Shown: positions 1-44,527 of the stretch, piece after piece
Layout of the letters: the number at the start of each line of letters is the position of its first letter
How positions within the stretch are numbered: the stretch's first letter is position 1
Assembly: GCA_003584895.1 (NCBI GenBank)
Contig: QVQF01000165.1
Location: 1 to 44,527, forward strand
Direction: 5' to 3'
Source of the DNA: Methylococcales bacterium
GTDB lineage: Bacteria; Pseudomonadota; Gammaproteobacteria; Methylococcales; Methylomonadaceae
Length of the DNA stretch: 44,527 nt
Translations under genes and position numbers: made by a program
The notes under the pieces: generated by a model
What the model was told of the DNA's origin: nothing
Databases searched by the model: none
Seen by the model: only the letters and a program-made list of their open reading frames with translations

Positions 1-105
1 GTCGATTATTTGTTAACATCACTAACAATCGCTACAAGCACCCACACAAATTATTTTGATCATATTTTTAAAGAGCGTGGAGCGAAAGCCCCGTTGAGTC
101 GACCT
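1..105 (-). promoter_or_regulatory. rRNA operon leader with boxA (16S rRNA gene off the left edge)
   Basis: Read on the minus strand, the DNA after the P2 promoter contains GCTCTTTAAAAA (65-76), close to the boxA antitermination core TGCTCTTTAACAA, followed by TGTGTGGGTGCTTG (35-48), which resembles the conserved gammaproteobacterial stretch between boxA and 16S rRNA. In known rRNA operons boxA recruits NusB/NusE so that RNA polymerase reads through the long untranslated RNA. No mature 16S sequence is seen, so that gene should begin within a few hundred bases to the left. Confidence 0.82.
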
Positions 106-133
106 ATTATACAGAGCCGATTCAGCTTGTCAA
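106..133 (-). promoter_or_regulatory. rRNA promoter P2 (sigma-70)
   Basis: Minus-strand TTGACA (128-133), 16 bases, TATAAT (106-111). Both hexamers match the consensus perfectly. With P1 upstream and boxA downstream this is the classic tandem arrangement of a ribosomal RNA operon. Confidence 0.85.
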
Positions 134-196
134 CTCCGTGTCGACTTTTATTTCTCAACCCAGAATCAAGTTTTCCTCAACCCCAAGTAGCCGGCT

Positions 197-224
197 ATTA
201 TATCAACCTCAGCCATCTTGTCAA
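197..224 (-). promoter_or_regulatory. rRNA promoter P1 (sigma-70)
   Basis: Minus-strand TTGACA (219-224), 16 bases, TATAAT (197-202). It is a second perfect-consensus promoter about 90 bases upstream of P2 with the same 16-base spacing. The A/T-rich stretch just upstream (about 225-260) could act as an UP element. Bases 250-397 hold no gene I can support. Confidence 0.82.
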
Positions 225-397
225 TCTTCCTTTTCAACTTATTTACTAGTTACACTTAAACGTTTCGACATTACCTCGCACACCACTTTTGCATATGCAT
301 GAGGAACTATGCCTGAAGGAATCAAAACAATTAAAATCATTAGCGACCTTCTCATTCTTTCTGTTTTTTCGACTTACCTTAATTCAGCATATAAACA

Positions 398-817
398 CTA
401 CAATTTATATAGAAGATCATTTTCTTTATCATCTTTCGACTTGCCCTTACGATTATCTTGATCCATTCGTTCCTTGCCAAATTTTGCAATCATTTCTTCC
501 CAGCTAGAATACCCTTCATAACCCTTATATCCTGCTTGTTTTCGTTGTTCATATATTTCCTTCCCTAATGCAATAATTTCATTAGGTTTTTTACCATCAA
601 CTACAGAAAGAAACTCCTTATCATCTTTTTTTGCATCCCTTATTGTCCAAAAAGATACTTCAAACTCAATTCGTGCGTCTGTAGACAATCGATTTTTTAT
701 CGCCTTTACTGATCTATAGGCTGTTTTAGTATTATGTCCATTAACTTCCTCTCCCTTACCGCAAGCCAACAATGTAGCACAACCTAAAACAAGTAATAAT
801 GCAGGTAGTTTTTTCAT
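398..817 (-). CDS. small lipoprotein, possibly DUF6694-like
   Basis: A 139-residue protein with a lipoprotein signal: Lys-Lys near the N-terminus, a hydrophobic run, then LLAC with the lipidated Cys at residue 19. The mature part is hydrophilic, predicted helical and very charged, ending in a Lys/Asp-rich tail (about residues 116-135). The central stretch with DGKKPNEII resembles the small DUF6694-type lipoproteins, but I am recalling that pattern and have not searched it. The ATG start is supported by GAGG eight bases upstream. The gene stands alone between the rRNA promoters, which read the same way, and the divergent GTPase genes. Function unknown; a periplasmic or outer-membrane-anchored location is expected. 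Confidence 0.72.
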   Translation of the reverse strand: MKKLPALLLVLGCATLLACGKGEEVNGHNTKTAYRSVKAIKNRLSTDARIEFEVSFWTIRDAKKDDKEFLSVVDGKKPNEIIALGKEIYEQRKQAGYKGYEGYSSWEEMIAKFGKERMDQDNRKGKSKDDKENDLLYKL

Positions 818-908
818 AAAGATAACCTCGAAGCTGTATGTAGATTCATGTTATGGTATTTATAACGTTAGATCATTAAACAAAGTAAAATGATCGGATA
901 TTATAACC

Positions 909-2663
909 TTGAGCTATGCTTATATGTTGGAATTTATTCAATTATTAAATCTGCGCTACCAAACAATTTTAGGTCAATCAAACAACGATGCCTATAAAGT
1001 CAAATTTCAGCAACGCATTGAGCAACTACTCTTAACTGAAGCCTTTTTACGAAAGGGTCGACTCATTAATACTTCACCCAAGCAACCGCTCAACATTGCC
1101 CTATTAGGCCCTACACAGGCAGGCAAAAGCACCATTACTAATGTCCTTCTAAATAATAACTCGGCAGAAGTAAGCCCATTAGCAAGCTATACAGTACAGC
1201 CCCACGGTTTTTGTTATCAAATTACCATTGATGCTTGCGCTGGATTACAAAATTATTTTGGCCGCTTCCAACAACTACAACAATCAGATATTTCAAAAAA
1301 TCGCTACGACTGCTACTCGCTAAACGAAGTTACCTCAAACGCTCCTTTATTACCTAACTGCATACTTTGGGACACCCCTGACTTTGACTCCATAGACTCA
1401 TCAACTTATCGAGAAGGTGTTCTAAGAACTGCAGCTTTGGCTGATATTGTTATTATAGTTGTTAGTAAGGAAAAGTACGCCGACCAATCTGTTTGGGATA
1501 TGGTAACTATGCTTGAACCTTTACATCAACCCACAATTATTTGTTTAAATAAATTAAGCGAAGGCACTGAAGAACTACTAATTAATTCTTTAAAGGAAAA
1601 ATGGTTGCTAGCTAGGACAGATAATTTCCCTGATATAGTTCCTTTAATTTATCAAAAACAATCTGGCACACCTATCTGGCCCAAAGATCAACAAACACTA
1701 CTTAGAAAATTAGCTAAGCAAATTGATTACAAAAATCATGCTAAATTCGAACAAGATCTTCTAAAAAAATATTGGCAAGAGTGGATAGAGCCTATCATTG
1801 CTGAACATAAAGCTTTAACCAATTGGAAAGAGCTAGTCGACATTTGTATTTGTCATGCTACAGAAAATTATCAAAGTGACTATTTAGACCATCCTCATCA
1901 TTATGATACCTTTCAAAAAGCTCTTGCTGAACTGCTTAATTTATTAGAAATACCGGGCTTTTCCAGAATACTAACTGGCGTACGCAAAACAATTACTTGG
2001 CCAGCAAGGCAAATAATTAAATTTGGACGCAAGAAGCCACTTATCGCCGACAATAGCCAGGAGTTAACTTTATTAAATCAGCTTGCCGAACATGTTTTAA
2101 TACAACTAGCAGATAAGTTACTTGATTACGCAGAACAACCTCATCAAAGGTTTTGGTGGAAAGAATTTAGTCGCCTGTTACGTAGTCAACGGCAAAATAT
2201 TCTTGAGGACTTTACTTATGCTGCAAAAGAATACCATACCTCATTCCAGCAGGATGTCGAAGAAACGGCGCAACACTTATATATCAAGCTGCATGAACAT
2301 CCTTTCTTATTAAATAGCTTACGCGCAACTCGGATTACGGCTGATGCAGCAGCTATTGCCTTTACCTTACATATGGGAGGCATAGGAATACATGATTTTA
2401 TTTTTGCTCCAGCAATACTAACAATTAATGCCCTCTTAGCAGAAAGTGCTTTAGGTAATTATTTGCACAAAAGCGAACATAACTTAAAAAAACATCAATA
2501 TAATACCGTGAAACAGTCTCTCTTTATTGACAGCATTAGCTTAAAACTTTTAGAACTACCGAATCAATTATCGACAACAAACTATTTCAACATTTCGCCT
2601 GCTCAGTTAATCGCCGCAGCAAATAAACTTAACGAAAAACAACATGGACTACGACTACTCTAA
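909..2663 (+). CDS. dynamin/Era-type P-loop GTPase, first of a tandem pair
   Basis: A 584-residue protein with a GTPase domain near the N-terminus: P-loop GPTQAGKS (67-74), a candidate switch Thr at about 95, G3 DTPD (155-158) and a G4-like NKLS (214-217). The G4 lacks the usual Asp of NKxD, so nucleotide specificity may be relaxed. After a long, mostly helical region comes a Gly/Ala-rich hydrophobic stretch (about 479-516) that could be a membrane hairpin or paddle. This layout (G domain, helical stalk, hydrophobic segment) recalls bacterial dynamin-like proteins, but the exact family is not recognised. The start is either TTG at 909 or ATG at 924; neither has a strong ribosome site. The 3' end overlaps the next GTPase gene by 20 bases, suggesting coupled translation and a hetero-oligomer. 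Confidence 0.85.
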   Translation: MSYAYMLEFIQLLNLRYQTILGQSNNDAYKVKFQQRIEQLLLTEAFLRKGRLINTSPKQPLNIALLGPTQAGKSTITNVLLNNNSAEVSPLASYTVQPHGFCYQITIDACAGLQNYFGRFQQLQQSDISKNRYDCYSLNEVTSNAPLLPNCILWDTPDFDSIDSSTYREGVLRTAALADIVIIVVSKEKYADQSVWDMVTMLEPLHQPTIICLNKLSEGTEELLINSLKEKWLLARTDNFPDIVPLIYQKQSGTPIWPKDQQTLLRKLAKQIDYKNHAKFEQDLLKKYWQEWIEPIIAEHKALTNWKELVDICICHATENYQSDYLDHPHHYDTFQKALAELLNLLEIPGFSRILTGVRKTITWPARQIIKFGRKKPLIADNSQELTLLNQLAEHVLIQLADKLLDYAEQPHQRFWWKEFSRLLRSQRQNILEDFTYAAKEYHTSFQQDVEETAQHLYIKLHEHPFLLNSLRATRITADAAAIAFTLHMGGIGIHDFIFAPAILTINALLAESALGNYLHKSEHNLKKHQYNTVKQSLFIDSISLKLLELPNQLSTTNYFNISPAQLIAAANKLNEKQHGLRLL

Positions 2664-4251
2664 TTTAGTTAAAAAAACCCAGGCCTGGACTAATCAAGCT
2701 CATATATTAAACTGGATTAATAATGATATTATTACCCAGCTACGTGAACTTGACACTCCCACGTCAGAAACCTTATTTTCAACAGACGACATAGAATCAA
2801 GACCTCTTATAGTTGCCTTTATGGGCGGCACAGGGGTTGGAAAAAGTACATTACTTAACCGACTTGCTGGCAAAGCCATTGCTAAAGCAGGTGTCGAGCG
2901 CCCTACATCCAGAGAAGTTACTTTATTCCATCATCAAAAAATCACCATTCAACAACTTCCGAATTCATTACCGCTTGATGCAACTAACATTTGCCAGCAT
3001 CATGATGATTTACAAAAGAATATTGTTTGGATTGACATGCCTGATTTTGACAGCACTGAATCTAGCAATAAAAAATTAGTGCAACAGTGGCTACCTCATA
3101 TCGATGTGCTAATTTATGTAGTCAGTCCTGAACGGTACAAAGATCAAAAAGCATGGCAATTATTGCTTTCAGAGGGCTCGCAGCATGCTTGGCTATTTGT
3201 TTTAAATCAATGGGACAGAGGCCAGCAGGAACAATATAATGATTTTAATCAGCAACTTCATAAAGCTGGCTTTGTTAAACCCATCATTTTCAAAACAGAT
3301 TGTGTCAATTATCCACAATCCGATGAGTTTTCAGCACTAGAAGACTACATAACATCGTTATCAACAACTCATATAATTAATCAACTTGAACAACATGGCA
3401 CACAAGCTCGTAAGCTTGATTTAAGACAACAATTAATCTCTATTAAAAGCTCATTAGGCACTAGTCAAACCGTACAAAAAACACTTGACCTTTGGCATAC
3501 TCAATGGTTGCTTACAAACAAATTACTCAAAGAGGGTCTTGCTTGGCCCATGCAAAATCTTGCAGCTTATTCAGCCGAACACGCCACTGATGTAATAAAG
3601 CCAGAGACTAGCCCCTATTCTTCTCTTTGGGATAACTGGGCCGAAAGTCGTTTTGACGATGCTCTTAATGAATTTATTATTACAATCGACCAGCTAGAAA
3701 TCCCTGTTAGCCCATTTAAAAGAAACCTACAATCAATACGAAAAAATGCGCCTATAATCATCGAAACGCAAACCGAATTAGCGACTAGACTCGCATTAAT
3801 AAATCCAGGCAATGTATTGCAACGTACCTTTTTAAAAGGCACGCGCTTATGCGAACTCATATTGCCAATACTAGCTATGACATGGGTTGGTTATAAAGTA
3901 TTTATGGGATATTACACTAGTAATTTGTTAGAAAATCACTACCTAGGCATCGATTTTGCTATACATAGTGTATTACTAATCTCTTTAACTTGGCTTATAC
4001 CCTTTTTTATTCTAAAAAAAGCACAGCCTTCCCTAAAAACCAGTGCACTAAAAGGCCTCCACAAGGGATTACAACGCGCGCTTAACATCATAGAGAGTGA
4101 CGTTTCATTTGGCATTTCAACTATCATCGAACAACACAAAGCTCAATTAAATGAACTTTCAGCACTTATTGACCTTTGCAACACAAATACACTAGACCAA
4201 AATCTATCTATTAAAAGCGACAGCCCTTTAGTTCGAATGTTGATGAAATAA
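2644..4251 (+). CDS. dynamin/Era-type P-loop GTPase with two membrane segments, second of the pair
   Basis: A 535-residue protein. Motifs: P-loop GGTGVGKS (61-68), switch-I candidate Thr88 in ERPTSREV, G3 DMPD (131-134) and G4 NQWD (188-191). It shares with the upstream GTPase the unusual G3 context PDFDS, so the two are probably anciently duplicated, but it keeps the Asp in G4. Two hydrophobic segments lie at about 403-425 and 440-460, so it is likely an inner-membrane protein with its GTPase domain in the cytoplasm. Its ATG lies inside the end of the preceding gene. A TnpB fragment begins directly after its stop codon. Membrane remodelling, stress response or phage defence are possible roles for such proteins, but nothing in the sequence picks one. 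Confidence 0.87.
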   Translation: MDYDYSNLVKKTQAWTNQAHILNWINNDIITQLRELDTPTSETLFSTDDIESRPLIVAFMGGTGVGKSTLLNRLAGKAIAKAGVERPTSREVTLFHHQKITIQQLPNSLPLDATNICQHHDDLQKNIVWIDMPDFDSTESSNKKLVQQWLPHIDVLIYVVSPERYKDQKAWQLLLSEGSQHAWLFVLNQWDRGQQEQYNDFNQQLHKAGFVKPIIFKTDCVNYPQSDEFSALEDYITSLSTTHIINQLEQHGTQARKLDLRQQLISIKSSLGTSQTVQKTLDLWHTQWLLTNKLLKEGLAWPMQNLAAYSAEHATDVIKPETSPYSSLWDNWAESRFDDALNEFIITIDQLEIPVSPFKRNLQSIRKNAPIIIETQTELATRLALINPGNVLQRTFLKGTRLCELILPILAMTWVGYKVFMGYYTSNLLENHYLGIDFAIHSVLLISLTWLIPFFILKKAQPSLKTSALKGLHKGLQRALNIIESDVSFGISTIIEQHKAQLNELSALIDLCNTNTLDQNLSIKSDSPLVRMLMK

Positions 4252-4254
4252 TGA

Positions 4255-4437
4255 TTTTTAACATGCTCGTGCTGTGGCTTGATTAGCCAAAGTAGTCCGA
4301 AAGGTAGAGCAGGTTTGCGAATAAGAGAATGGACTTGTGCCGAGTGTGGCACTACGCATGATAGAGATATCAATGCAGCAAAGAACATTCTCGCGCTTGG
4401 GCATAAGCGTCTAGCAGTAGGAATCCCCGTCCTTTAG
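4255..4437 (+). pseudogene. tnpB: TnpB (IS200/IS605 or IS1341 type) C-terminal fragment
   Basis: About 60 codons in one frame, opened by an in-frame TGA at 4252-4254 and closed by TAG at 4435-4437. The peptide has the C-terminal signature of TnpB: CSCCG, REWTCAECG and HDRDINAAKNIL, that is the four-Cys zinc ribbon and the last RuvC-type Asp (in HDRD). Full TnpB proteins are about 350-450 residues; the N-terminal helical part and the first two catalytic acids are missing, so this is a remnant. It starts at the base after the GTPase stop codon, which suggests that the deletion joined the two. Confidence 0.85.
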
Positions 4438-4454
4438 GGCGGGGAGGATGTCAA
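4421..4454 (+). mobile_element. right end of the TnpB element (candidate omega-RNA 3' scaffold)
   Basis: A GC-rich hairpin overlaps the TnpB stop codon: CCCCGTCC (4425-4432), loop TTTA, GGGCGGGG (4437-4444), eight pairs including one G-T. It is followed by AGGATGTCAA. This is the standard right-end form of IS200/IS605-family elements, where TCAA is a typical end. In active systems the same DNA encodes the 3' end of the guide RNA, and the bases just beyond (about 4455-4474) would be the guide. No left end was found. The rest of the gap to 4626 shows no gene. Confidence 0.7.
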
Positions 4455-4626
4455 CTCGTCCTGCAGTGTATTAAGAAGTACCTTATAAAAAAATAACTCA
4501 ATATTGCACAATTTGGTTTCATGATTGAGCACTTAGGAATACCATTACGTGCGAGTGTTTGGGAATACATAAAAATAATTATCCCTGTCAATCACTCTAA
4601 CCAAAACATTTAATCGAGACGACTCA

Positions 4627-5859
4627 ATGGAAACTTATTTACCTCTTTTCAAAACCATATTTGCCGACTGGGTGCAATTAACAATAAACGAACCTTTATA
4701 TGCTGGAACACTAGCATTAATAGCGTGGTTACTGTCAGCATGTCTTTACAACATTAAGATCGCTTTTTTAAATAGACAATCTACTGCCAGAGAAAATGCT
4801 CGAATTGATGCCATCAATCAACTTAGTTCTGCACAATTACAAATGCAGGATATGCAGCAAAAACTCATTGAGAACAGTGAACAAATAAAAAAAGATCAAG
4901 AATGGAGTAAAAATGAAACAGGACGTGCCGCAAAATTAGAAGATCAGTTACAGGATCGAAACAAGCAAATAGCCGCTATTATTCAATCTTTCTCAACTAG
5001 CTTTGATCTTGGTGAACGCCCATTACCCCTAACTGAAGACCTAAAAGCAGAAAGTTTATGGCAACAATTTGATAGGACTATCCATTTATTAATCACTCGA
5101 TTACGCAATGAGCAAGAAACGAAGGCTGAATTACAAATAGCTCTTAAAGCTGAAACACTAAAAAGCACTGAAAATGAAGCGGCCATATCTAGACTGCAAT
5201 CAGGCATAGCCGCCCAAACCATTAAAATAGCTAACTTAGAACGCCTATTAGAAGAGCAAACATATACCCTACAGCAACAAGATCATGCACAACTGGTATT
5301 AGAACAAAGCTTGGTAAATAAACAAGTAGAAGTAGTCCAGAACAATAAAGAAACAATCTCCTTTTCAGTTGATAGCGAACCTTCTAATAATGAGCCTCTG
5401 ACTACTGCACCGCCTGAAATTATTGCTTCTACTGATCTCATTAGCGAACCCTTACCAACAACAATTACAAGTACAACTAAACCCACATTGAGCGAAGAAA
5501 TTACTGCACTACCACCTATCAAGTCCTCGAAAAACCAGCTGGGGAAATTCAAGAACCTTTTTGAAAAAACCTTGAAAAAGAAAGCAATTACCACACCAGA
5601 AATTATTACAGGTCAACAAACTGATTCGGTTATTCAACAAGTACAATTAGAGATAGCACCTGAGCCTGCGGCTATTAAGCTATCTAAAAGCCCACTTAAG
5701 AAAATGAAATACTATTTTGGTGAGGCAAAGCAAATCACAGAAACTAAACTCGACATTACTGAAGCCGCATCGGCACCACTAGTGACAGAGCCAGAGCCAA
5801 ACAGCTCGGCTAAACTCTCATTTGGTAAACTTAAAAGTTTAATCAGTAAATTGCCATAG
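4627..5859 (+). CDS. membrane-anchored coiled-coil protein with three basic C-terminal motifs
   Basis: A 410-residue protein not recognised as a named family. A single hydrophobic segment (about 25-47) is followed by long heptad-like, Gln/Glu/Lys/Leu-rich helices (about 50-125 and 155-245), so a coiled coil in the cytoplasm is likely. The C-terminal third is low-complexity (Pro, Thr, Glu) and holds three copies of a short basic amphipathic motif: NQLGKFKNLFEKTLKK (303-318), SPLKKMKYYFGEAK (355-368) and KLSFGKLKSLISKLP (396-410). It follows the GTPase pair on the same strand, separated only by the TnpB remnant, so it may once have been the third gene of that operon. GAGA seven bases before the ATG is a plausible ribosome site. 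A scaffold or adaptor for the GTPases is a guess. Confidence 0.8.
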   Translation: METYLPLFKTIFADWVQLTINEPLYAGTLALIAWLLSACLYNIKIAFLNRQSTARENARIDAINQLSSAQLQMQDMQQKLIENSEQIKKDQEWSKNETGRAAKLEDQLQDRNKQIAAIIQSFSTSFDLGERPLPLTEDLKAESLWQQFDRTIHLLITRLRNEQETKAELQIALKAETLKSTENEAAISRLQSGIAAQTIKIANLERLLEEQTYTLQQQDHAQLVLEQSLVNKQVEVVQNNKETISFSVDSEPSNNEPLTTAPPEIIASTDLISEPLPTTITSTTKPTLSEEITALPPIKSSKNQLGKFKNLFEKTLKKKAITTPEIITGQQTDSVIQQVQLEIAPEPAAIKLSKSPLKKMKYYFGEAKQITETKLDITEAASAPLVTEPEPNSSAKLSFGKLKSLISKLP

Positions 5860-5897
5860 GCTCTTAATTAAAACAGTAAACCCACAGCGACTTCGCT

Positions 5898-5973
5898 CAT
5901 ATAAAATAATCCACAGACTTGATGATTTTTACACTAACGTAAGTGAAGACTCTAATCTGTGGACTTTTATATG
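5898..5973. terminator. long imperfect inverted repeat between convergent genes, probable bidirectional terminator
   Basis: The left arm CATATAAAATAATCCACAGA (5898-5917) pairs with TCTGTGGACTTTTATATG (5956-5973). The arms match over CATATAAAA and TCCACAGA with one short internal loop. It lies between the 3' ends of the coiled-coil gene and cmoA, and the A/T-rich outer arms can supply a U-run in either direction. Confidence 0.6.
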
Positions 5974-6014
5974 TGGCCAGCTACTCTAAAACACTTCTGA
6001 ATTATTGTAGTCGT

Positions 6015-6755
6015 TTAACCCTTAACGGCTATTAAACAAGAAAAATTAAACCATTGAAAATAAGTACCACAGCGTGCAAAGCCTGCTCGCGCCAATATTT
6101 GATAGTTTTCATCTAAGCGATATGGAATTAATACATTTTCTAATGCTTCTCTTTTTCGCTGATTTTCAAGATCAGTGTATCCACTTTGAGACTTTTTAAA
6201 TTGCAGATAATGATCAATGTACAAGCGGTTCAGTAATGGATCATTATCCAGCGTTTTCTCAGATAATAAGAGCACTCCACCCGGCCTTAAAGCATCATAA
6301 ATTATTTTTAGTACCGATTCTCTATCGATAGGTCGAACAAACTGCAACGTCCAATTAACGATAACTACATCACAAGCAGGTATCTGCGGCAATCGATTGA
6401 TATCAGCAACTACCAATGATGCTCGACCTGCCCCTATCTGCTCAGACAATTTCTCACGTGCCTTATCCAACATAGACTCGGCATTATCATATCCTATAAA
6501 TCGAGTACTCTTAGGGCACAGTGGATGCTGACTTAGAACATCGATAGTGGTTCCCGTAGAACAACCTAAATCACAAACAACGCCATCCTGTTCAGGCAAA
6601 AAACTCATCACTAAATCGGATTGTATTCGTTGAATCTCATTATAAAAAGGCACGCTACGCGATACCATATCATCGAAAACCTTAGCGACCCGCTCGTCAA
6701 AAGTAAAATCTTCCACACGATCAGTCTGTTGAAACACTTTATCTTGTTCTTTCAT
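6015..6755 (-). CDS. cmoA: carboxy-S-adenosyl-L-methionine synthase
   Basis: CmoA converts S-adenosylmethionine and prephenate into carboxy-SAM, which CmoB uses to make the 5-oxyacetyl group of cmo5U at tRNA wobble position 34. The protein shows the family features: the N-terminal FTFDERVAKVFDDMVSRSVP block, the SAM-binding DLGCSTGTT motif, and a length of about 246 residues, as in E. coli. An in-frame ATG at 6806 would add 17 residues with no family counterpart, so I prefer the ATG at 6755 (MKEQDKVFQ). The usual partner cmoB is not next to it. It lies 96 bases downstream of the sugar-transfer operon and could be co-transcribed with it. Confidence 0.93.
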   Translation of the reverse strand: MKEQDKVFQQTDRVEDFTFDERVAKVFDDMVSRSVPFYNEIQRIQSDLVMSFLPEQDGVVCDLGCSTGTTIDVLSQHPLCPKSTRFIGYDNAESMLDKAREKLSEQIGAGRASLVVADINRLPQIPACDVVIVNWTLQFVRPIDRESVLKIIYDALRPGGVLLLSEKTLDNDPLLNRLYIDHYLQFKKSQSGYTDLENQRKREALENVLIPYRLDENYQILARAGFARCGTYFQWFNFSCLIAVKG

Positions 6756-6851
6756 GTTATGCCATTTTGTCACTGAACATGGGTTGCTTAAAGCTATGCA
6801 TGGCAATTAACTATACACAGCTAGTACCATTAATAATGAACCTTAAGTACA

Positions 6852-7814
6852 TTATTTTTTTTCTTTATTAATACCGACGCTAGCTTTCACTAAATAATGC
6901 GGCCTAGCCTTAACTTCTTCATAAATCTTAGCAATGTATTCACCAATAATTCCTAGACTGATCATGATAAAACTTCCAATCAATAACAAACAAATAATGA
7001 TGGTTGCAAAACCTGAGACAGCCTGACCTTGAATTAATGACCATAGCGCCTCGCTGGCCACAAAAAAACCTAGAATTAGCGTTGTAATACCTAAGAATGT
7101 CACAATCCGCAGAGGTAATGATGTGAATGAAGTCAGCGCAGTAATCGCCAACTCTAAAAGCTGCCAGAACGACCATTTACTTTCGTCACCTTGACGACTA
7201 GCCACGTCAAAATAAATATACTCCTCTGAAAAACCCAACCAACTAGTCAGGCCACGAAAGAATCGTTCTCGCTCAGGTAACTGATGAACTATGATATCGA
7301 CAATCTCTCTGTCCAATAATTTAAAATCGGATGAGTTTTTAACATTGATGCCACCCAAACCAGAGATCATTTGATTGATGCAATACGCAGCAGCTCTTTT
7401 AGCCGCAGAATCTTCTTCTCGACTACGCTTAACGGCATGGACGATCTGAGCGCCTGCACGCCATTTATCAAGCATTTCAGGAATAAAACTAGGCGGATGT
7501 TGCAAATCAGCATCGATAATAATGACCGCCTCACCCATAGCATGAGCTAGCCCTGCCAACATAGCCGCTTCCTTGCCAAAATTTCGACTTAACGATAAGC
7601 CTTTAATTCTAGGCTCATATTTAGAAAGCTCACATATTTGCTGATACGTTTGATCATGACTACCGTCATCTACGACAATTATTTCCCATGCGCTTTCACA
7701 AGCATTTAAAATGCCTGCGATATGGGTTATGGCCGCGCTAATACCCTGATTTTCGTTATAAGCAGGAATCACTGCACTGATGATAGGCTTGTTTTCTGAG
7801 GTCATTAAGGTCAT
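6852..7814 (-). CDS. GT2 glycosyltransferase of the DPM1/ArnC/GtrB type
   Basis: A 320-residue protein with a GT-A domain starting VIPAYNE (about 15-21), VVDDGS (47-52) and the metal-binding DADLQ (101-105). Two C-terminal hydrophobic segments (about 232-252 and 265-290) place it in the inner membrane. Enzymes of this type move a sugar from a nucleotide donor to undecaprenyl or polyprenyl phosphate on the cytoplasmic face. Upstream in the same direction are a ChbG/HpnK-type deacetylase (13 bases away) and a GtrA-ArnT fusion, the parts expected downstream in such a pathway: deacylation, flipping, and periplasmic transfer. The sugar is unknown; aminoarabinose-like modification is possible, but no arnA or arnB is present. 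Confidence 0.88.
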   Translation of the reverse strand: MTLMTSENKPIISAVIPAYNENQGISAAITHIAGILNACESAWEIIVVDDGSHDQTYQQICELSKYEPRIKGLSLSRNFGKEAAMLAGLAHAMGEAVIIIDADLQHPPSFIPEMLDKWRAGAQIVHAVKRSREEDSAAKRAAAYCINQMISGLGGINVKNSSDFKLLDREIVDIIVHQLPERERFFRGLTSWLGFSEEYIYFDVASRQGDESKWSFWQLLELAITALTSFTSLPLRIVTFLGITTLILGFFVASEALWSLIQGQAVSGFATIIICLLLIGSFIMISLGIIGEYIAKIYEEVKARPHYLVKASVGINKEKK

Positions 7815-7827
7815 AGCTCTCGTTAAT

Positions 7828-8655
7828 CTATAATGGATATGGGCTCAAACGGATACCGAACTTTTCATATAAGTCATGGACTTTAGGGCTTTGTAATAAC
7901 GCCAACTCACCCTCCCAATCATGATAAGCCAATAGTCGAGTATCTGAAATTTCAGTGGAGCTAAAGTGTCCAGGATGACACATGAGCTCATAGCTTTGCC
8001 CCGGTTTTAATTTTGAAAAAATCGTTGTTAAATAATCGTAGTCCAGCTTCCCACTACGACTTAAGCCTAAAAATAACGGCTTCTTTATCTTATGATGCCG
8101 TTGATTAATAAGATGCATAGTTTGCATCAAGCTATTACGAATGAGTGCCGACATGCCAAAAGGTGCAAACCATTCAGCTTGCGTCAAACGTACATGCTTA
8201 ATGCCATAATCATATGCTAGCTCTAACACTAATGGAAACAATACCGGCAACATGTGAATATGTTCATGAGAATTTAAAAAGCGCAATTTCTGTGATTGAC
8301 AGGTTTCTATCTGCGCTCGCCATTCTGATTTAACATCAGCAAGACTTATTTTCCCTGTCAACAAAAGTCTACTCATAACATAAGCATTAGGAAACTGGCC
8401 TTGCCAATTCTCTAATTTTACCGCCATAACTTCTGTTAAAGGCCGTCCGCAAGTCAAATTCAAATGAACGCCCACATCTAATTTTTCTATACCATTAAGC
8501 CATTGCAACTGTGTCGCTATATCGGGGCTGTTCGCCAGAATTCCCGTTGCCGTTAACGCTCCAGATTTTGCCGCCTCTAGGATTCCTTTGCTGACACAAG
8601 GGTAATAGCCATAGTCATCGGCATTAATAATCAGATCGATAGTCGCCTTAGCCAT
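7828..8655 (-). CDS. ChbG/HpnK (YdjC) family carbohydrate deacetylase
   Basis: A 275-residue protein that opens with INADDYG, the metal-binding Asp-Asp motif of the YdjC/ChbG family, and carries later His motifs (HLNLTCGRP, NSHEHIHMLP, CHPGH). The family removes acyl groups from amino sugars such as diacetylchitobiose, or is linked to hopanoid pathways (HpnK). Here the partners are a lipid-sugar transferase and an ArnT-like enzyme, so deacetylation or deformylation of a lipid-linked amino sugar is the more likely job. This is inferred by analogy with ArnD, which belongs to a different fold family. The start codon shares one base with the stop of the preceding gene (TAATG), so translation is probably coupled. 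Confidence 0.86.
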   Translation of the reverse strand: MAKATIDLIINADDYGYYPCVSKGILEAAKSGALTATGILANSPDIATQLQWLNGIEKLDVGVHLNLTCGRPLTEVMAVKLENWQGQFPNAYVMSRLLLTGKISLADVKSEWRAQIETCQSQKLRFLNSHEHIHMLPVLFPLVLELAYDYGIKHVRLTQAEWFAPFGMSALIRNSLMQTMHLINQRHHKIKKPLFLGLSRSGKLDYDYLTTIFSKLKPGQSYELMCHPGHFSSTEISDTRLLAYHDWEGELALLQSPKVHDLYEKFGIRLSPYPL

Positions 8656-10478
8656 TATTTTGTCTGTGCTTGAAACAAGGTAAATAACAGATAGTGCTTA
8701 ATTGGACTGAGGCGCCGTTGAAGCTCTTCGGGCACGGCATTCATTTGCTCATTATCAATCACATAAAAATCATGATTAGTCTCAGTCAACCTAGCTTGCA
8801 ATTCAGCAATGCCCGTCACTAATACCGCCTGACCTTGCTTATAAAACTGTGCGGAATAAGGTCTTTGATTGAAATATATCAACTGCTCGTCAGCCAAAGC
8901 CCGCTGTTGATAGGCTTCTACTATGGGCTTTTGTGATCTAAAGAAATCGGCGTTAGGATAATGATAGGTCGCCACCAAACCAAAAAAGCCCAAAGGCACA
9001 CACAATGCCAATGCGGTTCTATACTTAGATCGGAGAGGAAACCATTCAGCCAGCAGCAAAGCAAAACCTGGCAATCCTGGCAACGGATAAGTCCAGATAA
9101 TATTAGCCGAAAAAGTAAAAAACAGCAGCGGAGCGGTCATCCAAAGCAAACAATATAAGCGCCAGCCATCACTCGACTTTAATAATTCTAACGGCTTTTT
9201 TTGTAAAATGGCGGTGATAACTGCTTTCAGAAACAGTAATGACCAAGGAAATGCAGCTCCCAGCCAATATAACCAAATTTTTCCTCGCGGTTGTGCATGG
9301 CCATTACCATAGAGATCACCTTCCCAACCACTTTCAGTAAATCGCTTCCAATGCTCACCTACTAAAAAATATTCTAGAAATCCAGGAGTCTTATGTTCGG
9401 CTATTAAAAACCAAGGCACACTGATCACTAACATTAATAACGTGCCCTTGATCCAAGGCATTCGTTGCCAGACGCGTTTCCATTCGCCGGTTATTAATGT
9501 CCATAAGCCTAAACTAATTCCTGAAAGCACAATCGCTATTGGTCCTTTCGCCAGCAAACCAATACTTAAGCCTATAAAGAACATATACCCCCAGTAAGCC
9601 TTGCTGTCTTCGCGCAACGCCAGCCAAAATGAGGCAATTGCCAAGGCGATGCCAAAACTCATGCAAACATCCATCGCGACCGTGCCAGACATCACAAAAA
9701 ATGATACTGTACTAGCAAGTATGATGGTTGCGGTACTTGCGTATTCCTCGCCACGCTGGACTTTAGCCAGATGATAAATAACCCAGATAACGCCCAAGCT
9801 TAATAAGAATGAAGGTAGTCGTGCAGAAAAATCGTTAATGCCGCCCAGCCATAAACTTGAGGCCGTTAACCATACCGTCATAGGGGGCTTGCCCCAAAAA
9901 GGCACGCCATAATCAATCAAGGGTGTGACCCAGTTTCCGGTTTCCAACATTTTTCGGCCCATTTCCGCATAGCGAGATTCGGAAGGGTCATACAAAGGAT
10001 AAAGGCCTAATGAGATGGCTCTTACTAGTAATAAAGTCGCAAACAAACCAACGCCACTAAGCAGCTTCTTTAGCATTGATTTAGGTTTATCATCAACCGT
10101 ATTTCCCGAAATATCCATTTGAAATGTCCATAAACTATTAGCAAAAAAATTCCAAATTAAAACCACGCCAGTGGTTACAATCTGCGCATAAAAATAATAT
10201 AAATGTTGCGTCAATATAGCCATCATCGCTAAGTTTAAGGCAAAGCCTAAACTAGCAATCAGCACAAACCTGGGTAACGTCTGCCTATGTGACTGTTGAC
10301 TATTAAAGGTTAACTTATAATTTAAAACATAATTAACGATTAAGCCCGCTAACGCTCCCCAACCGGAAGCAACTACCGGATTAAAACTATAAAACTCAAC
10401 TAAACCATATAATATCGAATAATGCGCCAAAGTTCCTGCGACGCCAACAAGAGCAAAACTCATAAATTTGAGAAACAC
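8655..10478 (-). CDS. GtrA domain fused to an ArnT/PMT-type (GT-C) glycosyltransferase
   Basis: A 607-residue polytopic membrane protein made of two usually separate parts. Residues 4-120 form a four-segment GtrA-like domain (FALVGVAGTLAHY at 8-20, ending NFFANSLWTF), thought to help translocate lipid-linked sugars. Residues about 140-607 are an ArnT/dolichyl-mannosyltransferase-like GT-C enzyme: the first periplasmic loop has DPSESRYAEMG with the catalytic-type acids Asp164 and Glu167, then GKPPMTVWL, followed by about ten hydrophobic segments. ArnT-type enzymes transfer a sugar from undecaprenyl phosphate to lipid A or another periplasmic acceptor. It heads the operon with the deacetylase and GT2 enzyme, so the fusion would couple flipping and transfer. 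No frameshift is needed at the junction. Confidence 0.88.
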   Translation of the reverse strand: MFLKFMSFALVGVAGTLAHYSILYGLVEFYSFNPVVASGWGALAGLIVNYVLNYKLTFNSQQSHRQTLPRFVLIASLGFALNLAMMAILTQHLYYFYAQIVTTGVVLIWNFFANSLWTFQMDISGNTVDDKPKSMLKKLLSGVGLFATLLLVRAISLGLYPLYDPSESRYAEMGRKMLETGNWVTPLIDYGVPFWGKPPMTVWLTASSLWLGGINDFSARLPSFLLSLGVIWVIYHLAKVQRGEEYASTATIILASTVSFFVMSGTVAMDVCMSFGIALAIASFWLALREDSKAYWGYMFFIGLSIGLLAKGPIAIVLSGISLGLWTLITGEWKRVWQRMPWIKGTLLMLVISVPWFLIAEHKTPGFLEYFLVGEHWKRFTESGWEGDLYGNGHAQPRGKIWLYWLGAAFPWSLLFLKAVITAILQKKPLELLKSSDGWRLYCLLWMTAPLLFFTFSANIIWTYPLPGLPGFALLLAEWFPLRSKYRTALALCVPLGFFGLVATYHYPNADFFRSQKPIVEAYQQRALADEQLIYFNQRPYSAQFYKQGQAVLVTGIAELQARLTETNHDFYVIDNEQMNAVPEELQRRLSPIKHYLLFTLFQAQTK

Positions 10479-11798
<1,320 letters not shown>

Positions 11799-11840
11799 CT
11801 TCTAACAAATTAACAATATCGTTCATTAATTACCAGCTTG

Positions 11841-11901
11841 ATAACGACAAACTTATTGGTTAATCCTCTTTCCAAGGATACTGATATTAATTTGTCGTTA
11901 T
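11841..11901. terminator. inverted repeat between convergent argB and yggT, possible terminator
   Basis: Perfect 11-base arms ATAACGACAAA (11841-11851) and TTTGTCGTTAT (11891-11901) surround a 39-base interior that itself holds ATCCT/AGGAT around CTTTCCA. No strong T-run follows, so it may instead be a binding site or a fold-back remnant. Confidence 0.4.
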
Positions 11902-11992
11902 ACACACTTAAGCTTAGCCTTAGAATAGAGGCTTGCTAAATTCCTTACTAGCCAGCGATACATTCCTATACATCATTGAGACGCCAATCTAA

Positions 11993-12568
11993 TTAACCTA
12001 TCATGCTCGACAACTCATGTAGAGGCGGCAATACAACCATCTTGGCCATTTGTAACAATAACAAAGCGGCTAACGGTGATAAATCTATACCACCTAAATT
12101 AGGAATCATTTTGCGACAAAGATTCAGTATGGGATTAGACAATGCTTCTACAATAGAAGCTGCCGCATAAAAAGCGCCTGGATTCACCCAACTTAATACA
12201 GCTCTAGCAAATACCGAAAACACTAAGACGTTGAGCAGCAAGGAAATCAGCTGGGTCATTGATAATATAGCTAAGGCGCCAATATTGATGTTCACACCTT
12301 TGAGCAGCAATATGGAAAAATCAGCCGCCATTTGCAAACTTAACATCAGCACCAGTGAAGAACTGTCTATTTTGCCTATAGAGGGCACAAATCGACGCAT
12401 AATCCTTAAAGGAGGATGTGTTATCTTAACCAGAAACTGAGAAATGGGATTGTAAAAATCAGCCCCGCACCACTGCAATAAAAAGCGTAATAAAACCGCC
12501 ATAATATAAAGTGAACATAAGGTGTCGATTAAAAAAATAATGGGATCTGTCATATAAGTTGCGCCCAT
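11993..12568 (-). CDS. yggT: YggT family membrane protein
   Basis: A 191-residue protein made of two YGGT repeats, each with hydrophobic segments and a conserved pattern of the type LLRFLLQWCGADFYNPISQF ... ITHPPLRIMRRFVP (first repeat) and RAVLSWVNPG ... NPILNLCRKMIP (second repeat). It is an inner-membrane protein linked in the literature to osmotic protection and, in other bacteria and plastids, to division or haem-protein assembly; its precise role is not settled. It shares one base with the proC stop (TAATG), the usual proC-yggT arrangement, although the yggS gene often found with them is absent. An alternative ATG at 12553 would shorten it by five residues. Confidence 0.92.
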   Translation of the reverse strand: MGATYMTDPIIFLIDTLCSLYIMAVLLRFLLQWCGADFYNPISQFLVKITHPPLRIMRRFVPSIGKIDSSSLVLMLSLQMAADFSILLLKGVNINIGALAILSMTQLISLLLNVLVFSVFARAVLSWVNPGAFYAAASIVEALSNPILNLCRKMIPNLGGIDLSPLAALLLLQMAKMVVLPPLHELSSMIG

Positions 12569-13395
12569 TAGTTTTGCTCCGATGGCTTAGACATTTCAAT
12601 AGAGCGGTCTCTGGCAGCATGTAATGCTTTTGAGACTAGCTCAGTAAAGCCACCTTGTTCAAAGGTATTAATGGCTTGTTGCGTAGTACCACCCGGTGAA
12701 GTGACACGCTTACGTAATTGTTCAGGTGATTCAGAGGATTCCAGTGCAATTTTGGCTGCACCTAAAGCGGTTTGCTGTACTAATAACCTTGCCGTTTCTT
12801 CCGTTAAACCTAATTCTAATGCGGCCTTTTCCATAGCCTCCATGAGTAAAAAATAATAAGCGGGGCCACTACCCGATACCGCAGTCACTGCATCCAATTC
12901 GCTTTCTTCTTTCACCCACAAAGCGATACCTACAGAACGCATAATGTTTTCAGCTAGACTGCGCTGTTCGGCATTAACCGTAATATTAGCATGTAGTGCT
13001 GTAGCGCCGGTTAGCACTAAAGCGGGGGTATTGGGCATACAGCGAACAATAGCCGTATCAGTACCTAACCATTCGCTTAAGCTTTGCTGACTAATGCCTG
13101 CGGCAATAGACACAACCAATGATTTTTTTTCCTTAATAACAGCAGCGGCAGCTTTTGCTACATCACTCAATGTTTGCGGCTTAACGGCCAGTACGACCAC
13201 ATCAACTTCGCTAATAACTTTATCATTGCTAGCCGAGGTATTAACCTTAAGATTTTGAGCCAAGGCGTGCAGCGTATCTGGATTAATATCAGAGACCCAA
13301 AGATGCTCTGGAGAATGGCCGCTGGCAATTAATCCGCTAATCAGACTAGATGCCATATTACCGCCACCGATAAAACCAATTTTTTGTGTTTTCAT
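12568..13395 (-). CDS. proC: pyrroline-5-carboxylate reductase
   Basis: ProC reduces 1-pyrroline-5-carboxylate to proline with NAD(P)H, the last step of proline synthesis. The 275-residue protein begins with the Rossmann motif IGFIGGGNMASSLISGL, continues with VVLAVKPQ and RCMPNTPALV, and has the C-terminal signature VSGSGPAYYFLLMEAM and KRVTSPGGTTQQAI. It is the promoter-proximal gene of the proC-yggT pair, and 81 bases separate it from the divergent radical SAM gene. Confidence 0.96.
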   Translation of the reverse strand: MKTQKIGFIGGGNMASSLISGLIASGHSPEHLWVSDINPDTLHALAQNLKVNTSASNDKVISEVDVVVLAVKPQTLSDVAKAAAAVIKEKKSLVVSIAAGISQQSLSEWLGTDTAIVRCMPNTPALVLTGATALHANITVNAEQRSLAENIMRSVGIALWVKEESELDAVTAVSGSGPAYYFLLMEAMEKAALELGLTEETARLLVQQTALGAAKIALESSESPEQLRKRVTSPGGTTQQAINTFEQGGFTELVSKALHAARDRSIEMSKPSEQN

Positions 13396-13476
13396 GTTTG
13401 CTATATGTAGGTGATGTTAAAAGTATTTTACCCTATATGAGGGCTGCGCAAACAATCACAAGACTTTTCCTATAAA

Positions 13477-14511
13477 ATGTCTATTAAAGATACAGATAAC
13501 AGCGACAAACTCAGACTCATGATTGAAACTATTTATATAGAAGAAGCTATTTTACAGCATCCGCGAGTCTTGGATATTGTCAGCCGATTTCCACGCGCCA
13601 GAACTATTACATGTGGTCGCTATGGCGAAGTTTTCAACCCTAAAGCCCAGAACTTTCGCTTACAAAAACAAAACCCTGCCTTAATACTCGCTGAAAAGTA
13701 TAAACATTTTACGATGGAAACACCTAGCGGTTATGGCATAGGTGCACAAAGAAATTATTATTTCTCTCACATGCTCAATTGTTTGTACGATTGCCGCTAC
13801 TGCTTTTTACAAGGCATGTATCAATCTGCTCATTATGTACTGTTCGTCAATTATGAAGACTTTCAAATCGATATCAAACAGCGCTGCGCGGCTACACCCG
13901 ATGAAGCGGTGCATTTTTTCTCTGGCTATGATTGCGATAGCCTAGCCTTAGAACCCGTCAGTTCATTCGCCCAGCAATTTATACCGTTCTTTGAACAGAT
14001 ACCCAATGCTTGGTTAGAATTAAGAACTAAAAGCACGCAAATCCGCAGTTTATTAAATCGCGAAGCTTTTGAGCGCTGCATTATCGCTTTCAGTCTGAAT
14101 CCTGATGAAGTCGCTAAAAAAGTGGAGGACAAAGCCCCGACACTGGAGCGTCGCCTTGATGCCTTAAGTAAACTACAACAACAGGGCTGGCCCATTGGTC
14201 TACGTTTTGATCCGATGATCTATCAAGTTGATTACCAGCAGCAGTATAGGCGTTTGTTTGAGCAGGTATTTGCCATCATTAATCCTGAGCAATTACATTC
14301 TGTCAGCCTAGGCGCTTTCAGACTACCGGAAAGCTTCTTTAAAAAGTTACAAAAACTCTATCCTGAGGAAAAGCTATTTGCAGGTCCATTAGAAAGTAAC
14401 CTAGGCATGGTCTCTTACCGACAAGCCTTAGAGCAAGAAATGACCGAATACTGCACTGAACAACTATTAAGCTTTATACCTAAGGACAAATTCTTTCCAT
14501 GCACACTTTAA
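13477..14511 (+). CDS. spore-photoproduct-lyase-like radical SAM protein
   Basis: A 344-residue protein of the SplB-like radical SAM family (COG1533-type). The iron-sulfur motif CLYDCRYC gives Cys102, Cys106 and Cys109 (the CxxxCxxC spacing), preceded by the family-typical KGxF-like and NYYFSHMLN stretch. True SplB repairs spore photoproduct in Firmicutes; nothing else here suggests spores, and the substrate of the proteobacterial relatives is uncertain. Its last 13 bases overlap the start of an SDR gene, so the two are translated together and may act on related substrates. The start could be ATG 13477 or ATG 13519; neither has a clear ribosome site. Confidence 0.82.
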   Translation: MSIKDTDNSDKLRLMIETIYIEEAILQHPRVLDIVSRFPRARTITCGRYGEVFNPKAQNFRLQKQNPALILAEKYKHFTMETPSGYGIGAQRNYYFSHMLNCLYDCRYCFLQGMYQSAHYVLFVNYEDFQIDIKQRCAATPDEAVHFFSGYDCDSLALEPVSSFAQQFIPFFEQIPNAWLELRTKSTQIRSLLNREAFERCIIAFSLNPDEVAKKVEDKAPTLERRLDALSKLQQQGWPIGLRFDPMIYQVDYQQQYRRLFEQVFAIINPEQLHSVSLGAFRLPESFFKKLQKLYPEEKLFAGPLESNLGMVSYRQALEQEMTEYCTEQLLSFIPKDKFFPCTL

Positions 14512-15221
14512 AACGGACTGTTCTAGTCACGGGCGCTAGTTCTGGCATAGGCAGAGCCATTGCTCAACATTTATTACAGCTAGGTCATACCGTGATTGGT
14601 ATCTCCCGCGATTGTAGCCAATTCGCTCAGGGCATTGCTAACTTTAGTGCGCTAGAGCTAGATTTAAGCCAGCTAAAAGATATTCCGCAAAAAATACGTG
14701 AACTACAAAAAACCTGCCCAGAACTTGATGCTGTGGTGTTTTCAGCAGGCATAGGTCAATTTGGTTCGCTAGAAGAGTTTTCTTATCCTCAGATTGAAGC
14801 CCTCATTAATCTCAACTTTACTAGCCAAGTATTTCTAAGCAAAGCCTTGTTACCGAATTTAAAACGTAAAGCTCACAGTGATTTAATTTATATCGGCTCC
14901 GAAGCGGCGCTAAAAGGCAGCCGTAAAGGTGCTATTTATTGCGCCAGTAAGTTTGCCTTAAGGGGATTTACCCAAGCACTACGTGAGGAATCAGCCAATA
15001 GTAACGTACGTGTTTGTTTAATTAATCCAGGCATGGTTAAAACTAACTTTTTCAAAGATCTTAATTTTGAGCCCGGTGATCATGAAAACCAATCCATTTT
15101 ACCAGAGGATGTAGCCGCCACTGTAGCCTATGTACTCAGTTCACGAGCGCAGATAGTCATTGATGAAATCAATCTAAGTCCTTTAAATAAGGTTATCAAA
15201 TTTAAAAAGACTGACAGCTAA
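14499..15221 (+). CDS. short-chain dehydrogenase/reductase (SDR)
   Basis: A 240-residue classical SDR. The cofactor motif TGASSGIG is at 11-18, an NAG-like SAGIGQFG follows at about 82-89, and the catalytic set is Ser134, Tyr147 and Lys151 (in YCASK). Residue Arg37 after the second strand (ISRD) hints at NADP(H) preference. The substrate is unknown. It overlaps the SplB-like gene upstream by 13 bases and faces the response regulator gene, with only seven bases between the two stop codons. Confidence 0.88.
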   Translation: MHTLKRTVLVTGASSGIGRAIAQHLLQLGHTVIGISRDCSQFAQGIANFSALELDLSQLKDIPQKIRELQKTCPELDAVVFSAGIGQFGSLEEFSYPQIEALINLNFTSQVFLSKALLPNLKRKAHSDLIYIGSEAALKGSRKGAIYCASKFALRGFTQALREESANSNVRVCLINPGMVKTNFFKDLNFEPGDHENQSILPEDVAATVAYVLSSRAQIVIDEINLSPLNKVIKFKKTDS

Positions 15222-15228
15222 CATTGTT

Positions 15229-16641
15229 TTATTCCACCGTCTTAAGGTGATATTTACGAACCCTATAACGTAGCGTTTCTCTAGTTGCTCCTAAGGCTCT
15301 GGCGGCGGCTGTTAAATTATTATTGGCGCGCTCTAAAGCCGTTTTAATAATAAACTTATCCATATCATCCAAGGCCATATTGCCATCTAAAGGCAAATAA
15401 ATACCACCTTCACTAACTTCCGCCTGAGCCATATCTATCGTATCTATTAAGCCAATGGAACTATGCAAGCCGGGCAATTGCAACCATTGCCCCGGGAATA
15501 TCGGACCATCAGCAAATAATACACAACGCTCAATCACATTACGTAATTCCCTGACATTACCTGGCCAGTGATGCGCTTTAAGCTTATTCCAGACCTCTAA
15601 AGGAATATCCTTAACCTGCCGACCCGCTTTAGCATTATATTCAGCTACAAATAAGGGCACTAGCTCATCTAAATCTTCAACCGCTTCCCGTAAGGGAGGC
15701 AAAATAACTTTAAATACGCTCAACCGATGATACAAATCAGTCCTGAAACTACCATCTTGAGACATCTGTTCCAGATCACGATTACTGGCGGCAACAATCT
15801 GCACATCGACACTAATTTCTTTTTCCCCACCCAAGCGCCTTACTTTATGATCTTCAATAGCTTTTAGCAATTTAGCCTGTAAATCCAGAGGCATTTCACC
15901 AATTTCATCCATGAACAAAGTACCGCCATCAGCTTGCTCTAATAAGCCACGATGACGACCTGAAGCGCCCGTAAAGGCACCGGACTCATGACCGAACAAC
16001 TCTGACTCCAATATTTCTCTAGGCAAAGCCGCGCAGTTCACTTCTATCATTGGCTGTTGTGCACGCGATCCACCGTAATGTAAAATGCGCGCCGCCAATC
16101 CTTTACCCGTTCCACTTTCGCCGCCTATAATTAAGGCGCTAAACGGTACTTGAGTCAGTTTCGCCAATAACTGTCGTATTTCTTGAGCTTGTTGGCTATG
16201 CCCTACGTAAGCTTCAGGGGAATAGCGTCGATAACTTTGCTTAGTTTGATCAATAACACGCCGCTGTATTGAAGCACTGCGTGCAGCACTAGCAACAACT
16301 AAATCTAAGCGCTCCAAATCACAAGGCTTTTCTAAAAAATCATAAGCGCCCAAACGTAAGGCTCTTACTGAATCAGGCACGCTGCCATAACCGGTTAGAA
16401 ACAACCATTCGGCATAATTAACGTGAGGTTTGACCTCCTCCATAAAATCCAGAGCATTGCCATCTGGCAAATTCATATCTGATAATATAAGCAAAGGCTC
16501 GATGCGCATATTAAGTAATAAAGTTTTGGCGGTAGCCAAACTATCCGCTAAAACTACTTCCCAACCCAACGTACGATAATGGCGAGACAACTCTGTGCCC
16601 AGTAACTTTTCATCTTCAATGATGAGTAATGTTTCTATCAT
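15229..16641 (-). CDS. sigma-54-dependent response regulator (NtrC type)
   Basis: A 470-residue activator. Receiver domain 1-120: acidic pocket Glu9/Asp10, phospho-acceptor Asp55, conserved Lys105. AAA+ domain about 140-375: Walker A GGESGTGK (173-180), the sigma-54 contact loop GAFTGA (221-226), Walker B LFMDEIGE (242-249). A Fis-type helix-turn-helix forms the C-terminus ([23 protein letters not shown]). All parts are intact, so it should open sigma-54 promoters when phosphorylated. Its partner kinase lies two bases upstream. The closest candidate target is the divergently placed dabA, which has a sigma-54-like element ahead of it. Confidence 0.94.
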
Positions 16642-16643
16642 AC

Positions 16644-18092
16644 CTATTCCTTAACGAGACATTCTTTGGGTAAAAATACCATAACACAAGCGCCATGAGG
16701 CTCTTGATTACTTAACTTAATTGATCCGCCGCAGTCTTTAACAAAACGCTGCACCATCGCCAAACCTAATCCAGTGCCTCGAGCACGACTAGTTCGGAAT
16801 GGACGTATTCCGTAACTAAGCATATCTTGAGAAAACCCATGGCCATTGTCATAGACCTCAATACGCAAACCTTGAGTTGAACTACTCAACTTAATACAAA
16901 TTGCACCCAAGCCATTATCCAAAGCATCTGCTGCATTTAGAATTAAATTTAATAAGGCCTGACGAACGCCACTCTGAGGTAAATGTACCATTAAGCGTTC
17001 AGGTGTCAGACAAGTCAACGTAATGGTTTCAACAAGCTGATAACGAGTCAGCGTTAATAAATCGTCTATCAAATTTACCATATCAAAATGAGTGGCTATT
17101 TCAGGAGTGTGCTTACTTTGATTAAGCATATCATTCAGTAATCTAGCTAGGCGCTTCAACTCATCACTAATTAAATCCATGCGTTCGCATTGACTAACAT
17201 CATTAATTTCGCGGCGTAGATTATTAAAAGCCATTTGTATACCCGCTAACGGGTTACGTATCTCATGAGCTAATTCTGCCGCCACCTCACCAATAGCTGC
17301 CAAACGCTCTGCTCTGGCCAAACTATTTTGTTGATCTAATAGTGCTTGAGTAGCCAATCTAACTTCGCGCTGTAAAGACTGTGCATACAATCGCTTCGCT
17401 TCTTCAAGTTCAGCCAGATGAATGACCATTTCGTTGTAGCTATTAAAAACCGGAACCAATAAGGTATCCAAATGATGAGTGGTAATCGGCGTGTAGTTTT
17501 CATCAGTTAATCGTTCTAACAACTGCCTAAGGTCATTTAAGGGGTATAAGATACGCCGGTATAAAAACAACAGCGCCCCTAATAAAATTAGGGTAAAGGT
17601 AATGGAAGCGATATATAACTCAGTTTGCGTATCTAAATTGATATCTTCTAATAAGGTTTCTCGGCGCAAACCTTCTTCATATCGCATTTTGCTCATCACA
17701 TCCAGCGCCTGCTTTAAATGCGCATTTCTCTCAGCTCTATCTAGGCGATCTATATCAGTAAGCAACAGACCTACTTTTTCTATTTCAGCAAGGTTTTCTG
17801 GCGGAGACAAATAGCGACTATCGGCCATTAACATCTTCATTTCAACTAATGCTTTAGCTAAGTCAGTAGGTTGAGATTGAGGCACAGTTTCTGTCACGTA
17901 GTCCATCAATGACTGCTGTAAATTGGCCGATACATTTTGTATACGATGTGAATAATTCACATACGATACAACCGTTTCAAAATGATGCAAGTTTCGCCAT
18001 ATCATGCCTCCCAATATCGCTAGCGCCAGCAATAACAGTCCCAAGAACGACAGCGCGCGTAATTTTGCAGGGTGGTAAAAAATAGTATTCAT
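16644..18092 (-). CDS. membrane sensor histidine kinase
   Basis: A 482-residue kinase with two membrane segments (about 13-33 and 158-178) framing a periplasmic helical sensor region of about 125 residues, then a HAMP-like linker. The phospho-acceptor is His276 in ELAHEIRNP. The catalytic domain has the N box (LNLILNAADAL), G1 DNGHGF and G2 GTGLGLAMV. The ligand is not evident from sequence. It is the first gene of a two-gene operon with the sigma-54 response regulator, and it is divergent from dabA across a 442-base spacer. Confidence 0.93.
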   Translation of the reverse strand: MNTIFYHPAKLRALSFLGLLLLALAILGGMIWRNLHHFETVVSYVNYSHRIQNVSANLQQSLMDYVTETVPQSQPTDLAKALVEMKMLMADSRYLSPPENLAEIEKVGLLLTDIDRLDRAERNAHLKQALDVMSKMRYEEGLRRETLLEDINLDTQTELYIASITFTLILLGALLFLYRRILYPLNDLRQLLERLTDENYTPITTHHLDTLLVPVFNSYNEMVIHLAELEEAKRLYAQSLQREVRLATQALLDQQNSLARAERLAAIGEVAAELAHEIRNPLAGIQMAFNNLRREINDVSQCERMDLISDELKRLARLLNDMLNQSKHTPEIATHFDMVNLIDDLLTLTRYQLVETITLTCLTPERLMVHLPQSGVRQALLNLILNAADALDNGLGAICIKLSSSTQGLRIEVYDNGHGFSQDMLSYGIRPFRTSRARGTGLGLAMVQRFVKDCGGSIKLSNQEPHGACVMVFLPKECLVKE

Positions 18093-18245
18093 GGCGTTTC
18101 AAATATTATTAACGTGAACTTAAGCAGAGATAAGAATAAATAAAGCAACAACCGTGCCTTCCAAGCCTAAAAAACTAAGACCTACTCTTTATTTTAGATA
18201 AACAAGGCGCTACCGGCGATAATCTGCACTTTATAAACTATATAT

Positions 18246-18267
18246 CTAGCATTATCCATTTTGCTAG
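18246..18267. promoter_or_regulatory. dyad upstream of dabA, possible activator site
   Basis: A perfect dyad CTAGCA - 10 bases - TGCTAG (18246-18251, 18262-18267), with a further CTAGC at 18282-18286. It lies about 250 bases ahead of the expected dabA start site, a normal distance for a sigma-54 enhancer. The remaining part of 18093-18534 is A/T-rich and shows no gene. Assignment to the adjacent response regulator is a guess. Confidence 0.3.
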
Positions 18268-18486
18268 GTCACCATCTTAAACTAGCTTTGTAAAAATAGG
18301 GGCATTTAAACCAACATCTTAGGTTTATTTAAACTAAATCTTTAGAGTATGCAACTAACATTGATCAAACTTAATCATACTAGCTATAAATACGATGCCC
18401 AGTATTTTTATATATCTATATTAAATCAATTAGTTATAAAAAATCTTTTATCATAATTCATAACTTATTCTCTGCCGTTAATGTTC

Positions 18487-18502
18487 TGGCGCAGTTCATG
18501 CT
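18487..18502 (+). promoter_or_regulatory. candidate sigma-54 (-24/-12) promoter of dabA
   Basis: TGGCGCAGTTCATGCT: GG (18488-18489) and GC (18500-18501) are separated by exactly 10 bases, as sigma-54 requires, with TGGC and TGC matching the consensus TGGCACG-N4-TTGCW. The start site would fall near 18513, about 22 bases before the ATG. A sigma-54 activator is encoded next door. The match is imperfect, so chance is possible. Confidence 0.42.
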
Positions 18503-18534
18503 TTAAAATCAATAATGATCTTTAAAATAAAACA

Positions 18535-21135
18535 ATGCCGAGGTTAACGAATATCAACATGGCTCATAATCATCCACCTCTACAAACAGCGACTGATTCA
18601 TTAACAACTGCTGAGTTTAATTTAGATGCCAGCATAGCCCATATCGCTCACTGGTTGCCAGCCCAAGGTCCTATTAAGGATTTTATACATCACAACACCT
18701 TACATGCCTTCCAGCACCATCCCTTTCATGAAGGCGTTGCTATTGCGGCCAAATTATTCGGTGCTCGCAGTTATTTACCGTTATCTGATTACCAAGCCCT
18801 ATACCTAGAAGGACGTATCAACAATGATGCTATTAGCTGGGCGATAGATCATGCCGACTGTAGCGCCGAGCAACAAGAGCAATTACGTAAAACCTTATTC
18901 GAAAAAGATGACATCGGTCATTACCCTCCAGCTTCACTGACGAATCATGGCATACGCAATGCTTGGTTAACTCAGCTTGAGGTGGATCTTAATGCTCTTG
19001 TTCATCCAATCTTGTTTCGCTTACTGAGTAACTATCTTGATCAGGGTATCAGTCGCTGGAGCTTACCTAATGATAAGGAATCATTCTGGGACTGCATAGG
19101 GCGCTTGGCTAGAAACAGCTTAATACCCTTGTATCCACTTAATGAACTGCACGTACAAGACCTATTAATCCAAACACCCGATGAGGTCATTGCCCATTGT
19201 TTGCAAAAAATAGTCGGCGATAGCGCATTCTTCGAACAATATCTCTTAGAAATGTTACTGGCTCATCCGGGTTGGTCAGGCATGGTTGGCGTTATTGAAC
19301 AAAACCCCAAAGCCTTACTGGCTAGACGTGATATTTCGCTTAAACAACTAATCGCCATAGAGTTACTCATGGAGTGGGCGTCTTTACTTAAGAAAAAAGG
19401 CCCGCACTTTGCTTGCATTGCAGAACTTGCCCACCCAGAAGGCACGCCTTTACTCAAAGAAGATGCCCTTAGCCCTAAAGTACCCTTACGCTTAAGAGTT
19501 TGGCATGAAGCCATGGAATGGTCTTTACATAGTGAGTTACTAAGCGCCTTAAAATCGAATAGCTCGCAATCTAGCCCCACAACGCCGACCGCTCAAGCCT
19601 TGTTTTGCATCGATGATAGAGAATGCTCGTTAAGACGCAACCTAGAAGAAGTCTATCCCGAAGTAGAAACTTTTGGTGCAGCCGGATTTTTCGGCATTGA
19701 TTTCTTTTATCAAGGTTTAGATGATGCCTATCCAGTCGCTCAATGTCCCAATATCATCGTTCCTAAACATTTAATTAAAGAATCTGCTGACACAGAACTA
19801 ACGACTAAAACCAGTAAAACACCCCATGGCCATTTTACCGCCCATACTTTATTTAGAGGCTGGTTATATACGCAAACCTTAGGATTGGGCTTTGCCGCTC
19901 GTATGGCTTGGGATGTGTTTAGGCCGGGCGCAAAATTGCCTAATATTCGTTCCTTAAGCGAAATTGATGCCCACTCGCAACTGCATTTACTTCGAGAATC
20001 TGAAGAACTTAATGAAGACGGCCATTTACTGGGCTTTTCGCTAACCGAAATGGCAGATCGTATAGGTGGCTTATTACGCAATATAGGTTTAACTCAACAC
20101 TTTGCACCGATAGTCGTGGTGGTTGCTCATGGTTCTAGCAGCGTTAATAACCCTCATTTTGCCGCTTATGATTGTGGCGCTTGTTCTGGTAAACCCGGCG
20201 CACCGAACGCCAGAGCCTTTGCTTGGATGGCCAATAATGAAGACGTACGCGCCATTCTAAGAGAACGCGGCATCGATATTCCTGACAGCACCCGTTTCAT
20301 AGCGGCTTTGCATAATACCAGCCGTGATGAAATCACTTATTTCGACCCCCATTTATTGGAACAACATCCAGCCACCGGTTTAGTAGAATTTCAAACCGCC
20401 ATGACTATAGCCCTAGAGCGCAATGCCGCAGAACGTTGTCGCTGGTTTGAGCTGGCACCTATTCAACAAAGTAATGCGGTTGCCCATGCTCATGTCAAAG
20501 AGCGCACTATGTCTATCTTTGAACCGCGCCCAGAATACAACCATTCCAACAATCTGTACGCTATCGTAGGCAGACGGCAATTAACGCGTGACTTATTCAT
20601 GGATAGACGTGCCTTTTTGCATTCTTATGATCCCAACACCGATGGCCAAGGCGAAGTCATGGCGCGTATTTTATCGGCGGTCATTCCTGTGTGCGGCGGC
20701 ATTAATTTAGAATATTTATTCTCACGCATCGATAACTCTGTTTATGGAGCGGGTACTAAACTGCCGCACAATGTCATCGGCTTACTGGGCGTTGCCAACG
20801 GTGTCGAAGGTGATTTACGTACCGGCTTGCCACAACAGATGATTGAAGTTCATCAACCCGCACGCTTATTGATTGTGGTCGAACAAACCCATGACATTAT
20901 GGACAAAACCATCGCTAGATTAGGCGAGCTTAAAGAATGGCTAGATAACGAATGGGTTAGGCTAGTCGCCTGTCATCCCGAAAGCCATCAGCAGTTTCTA
21001 TATTCGGCCAAGGGCTGGGAGGCCATTGAGCTTCCCGACGATGCCTTAGTACCGTCTTCAGAGCAATCGGCTAGTATCTTGGCGGGGCAAACTAAAACCA
21101 TACCGGTACATCACCTGACTCGGAGTCTAGCATGA
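18535..21135 (+). CDS. dabA: inorganic carbon transporter subunit DabA (DUF2309)
   Basis: DabA is the cytoplasmic carbonic-anhydrase-like subunit of the DAB system, which captures CO2 as bicarbonate in a one-way, ion-gradient-driven step with the membrane subunit DabB. The 866-residue protein keeps the whole zinc site: Cys358 and Asp360 in FCIDDRE, His532 in VVAHGSSS, and Cys547 in YDCGAC. This matches the Cys/Asp/His/Cys set described for Halothiobacillus DabA, offset by only 7-8 residues. The start is ATG 18535 or ATG 18559 (MAHNHPPL). The stop overlaps the dabB start by four bases (ATGA). In autotrophs DAB feeds carbon fixation; in a methylotroph it might supply carboxylation reactions. 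Confidence 0.94.
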   Translation: MPRLTNINMAHNHPPLQTATDSLTTAEFNLDASIAHIAHWLPAQGPIKDFIHHNTLHAFQHHPFHEGVAIAAKLFGARSYLPLSDYQALYLEGRINNDAISWAIDHADCSAEQQEQLRKTLFEKDDIGHYPPASLTNHGIRNAWLTQLEVDLNALVHPILFRLLSNYLDQGISRWSLPNDKESFWDCIGRLARNSLIPLYPLNELHVQDLLIQTPDEVIAHCLQKIVGDSAFFEQYLLEMLLAHPGWSGMVGVIEQNPKALLARRDISLKQLIAIELLMEWASLLKKKGPHFACIAELAHPEGTPLLKEDALSPKVPLRLRVWHEAMEWSLHSELLSALKSNSSQSSPTTPTAQALFCIDDRECSLRRNLEEVYPEVETFGAAGFFGIDFFYQGLDDAYPVAQCPNIIVPKHLIKESADTELTTKTSKTPHGHFTAHTLFRGWLYTQTLGLGFAARMAWDVFRPGAKLPNIRSLSEIDAHSQLHLLRESEELNEDGHLLGFSLTEMADRIGGLLRNIGLTQHFAPIVVVVAHGSSSVNNPHFAAYDCGACSGKPGAPNARAFAWMANNEDVRAILRERGIDIPDSTRFIAALHNTSRDEITYFDPHLLEQHPATGLVEFQTAMTIALERNAAERCRWFELAPIQQSNAVAHAHVKERTMSIFEPRPEYNHSNNLYAIVGRRQLTRDLFMDRRAFLHSYDPNTDGQGEVMARILSAVIPVCGGINLEYLFSRIDNSVYGAGTKLPHNVIGLLGVANGVEGDLRTGLPQQMIEVHQPARLLIVVEQTHDIMDKTIARLGELKEWLDNEWVRLVACHPESHQQFLYSAKGWEAIELPDDALVPSSEQSASILAGQTKTIPVHHLTRSLA

Positions 21136-23009
21136 ACGGCTTAATTTTAACCAGCTTAGCCTTGCCTTTGCTGGGCTTTATCTTAATTTTCTTATCGGAT
21201 AGCTATGAGAAAAGAATTGCTCGCATTAGTTTTTGGTGTACTCATGCCATGGGCTTAAGTTTAGTCGGCCTATTGTTAACTTGGGCCAGTGCCGGTTTTC
21301 CTAGCCATGAATACGCCTGGTTTACTTTATATGAGACTAGCGACTACCGCTTTCCGATTTTATTTTATTTGGATAAAATCGGCGCGGTGTATCTATTCAG
21401 TGTTTGGGCTATTTTTTCCATTATCGTCAAATATTGCCGAGTCTATTTACACCGCGAAGCAGGCTATCAGCGCTTCTTTATGACCATCTTTAGTTTCGTG
21501 TTTGGGCTGAATATAGTGATCTTGTCTGGCTCTATCGACATACTATTTGCTGGCTGGGAAATTGTCGGCATCTCCTCATTTTTGTTAATCGCTTTTTATA
21601 GACACCGCGTACAACCGGTACGCAATGCCTTACGCGCTTATACGATTTATCGCTTCTGTGATCTAGGCTTATTATTAGGCGCCTGGCTCAGCCATTTGTT
21701 ATTCCATGAAAGCCAACGCTTTAGCCAATTGGCTGAGTTATTTAGCAACCCCGCCTTACCTCCTGCGGGTTACGCGGCGCTTTTATTAGTATCAGCCCTT
21801 ATACTGATTGCGGCCATGGGTAAGTCTGCGCAATTTCCGTTCTGCTTTTGGTTGCCCAGAGCCATGGAAGGCCCAACCCCTTCTAGTGCTATTTTTTATG
21901 GGGCTTTATCGGTGCATTTGGGCGTGTTTTTATTACTGAGAACACTGCCGATCTGGTCATACTATTATTTGCCGCGTTTTATGGTGTTCATCATCGGCTT
22001 ATTGACGGTGATCGTAGCCAGTGTTTCTGAAAAAACCCAGTCCAACATCAAAGGCCAAATCGCTTACGCCTCGATTACTCAGGTTGGCTTTATGTTTATG
22101 GAGTTGGCGCTAGGCTTAGAATCTTTAGTACTGGTACATTTCTTTGGTAATGCCTTTTTACGTTGCTATCAACTACTGGTCTCGCCTTCTATCGTAGTAC
22201 ATTTACTGCGCGTAGAAAGCGCTACCGATGCCGACTTTAACATCAACAAAAGCCCATTATTCCGCTTCTTGCCAGAGTCTTTACGCCACACCGTACCTGA
22301 GGTTTTACAAAATAGCTTGTATGTATTTTCTTTGCAAGAAGGCCAGTTAGAAATGCTAGTGCGTGCGGTATTATGGTCGCCGCTAAAAAGACTAGGTTCA
22401 AGTATTAACCGGATGTCAAGCACCGACAAAGTGCTGTATAGCTTGGCTGGATTTGCCTTGGTTGAAGTGCTGTTACTGACTTTCGGTTTCGATCAAAGCT
22501 ATGTCGCCTTACCACTATCGGCACTCATGGTGCTCATTTCTTTAGGCGCTTTCAGTGAAAAACACAGCCCTTATAAAGTTTGGCATGCCATAGGTGCGAG
22601 TTCTCTTTTAGCCGGCCTTGCCATCTGTTTTTTAAATCCAGAAGCTTGGGCAGATGTGTTGTTATTTGCCAGCGGCATCGTACCAGCTTGGATTTTAGGC
22701 ATCATCGTGCTGTCAAAACTACTCGAAAACGATGTCTTTGCTGATAGACCGTTTACTTATAGAGCCTTTGCAGAAACCCAACCGACACTATCCATATTGT
22801 TATTTGTCAGCTTTTTAGGTTTGGTCGGCTTCCCTATTTCACCCGCGTTCTTAGGTGAAGATTTATTACTGTCCCACGCCAGTAACTTTGGCCCTTGGTT
22901 TGCACTGCCTTTAACCATAACCTTTGTCATTAACGGCATCGCAGCGGCACGGGTTTTTCTACGCTTATGTATGGGCAGACCTACGGAACTTAGAGATAGC
23001 CAGCAATAG
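21132..23009 (+). CDS. dabB: inorganic carbon transporter subunit DabB (NuoL/antiporter-like)
   Basis: A 625-residue polytopic protein of the proton-conducting antiporter family (NuoL/MrpA-like). It carries the key charged positions of that fold: Glu in AGWEIVGISSFLL and Lys in MGKSAQFPFCFWLPRAMEGPTP. It is the membrane partner of DabA and would let protons (or sodium) flow to drive bicarbonate formation. Because no nuo or mrp genes are nearby and it overlaps dabA by four bases, assignment to complex I is unlikely. The hydrophobic segments run through the whole length, with no frameshift. Confidence 0.93.
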   Translation: MNGLILTSLALPLLGFILIFLSDSYEKRIARISFWCTHAMGLSLVGLLLTWASAGFPSHEYAWFTLYETSDYRFPILFYLDKIGAVYLFSVWAIFSIIVKYCRVYLHREAGYQRFFMTIFSFVFGLNIVILSGSIDILFAGWEIVGISSFLLIAFYRHRVQPVRNALRAYTIYRFCDLGLLLGAWLSHLLFHESQRFSQLAELFSNPALPPAGYAALLLVSALILIAAMGKSAQFPFCFWLPRAMEGPTPSSAIFYGALSVHLGVFLLLRTLPIWSYYYLPRFMVFIIGLLTVIVASVSEKTQSNIKGQIAYASITQVGFMFMELALGLESLVLVHFFGNAFLRCYQLLVSPSIVVHLLRVESATDADFNINKSPLFRFLPESLRHTVPEVLQNSLYVFSLQEGQLEMLVRAVLWSPLKRLGSSINRMSSTDKVLYSLAGFALVEVLLLTFGFDQSYVALPLSALMVLISLGAFSEKHSPYKVWHAIGASSLLAGLAICFLNPEAWADVLLFASGIVPAWILGIIVLSKLLENDVFADRPFTYRAFAETQPTLSILLFVSFLGLVGFPISPAFLGEDLLLSHASNFGPWFALPLTITFVINGIAAARVFLRLCMGRPTELRDSQQ

Positions 23010-23028
23010 CTGCATAAATCACCCCCAC

Positions 23029-23063
23029 CTCGACCTATAGCGACTTATTAGTTATAGGTCGAG
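23029..23063 (+). terminator. perfect hairpin after dabB
   Basis: The 11-base arms CTCGACCTATA (23029-23039) and TATAGGTCGAG (23053-23063) have a 13-base loop. It lies 20 bases after the dabB stop and 65 bases before the porin start. There is no clean T-run, so it may reduce rather than end transcription into the porin gene, or protect the dabAB mRNA 3' end. Confidence 0.55.
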
Positions 23064-23127
23064 TTGTCTGCGCTGCTAGCCATTACAACTTTATCTTTTT
23101 CTTCCTAATAACAATAGTGAATAACAC

Positions 23128-24741
23128 ATGAAACTTACCAAATTAACACTGGCTATGCTGACAGCATTAATGGCCAGCGCCTCCTTTGAAGCTGCCGCTA
23201 TCGACCTCTATGTCGATACCACAACCGAACAACTTTTCGCAAAACCTGGCCCTGGTCGCGTGCTGATGGGTTCGTTTGAAAAAACCGGTAGTGCACCTAC
23301 AGCAAACAATGCCATAGCCGCTAGCACTGCAATAGAACTTAAAGCGATACGTGAAGACTTGGCTGTAAAAACTAAGGACTTGGCCGATAAAACCAAAGAA
23401 ATTAAATCACTATCAGAACAAGCGGCCGTAGCCGCTAAACCGGATGCTGTTAAGGTGTCCCTTAAAGACGGTCTTAAATTTGAAACTAACGATGGTAACT
23501 TCACCACTGAAATTCATGGCCGCGTGCAAGTCGATTCTCAAGAAAATGTCAATCAACAATTACATAATTCCTTTTTAACACCGGGAGGCACTCCGGCGGC
23601 ACTAGATAATTCTGTCGGCCTACGTAGAGCCCGCTTGAGCATGGAAGGCACGATTTATAAGAATGCTGATTATAAACTGGAATATGATTTTACCCGTGGC
23701 ACTACTATTGCGGGCGGCATTACTGATGCTTGGGCACGTTATAACTTCTCTAAACCTTTATCGGTAAAAATAGGTTCTTTTAAAGAGCCCTTAACCTTAG
23801 AAGATACCACCAGCGATATTCAAACCTCATTCATCGAACGCAGCATGGCGGTTAATGCCTTTGTTGATAACCTTAATGTCTTTAAAGTCGGTATTGGTGC
23901 TAACTATTCTGCCGAGCGCTGGTTAGTGGCCACAGGATTACAGACTCAAGGGCCAGGTAGCTTTAATAGCACAACATTACTTGACTCACCCAGTGCAAAC
24001 AACCAATCAGCGACCGGCAATACTCAGTGGGAACTGAATGGCAGAATCGCTGGTACGCCTTGGATGGCTAGTCCCACTCAATTGGTACATGTCGGTGGTT
24101 GGGGTTCTTACACCAGCGTAAATAACAACTTAAATGGTAATGGCACTGTTGGTAATGGCGGTGTTGCCTTTGGTTCGGCACTCGGTAGCAATATGGACAG
24201 AACAGCCGTATTAACGACTGGTAATTTATCGTCAACCGCCGTCGGCGGTAATATTGCTACAGCCTATAATCGCTTTGGTGCAGAAACGGCTGTGGTTTTA
24301 GGTCCTTTTTCAGCACAGGCTGAGTTTTTACAAACGAATGTCAGTGGTAATGGCTATAGTAATAATGCCTTGACCGGTTACTATGGGTATATGACTTACT
24401 TCTTAACCGGCGAATCTCGTAATTATGTCACACGTACCGGTGCTTTTGATCGGGTTAAACCTAAGCATAATGTTGATATGAATGGCGGTATGGGTGCTTG
24501 GGAATTACTGGCTGGTTTTGATGAGTTAAACTTACGTAGCGGTGACAAGATCAATGGTGGAGTGGCCGATTTAGGTAAGCTGGGTGTGAACTGGTACTTT
24601 AACCCGCGCATACGCTTAATGACTAACTATGTGCATGTCTTTAATATTAACAGCACCGGTGTTACCAATAATACAACGACGCCCGCTTTTAACAATGCCA
24701 AGCTTGATATGGTAGAGTCACGCGTACAGCTAGACTGGTAG
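23128..24741 (+). CDS. phosphate-selective porin O/P-like outer-membrane porin
   Basis: A 537-residue outer-membrane protein. The signal peptide ends at about Ala24 (AAA-ID). An N-terminal coiled-coil stretch (about 66-100, repeated KxKDLADKTKEIKSL) may trimerise or contact peptidoglycan. The barrel starts near 118 with FTTEIHGRVQVDSQ and LRRARLSMEGTIYKNADYKLEYDF, which is typical of OprP/OprO-like porins, and the protein ends in the aromatic LDW. Substrate is uncertain: phosphate or another anion. It sits just downstream of dabAB, so uptake of an anion such as bicarbonate is an attractive but untested idea. Long Asn/Gly/Thr-rich loops (around 320-420) look variable. Confidence 0.88.
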   Translation: MKLTKLTLAMLTALMASASFEAAAIDLYVDTTTEQLFAKPGPGRVLMGSFEKTGSAPTANNAIAASTAIELKAIREDLAVKTKDLADKTKEIKSLSEQAAVAAKPDAVKVSLKDGLKFETNDGNFTTEIHGRVQVDSQENVNQQLHNSFLTPGGTPAALDNSVGLRRARLSMEGTIYKNADYKLEYDFTRGTTIAGGITDAWARYNFSKPLSVKIGSFKEPLTLEDTTSDIQTSFIERSMAVNAFVDNLNVFKVGIGANYSAERWLVATGLQTQGPGSFNSTTLLDSPSANNQSATGNTQWELNGRIAGTPWMASPTQLVHVGGWGSYTSVNNNLNGNGTVGNGGVAFGSALGSNMDRTAVLTTGNLSSTAVGGNIATAYNRFGAETAVVLGPFSAQAEFLQTNVSGNGYSNNALTGYYGYMTYFLTGESRNYVTRTGAFDRVKPKHNVDMNGGMGAWELLAGFDELNLRSGDKINGGVADLGKLGVNWYFNPRIRLMTNYVHVFNINSTGVTNNTTTPAFNNAKLDMVESRVQLDW

Positions 24742-24785
24742 AATCAAATCTAAAGCTCTAAGGCCACCTACCTTAGCACTGTCAA

Positions 24786-24814
24786 TAATCACGCTAGCAC
24801 GGCTAGCGTGATTA
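24786..24814 (+). terminator. perfect 13-pair hairpin after the porin gene
   Basis: TAATCACGCTAGC (24786-24798), loop ACG, GCTAGCGTGATTA (24802-24814): 13 uninterrupted pairs with a three-base loop, 44 bases after the porin stop. The outer TAAT/ATTA gives A and T runs on the two sides. Very likely a terminator for the dab/porin region. Confidence 0.75.
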
Positions 24815-25183
24815 CTTAAACTCCTAACAGCACTAGCGAGAGCCGTACTCATTTAAGCCCAGCTCTCCATACTTAACTAAGAATCTCTCTAAGCACTCAG
24901 GCCTACGCTAAGACCAGGCCCTCAACTTAAAACACCCGCCTTTCAATGCCCTGTCGTTACGACTGGGCTTACAGGACTGCTAGCTAGAGGGGCATCGTTG
25001 CGACAACCCTTCCTAGCGGAAACTACGCGCTTTCCGACAGCGATGATGGCTTACTGAAGCCTAGCCATCTAACTTTAAAGGCTAAGCTTCGGTGCTGCCA
25101 CTGACTAAAAGCCACCTAGAATTTCAAAATTGGGAACTGAACTTGAGCATAAATCAGTTAGCTAGTCGCACCAAGGAACCTAA
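24815..25183. other. intergenic region, no gene recognised
   Basis: About 370 bases without a convincing gene. It is rich in CTAG-containing words and has weak fold-back potential around 24950-25015, where the stretches with TGTCG and CGACA face each other imperfectly. No RNA family is recognised. Confidence 0.4.
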
Positions 25184-25612
25184 ATGGCGTTATGGGTAAG
25201 CGGAATACCTAAGATAGCCATAAGCCTAGAGTTACTATGGTTGGCAGCACCTCTGCTGACTATCATAATACCTCTGCCAGCTACTATAATACCTACGTTG
25301 GTTGTCATAATACCTCTGCTAGCTACTATAATACCTACGTTGGTTGTTATAATACCTCCGCTAGCTACTATAATACCTACGTTGGTTGTTATAATAGCTA
25401 CGTTGGTTGACATAATACCTCCCCTAGCTACTATAATAGCTACGTTGGTTGACATAATACCTCCCCTAGCTACTATAATACCTACGTTGGCTATAACGAT
25501 ACCTAAGCGTAGTCAAAAAATAGAGGGAAAGAAGTCAACTAGAGAGCGATTAGAGGAGGCTATGTATGAGTTAAGGACAAGTCGCGACCTGCCCCCACAC
25601 GGTGGTTTTTAA
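25184..25612 (+). CDS. doubtful repeat-containing small protein
   Basis: An open frame of 142 codons that runs through the minisatellite. AAGGA about eight bases before the ATG makes a fair ribosome site. The product would be a hydrophobic tract of seven-residue repeats of the type IIPTLVV / IIPPLAT (about 27-106) followed by a charged tail (KRSQKIEGKK ... HGGF). The opposite strand is also open, as expected when a 21-base repeat lacks stops, so the frame may be accidental. A short hairpin CCAC-ACG-GTGG plus five T (25595-25610) ends the frame. No family recognised. Confidence 0.22.
   Translation: MALWVSGIPKIAISLELLWLAAPLLTIIIPLPATIIPTLVVIIPLLATIIPTLVVIIPPLATIIPTLVVIIATLVDIIPPLATIIATLVDIIPPLATIIPTLAITIPKRSQKIEGKKSTRERLEEAMYELRTSRDLPPHGGF
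25264..25494. repeat. 21-bp tandem repeat (minisatellite), about 11 units
   Basis: Eleven contiguous 21-base units start at 25264, 25285, 25306 and so on to 25474. Every unit opens with YATAATA followed by CCT or GCT. Two versions mostly alternate: type A ends in CTAGCTAC, type B ends in TACGTTGGTTGW, giving a 42-base higher-order period. Partly degenerate units flank the array on both sides. Units differ by one to three substitutions, with no length change, which points to recent expansion by slippage or unequal exchange. Confidence 0.9.
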
Positions 25613-25614
25613 TC

Positions 25615-26700
25615 TTAGCTATAAATTACCGCAGGCTGACCTTCGGCGGCAATCAGCTCACCGATCACATAAACAGTTTCACCTAAAGCTGTTAGCGTTG
25701 CTAAAGTTTCAGCTTCATCAACGGCTGCTACACAAACGATCATGCCTATGCCGCAATTAAACGTGGTCAACATATCGGCCAAGGCGACATTGCCTTGCTC
25801 TTGTAGCCAGACAAAAATATCAGGAAAGGCCCATGATGATAGATCAATGGCCGCATTAATGCCTGTGGGCAATACGCGAGGTAGATTTTCGGTTAAACCG
25901 CCACCGGTAATATGCGCGAAAGCATGGACAGGGACTTTTTCTAATAAGGCTAATAAGGATTTAACATAAATTTTAGTCGGCGTTAATAAAGTCTCGCCTA
26001 AAGTCTGACCGTTAAAATCATCACTCAAGGAGCTTTGGCTGTGTTCTATGATCTTACGAACTAAAGAATAACCATTAGAATGCGGGCCAGAAGAAGCAAT
26101 ACCGATCAGCTTATCACCAACGCTGACTTTACTGCCGTCTAGGACTTTAGTTTTTTCGACGATACCCACGCAAAAGCCTGCGAGATCATATTCACCGTCG
26201 GCATACATGCCAGGCATTTCAGCGGTTTCACCACCGACTAAAGCAGCACCTGCTAATTCACAGCCTTGACCTATACCTTCAATCACCGCTGCCGCCGTAT
26301 CAACGTCTAAATGACCGGTGGCGAAATAATCTAAAAAGAATAAGGGCTCTGCACCTTGCACAATAATGTCATTAACGCACATGGCAACTAAATCTATACC
26401 TACGGTATTGTGTATGCCTAAATCGATGGCCAATTTTAACTTAGTACCAACACCATCGGTACCTGAAACCAAAATTGGTTGCTTATAACGATCTAAGGGT
26501 AATTCAAACATTGAACCGAAGCCGCCTAAGCCTGCCATCACGCCTGCGGTTCTTGTTCTTGCGGCAATAGGCTTGATGCGCTCAACTAATTCATTACCTG
26601 CGGCAATATCTACGCCGGCACTTTTATAATTTAAGCTATCTGGTTTTTGTGCGCTCAATGTCTTGGTCTCTTTAAAGTTTAAACTGCTGATATTGTACAA
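25615..26700 (-). CDS. purM: phosphoribosylformylglycinamidine cyclo-ligase
   Basis: PurM closes the imidazole ring of AIR from FGAM with ATP in purine synthesis. The protein has the family blocks [47 protein letters not shown] and [16 protein letters not shown]. The TTG start at 26700 is chosen because GAGGTGAGG lies just ahead of it; it adds about 20 residues over the usual N-terminus. A TTG at 26658 is the alternative and would give a more typical length. purN, the common partner, is absent; downstream is the minisatellite, upstream the palindromic element. Confidence 0.94.
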
Positions 26701-26760
26701 GACCTCACCTCATTTGTCTGGCGTAAGTGTACAAAGGCTGACTATTATCGTTATAGTGGC

Positions 26761-26950
26761 TACTCATTTAAGACGGGACAGTTTAGCTTAATGGTTCACT
26801 TTTAGACAGGGTTCTCCTAAGCGCAGACAAAAGGCGAAGGATTAATGTTTAAGAGTTAAATCTTTCACGCCTTAGTTGCTAGCCTCCTAAGCTTAACCTT
26901 TCGCCCTGAGCCTTTCGTCTGGGCTAAAACTGTCCCACCTTAAATGGGTA
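26761..26950. mobile_element. MITE-like palindromic element of about 190 bp
   Basis: The ends are imperfect inverted repeats: 26761-26787 and the reverse complement of 26923-26950 agree at about 24 of 28 positions, sharing CATTTAAG and GGGACAGTTT. The interior also folds: CAGAC-AAAGGC and GAAGGATTAA near 26824-26844 face TTAACCTTTCGCC and GCCTTTCGTCTG near 26893-26920. No protein is encoded. The element fills the gap between purM and the channel gene and ends one base before the latter's stop codon. No target duplication is obvious. A palindromic extragenic repeat or a double terminator is an alternative reading. Confidence 0.6.
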
Positions 26951-26951
26951 C

Positions 26952-29900
26952 CTAAATATTCACATCAATCACTGAGCTACGGATATGAATGTCTCGTTGT
27001 GGAACGGGAATTTCTATTTTATGCTCTCGCAGAGCGATCTCCAGTCGTCGATAGACTTCATGGGTGACAGGCATTCTATTAATAACTTCACTAACAAAAA
27101 CGCGTATGGAGAAATTAAGGGCATTGTCACCAAAACCGACGATTAACACACTAGGCTCGGGCTCTGCCAGCACTAAAGGCATAGACATGACGGTTTCTAA
27201 CATGACTTTATGGGCAAGATCAACATCAGAACCATAGGCAATACCTACGGGTATCACTAGACGGGTAATGGCGTCTGATAGACTCCAGTTCACCAGTTGG
27301 CTAGTAATAAAAGTTTTATTAGGCACGACATGTTCTTTTTGATCAGCATCGATGAGCGTGGTTGCCCGCATCTGTATACGACTGACTTTACCGGTAATAT
27401 CGCCGATGGTGACAGTATCACTCACCCGTATAGGTCGTTCGAATAAAAGAATAATCCCTGACACTAAGTTGGCAAATATTTCTTGTAAACCAAAACCTAG
27501 CCCCACACTGAGCGCCGCCACCAACCATTGCACCTGCGACCAACTGCCACCTAATTCATTAGCGACACTAATAAAACCAATGGTCAGTAATACATATTTT
27601 GCTAATTGATTAACCGCATAACGACCGCCCGCTTCTATGGCGATACGTCTGAACAGTATTAACTCCATCAAGCCTGGGAAATTACGCACCGAAACCACGG
27701 TAATAAAGAGATACAGACCTGCCAACAGCAGATTAATTAAGGTGATAGCTTCATAGCTTTCTTGATTATCTATATTAACCTTATGCTGCCAGAGCTCGAT
27801 ATGCTCTAAAAAGGAAAAGGCTGGCAGAATATTCTTCCAGATCATCCAGAAACCTAAGGTTAAACTCAAGGCGATAAAAACATTCAGTAAACGTATGGTT
27901 TGGGCATTTATTTTCGGAATATCTAGCAATTGCTCATCGACCGGCAAGACTGGATCATCGCCTCCGGCACTAAGATGCTTGGCTGATAACAATGCCGCTT
28001 TGCGTTTATTTTGTGCATTTTTAAGCGCCAACTGCCGGTTAATTAAGTTCAACCATCTAAAGACTAAGGCGTGAATAATAATAGCCAGAAAAACTAGGCG
28101 TAAACTGACAATGAGTTTTTGCTGCAACTCCAATGCACTTAGGTAATAGCCTGCTGCTGCAAAACCAATAATCACCAGCGGCACACAGATGACCGTTGTA
28201 TACCAGACATAGCGTAATTTATTAAGTTTACCCTCAGGACGATGCCTCATGGATTCAGATAAAATGCCACTGTTAGGCTTTAATAACAAGCCGAAGAACA
28301 CAGTAATGGCCAACAGCAATAGGATTAACGCCAAGCGACCTATGCTATCACTATGCGCTGAAAACCTTGACGCCAGCGTACTGGTTATAATGAAAACAGC
28401 GGGGATCGCTATAAAACGCATCCAAGAAAATTGGTTACGTAACAAACTGACGGTCGGTTTTTGCCATTGAAAATGAGTACGGGCAATACCCTGCTCTGCA
28501 AATAGGTGATAAAAAAACTGTAAAAAAATAAGCGGAGAGGCAATGCTTTGCAAGCCCTCACCTATGGCTTTGCTAAAATCACTGACGTGCAGGCTGTCAC
28601 TTAAAAACCAACCTAAATAATAGCTCAACATCGGTATGGGCAAGACCAAAATTAAGGTATAGGCTAAAGCTTGTAAGGTGTAGTAAAAATTATCGGTAGA
28701 CAGTTTCCCCACTTTAACCGCGATGGCTGCTAACTGTTTCTTGGCTTGTTTTTCATAGAGCATCAGCAGCACTAAACTCAGCACGCCAAACGCGATCAAA
28801 AAGGGGCTATGTCGCACCATCCTATAAGTATCTTTAATTAAAGACATCCAGTTTACAGGTGATAATAACCACTGAGTCGAATGAAACAAGCTGGCTATAT
28901 AATGAATATTGATAGGGTCAGAGCTTTTAACCCAAAGTAAGTTTTCATCCAAATACAGCGCAAACTTGTTGGCGATAACGGCCATTTGCTGCCTGGCAAA
29001 ATCAAAATCGCCTAGGGTACGTAAATAAGTGGTGTAATCGACTGATAATTTATTCAATAAATCATCCTGACTATTCAATAAGACCCGCAATTCTGCCTGT
29101 ATCATCATGCGCTGGTCTGGGGGCAGTTGATGATCGACTTGTTGCTCCATGATGTCTTTGAGCTTGGCGTCAATATCGGACAACTGTTTCAGCTGATCTT
29201 CAATTTTAAATTGTTCCAAACTGGTGACGGCTGTCTCTTCTTGTATAGTCTCTGATTGCAGCTTAAATTGATCTTGACTTAAGATATTGCGGCGTTGTTC
29301 ACGGAGTATCTTACCCAGCGCAGGACTTAAACCAGCCAAGCTTATTTTCTTTTCTGCACTCTTAAAGTCACTATCTAAGTCACTAGATTCCAGATCAAGC
29401 TTAGTTTTTTGCTCGGTATAGCTATCAATTTTTGTAGCTATAGCTTGCAAGTCACGGCTATATTGAATGTTTTCTCGGGTATAGGCTTGAATCAACGGAT
29501 GCTTTCCAGCCAATTCGCTTTCAGTCTGACTCAGCGCATCTTCGATGGTTTGCGCGGCTTGTTGACGCCTTTCGGTTAGCAAATTTTCTATAGTGGTAAT
29601 AACGGGAATCAACGCATTCTTTTGCAACTCCAGCAGTCTCAACTCGGCTTTAAGTAATTCAACGCGAGACGGGTTACTAATAGCCTCTATATCTAGCATC
29701 TTAAGCTCGGCGGTACGCGCCTCTATCAATGATTTTAAATACGCTAGTCTAGCTTCCGTCTCTAAGGTGGTACTGGCTCTATCAGCTGGCAGCGTTAATT
29801 TTTTTTGTGAGCTTTCTATGTCTTGTCTGGCAATAACTGTTTCAGTGCGTATCAGCTGAGTACGAGATTGTTGCAGCAGTAATTCGCTTTCTTGCTTATT

Positions 29901-30374
29901 TTGCTGCTCGTCTAAATTACTGATTTTGCCTTTCTCAATAATCAGTCGCTGATCTAACTCTTCTGTGGGAATCCGATCAAAATCTTCTGGTTTTTGTTTA
30001 GCGATCTTAACCGTTATCTGCTCGATTTCTTTTTGACGCTTCTTAGTTTGCTCAGGCGCTTGCTTGATGGCTAAATTAAAATCAATGGCACGCGCTTTGT
30101 AGTCTTCGCTATTGCTTAGATTATCAAGGGCTGTTTGATAGACTGACAATATCTTTGATTTTAGTGTCTCATCCAAACCTTGCCGACTATTGATAGTCTC
30201 TATTTTTGCTTGTAGCCCCTCTTTATTAAGCTCCAAGGTAGCATTTTTGCTAACGGCATCTGGCTTTTGGGTTTTAGCCCAGGCACTAGAGCTTCCTAGC
30301 AAAAACGACAACAAACACGCTAACAATATGGCGCTGATGTTAAGGCGAACAATAATATGATCAGTTGATTTCAT
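26952..30374 (-). CDS. large MscS-type mechanosensitive channel (MscK/MscM-like)
   Basis: A 1140-residue protein, the size of E. coli MscK and MscM. Order: signal peptide (about 1-33), a long periplasmic coiled-coil region rich in Glu/Gln/Leu (about 40-480), then about eleven hydrophobic segments, and a C-terminal MscS domain with the pore-lining helix VAALSVGLGFGLQEIFANLVSGIILLFE (split here: VGLGFGLQEIF, NLVSGIILLFERPI) and the beta domain IGDITGKVSRIQMRATTL. Such channels open under membrane tension and release ions at osmotic downshift; MscK also responds to potassium. The sequence does not tell MscK from MscM. The gene is monocistronic, flanked by the palindromic element and two hairpins. 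Confidence 0.9.
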   Translation of the reverse strand: MKSTDHIIVRLNISAILLACLLSFLLGSSSAWAKTQKPDAVSKNATLELNKEGLQAKIETINSRQGLDETLKSKILSVYQTALDNLSNSEDYKARAIDFNLAIKQAPEQTKKRQKEIEQITVKIAKQKPEDFDRIPTEELDQRLIIEKGKISNLDEQQNKQESELLLQQSRTQLIRTETVIARQDIESSQKKLTLPADRASTTLETEARLAYLKSLIEARTAELKMLDIEAISNPSRVELLKAELRLLELQKNALIPVITTIENLLTERRQQAAQTIEDALSQTESELAGKHPLIQAYTRENIQYSRDLQAIATKIDSYTEQKTKLDLESSDLDSDFKSAEKKISLAGLSPALGKILREQRRNILSQDQFKLQSETIQEETAVTSLEQFKIEDQLKQLSDIDAKLKDIMEQQVDHQLPPDQRMMIQAELRVLLNSQDDLLNKLSVDYTTYLRTLGDFDFARQQMAVIANKFALYLDENLLWVKSSDPINIHYIASLFHSTQWLLSPVNWMSLIKDTYRMVRHSPFLIAFGVLSLVLLMLYEKQAKKQLAAIAVKVGKLSTDNFYYTLQALAYTLILVLPIPMLSYYLGWFLSDSLHVSDFSKAIGEGLQSIASPLIFLQFFYHLFAEQGIARTHFQWQKPTVSLLRNQFSWMRFIAIPAVFIITSTLASRFSAHSDSIGRLALILLLLAITVFFGLLLKPNSGILSESMRHRPEGKLNKLRYVWYTTVICVPLVIIGFAAAGYYLSALELQQKLIVSLRLVFLAIIIHALVFRWLNLINRQLALKNAQNKRKAALLSAKHLSAGGDDPVLPVDEQLLDIPKINAQTIRLLNVFIALSLTLGFWMIWKNILPAFSFLEHIELWQHKVNIDNQESYEAITLINLLLAGLYLFITVVSVRNFPGLMELILFRRIAIEAGGRYAVNQLAKYVLLTIGFISVANELGGSWSQVQWLVAALSVGLGFGLQEIFANLVSGIILLFERPIRVSDTVTIGDITGKVSRIQMRATTLIDADQKEHVVPNKTFITSQLVNWSLSDAITRLVIPVGIAYGSDVDLAHKVMLETVMSMPLVLAEPEPSVLIVGFGDNALNFSIRVFVSEVINRMPVTHEVYRRLEIALREHKIEIPVPQRDIHIRSSVIDVNI

Positions 30375-30606
30375 AAGAACCAGTATGGCTAAGGATAAAT
30401 AAACAAAGAGTGACAGAGAGGGGGAGTGCTTTAATGCTTAAGGACAACAGCAGCATAGGCATCATTTAGAAAACATCGTTGTTTTTACGAGAGAGAGTGT
30501 CATCAATGCGGAACAAAAGCTAGTCAGTAAGCGATCGCATTGCCCGACATACAATGTGTGACATCCATGCTCGCCTGGAGTAAAACTGCTTTAGCTGTTT
30601 TAGATA

Positions 30607-30626
30607 GCAATAGCTGAAGCTATTGC
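30607..30626. repeat. perfect palindrome
   Basis: GCAATAGCT-GA-AGCTATTGC: nine pairs around two bases. It lies in the 313-base gap between hemY and the channel gene, next to a second hairpin. It could be part of a tandem terminator for hemCDXY or an operator for the channel gene. Nothing else is recognised in 30375-30606. Confidence 0.5.
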
Positions 30627-30637
30627 ACTCCCAGCAA

Positions 30638-30674
30638 AGAGTTGGGCTAACGTCACTATCGTTAACCCAACTCT
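30638..30674 (-). terminator. hairpin after hemY
   Basis: AGAGTTGGGCTAACG (30638-30652) and CGTTAACCCAACTCT (30660-30674) pair over 15 bases with one mismatch and a seven-base loop. It is 13 bases past the hemY stop on the minus strand. The T-run is short (TTTGC), so termination may be partial. Confidence 0.62.
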
Positions 30675-30687
30675 CATCACTTTAATT

Positions 30688-31920
30688 TTAAGAAGGTAGC
30701 CTATCTATACGGCTAACTAACTCACTAGAAGCTAATTCTAGGCCATTTTTATAACAGCGACCGGCTGCATCCTTATCATCCTGCGCAAATAATAAATCAC
30801 CGAGTAATTGATAGGCCTGCACAGTAGGTTCTACAGCGATACTTTTAGCCAAATAACTTTCGGCCTTAAAGGTATCTTCGCATTTTATCGCCAACTTACC
30901 CATAACGGCTAACAACACAGCATTGTCTTGATGCACATAAGACCATTTTTCAGCCGTTTCTAGCTGCGCCGCAACATTATTGGATTGCAAGCTACCGAAC
31001 AAAGCTAATAGCGTTTCATCCCAACGACCAGATAAGGTCTCTATCAATTCTTCTTCAATTTCATTATCTGCACCCACATAAATCATAGCGGCAAAATAAA
31101 TGGCCGCAATGCTAGGCATGGTTTTTATGAAGCTAGGTATTTCTAACCATAAGGTTTTAAGATCTTCAATGTTAGCCGTTGCTGCTGCTTGCTTTAGTAA
31201 TTGACTGTAAGTTTCAGTCTCCAGTAACTTGACTTCAGCTTCCATTAAAACTTGCTGGCTATGTAAGGATGGAATTAGTTTTCTAATACCATGCCAATCA
31301 CCCACATGCTGATAAGTTTGATGCAATAATTTTAAAACATTGGCATGAGTAGGGTCGATACTATGCAGTCGAGTTAAAGTTTCTAAGGCTTGTTCAAATT
31401 GATTGCCCGATAAATTAAGCTCAGCTTGCGTTAGCCCTATAAGCACGCTGGAATCTGGCGCATGGTCTGTTGCTTTCTTTAAATATTCATCTCTTTTATC
31501 GAACGCACCACGCGATTGTGCCGCTCTTGCTGCCGTCAAATAATGGATTAACGGTGCGCCGCTATGCGAGGCATGTTTAATCAGGATATTTTCAGCTCTT
31601 TCCCAGTTACCTTCAACTGAATCAACGAGTCCTGAAATCAAGGCTTCTTGAGAACGATTAAAGCGAATATTTTTACCTCGGCTTTTTAAATGCCCAGGTA
31701 ACCTAATCAACCAACCTAAACATCTGAATAATTGATAAAGAACAAAAAAGCCCATCATCAGGCTCATTGAGAAAACGACTAACGATGTCTCTAGCGACCA
31801 ATGGCTAATACCAATCATCACATAGCCGGGATTACCAAAGCTCTGTAACCAGTAATTAACCAAGAGTGCGACGGCAATCGTTGCAAACAGAGAACCTAGA
31901 AAATTAAATAACTTTTTCAT
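30688..31920 (-). CDS. hemY: HemY-like membrane TPR protein of the hem operon
   Basis: A 410-residue protein with two N-terminal membrane segments (about 5-25 and 40-65, HemY_N type) and a TPR-like helical repeat region to the C-terminus. It is the proteobacterial HemY of the hemCDXY operon, not the protoporphyrinogen oxidase that carries the same name in Bacillus. Its role in tetrapyrrole synthesis is unclear. The ATG at 31920 (MKKLFNFLG) is preferred over an in-frame TTG at 31947, as AAGAGA lies ahead of it and it avoids overlap with hemX, whose stop is ten bases upstream. Confidence 0.88.
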   Translation of the reverse strand: MKKLFNFLGSLFATIAVALLVNYWLQSFGNPGYVMIGISHWSLETSLVVFSMSLMMGFFVLYQLFRCLGWLIRLPGHLKSRGKNIRFNRSQEALISGLVDSVEGNWERAENILIKHASHSGAPLIHYLTAARAAQSRGAFDKRDEYLKKATDHAPDSSVLIGLTQAELNLSGNQFEQALETLTRLHSIDPTHANVLKLLHQTYQHVGDWHGIRKLIPSLHSQQVLMEAEVKLLETETYSQLLKQAAATANIEDLKTLWLEIPSFIKTMPSIAAIYFAAMIYVGADNEIEEELIETLSGRWDETLLALFGSLQSNNVAAQLETAEKWSYVHQDNAVLLAVMGKLAIKCEDTFKAESYLAKSIAVEPTVQAYQLLGDLLFAQDDKDAAGRCYKNGLELASSELVSRIDRLPS

Positions 31921-31930
31921 CAACTGTCTC

Positions 31931-33142
31931 TTATTTGGTAGGCTCAACGACTTCTGCAGGAACCAAGGTTTCTAGCGGCTTATTAGATTCAACCATTGTA
32001 GATTTTTTGCCCGTGGCCATAGCGTCTAATGGCTGTATCGCCTTATCTGTTTCAATTCTTAAAGTCGCTATATCTTTAATCATTTTTAAAGATAAGCTGA
32101 TATCAGGCAATTGGCTACTAATCTTGGTGATATTTAAGCGCTCTAAATCAGCGAGAAAGCTATTGTCGTCAGCATTTTTAGTGAAATTCTGCTCGGTCCA
32201 TTTCTTGACATCGGCCAAACTAGACTGAAACAAGGCTTCATTACGCTGAACTAAGGAAATCTTGACCATTTCCAATTTAACTCTTAATTGCTCACGAATA
32301 AATAGCGCTTCTTCGGGCGTTAATATTTCTTTAACTTCATGCTCGGTATGTCTAATGACCACAGCACCATGTAACTGACTGATTGCAGAATCTAGTAGGC
32401 CTAGATTTTCTGTTTTAGGCTCCGAAGACTTCTTAGTATCCGTATTTTGTGCCAAAGTTTTACCGGTATAAGGCAAAACCAGCGCTAATTTATCAACCCT
32501 ATCTTGCAAGGTTTGTATAGCCGCATAAATACCCACAACATCAGGAACGGTAATGCTTTTAAGCAGAGATAATTCTTTGGCTATTTCTTCACGAACTTTA
32601 AAGGTTGCAGCATCGCCGCTTTCTCTAAGACGTTGATCGGCCGCTTCTAAGGCTTCACGGGTGGTATTAACATCACCGACTAAATGTAAACGCTCATTGG
32701 CGACACTGAGTAAATATTCGGCATCGGCAATCAACCAATCGCCTCTTGTCTTTCCTAGTTGACGTTGTAGACGAATAATCGCGTCATTCAACTCATTGCG
32801 AGTGCCTTCTAACTTTTCGTTATGTAGCTGTGAGAAATCAGCGAGTGTTTGGGTAAAATGGTTATCTTTACCAGTCACGTTAGATTCTAAGGAAGCCAAC
32901 TGAGATTGTATAGCAACAAGCTGGGATTGATAGTCGGCAATCTGTTTGGACATTTCGCCCTTAACTTCACCACCTAGATCTTGTTGCTTATCGCGTAATT
33001 GCGAAAAGAAATAAAAACCAGCACCGGCAAGTCCGATAATAATGAGCAGTATAATAACGCCAAACCATAAACCTTTTGACGATTGGCGGGCTGATTTACT
33101 ATCGCCCAGCTCTTGTTCTTTTTGTTCACTCAATTCGGCCAC
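31931..33142 (-). CDS. hemX: HemX-like membrane protein
   Basis: About 403 residues: a hydrophilic charged N-terminus, one membrane segment (WFGVIILLIIIGLAGAGFYFF, here about residues 24-45; quoted part WFGVIILLIIIGLAGAG), a coiled-coil stretch and a helical domain of the HemX family. Databases often label it uroporphyrinogen-III C-methyltransferase, but no SAM-binding GxGxG motif is present, so enzymatic activity is doubtful. The start is taken as GTG 33142 because AGGGGG sits six bases before it; GTG 33163 is the longer choice. It overlaps the hemD end by 13 bases, consistent with coupled translation in hemC-hemD-hemX-hemY. Confidence 0.87.
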   Translation of the reverse strand: MAELSEQKEQELGDSKSARQSSKGLWFGVIILLIIIGLAGAGFYFFSQLRDKQQDLGGEVKGEMSKQIADYQSQLVAIQSQLASLESNVTGKDNHFTQTLADFSQLHNEKLEGTRNELNDAIIRLQRQLGKTRGDWLIADAEYLLSVANERLHLVGDVNTTREALEAADQRLRESGDAATFKVREEIAKELSLLKSITVPDVVGIYAAIQTLQDRVDKLALVLPYTGKTLAQNTDTKKSSEPKTENLGLLDSAISQLHGAVVIRHTEHEVKEILTPEEALFIREQLRVKLEMVKISLVQRNEALFQSSLADVKKWTEQNFTKNADDNSFLADLERLNITKISSQLPDISLSLKMIKDIATLRIETDKAIQPLDAMATGKKSTMVESNKPLETLVPAEVVEPTK

Positions 33143-33921
33143 GCTAATCCCCCTGTTACACACATTTTTACTGTCTCAAGAATTGCAACATCTGAAGGAC
33201 TATTCGTCACTGCAATTCGTTTAAAGCCTATGTCGGCAGCTATATGCCGAATTCTATCGCTAACTACTATTAAAGGTGCCAAAAATAATCGCTGATGATG
33301 TTGCTTATCCAGCATGATTAATAAGTTTTGTAACGCTGTAACACTGGTTATCGTTATAACATCTAATCTATTTTGAGCTAGTAGTAAATTCACCTGTGAA
33401 CTATCACTACTGGGCATTATTCTTTGATAAACCTCCAGATAATCAACAACAGCGCCTCGACTACGCAATGTTGTCGCCAATTCTTCTCGGCCACCGACAC
33501 CGCGCACGATCAAACACCGCTGTCCTTGCATCTGTTGCATAGCCGGCATGGCTAATACAGCTTCACTGTTATAGCCCTGTTCCGGGACTAAATCGACCGG
33601 CAATCCAGCTAATAATAAAGCCGCTGCCGTTGCTTTCCCGATTGCGGCAATGTGCACGGAATTAATTTTTTTTATTTTATCATCATCTGAATAGTAACTG
33701 TGCATAGTTACTGCATTGGCACTGATAAATATAAGCCATTGATAACTCGTCCATTGCGCTAATACAGCGTCTATGGCTTGAGTATTTTCCAAAGCAGCAA
33801 TCGCAAGCGTTGGAAATCGTATAGCCATGCAGCCCTGCTCTTCAAGCAATGCACATAAGTTTTCAGCTTGATGTGCTGGGCGAGTGACTAAGACGCGAAC
33901 ATCATTTAACAGCTTACTCAA
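33130..33921 (-). CDS. hemD: uroporphyrinogen-III synthase
   Basis: HemD closes hydroxymethylbilane into uroporphyrinogen III with inversion of ring D. The sequence is weakly conserved in this family, but [15 protein letters not shown] at the start, the second-domain block ([31 protein letters not shown], seen in part as [11 protein letters not shown]) and the C-terminal [13 protein letters not shown] are typical. The position after hemC settles the call. Start is unsure: TTG 33921 gives an eight-base overlap with hemC and a normal N-terminus; GTG 33951 would overlap by 38 bases. Neither has a strong ribosome site. Confidence 0.88.
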
Positions 33922-34885
33922 GCAATAACGCTTGCAGAATTTTATCTGCACCTTGGGCTAACAAATCGTCTGCTATATTGCGCCCCATGCTCTCTGCCTG
34001 ACCTATTTCAGCCCAACACTCTGCGCGATAAAGCACACTACCATCAGGATCGCCCACTAAGCCACGCATAAATAGCTGTCCATTAATAAGTTGAGCAAAG
34101 CCGCCAATCGGCACTTGGCATCCACCCTGTAAGCGGGCATTCATGGCGCGCTCAGCACTGACACAGTGGCCAGTGTCAAAATCATGCAAACGTTGCAACA
34201 TGTTATTCATTTCAACATCATCAACTCGACACTCTATACCTATCGCGCCTTGACCTATCGCCGGCAAACTATCACTGGGATCTAAAGACTGTGCGATACG
34301 ACCTTTCATACCTAATCTTATCAAACCAGCTGATGCCAAAATAATCGCATCATAATCACCCGCATCTAGCTTAGCTAAACGCGTATTGACATTACCTCTT
34401 AAAGGTAAGACTTGTGCTTCAGAAAATCGTTCTTTAAGTTGGCATTGTCTACGCAGACTAGAGGTACCTATTTTGGCATTGGCAGGCAACTCCGCTAAGG
34501 TCGAATAAAGATTCGACACTAAAGCATCAGTAGGGTCTTCTCTCGTTAAGATAGCCGCCAAATGCAGACCTACAGGAAACTCAACCGGCACATCTTTCAT
34601 TGAGTGCACAGCTATATCTGCAGCACCTTCCAGCATACCTTGCTCTAACTCCTTAACGAACAAACCCTTCCCGCCAATTTTAGCTAAAGGTGCGTCGAGA
34701 ATTTTATCACCACGCGTGACCATTTTGATTAGTTCAGTCTTCACGCCTGGAAAGGTTTGCTCTAATAAGGCTGCGACGTGTTCAGCCTGCCATAATGCCA
34801 AAGGGCTCTGCCGCGTAGCAATTCGAATAGTTTTTTCAGTCAACAGCAAGCCCACAATATTCAAAAATGAATATTGTAACCTCAT
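33914..34885 (-). CDS. hemC: hydroxymethylbilane synthase (porphobilinogen deaminase)
   Basis: HemC joins four porphobilinogen units into hydroxymethylbilane. The family blocks are all there: [34 protein letters not shown] with catalytic Asp98, [15 protein letters not shown] and the cofactor-carrying Cys256 in [11 protein letters not shown]. Numbers refer to the ATG at 34885; that start adds about 15 residues over E. coli, and a GTG at 34855 or TTG at 34843 may be the real one. It is the first gene of hemCDXY and is preceded by a 137-base gap after uppP. Confidence 0.95.
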
Positions 34886-35022
34886 TTAAGTTAACGGTAT
34901 GTTAATGGACGATAAAATTTTATGTAGCCGCTGTAAAGCTAGCGGTTTTGGCTAAGAGGAAACTATAAAAACGAGGAAATTAGTACACTAAAAGTTCGAA
35001 TTACACAAAAATAGATCAGGCC

Positions 35023-35856
35023 TTAATGCAAGCCCCAATTGACCCAGCCCAGCTGTGCAGAAATCAACACCATGATGCCGAATATAATCCGATACCAAGC
35101 AAACACAGTAAAATCATGTCGACTAATAAAACGTATTAATCCGCGTACCGCAAAAAAAGCACTGATAAACGAGACTGTGCCGCCGACAACAAATAAAGCC
35201 ATGTCATCGATGCTGAACAAATCCCGATTCTTATAGACATCATATGATGTTGCAGCAAACATGGTGGGAATAGCGAGAAAAAAAGAGAACTCAGTAGCGG
35301 CACGGCGAGATAATCCAAAAAACAAACCACCGATAATGGTTGCGCCCGAGCGTGACGTTCCTGGAATCATGGCTAAAGCTTGTGCAAAGCCAACTTTCAA
35401 TGCATCGCGCCAAGTCATTTCATCTATAGATTCAGCATGGACTATATGTTCCCGACGCTCGGCCCACAAAATCAGAAAACCACCAATGATAAAGGCTGAT
35501 GCAACTACGATAGGATTGAATAAGTAAGCTTTTATTTGCTTTAAAAACAAAAAACCTAAAATAGCCGCTGGCAAGAAAGCAACGACCAAATTAACAGCCA
35601 AGCGCATCGACTTCGCTTCCGTCCTTATACTGATCAGCGTATGTGCCAATCGCACCCGATACTCCCAAACCACTGCAAGTATCGCGGCAAACTGAATAGC
35701 AATTTCAAAGACCTTACCTTTATCATCATTAAACCCGAGTAATTGACCCACTAGAATTAAATGACCGGTAGATGAAACTGGAAGAAACTCAGTCAATCCT
35801 TCAACAATACCTAAAATAAGTGCATGTATTAATAAAGTAGGATCAGTCATAGCCAA
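35023..35856 (-). CDS. uppP: undecaprenyl-diphosphatase
   Basis: UppP (BacA) dephosphorylates undecaprenyl diphosphate, recycling the lipid carrier for peptidoglycan and other glycans, and gives some bacitracin resistance. The 277-residue polytopic protein has both active-site motifs: [17 protein letters not shown] (about 19-35) and PGTSRSG (about 165-171, with the catalytic Arg and Ser), with eight or so hydrophobic segments. Two in-frame ATG codons (35856 and 35850) compete as start. It lies between hemC and rho, all on the minus strand, but with gaps that suggest separate promoters. Confidence 0.95.
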
Positions 35857-35907
35857 GTCTCTGGGTGCACTCTGTGTAAAAGCAAGTAATCGCTAAGTTC
35901 GATAAAA

Positions 35908-37164
35908 CTAGCGCTTCATGGAATTAAAAAACTCAGCATTGGTTTTGAAGTCTTTCAGCTTACCTATCAGAAATTCTGAAGCGGCTGTTTCGTCCATGGG
36001 TTGCAGAATCTTGCGTAAGATCCAAGTTTTTTGCAAGGTATCAGGATCAACCAAATATTCTTCTCTACGCGTACCAGAACGATTAATATTGATGGCAGGA
36101 TAAATTCTTTTTTCAGCAATTTTGCGATCCAAATGCAATTCCATGTTGCCGGTACCTTTGAACTCTTCATAGATAACCTCATCCATTCTTGATCCGGTAT
36201 CTACCAGCGCTGTAGCAATAATGGTCAAACTGCCGCCTTCTTCGATATTACGCGCCGCACCAAAAAAACGTTTAGGTTTTTCTAAAGCATTGGCATCAAC
36301 ACCACCCGTTAATATTTTACCTGACGAAGGCACGACCGTATTATAAGCTCTAGCAAGACGAGTAATCGAGTCTAACAAAATAACCACATCGTGTTTATGT
36401 TCAACCAAGCGACGCGCTTTTTCGATAACCATTTCAGCCACTTGTACGTGGCGAGTCGCTGGCTCATCAAAGGTACTGGAAATGACTTCACCTCGAACAC
36501 AGCGCTCCATTTCGGTAACTTCTTCAGGACGCTCATCAATTAGAAGCACTATCAAATAACACTCTGGGTTTTGCTCTGCAATAGCTTGAGCCAAACTTTG
36601 CAGTATCATGGTTTTACCGGCTTTCGGTGGCGATACAATCAAACCACGTTGGCCTTTACCAATCGGTGCAATTAAATCAATAATTCTTCCGGTTAAATCT
36701 TCACTACTGCCATTGCCTTGCTCAAGAGTAAAACGTTGCTTAGCAAAAAGAGGCGTCAGATTAGAAAAGGTGATTTTATTTTTAGTATTCTCTGGTGATT
36801 CAAAGTTGATCTGATCAACTTTGAGCATCGCAAAGTAACGCTCGTTATCTTTAGGTGGCCTAATCTTACCCGTAATCGTATCGCCGGTTTTTAAAGAAAA
36901 ACGTCTAATTTGACTGGGTGATACATAAATATCATCGGGGCCTGCTAAATAAGAACAACCGGGGGTTCGTAAAAAACCAAAACCATCTTGCAAAATTTCA
37001 AGAACACCATCACCAGAAATATCATCACCGGCTTTTGCCTGCTTTTTAAGAATAGCAAAGATCAAATCTTGCTTGCGTGATCTAGCGACATTTTCAAGCC
37101 CAAGGGACTCGGCGATTTCAATAACTTCACTAATTTGTTTTAGTTTTAACTCGGTAAGATTCAT
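35908..37164 (-). CDS. rho: transcription termination factor Rho
   Basis: Rho is the hexameric RNA helicase that ends transcription of untranslated RNA. The 418 residues (E. coli 419) begin [10 protein letters not shown] and hold the RNA-binding cold-shock-like domain ([22 protein letters not shown]), Walker A PPKAGKT, Walker [17 protein letters not shown], the Q-loop region [15 protein letters not shown] and R-loop ([20 protein letters not shown], seen in part). No family residue appears lost. It follows trxA with a 186-base spacer, the same order as in enterobacteria, where the rho leader is used for self-attenuation. Confidence 0.98.
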
Positions 37165-37300
37165 AAAAAGACAACTCGGAGAAAAGTAGTTCGGCTATAC
37201 ACCGTAACAACATAGGATAGAATTTAGAATTCGGAGGGTAAGTATCAGACGATATGATTGATTGCGCGAGAATATCGCACGGAGGAAGTATATATCAAGT

Positions 37301-37336
37301 ATTCAGAACCGTCCAACTTTTATGAGCGGTCTGAAT
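37301..37336 (-). terminator. inverted repeat between trxA and rho
   Basis: ATTCAGAACCG (37301-37311) pairs with CGGTCTGAAT (37327-37336) with one bulged A. It begins 15 bases past the trxA stop on the minus strand. No T-run follows on that strand, so it may be a weak terminator or part of a rho leader control structure. Confidence 0.45.
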
Positions 37337-37350
37337 AATGAAAACTTTTT

Positions 37351-37677
37351 TTAAATGTTGCTATCAAGAAATTTGGCAAGTTCTATTTTAGTCAATGCGC
37401 CCACTTTAGTCGCTTCCACTTCACCATCTTTAAACAACATCAACGTTGGAATGCCGCGCACGCCATAGTGTTGTGGAGTCTGTGGATTATCATCTATATT
37501 TATTTTAACAACCGTTACTTTACCGGCATATTCTGCGGCAATAGCATCCAATACTGGAGCAATCATTTTACAAGGGCCACACCATTCTGCCCAATAGTCA
37601 ACCAATACAGGTCCACTAGCTTTAATAACGGTTTCGTTAAATTCACTATCACTTACATGTAGAACTGAATCGCTCAC
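37351..37677 (-). CDS. trxA: thioredoxin
   Basis: A 108-residue thioredoxin 1, a general dithiol reductant in the cytoplasm. The redox site is WCGPC (Cys33, Cys36) and the cis-Pro is in RGIPTLMLF. It begins with GTG; GGAG nine bases ahead supports that start. A near-consensus promoter lies 27 bases upstream. It is divergent from rhlB and precedes rho, the enterobacterial order. Confidence 0.97.
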
Positions 37678-37703
37678 ACTATTTCTCCAAAATAAAAAAC
37701 AAA

Positions 37704-37732
37704 ACTATAGGAGGGATAGCTTATCGAGTCAA
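37704..37732 (-). promoter_or_regulatory. sigma-70 promoter of trxA
   Basis: Minus-strand TTGACT (37727-37732), 17 bases, TATAGT (37704-37709): five of six matches in each hexamer with ideal spacing. The start of transcription would fall near 37697, about 20 bases before the GTG. Confidence 0.72.
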
Positions 37733-37773
37733 TCAATTTCAAGCAATTTGATTTTTACGTTATGCTATGGCCC

Positions 37774-39057
37774 ATGAATACTACTCATTTAACTGAAACA
37801 CGCTTTTGCAATCTAGAACTGTCTGACTCTATATTGCTAGGCTTAAACGATGCCGCTTTTAATCATTGCACGCCAATTCAAGACAAAGCCTTGCCTTTAT
37901 TGTTGCGCAGCAAAGATATTGCCGGACAAGCGCAAACGGGAACAGGTAAAACCGCCACCTTTTTGCTGGCTACTTTTCAACATCTATTGAATGATGAAAG
38001 TGAAGCTATTAAAAATCCAAGGGCACTCATTCTTGCCCCGACCCGTGAGCTGGCGATACAAATTCATAAAGACGCTCTCTCTCTAAGCAAGCATCTTAAT
38101 TTAAAGTTCGCTCTCATTTATGGTGGCACCGATTATCAAAAACAATTGGATACCTTAAAATCCAATATTGATATTATCATCGGCACTCCAGGACGGATTA
38201 TTGATTTTTATAAACAAAATGCTTTCACACTGAATCACATCCAGGTCACCGTAATGGATGAAGCTGACCGCATGTTTGATTTAGGTTTTATCAAGGATAT
38301 CCGTTATTTATTACATCGCATGCCAGCACCCGAACAGCGCTTAAACATGCTGTTTTCAGCGACCCTATCTTATAAAGTCACTGAGCTTGCCTATGAGCAC
38401 ATGAACAACCCCATACTCATACGCATAGAATCCGAGGAAGTGACTTCTAAGGCGATACAGCAAAGTGCCTATTGCCCAGCCAACGAACAAAAAATACCCT
38501 TATTAATCGGCTTGTTAAACCATCATCAACCGCAACGTAGCATTATTTTTGTCAACACCAAGCGTTGCGCAGAACTGTTGGACGATACCCTTAACGCCAA
38601 TGGCTATAAAACTGCGGCACTTAGTGGTGATGTGCCACAAGACAAACGTCAGCGGCTACTGGCTGATTTTCAGGACAACAAAATTACCTTACTCATTGCT
38701 ACGGATGTTGCTGCAAGAGGTCTTCATATAGCTGACGTTTCTCATGTTATTAATTATGATTTACCCCAAGATGTAGAAGATTATGTACACAGAATTGGCA
38801 GAACAGCTCGCTTTGGTGCGAGCGGCATTGCTATTAGTTTTATTTGTGAACATTACGCTTACTCCATGCCCGATATTGAAACCTACATAGGCCAGAAAAT
38901 ACCAGTCAACGCCATCACCGCCAATCTATTAGCAGAAGTCATCACACCTGAAAGAAGACCACCCAAACCTAAAGCCGACCATCAAGGCAAGCGTCCTACC
39001 TCAGACAAGCACAAAAAATTTACCAGCCGACCATCAACTCCCGAAAATCCTCAATAG
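37774..39057 (+). CDS. rhlB: DEAD-box RNA helicase RhlB
   Basis: An ATP-dependent RNA helicase, in enterobacteria part of the RNase E degradosome. The motifs are in order: CTPIQ (Q motif), AQTGTGKT (I), PTRELA (Ia), GTPGR (Ib), DEAD-type DEADRMFD (II), SAT (III), VATDVAARGLH-type ATDVAARGLH (V) and HRIGRTAR (VI). The ATG at 37774 (MNTTHLTETRF) aligns with the E. coli N-terminus; an in-frame ATG at 37762 is less likely. The Pro/Lys-rich tail (about 400-427) is basic and probably binds RNA. Its last 38 bases overlap the convergent yrfG gene. Confidence 0.94.
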   Translation: MNTTHLTETRFCNLELSDSILLGLNDAAFNHCTPIQDKALPLLLRSKDIAGQAQTGTGKTATFLLATFQHLLNDESEAIKNPRALILAPTRELAIQIHKDALSLSKHLNLKFALIYGGTDYQKQLDTLKSNIDIIIGTPGRIIDFYKQNAFTLNHIQVTVMDEADRMFDLGFIKDIRYLLHRMPAPEQRLNMLFSATLSYKVTELAYEHMNNPILIRIESEEVTSKAIQQSAYCPANEQKIPLLIGLLNHHQPQRSIIFVNTKRCAELLDDTLNANGYKTAALSGDVPQDKRQRLLADFQDNKITLLIATDVAARGLHIADVSHVINYDLPQDVEDYVHRIGRTARFGASGIAISFICEHYAYSMPDIETYIGQKIPVNAITANLLAEVITPERRPPKPKADHQGKRPTSDKHKKFTSRPSTPENPQ

Positions 39058-39676
39058 ATCGGAATTCGCTGATTTGTTTTTTGGGCTGCTGGCTATCCGG
39101 CTTGCTCACAGAGATTAAATGCCCGATGCCAAACAACTGGGCTGAATTTAACACCGCCAAACTGTCATCAACCATTAGTGTATTTTCTTTGTTAAAAACT
39201 TGACATTGCTGCAATAAGGGCCAAAAACCAGCATGCTCTTTAGGGAAGCCCAAATCATGAGAACTGACAATGCCATCAAAAAAAGACTGCAAACACGTCT
39301 TTTCCATTTTTAGAGCCAAGCTGTCACGGTGCGCATTGGTTACCAATAACACTTGCTTAGAGGACTGTTGTAACTTTTCTAAAAACTCAGTCACATGAGG
39401 CAACACAGCAATTAACTCGGAAAGTTCTCGCTTTAAGCCAACAATATCTAGCTGCAAAACCTCACTCCAATAATCTAAACAATACCACTCCAACTGACCT
39501 TCCATACTTTTAAACTGAGGCTCTAATTTCAACTTTGCCAAACTTAGATCCATATCGTGTAATTGAGCAAACTTTAATGGCACGAACTCTTTCCAGAAAT
39601 GATTATCAAAGTTCAAATCTAATAAAGTTCCGTCCATATCCAGTAAAACAGTATCAATTTTTTGCCAATCAATCAT
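39020..39676 (-). CDS. yrfG: HAD-family GMP/IMP nucleotidase YrfG-like
   Basis: A 218-residue HAD phosphatase. Motif I DMDGTLLDL (about 12-20), motif II TNAH, motif III Lys in GFPKEH and motif IV MVDDSLAVL are intact. It resembles E. coli YrfG, which hydrolyses GMP and IMP; the exact substrate is by family only. It is divergent from nudE, its neighbour in enterobacteria as well. The gene's 3' end runs 38 bases into rhlB on the other strand, so the two mRNAs are complementary at their ends. Confidence 0.88.
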   Translation of the reverse strand: MIDWQKIDTVLLDMDGTLLDLNFDNHFWKEFVPLKFAQLHDMDLSLAKLKLEPQFKSMEGQLEWYCLDYWSEVLQLDIVGLKRELSELIAVLPHVTEFLEKLQQSSKQVLLVTNAHRDSLALKMEKTCLQSFFDGIVSSHDLGFPKEHAGFWPLLQQCQVFNKENTLMVDDSLAVLNSAQLFGIGHLISVSKPDSQQPKKQISEFRSIEDFRELMVGW

Positions 39677-39720
39677 GATGAGTTATATTTAGTAAGAAAA
39701 AAAAATCATAAAATACCACA

Positions 39721-40269
39721 ATGCCAAACAGACCGACCATTCTAAAAAGAACAACCATCGCTCAAAGCCGTTTATTTCGTATTGAATCACTAGACATACA
39801 ATTCAGTAATGGTGAGTTACGCAACTATGAACGCTTAGCTCGAGGCAAGCCTGGTGGAGCTGTCTTGATTGTACCTATGCTAGATTCTGAAACGGTACTT
39901 TTAATAAGAGAATATTCTGCAGGAGTCCACCGCTATGAAGTCGGGCTACCAAAAGGCAAAACTGATGAAGGCGAATCCTTTTTTGAAGCCGCTAACCGAG
40001 AACTCAAAGAAGAAGTCGGTTATGGCGCTAAAAAATTGCATCATTTAAGCTCACTATCCCTGGCACCTTCTTATTTGGAACATAGTACCGAAATTGTGCT
40101 CGCTCAGGACCTATATGCCGAAAGATTAGTCGGCGATGAACCCGAAGAATTGGAAGTAATCCCTTGGAAGCTTAATAACATCAATGAATTATTGGCGACC
40201 GGCGAATGTACGGAAGCTCGTTCAATTGCAGCACTCTTTATGACCTTGGAATACCTTAAAAACTCATAA
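39721..40269 (+). CDS. nudE: ADP compounds hydrolase NudE
   Basis: A 182-residue Nudix hydrolase. The Nudix box matches fully, G-x5-E-x7-RELKEEVGY, starting at GKTDEGE. NudE-type enzymes cleave ADP-ribose, Ap3A and NADH to AMP products. The N-terminal domain (RTTIAQSRLFRIESLDIQF) fits the NudE/ADP-ribose pyrophosphatase subgroup. It is 44 bases from the divergent yrfG start, so the promoters overlap; no hexamers are clear. An inverted repeat follows the gene. Confidence 0.92.
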   Translation: MPNRPTILKRTTIAQSRLFRIESLDIQFSNGELRNYERLARGKPGGAVLIVPMLDSETVLLIREYSAGVHRYEVGLPKGKTDEGESFFEAANRELKEEVGYGAKKLHHLSSLSLAPSYLEHSTEIVLAQDLYAERLVGDEPEELEVIPWKLNNINELLATGECTEARSIAALFMTLEYLKNS

Positions 40270-40294
40270 GCTCAAATAATCACACGATCAGTCA

Positions 40295-40328
40295 GTGCAA
40301 AACAACCTATTAGTGGGTTGCTTTGCAC
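40295..40328 (+). terminator. hairpin after nudE
   Basis: GTGCAAAACAACC (40295-40307) pairs with GGTTGCTTTGCAC (40316-40328), 13 positions with one mismatch and an eight-base loop, 26 bases after the nudE stop. The following sequence lacks a T-run. Confidence 0.55.
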
Positions 40329-40414
40329 CTATAGTCCCTCCACCATTGCAAATCATTACTACATAATGACCTAGTCATAGCAGTAAAATCAGCTAAACCA
40401 AAGATAACAACGCT

Positions 40415-40430
40415 TGGCACAATTATAGCT
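40415..40430 (+). promoter_or_regulatory. sigma-54-like element ahead of the metal efflux operon
   Basis: TGGCACAATTATAGCT: full TGGCAC at -24, GG and GC separated by exactly 10 bases (40416-40417, 40428-40429), with TAGCT at -12 against the consensus TTGCW. It points to the czcCBA genes, but would leave a leader of about 285 bases. A match of this quality can occur by chance in a window of this size. The rest of 40329-40725 shows no gene. Confidence 0.28.
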
Positions 40431-40725
40431 TATGTTATTTTCAACAGGAGCAGTCGATTTATAAGATATAGTCATCTAATAATATTACTTTCTGATATTA
40501 GACAGTTAACCTATCATGTCAATCACTAAAATGGCTTCTAATCCCTTGCAACCTTAAGAGCTAACACTATATCGTCACAGCATTGTCATTATTCCCCTAC
40601 ATAATGGGATGTATAGACCTAAATCTCCACCTTATGACAATATTGAAACCCTATCAACAAACCATGTCCACAGTCATATCGACATAACAATGATTGATCT
40701 CAATGACTACTTACCACTAACACTC

Positions 40726-42057
40726 ATGAAATCTTTTTTTTTTAAAGCAATCACCTCATTACTACTAGTAAGCTCTCTATTTGCTTTAAAAGCACAAGCT
40801 GAAAATCAACAGCTCTCTGTTGATGAGGTGGTTTCAATATTTTATCAACGTAATCTAGATTTAATTGCTGCTCAATATAATATTGATCAAGCACGGGCTG
40901 ACACCATTATTGCTAGTGCTATTCCTAATCCTACTGTCAATATCCAAATTAGTGAACTAGGCAGTAATCTTAATAAAAATTCGGGTGCGGCAGGTTGTCC
41001 CACGTCGGGTGCTGCTTGCGGGGCAGCAGAATATTATTCATTTAGTCAACTCATAGAAGTAGCCGGCAAACGCGGCCTTCGCATAGAAAGCAGTAATTTT
41101 GGCACACAGGCCGCAGAAAGTGATTTCCGCGACGCCATACGTATCTTTTCCAACATGGTCAGGAATGCCTATTATCAATTACTGCAAAGCCAAAAGAATC
41201 TATGGCTAGCTCAGGAAATTGTCGATCATTATGCCGACATATCCAAAGCCAACCGCTTACGCATGAAGGGTGGCGATATATCCGAATCAGACTTCTTACG
41301 TGTAAAAATGGAAGCTATGCGTGCACAATCAGATTTAGATGCCTCGCAAACCATGGTAGAGCAAGCTCAAGCGAATTTAGCGGTTATATTACGCTGGCCC
41401 GCCAAAAGCCTACAATTTGAAGCAAAAGAACAATGGCCTGACGCTAAAGATTTCGGACAGCCAACCACCAAAGAAGAGTTTATCAACAAAGCCCTACAAC
41501 AACGTCCTGACCTAGAAGGCGATAAACTGCGCGCAGATCAAGCTGATAAACAACTCGAATTAGCACGCAGACTTAAATACCCTGATGTCACCATCAATGC
41601 CGGTTATGCCCGTGATCCTGGCAACACCGTTTTGACATCGGGTTTTGTCGGCTTCAGTGTGCCCTTACCCCTATTTTATCAATATCAAGGTGAAGCGGAC
41701 AAAGCCGCCGTTCATTTAAGCCAAAGCCGACTGGCCGCAGAACAAACCGAACTTGATATACGTAATGATGTCATCACCGCCCTAGCGACATGGACTAGCA
41801 CCAACAAAATTGTGCAACGCTTCAAAGAAGGCTTATTAGATGATGCGCTAACAGTGAGAAACAGTTCTGAACTGTCTTACAGTAAAGGCGCTGCCAGCGT
41901 ATTGGACTTTATCGAAGCGCAACGTACCTATAAAAATATCATGCACGATTATTATGCGGCAGAGATAGCTAGAGCGAATGCTTACTATGACTTGGAAAAA
42001 GCCCTAGGTGTGCAATTAGATACCGACAAAGCGCCCGTCGCTCGCAACCATAAATAA
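40726..42057 (+). CDS. czcC: CzcC/TolC-type outer-membrane efflux protein
   Basis: The outer-membrane channel of a tripartite heavy-metal efflux pump. From the ATG at 40726 the protein has 443 residues and a clear signal peptide (MKSFFFKAITSLLLVSS, cleaved after KAQA). The mature part has the two OEP repeats with PNPTVNIQISELG and EVAGKRGLRIESS in the first and KYPDVTINAGYARDPGN in the second, as in CzcC/CusC-like proteins. An upstream in-frame ATG at 40609 would bury the signal peptide, so I do not use it. The order outer-membrane channel, adaptor, pump is that of czcCBA; 48 bases separate it from the adaptor gene. Confidence 0.9.
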   Translation: MKSFFFKAITSLLLVSSLFALKAQAENQQLSVDEVVSIFYQRNLDLIAAQYNIDQARADTIIASAIPNPTVNIQISELGSNLNKNSGAAGCPTSGAACGAAEYYSFSQLIEVAGKRGLRIESSNFGTQAAESDFRDAIRIFSNMVRNAYYQLLQSQKNLWLAQEIVDHYADISKANRLRMKGGDISESDFLRVKMEAMRAQSDLDASQTMVEQAQANLAVILRWPAKSLQFEAKEQWPDAKDFGQPTTKEEFINKALQQRPDLEGDKLRADQADKQLELARRLKYPDVTINAGYARDPGNTVLTSGFVGFSVPLPLFYQYQGEADKAAVHLSQSRLAAEQTELDIRNDVITALATWTSTNKIVQRFKEGLLDDALTVRNSSELSYSKGAASVLDFIEAQRTYKNIMHDYYAAEIARANAYYDLEKALGVQLDTDKAPVARNHK

Positions 42058-42105
42058 AGCTTTTATTGAGCTATTCATCAAAACTAACAAAGCCTTGTAC
42101 AGATA

Positions 42106-43278
42106 ATGGACATAAGTAAACCCATGCCACAACAAAGAAAAATACCCTTCTTATGCAGCCTGCTAGTCACTGTTCTATTAAGTGCCTGCTCTGATCCAGT
42201 TGATAAGACTAAAGAAATCATCAAGATCGCCCCCATACCCGGCGAAGTGTTTTTGGCTGAGGACTCACCCAAAAAAGCTTATATCAAAACAGCCACGCTA
42301 ACGCTGAGTCAACATCCATTATTAGAACCACTGGTTGGTAAAATTAGCTATGACGAAAAGCTGACTTCACGTATCAGCTCCCCCGTTGCTGGCCGTGTAA
42401 TTGCCACACCGATAAATTTAGGTACACCAGTACAAATAGGCGCAACCTTATTAGAACTCGATAGCCCAGATGTAGCCTCTGCCGAAGCCGACTATAGCGC
42501 TGCTGAAGCCGATTACACGCTAGCGCAAAAAGCTTGGACTCGCCAGCAAGAGCTCTATGCCGGCAAAGCTATTTCTCAAAAGGATTTAGAGCAGGCGCAA
42601 GATGCTGTTAATGACGCTCGCAGTGCTCTGCAACGCGCCCAACAACGCTTAAAAAACCTGCATATCAACACTGGACTGAGTGATGGTCGTTTTAGCTTAC
42701 GTTCGCCTGTTTCTGGCATAGTGGTTGAACGCAATGTTAATCCGGGCATGGAAGTACGATCCGATCTTGATAAGCCCCTGTATGTAGTCTCCGATTTAAA
42801 AAAACTTACGCTACTCATGGAAGTTTTTGAAGCTAACCTCAGCAAAATAAAACTAGGACAAAAACTTTCCGTTTCAGTACCTGCTTATCCGGGAGTCGTG
42901 TTTCCTGCCAGCGTACAATATATTGCTCAAATACTCGATGAAAACACTCGTACCGTCCAAGTACGCTGCGACCTGCCCAATGCTGATGGCCTTTTATTAC
43001 CTGGGATGTACGCAACAATCACCGTCAACAGTGACCCTAACGATCAGGCCATCGTCATTCCTTTAACAGCCGTATTTACCGAAGGTGATGCCGATTATGT
43101 ATTTGTTGCACTTGAAGATCATCACTATAAACAACGTCCGGTTAATATTGGTTTGCGTCTGAAAGATAAAGCGGTCATTACCGGTGGACTACAAGCTAAT
43201 GAACAAGTAGTGATTGAAGGCGCATTAACACTGCGCGCTGAAGAAGAAGTCGAAATCGACAGCAATAAAGCAAACTGA
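42106..43278 (+). CDS. czcB: RND efflux periplasmic adaptor, CzcB-like lipoprotein
   Basis: A 390-residue membrane-fusion protein joining the inner-membrane pump to the outer-membrane channel. The lipobox LLSACS puts a lipid on Cys28. Then come the barrel-sandwich half-motifs (RISSPVAGRVIATPINLGTPV and FSLRSPVSGIVVERNVNPG, in part), an Ala-rich helical hairpin between them (about 125-185), and C-terminal beta domains. No His-rich N-terminal metal-binding segment of the classic CzcB type is seen. The ATG at 42124 is an alternative start. The pump gene begins 10 bases after its stop. Confidence 0.91.
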   Translation: MDISKPMPQQRKIPFLCSLLVTVLLSACSDPVDKTKEIIKIAPIPGEVFLAEDSPKKAYIKTATLTLSQHPLLEPLVGKISYDEKLTSRISSPVAGRVIATPINLGTPVQIGATLLELDSPDVASAEADYSAAEADYTLAQKAWTRQQELYAGKAISQKDLEQAQDAVNDARSALQRAQQRLKNLHINTGLSDGRFSLRSPVSGIVVERNVNPGMEVRSDLDKPLYVVSDLKKLTLLMEVFEANLSKIKLGQKLSVSVPAYPGVVFPASVQYIAQILDENTRTVQVRCDLPNADGLLLPGMYATITVNSDPNDQAIVIPLTAVFTEGDADYVFVALEDHHYKQRPVNIGLRLKDKAVITGGLQANEQVVIEGALTLRAEEEVEIDSNKAN

Positions 43279-43288
43279 GCATACCGAA

Positions 43289-44527
43289 ATGATTGAACGT
43301 ATTATTGCATTTTGTCTACAGCAACGACTCATGGTTATTGGCGCCACCCTAACCATTGCTATTTCTGGGATCATCGCTTTTGAAAACTTACCTGTACAAG
43401 CTTTTCCTGATGTACAGAACGTCTTCGTGCAAGTCGTCACCCAATACCCAGGTCAAGCACCAGAAGAAGTAGAAAAACTAATTTCATTACCGATTGAGCG
43501 GGTCATGAATGGTCTGCCGCATTTGATGAATATGCGCTCAGTGTCGATCTTTGGACTTTCCGTGGTCACTCTGACCTTTGATGATAGTGCAGAGGATTAT
43601 TTTTCACGGCAGCAAGTATTAGAACGTTTACATAATGCTGACATTCCCTCCGATACCAAGCCACAGTTGGGGCCTTTGTCTACCGGTGTCGGTGAAATTT
43701 TACGCTATGTAATCGATGCTAAAAATTTGTCTTTAGTTGAGCAGCGCGCCCTTCAAGACTGGGTCATTGAACCTAAGATACGAACCATGCAAGGCGTTGC
43801 CGACGTAGTCTCCTACGGTGGTGGCGTCAAAGAATATAAAGTTGCTGCCAAACCAGATCGCCTAAGAAATTTCAATATTAGTCTCCAACAAGTATTCGAT
43901 GCGATAGCCGCCAATAATAACAATACAGGTGGTGGCTATATAGAACATGGAGATGAAGCCTTAGTTGTCAGAGGCATAGGTTTATTAAAGTCTGCCGAGG
44001 AAATAGGAGAAATTGTTGTCAACACCAACGATGGCGTGCCCATACGTATTAAAGATGTCGCTGATATTAGTGTAGGTCCGCAACCGCGCACCGGTATGGT
44101 GGCTATGAACCAACGCGATGATGTCGTCGAAGGCATCGTATTATTAATCAAAGGTCGTGATGCGGTTGAAGTACTCAATGGCGTCAAACAAAAAATCGCA
44201 GAGCTGAACGACTTTGGTCTGCCTCCTGGCGTTCAAATCAGACCGATTTATGATCGTACTGAATTAGTCGGTCATACCATACATACTGTTGAGCACAACA
44301 TGCTGGAAGGCGCAGTGCTGATTTTGATCATTTTAATGGTCTTTCTAAGACGTTTTGTAGCGGCACTTTTAGTCACCTTGATTATTCCCTTATCTTTATT
44401 ATTCGCCTTTATTCTGGTCGATCTAGGCGGCATTTCCGCCAACCTAATTTCACTGGGCGCGATTGACTTTGGTATTATTGTCGATAGTGCGGTGGTCTTA
44501 GTCGAAGCGGTTATGGTACAGGTTACC
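43289..44527 (+). CDS. czcA: CzcA/CusA-type heavy-metal RND pump, 5' part only
   Basis: The frame opens at ATG 43289 (MIERIIAFCLQQRLMVI) and is still open at the right edge, 413 codons; the full family length is about 1030-1060. First membrane helix, then the periplasmic porter domain (VFVQVVTQYPGQAPEEVEK, in part), then helices 2-4. The proton-relay signature DFGIIVDSAVVLVE (Asp393, Asp399, Glu406) matches the HME1 pattern DFGx3DGAx3VEN of cobalt/zinc/cadmium pumps except Ser for Gly and Ala for Asn. CusA-like copper/silver pumps differ there. The metal is inferred from that motif only. Confidence 0.93.
   Translation, partial: MIERIIAFCLQQRLMVIGATLTIAISGIIAFENLPVQAFPDVQNVFVQVVTQYPGQAPEEVEKLISLPIERVMNGLPHLMNMRSVSIFGLSVVTLTFDDSAEDYFSRQQVLERLHNADIPSDTKPQLGPLSTGVGEILRYVIDAKNLSLVEQRALQDWVIEPKIRTMQGVADVVSYGGGVKEYKVAAKPDRLRNFNISLQQVFDAIAANNNNTGGGYIEHGDEALVVRGIGLLKSAEEIGEIVVNTNDGVPIRIKDVADISVGPQPRTGMVAMNQRDDVVEGIVLLIKGRDAVEVLNGVKQKIAELNDFGLPPGVQIRPIYDRTELVGHTIHTVEHNMLEGAVLILIILMVFLRRFVAALLVTLIIPLSLLFAFILVDLGGISANLISLGAIDFGIIVDSAVVLVEAVMVQVT

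Follow-up and report, generated by a model that had tools for sequence, protein, structure and literature searches.

A conserved tandem of probable dynamin-like GTPases in the Methylococcales

The stretch of DNA analysed here (the window, 44,527 nucleotides; positions 1 to 44,527 of contig QVQF01000165.1, from a Methylococcales bacterium) contains three reading frames on the plus strand, at 909-2663, 2644-4251 and 4627-5859 in the list of open reading frames, that we call A, B and C. The first two code for different GTPases and the third for a coiled-coil protein. What kind of GTPases are found here side by side, are they inherited together, and does the third gene belong with them? A first-pass annotation of the sequence had proposed two different tandem bacterial dynamin-like GTPases that form, with C, a candidate trio. 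Our comparisons agree with the first half of this proposal, since A and B are co-inherited and their predicted folds are nearest to bacterial dynamins. We consider that they probably act together as subunits of a paired GTPase of the bacterial dynamin-like type (probability about 0.78). The features of the locus are collected in Table 1.

Table 1 Coordinates of the features discussed, in positions of the window
Feature	Position	Strand	Description
Small lipoprotein gene	398..817	-	139 aa, lipobox-like LLAC; divergent from A; DUF6694-like
Gene A	924..2663	+	579 aa, probable dynamin-like GTPase; no Asp in G4; hydrophobic helices predicted at the tip (460-483 and 489-510)
A/B overlap	2644..2663	+	20 bases, end of A and start of B
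Gene B	2644..4251	+	535 aa, probable dynamin-like GTPase; NQWD as G4; hydrophobic at residues 395-424 and 428-462 (two stretches)
Gene C	4627..5859	+	Single-pass coiled-coil protein, 410 aa; judged outside the A-B system, lineage-specific neighbour

The listed frame of A opens at 909 with a TTG. In most relatives, however, the alignment begins at residue 6, the ATG at 924, which is probably the true start. The overlap between A and B was already described in the first-pass annotation and is confirmed here; of 78 named loci measured, 77 had an overlap of 20 bases, although these come from close relatives and are not independent. Wherever both genes were measured (53 loci of the order and class sets, 78 named loci), A and B were separate frames. 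A scan for promoters and terminators between 300 and 6100 gave no excess over shuffled sequences (18 against 17.6 and 2 against 3.8, respectively). In one genome of the order (G057) the reading frame of A carries an N-terminal extension of 446 aa, perhaps non-coding, with no Pfam match at E 0.01.

Both proteins have recognizable GTPase motifs. In A, G1 reads GPTQAGKS and G3 WDTPDFDS; in B they read GGTGVGKS and IDMPDFDS. Both G3 motifs contain the PDFDS that had been pointed out. The G4 motif, previously described as altered in A and intact in B, is indeed NKLS in the former versus NQWD in the latter. In two alignments of 37 rows, one for each protein, G1 and the D.PD.DS of G3 were invariant in A and in B, while the N-K of the A G4 and the N..D of the B G4 were each kept in 37 of 37 rows. 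Judging from the constancy of these positions, the conserved motifs are not due to chance. A has in addition an invariant Thr that is a candidate for G2. The Asp of G4 is absent from A in 34 of the 37 rows, which suggests unequal roles for the two proteins. However, NKxD is kept at three loci (L134, L141 and L147), and a weak relative (L149, read by eye) has NKCD, which suggests a loss of the Asp in the course of the family's history. A, altered in G4 except in some relatives, may be a regulatory subunit. The hydrophobic region that had been indicated late in each chain was also recovered with 19-residue windows above 1.0, at residues 471-514 in A and in the two stretches of B given in Table 1; weaker stretches appeared in A at 161-184 and 333-351.

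MMR_HSR1 was the best Pfam match for both A and B, in both cases above the cut-off. Dynamin_N was passed by B (34.4 bits, cut-off 27) and missed by A (21.8), and DUF697 (YcjF) was absent from the Pfam matches of either protein up to E 1. All three families had been put forward in the first-pass annotation. In a profile search against PDB no solved dynamin-like protein was matched by A or B at E 0.01; the matches covered GTPase-domain or P-loop stretches only, chiefly of Era, Der and RbgA-type proteins. Dynamin-like proteins have little sequence in common, and a profile relation to a solved one is a supporting trait. A comparison of A with B by hhalign showed a likeness confined to the GTPase domain (170 columns), and hence they are not recent copies of each other.

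The structures predicted with AlphaFold (A, 579 residues, pLDDT 78.7, pTM 0.70; B, 535 residues, pLDDT 74.8, pTM 0.55) were built from alignments of 67 and 70 rows, with relatives 55-83% (A) and 52-79% (B) identical to the window. Both models have a GTPase domain followed by long helices, and the hydrophobic stretches fall in two successive helices. When they were compared to PDB with Foldseek, the first nine matches of B were the bacterial dynamin BDLP, the dynamin-like pair of Campylobacter jejuni and IniA (best E 2e-9), while for A the first five places went to BDLP and the C. jejuni pair (best E 6e-9). The TM-scores to bacterial dynamins were low, 0.22-0.38 by query length, with rmsd values from 16 to 40 Å (the Foldseek alignment columns include gaps and do not convey coverage), which leaves the dynamin trunk putative. 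The models, of middling confidence, are hinged and partly uncertain, which may be the cause of these values.

Side-by-side dynamin genes are common in bacteria according to two papers (PMC6104087, PMC4159319). In the first of these, Cj-DLP1 and Cj-DLP2 of C. jejuni (PDB 5owv and 5oxf) are described as tandem dynamin-like GTPases, like A and B, which form a 2:2 tetramer that tethers liposomes. This pair was the best fold match of A and was among the best for B. In sequence the identity is ~12-14%, and the profile search at E 0.01 did not reach the pair. Cj-DLP1 has an extra domain described as Campylobacter-specific. The BDLP1 and BDLP2 genes of Nostoc are also in tandem (excerpt of PMC4159319) and code for proteins with the bacterial dynamin fold; BDLP (2j69) was the best Foldseek match of B, but identities are ~12% and the TM-scores low. 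LeoA/LeoBC of ETEC gave no full-length match to A or B, and the best stretches, weak and with E values from 8e-9 to 5e-4, covered the GTPase domain only. The LeoA structure (4aur) appeared as a lower Foldseek match of A. In that system the first gene is split in two and lies on a pathogenicity island (excerpt of PMC4159319), and a LeoA-like gene beside an integrase is reported for Pseudomonas (PMC6344628). Finally, IniA/IniC of mycobacteria and DynA of Bacillus are paired or fused dynamin-like proteins (excerpts of PMC6104087 and PMC4159319). The IniA structure was matched by both of our proteins (E 2e-8 for B, 2e-5 for A). DynA is a single fused chain (excerpt of PMC6104087), whereas A and B are separate frames.

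Our search of the open-access literature on methanotrophs and dynamins found no study of the A-B family. A word search of the main text of a CRISPRi screen of M. capsulatus (PMC13108547) gave no mention of dynamin or GTPase, and there is no dynamin in a paper on phage-shock proteins (PMC11237479). Paired bacterial dynamins are an established kind, to which we would add the A-B family; it is a real and conserved pair, probably dynamin-like and apparently unstudied in the open-access literature searched.

The distribution of the pair was analyzed in an order set of 61 genomes (the window's own, G000, and 60 relatives), in a class sample of 274 genomes, own genome included, and in a phylum sample of 299. 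Within the order A was found in 52 of the 61 genomes and B in the same 52, one of the two being only partial in six of them (G001, G014, G020, G022, G037 and G050), mostly at contig ends. The genes were adjacent in 51, as far as the contig pieces show, and ~0.8 Mb apart in G057. They were missing from all five genomes of family f7, from both of f8, and from G007 (65% complete) and G010 (96%). In the class sample, long matches to A and long matches to B came from the same 20 genomes, with G120 weak and partial in both. A and B are adjacent in all 20 with the exception of G317 (locus L147), where 2.4 kb holding opposite-strand reading frames lie between them; in G126 A spans two contigs. Short matches were left uncounted (51 genomes for A and 67 for B), and all but one fell in the GTPase-domain half. 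The exception came from a genome of the same family as G120 (G254, 58% complete), which has a stretch like residues 390-505 of B (E 2e-8) and no A. In the phylum sample the window's genome was the sole match at E 1e-10, a frequency that is sample-dependent and says little about other classes, as the rows given for that sample belong to one class only.

Altogether the pair was present in 12 families of the class sample (counted from the table) and in four more families of the order. Nearly all of the best 80 of 350 named stretches encoding a relative were titled as methanotrophs (Methylobacter, Crenothrix, Methylovulum and Methylococcaceae or Methylococcales MAGs), and one was titled merely as a gammaproteobacterium. 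Within G000 itself the only other match of A was the GTPase domain of B; this genome also has two PF02461 (pMMO/AMO) fragments. The distance trees of A and B were highly correlated (r = 0.94 over 35 genomes), a value also expected from shared ancestry alone, and had 20 of 32 splits in common. Inheritance of A and B as a pair is thus supported by the sequence comparisons: two different dynamin-like genes adjoin and co-occur, with the two exceptions in position given above, and within the order the family appears to be a stable part of the chromosome.

The co-occurrence seen for A and B did not extend to C. A lack of co-occurrence, named in the first-pass annotation as an outcome that would refute its proposal, is thus observed for C and not for A-B. 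The protein is, as first annotated, single-pass and encoded on the same strand after B, with one hydrophobic stretch, N-terminal, at residues 18-50. Matches to C were found in 34 of the 61 order genomes, all of them from a single genus (34 of its 35 genomes) and none from the other genera of the set. C comes next after A-B in seven (G000, G002, G017, G019, G023, G025 and G030). G018, assembled as a single contig, has it ~2.5 Mb from A-B. For the remaining 26, either C is on a different contig from A-B, or A-B was not found; most of these other genomes are drafts in which the distance is unreadable. Where its surroundings were read (three loci), C was found among separate neighbour genes of its own. 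It was present at 6 of the best 80 named loci, probably the same six assemblies and therefore not independent. The idea that A, B and C act as one system draws on the common strand, on the 375 bases that separate C from B in the window and on the same arrangement in six close relatives. However, with C confined to one genus, next to A-B in no more than 7 of its 34 genomes, distant in G018 and with other neighbours elsewhere, the trio is refuted as a conserved unit, and a joint action of the three proteins is extremely improbable.

The most serious alternative to the dynamin pair is that A and B are a membrane-linked GTPase pair of the Era/Der kind, devoted to housekeeping or stress, with C-terminal helices that are no true dynamin trunk. 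The top rank of MMR_HSR1 for both proteins, the Era, Der and RbgA-type GTPases that dominate the PDB profile matches and the low TM-scores and high rmsd values to dynamins would all fit. Nevertheless, Foldseek places bacterial dynamins above single-domain GTPases for A and for B, and the long predicted helices with hydrophobic stretches also speak against it. Among the Era/Der equivalog models listed (for B the best 25 of 41), the scores were 32 bits or less, far below cut-offs of at least 116. The first-pass annotation had contemplated that the genes could match a well-described housekeeping pair, and for the Era and Der models listed they do not; we regard this alternative as unlikely.

Two other proposals concern the role of the pair and are compatible with its being a dynamin. 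One is that A-B is a phage-defence or mobile-element system, following the hint of phage resistance in the first-pass annotation. DynA of B. subtilis confers phage resistance (excerpt of PMC8844932), and the PADLOC library includes LeoA and LeoBC models with weak GTPase-domain matches to our proteins. However, PADLOC gave no full-length match for A or B, only GTPase-domain stretches. A was unmatched in 72,556 plasmid records, 50,697 phage records and viral contigs, and B, searched in the plasmid collection only, matched one actinobacterial record over 31% of its length at 28% identity, leaving no plasmid match beyond one third of the protein. The pair is also widespread in the order (52 of 61 genomes) and is flanked by ordinary chromosomal genes, for example one UbiA-like and one ComF-like (named from sequence) at five loci, which points away from mobile DNA. 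A role in phage defence is not supported by this distribution and appears very unlikely. The other proposal is that A-B builds the stacked intracytoplasmic membranes of methanotrophs. Its wide presence in the order and its absence from the f7 and f8 genomes could be read in this way, and in the class sample PF02461 was found in 3 of 20 genomes with A-B versus 6 of 254 others (p 0.02, relatedness uncorrected). However, 17 of those 20 have no PF02461 match, 6 of the 9 class genomes with PF02461 have no A-B, and the domain, which can belong to methane or other monooxygenases, is present in 6 of the 7 f7 and f8 genomes, all without A-B. At class level the distribution of PF02461 does not support a role in methanotroph membranes, and we give this proposal very little credit as well.

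As a dynamin-like pair, A-B is most likely, by analogy with the systems mentioned above, a hetero-oligomeric remodeller of the inner membrane. B would be anchored in this membrane via its two hydrophobic helices, and A would touch it or dip into it by a hydrophobic hairpin, more shallowly than B. The GTPase domains would dimerise between A and B, and the heteromer would lie on the cytoplasmic side. Binding and hydrolysis of GTP would swing the helical trunks, and the swing could tether or fuse parts of the inner membrane or make them curve, contributing to envelope upkeep or repair. Since A keeps G1, G3 and the putative G2 Thr but has no G4 Asp in most lineages, it would be less selective in guanine binding and may lean on B. 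Few cellular roles are known for bacterial dynamins, and an apparently stable chromosomal pair like this one could reveal what a paired dynamin does, while the G4 Asp, mostly absent from A and kept in a few lineages, offers a handle on the division of labour.

The lipoprotein and DUF2959 genes are steadier neighbours of A-B than C. The LLAC motif of the small protein encoded at 398..817 is presumably a lipobox that marks it as a lipoprotein. This divergent gene lies beside A at 77 of the best 80 named loci. In two of the exceptions the contig ends close to the start of A (130 bases away in L165, 58 in L178); the assembly matching the third (L152), G023, has a stop in frame. Relatives of the lipoprotein occur in 50 of the 61 order genomes; they are beside A in families f1, f2, f3 and f5, whereas those of f4 and f6, 27-38% identical, are located elsewhere. 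The DUF6694 cut-off was passed by two of the six members scanned and failed by the window copy.

A DUF2959 (PF11172) gene is found upstream of A on the same strand in 57 of the best 80 named loci, 536-860 bases before A and with the lipoprotein gene between them in all 57. The five f6 genomes all have the end of the DUF2959 domain within 50 to 158 bases of the match to A, and for the three in which reading frames were measured the gaps are -1, 2 and 15 bases. Within the class sample DUF2959 was present in 13 of the 20 genomes with A-B versus 22 of 254 others (Fisher p ~1e-8 by genome and 1e-7 by genus, with relatedness uncorrected and genera counted by hand). The two are not bound to each other, since these 22 genomes and both f8 genomes have DUF2959 without A-B and 7 of the 20 have A-B without DUF2959. 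Against PDB sequences DUF2959 gave nothing better than E 0.6. The protein, encoded directly upstream in many relatives, would be a candidate accessory of the pair, and this little-studied family gains in A-B a testable partner. A tentative and rather doubtful extension is that DUF2959, A, B and the divergent lipoprotein form a gammaproteobacterial envelope-repair machine unlike the described pairs. In it, the DUF2959 coiled-coil would recruit or shape membrane in the manner of PspA or BAR proteins, A would be the G4-degenerate and B the hairpin-anchored GTPase, and the lipoprotein would face the periplasm. In the window's lineage the DUF2959 gene is located elsewhere; the genome of the window has it on a separate contig, after genes that resemble purA and hflKC (named from sequence).

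The best clue to a functional partner for A, the first of the paired dynamin-like GTPase genes, is the frame of the DUF2959 family (PF11172) that touches its start in relatives of the family-level group f6. At the three f6 loci whose reading frames were measured (L048, L052 and L068), the gap between the DUF2959 frame and the start of A was -1, 2 and 15 bases.

The coiled-coil protein gene C (window 4627-5859) adjoins A-B in only one sub-lineage of the genus, and its open frames in relatives vary from 352 to 597 aa, one cut piece aside. The first gene past C in the window, of CmoA type, passes one CmoA model (205 versus a cut-off of 193.3 bits) and falls below the cut-off of a second one (144 versus 285 bits).

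Features in the window and at loci of relatives
Feature	Location	Strand	Remark
CmoA-type methyltransferase	window 6015-6806	-	first gene past C, other strand from C
DabA inorganic-carbon transporter	window 18535-21135		
NADH-dehydrogenase-L-like gene	window 21132-23009		scores below its model cut-offs
Porin_O_P gene	window 23128-24741		
DUF2959 frame, L048	11365-12057	-	abutting/overlapping A start
DUF2959 frames, L052 and L068	5' of A		abutting/overlapping A start

A and B were found parted in single genomes. At locus L147 they are separated by 2.4 kb (7208-9624) holding opposite-strand reading frames of 634 and 160 aa, the latter presumably peroxiredoxin-like by the look of its sequence. In the near-complete genome G057 (loci L046 and L047) the distance is ~0.8 Mb, and the A frame carries a 446-aa upstream extension that had no Pfam match at E 0.01 and may be non-coding. 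A solitary match (E 2e-8) to residues 390-505 of B, towards its C-terminus, was located at 3037-3369 of contig C311 in G254, an incomplete genome of the same family as G120. Within the window, the DabA, NADH-dehydrogenase-L-like and Porin_O_P genes stand in succession (18535-24741).
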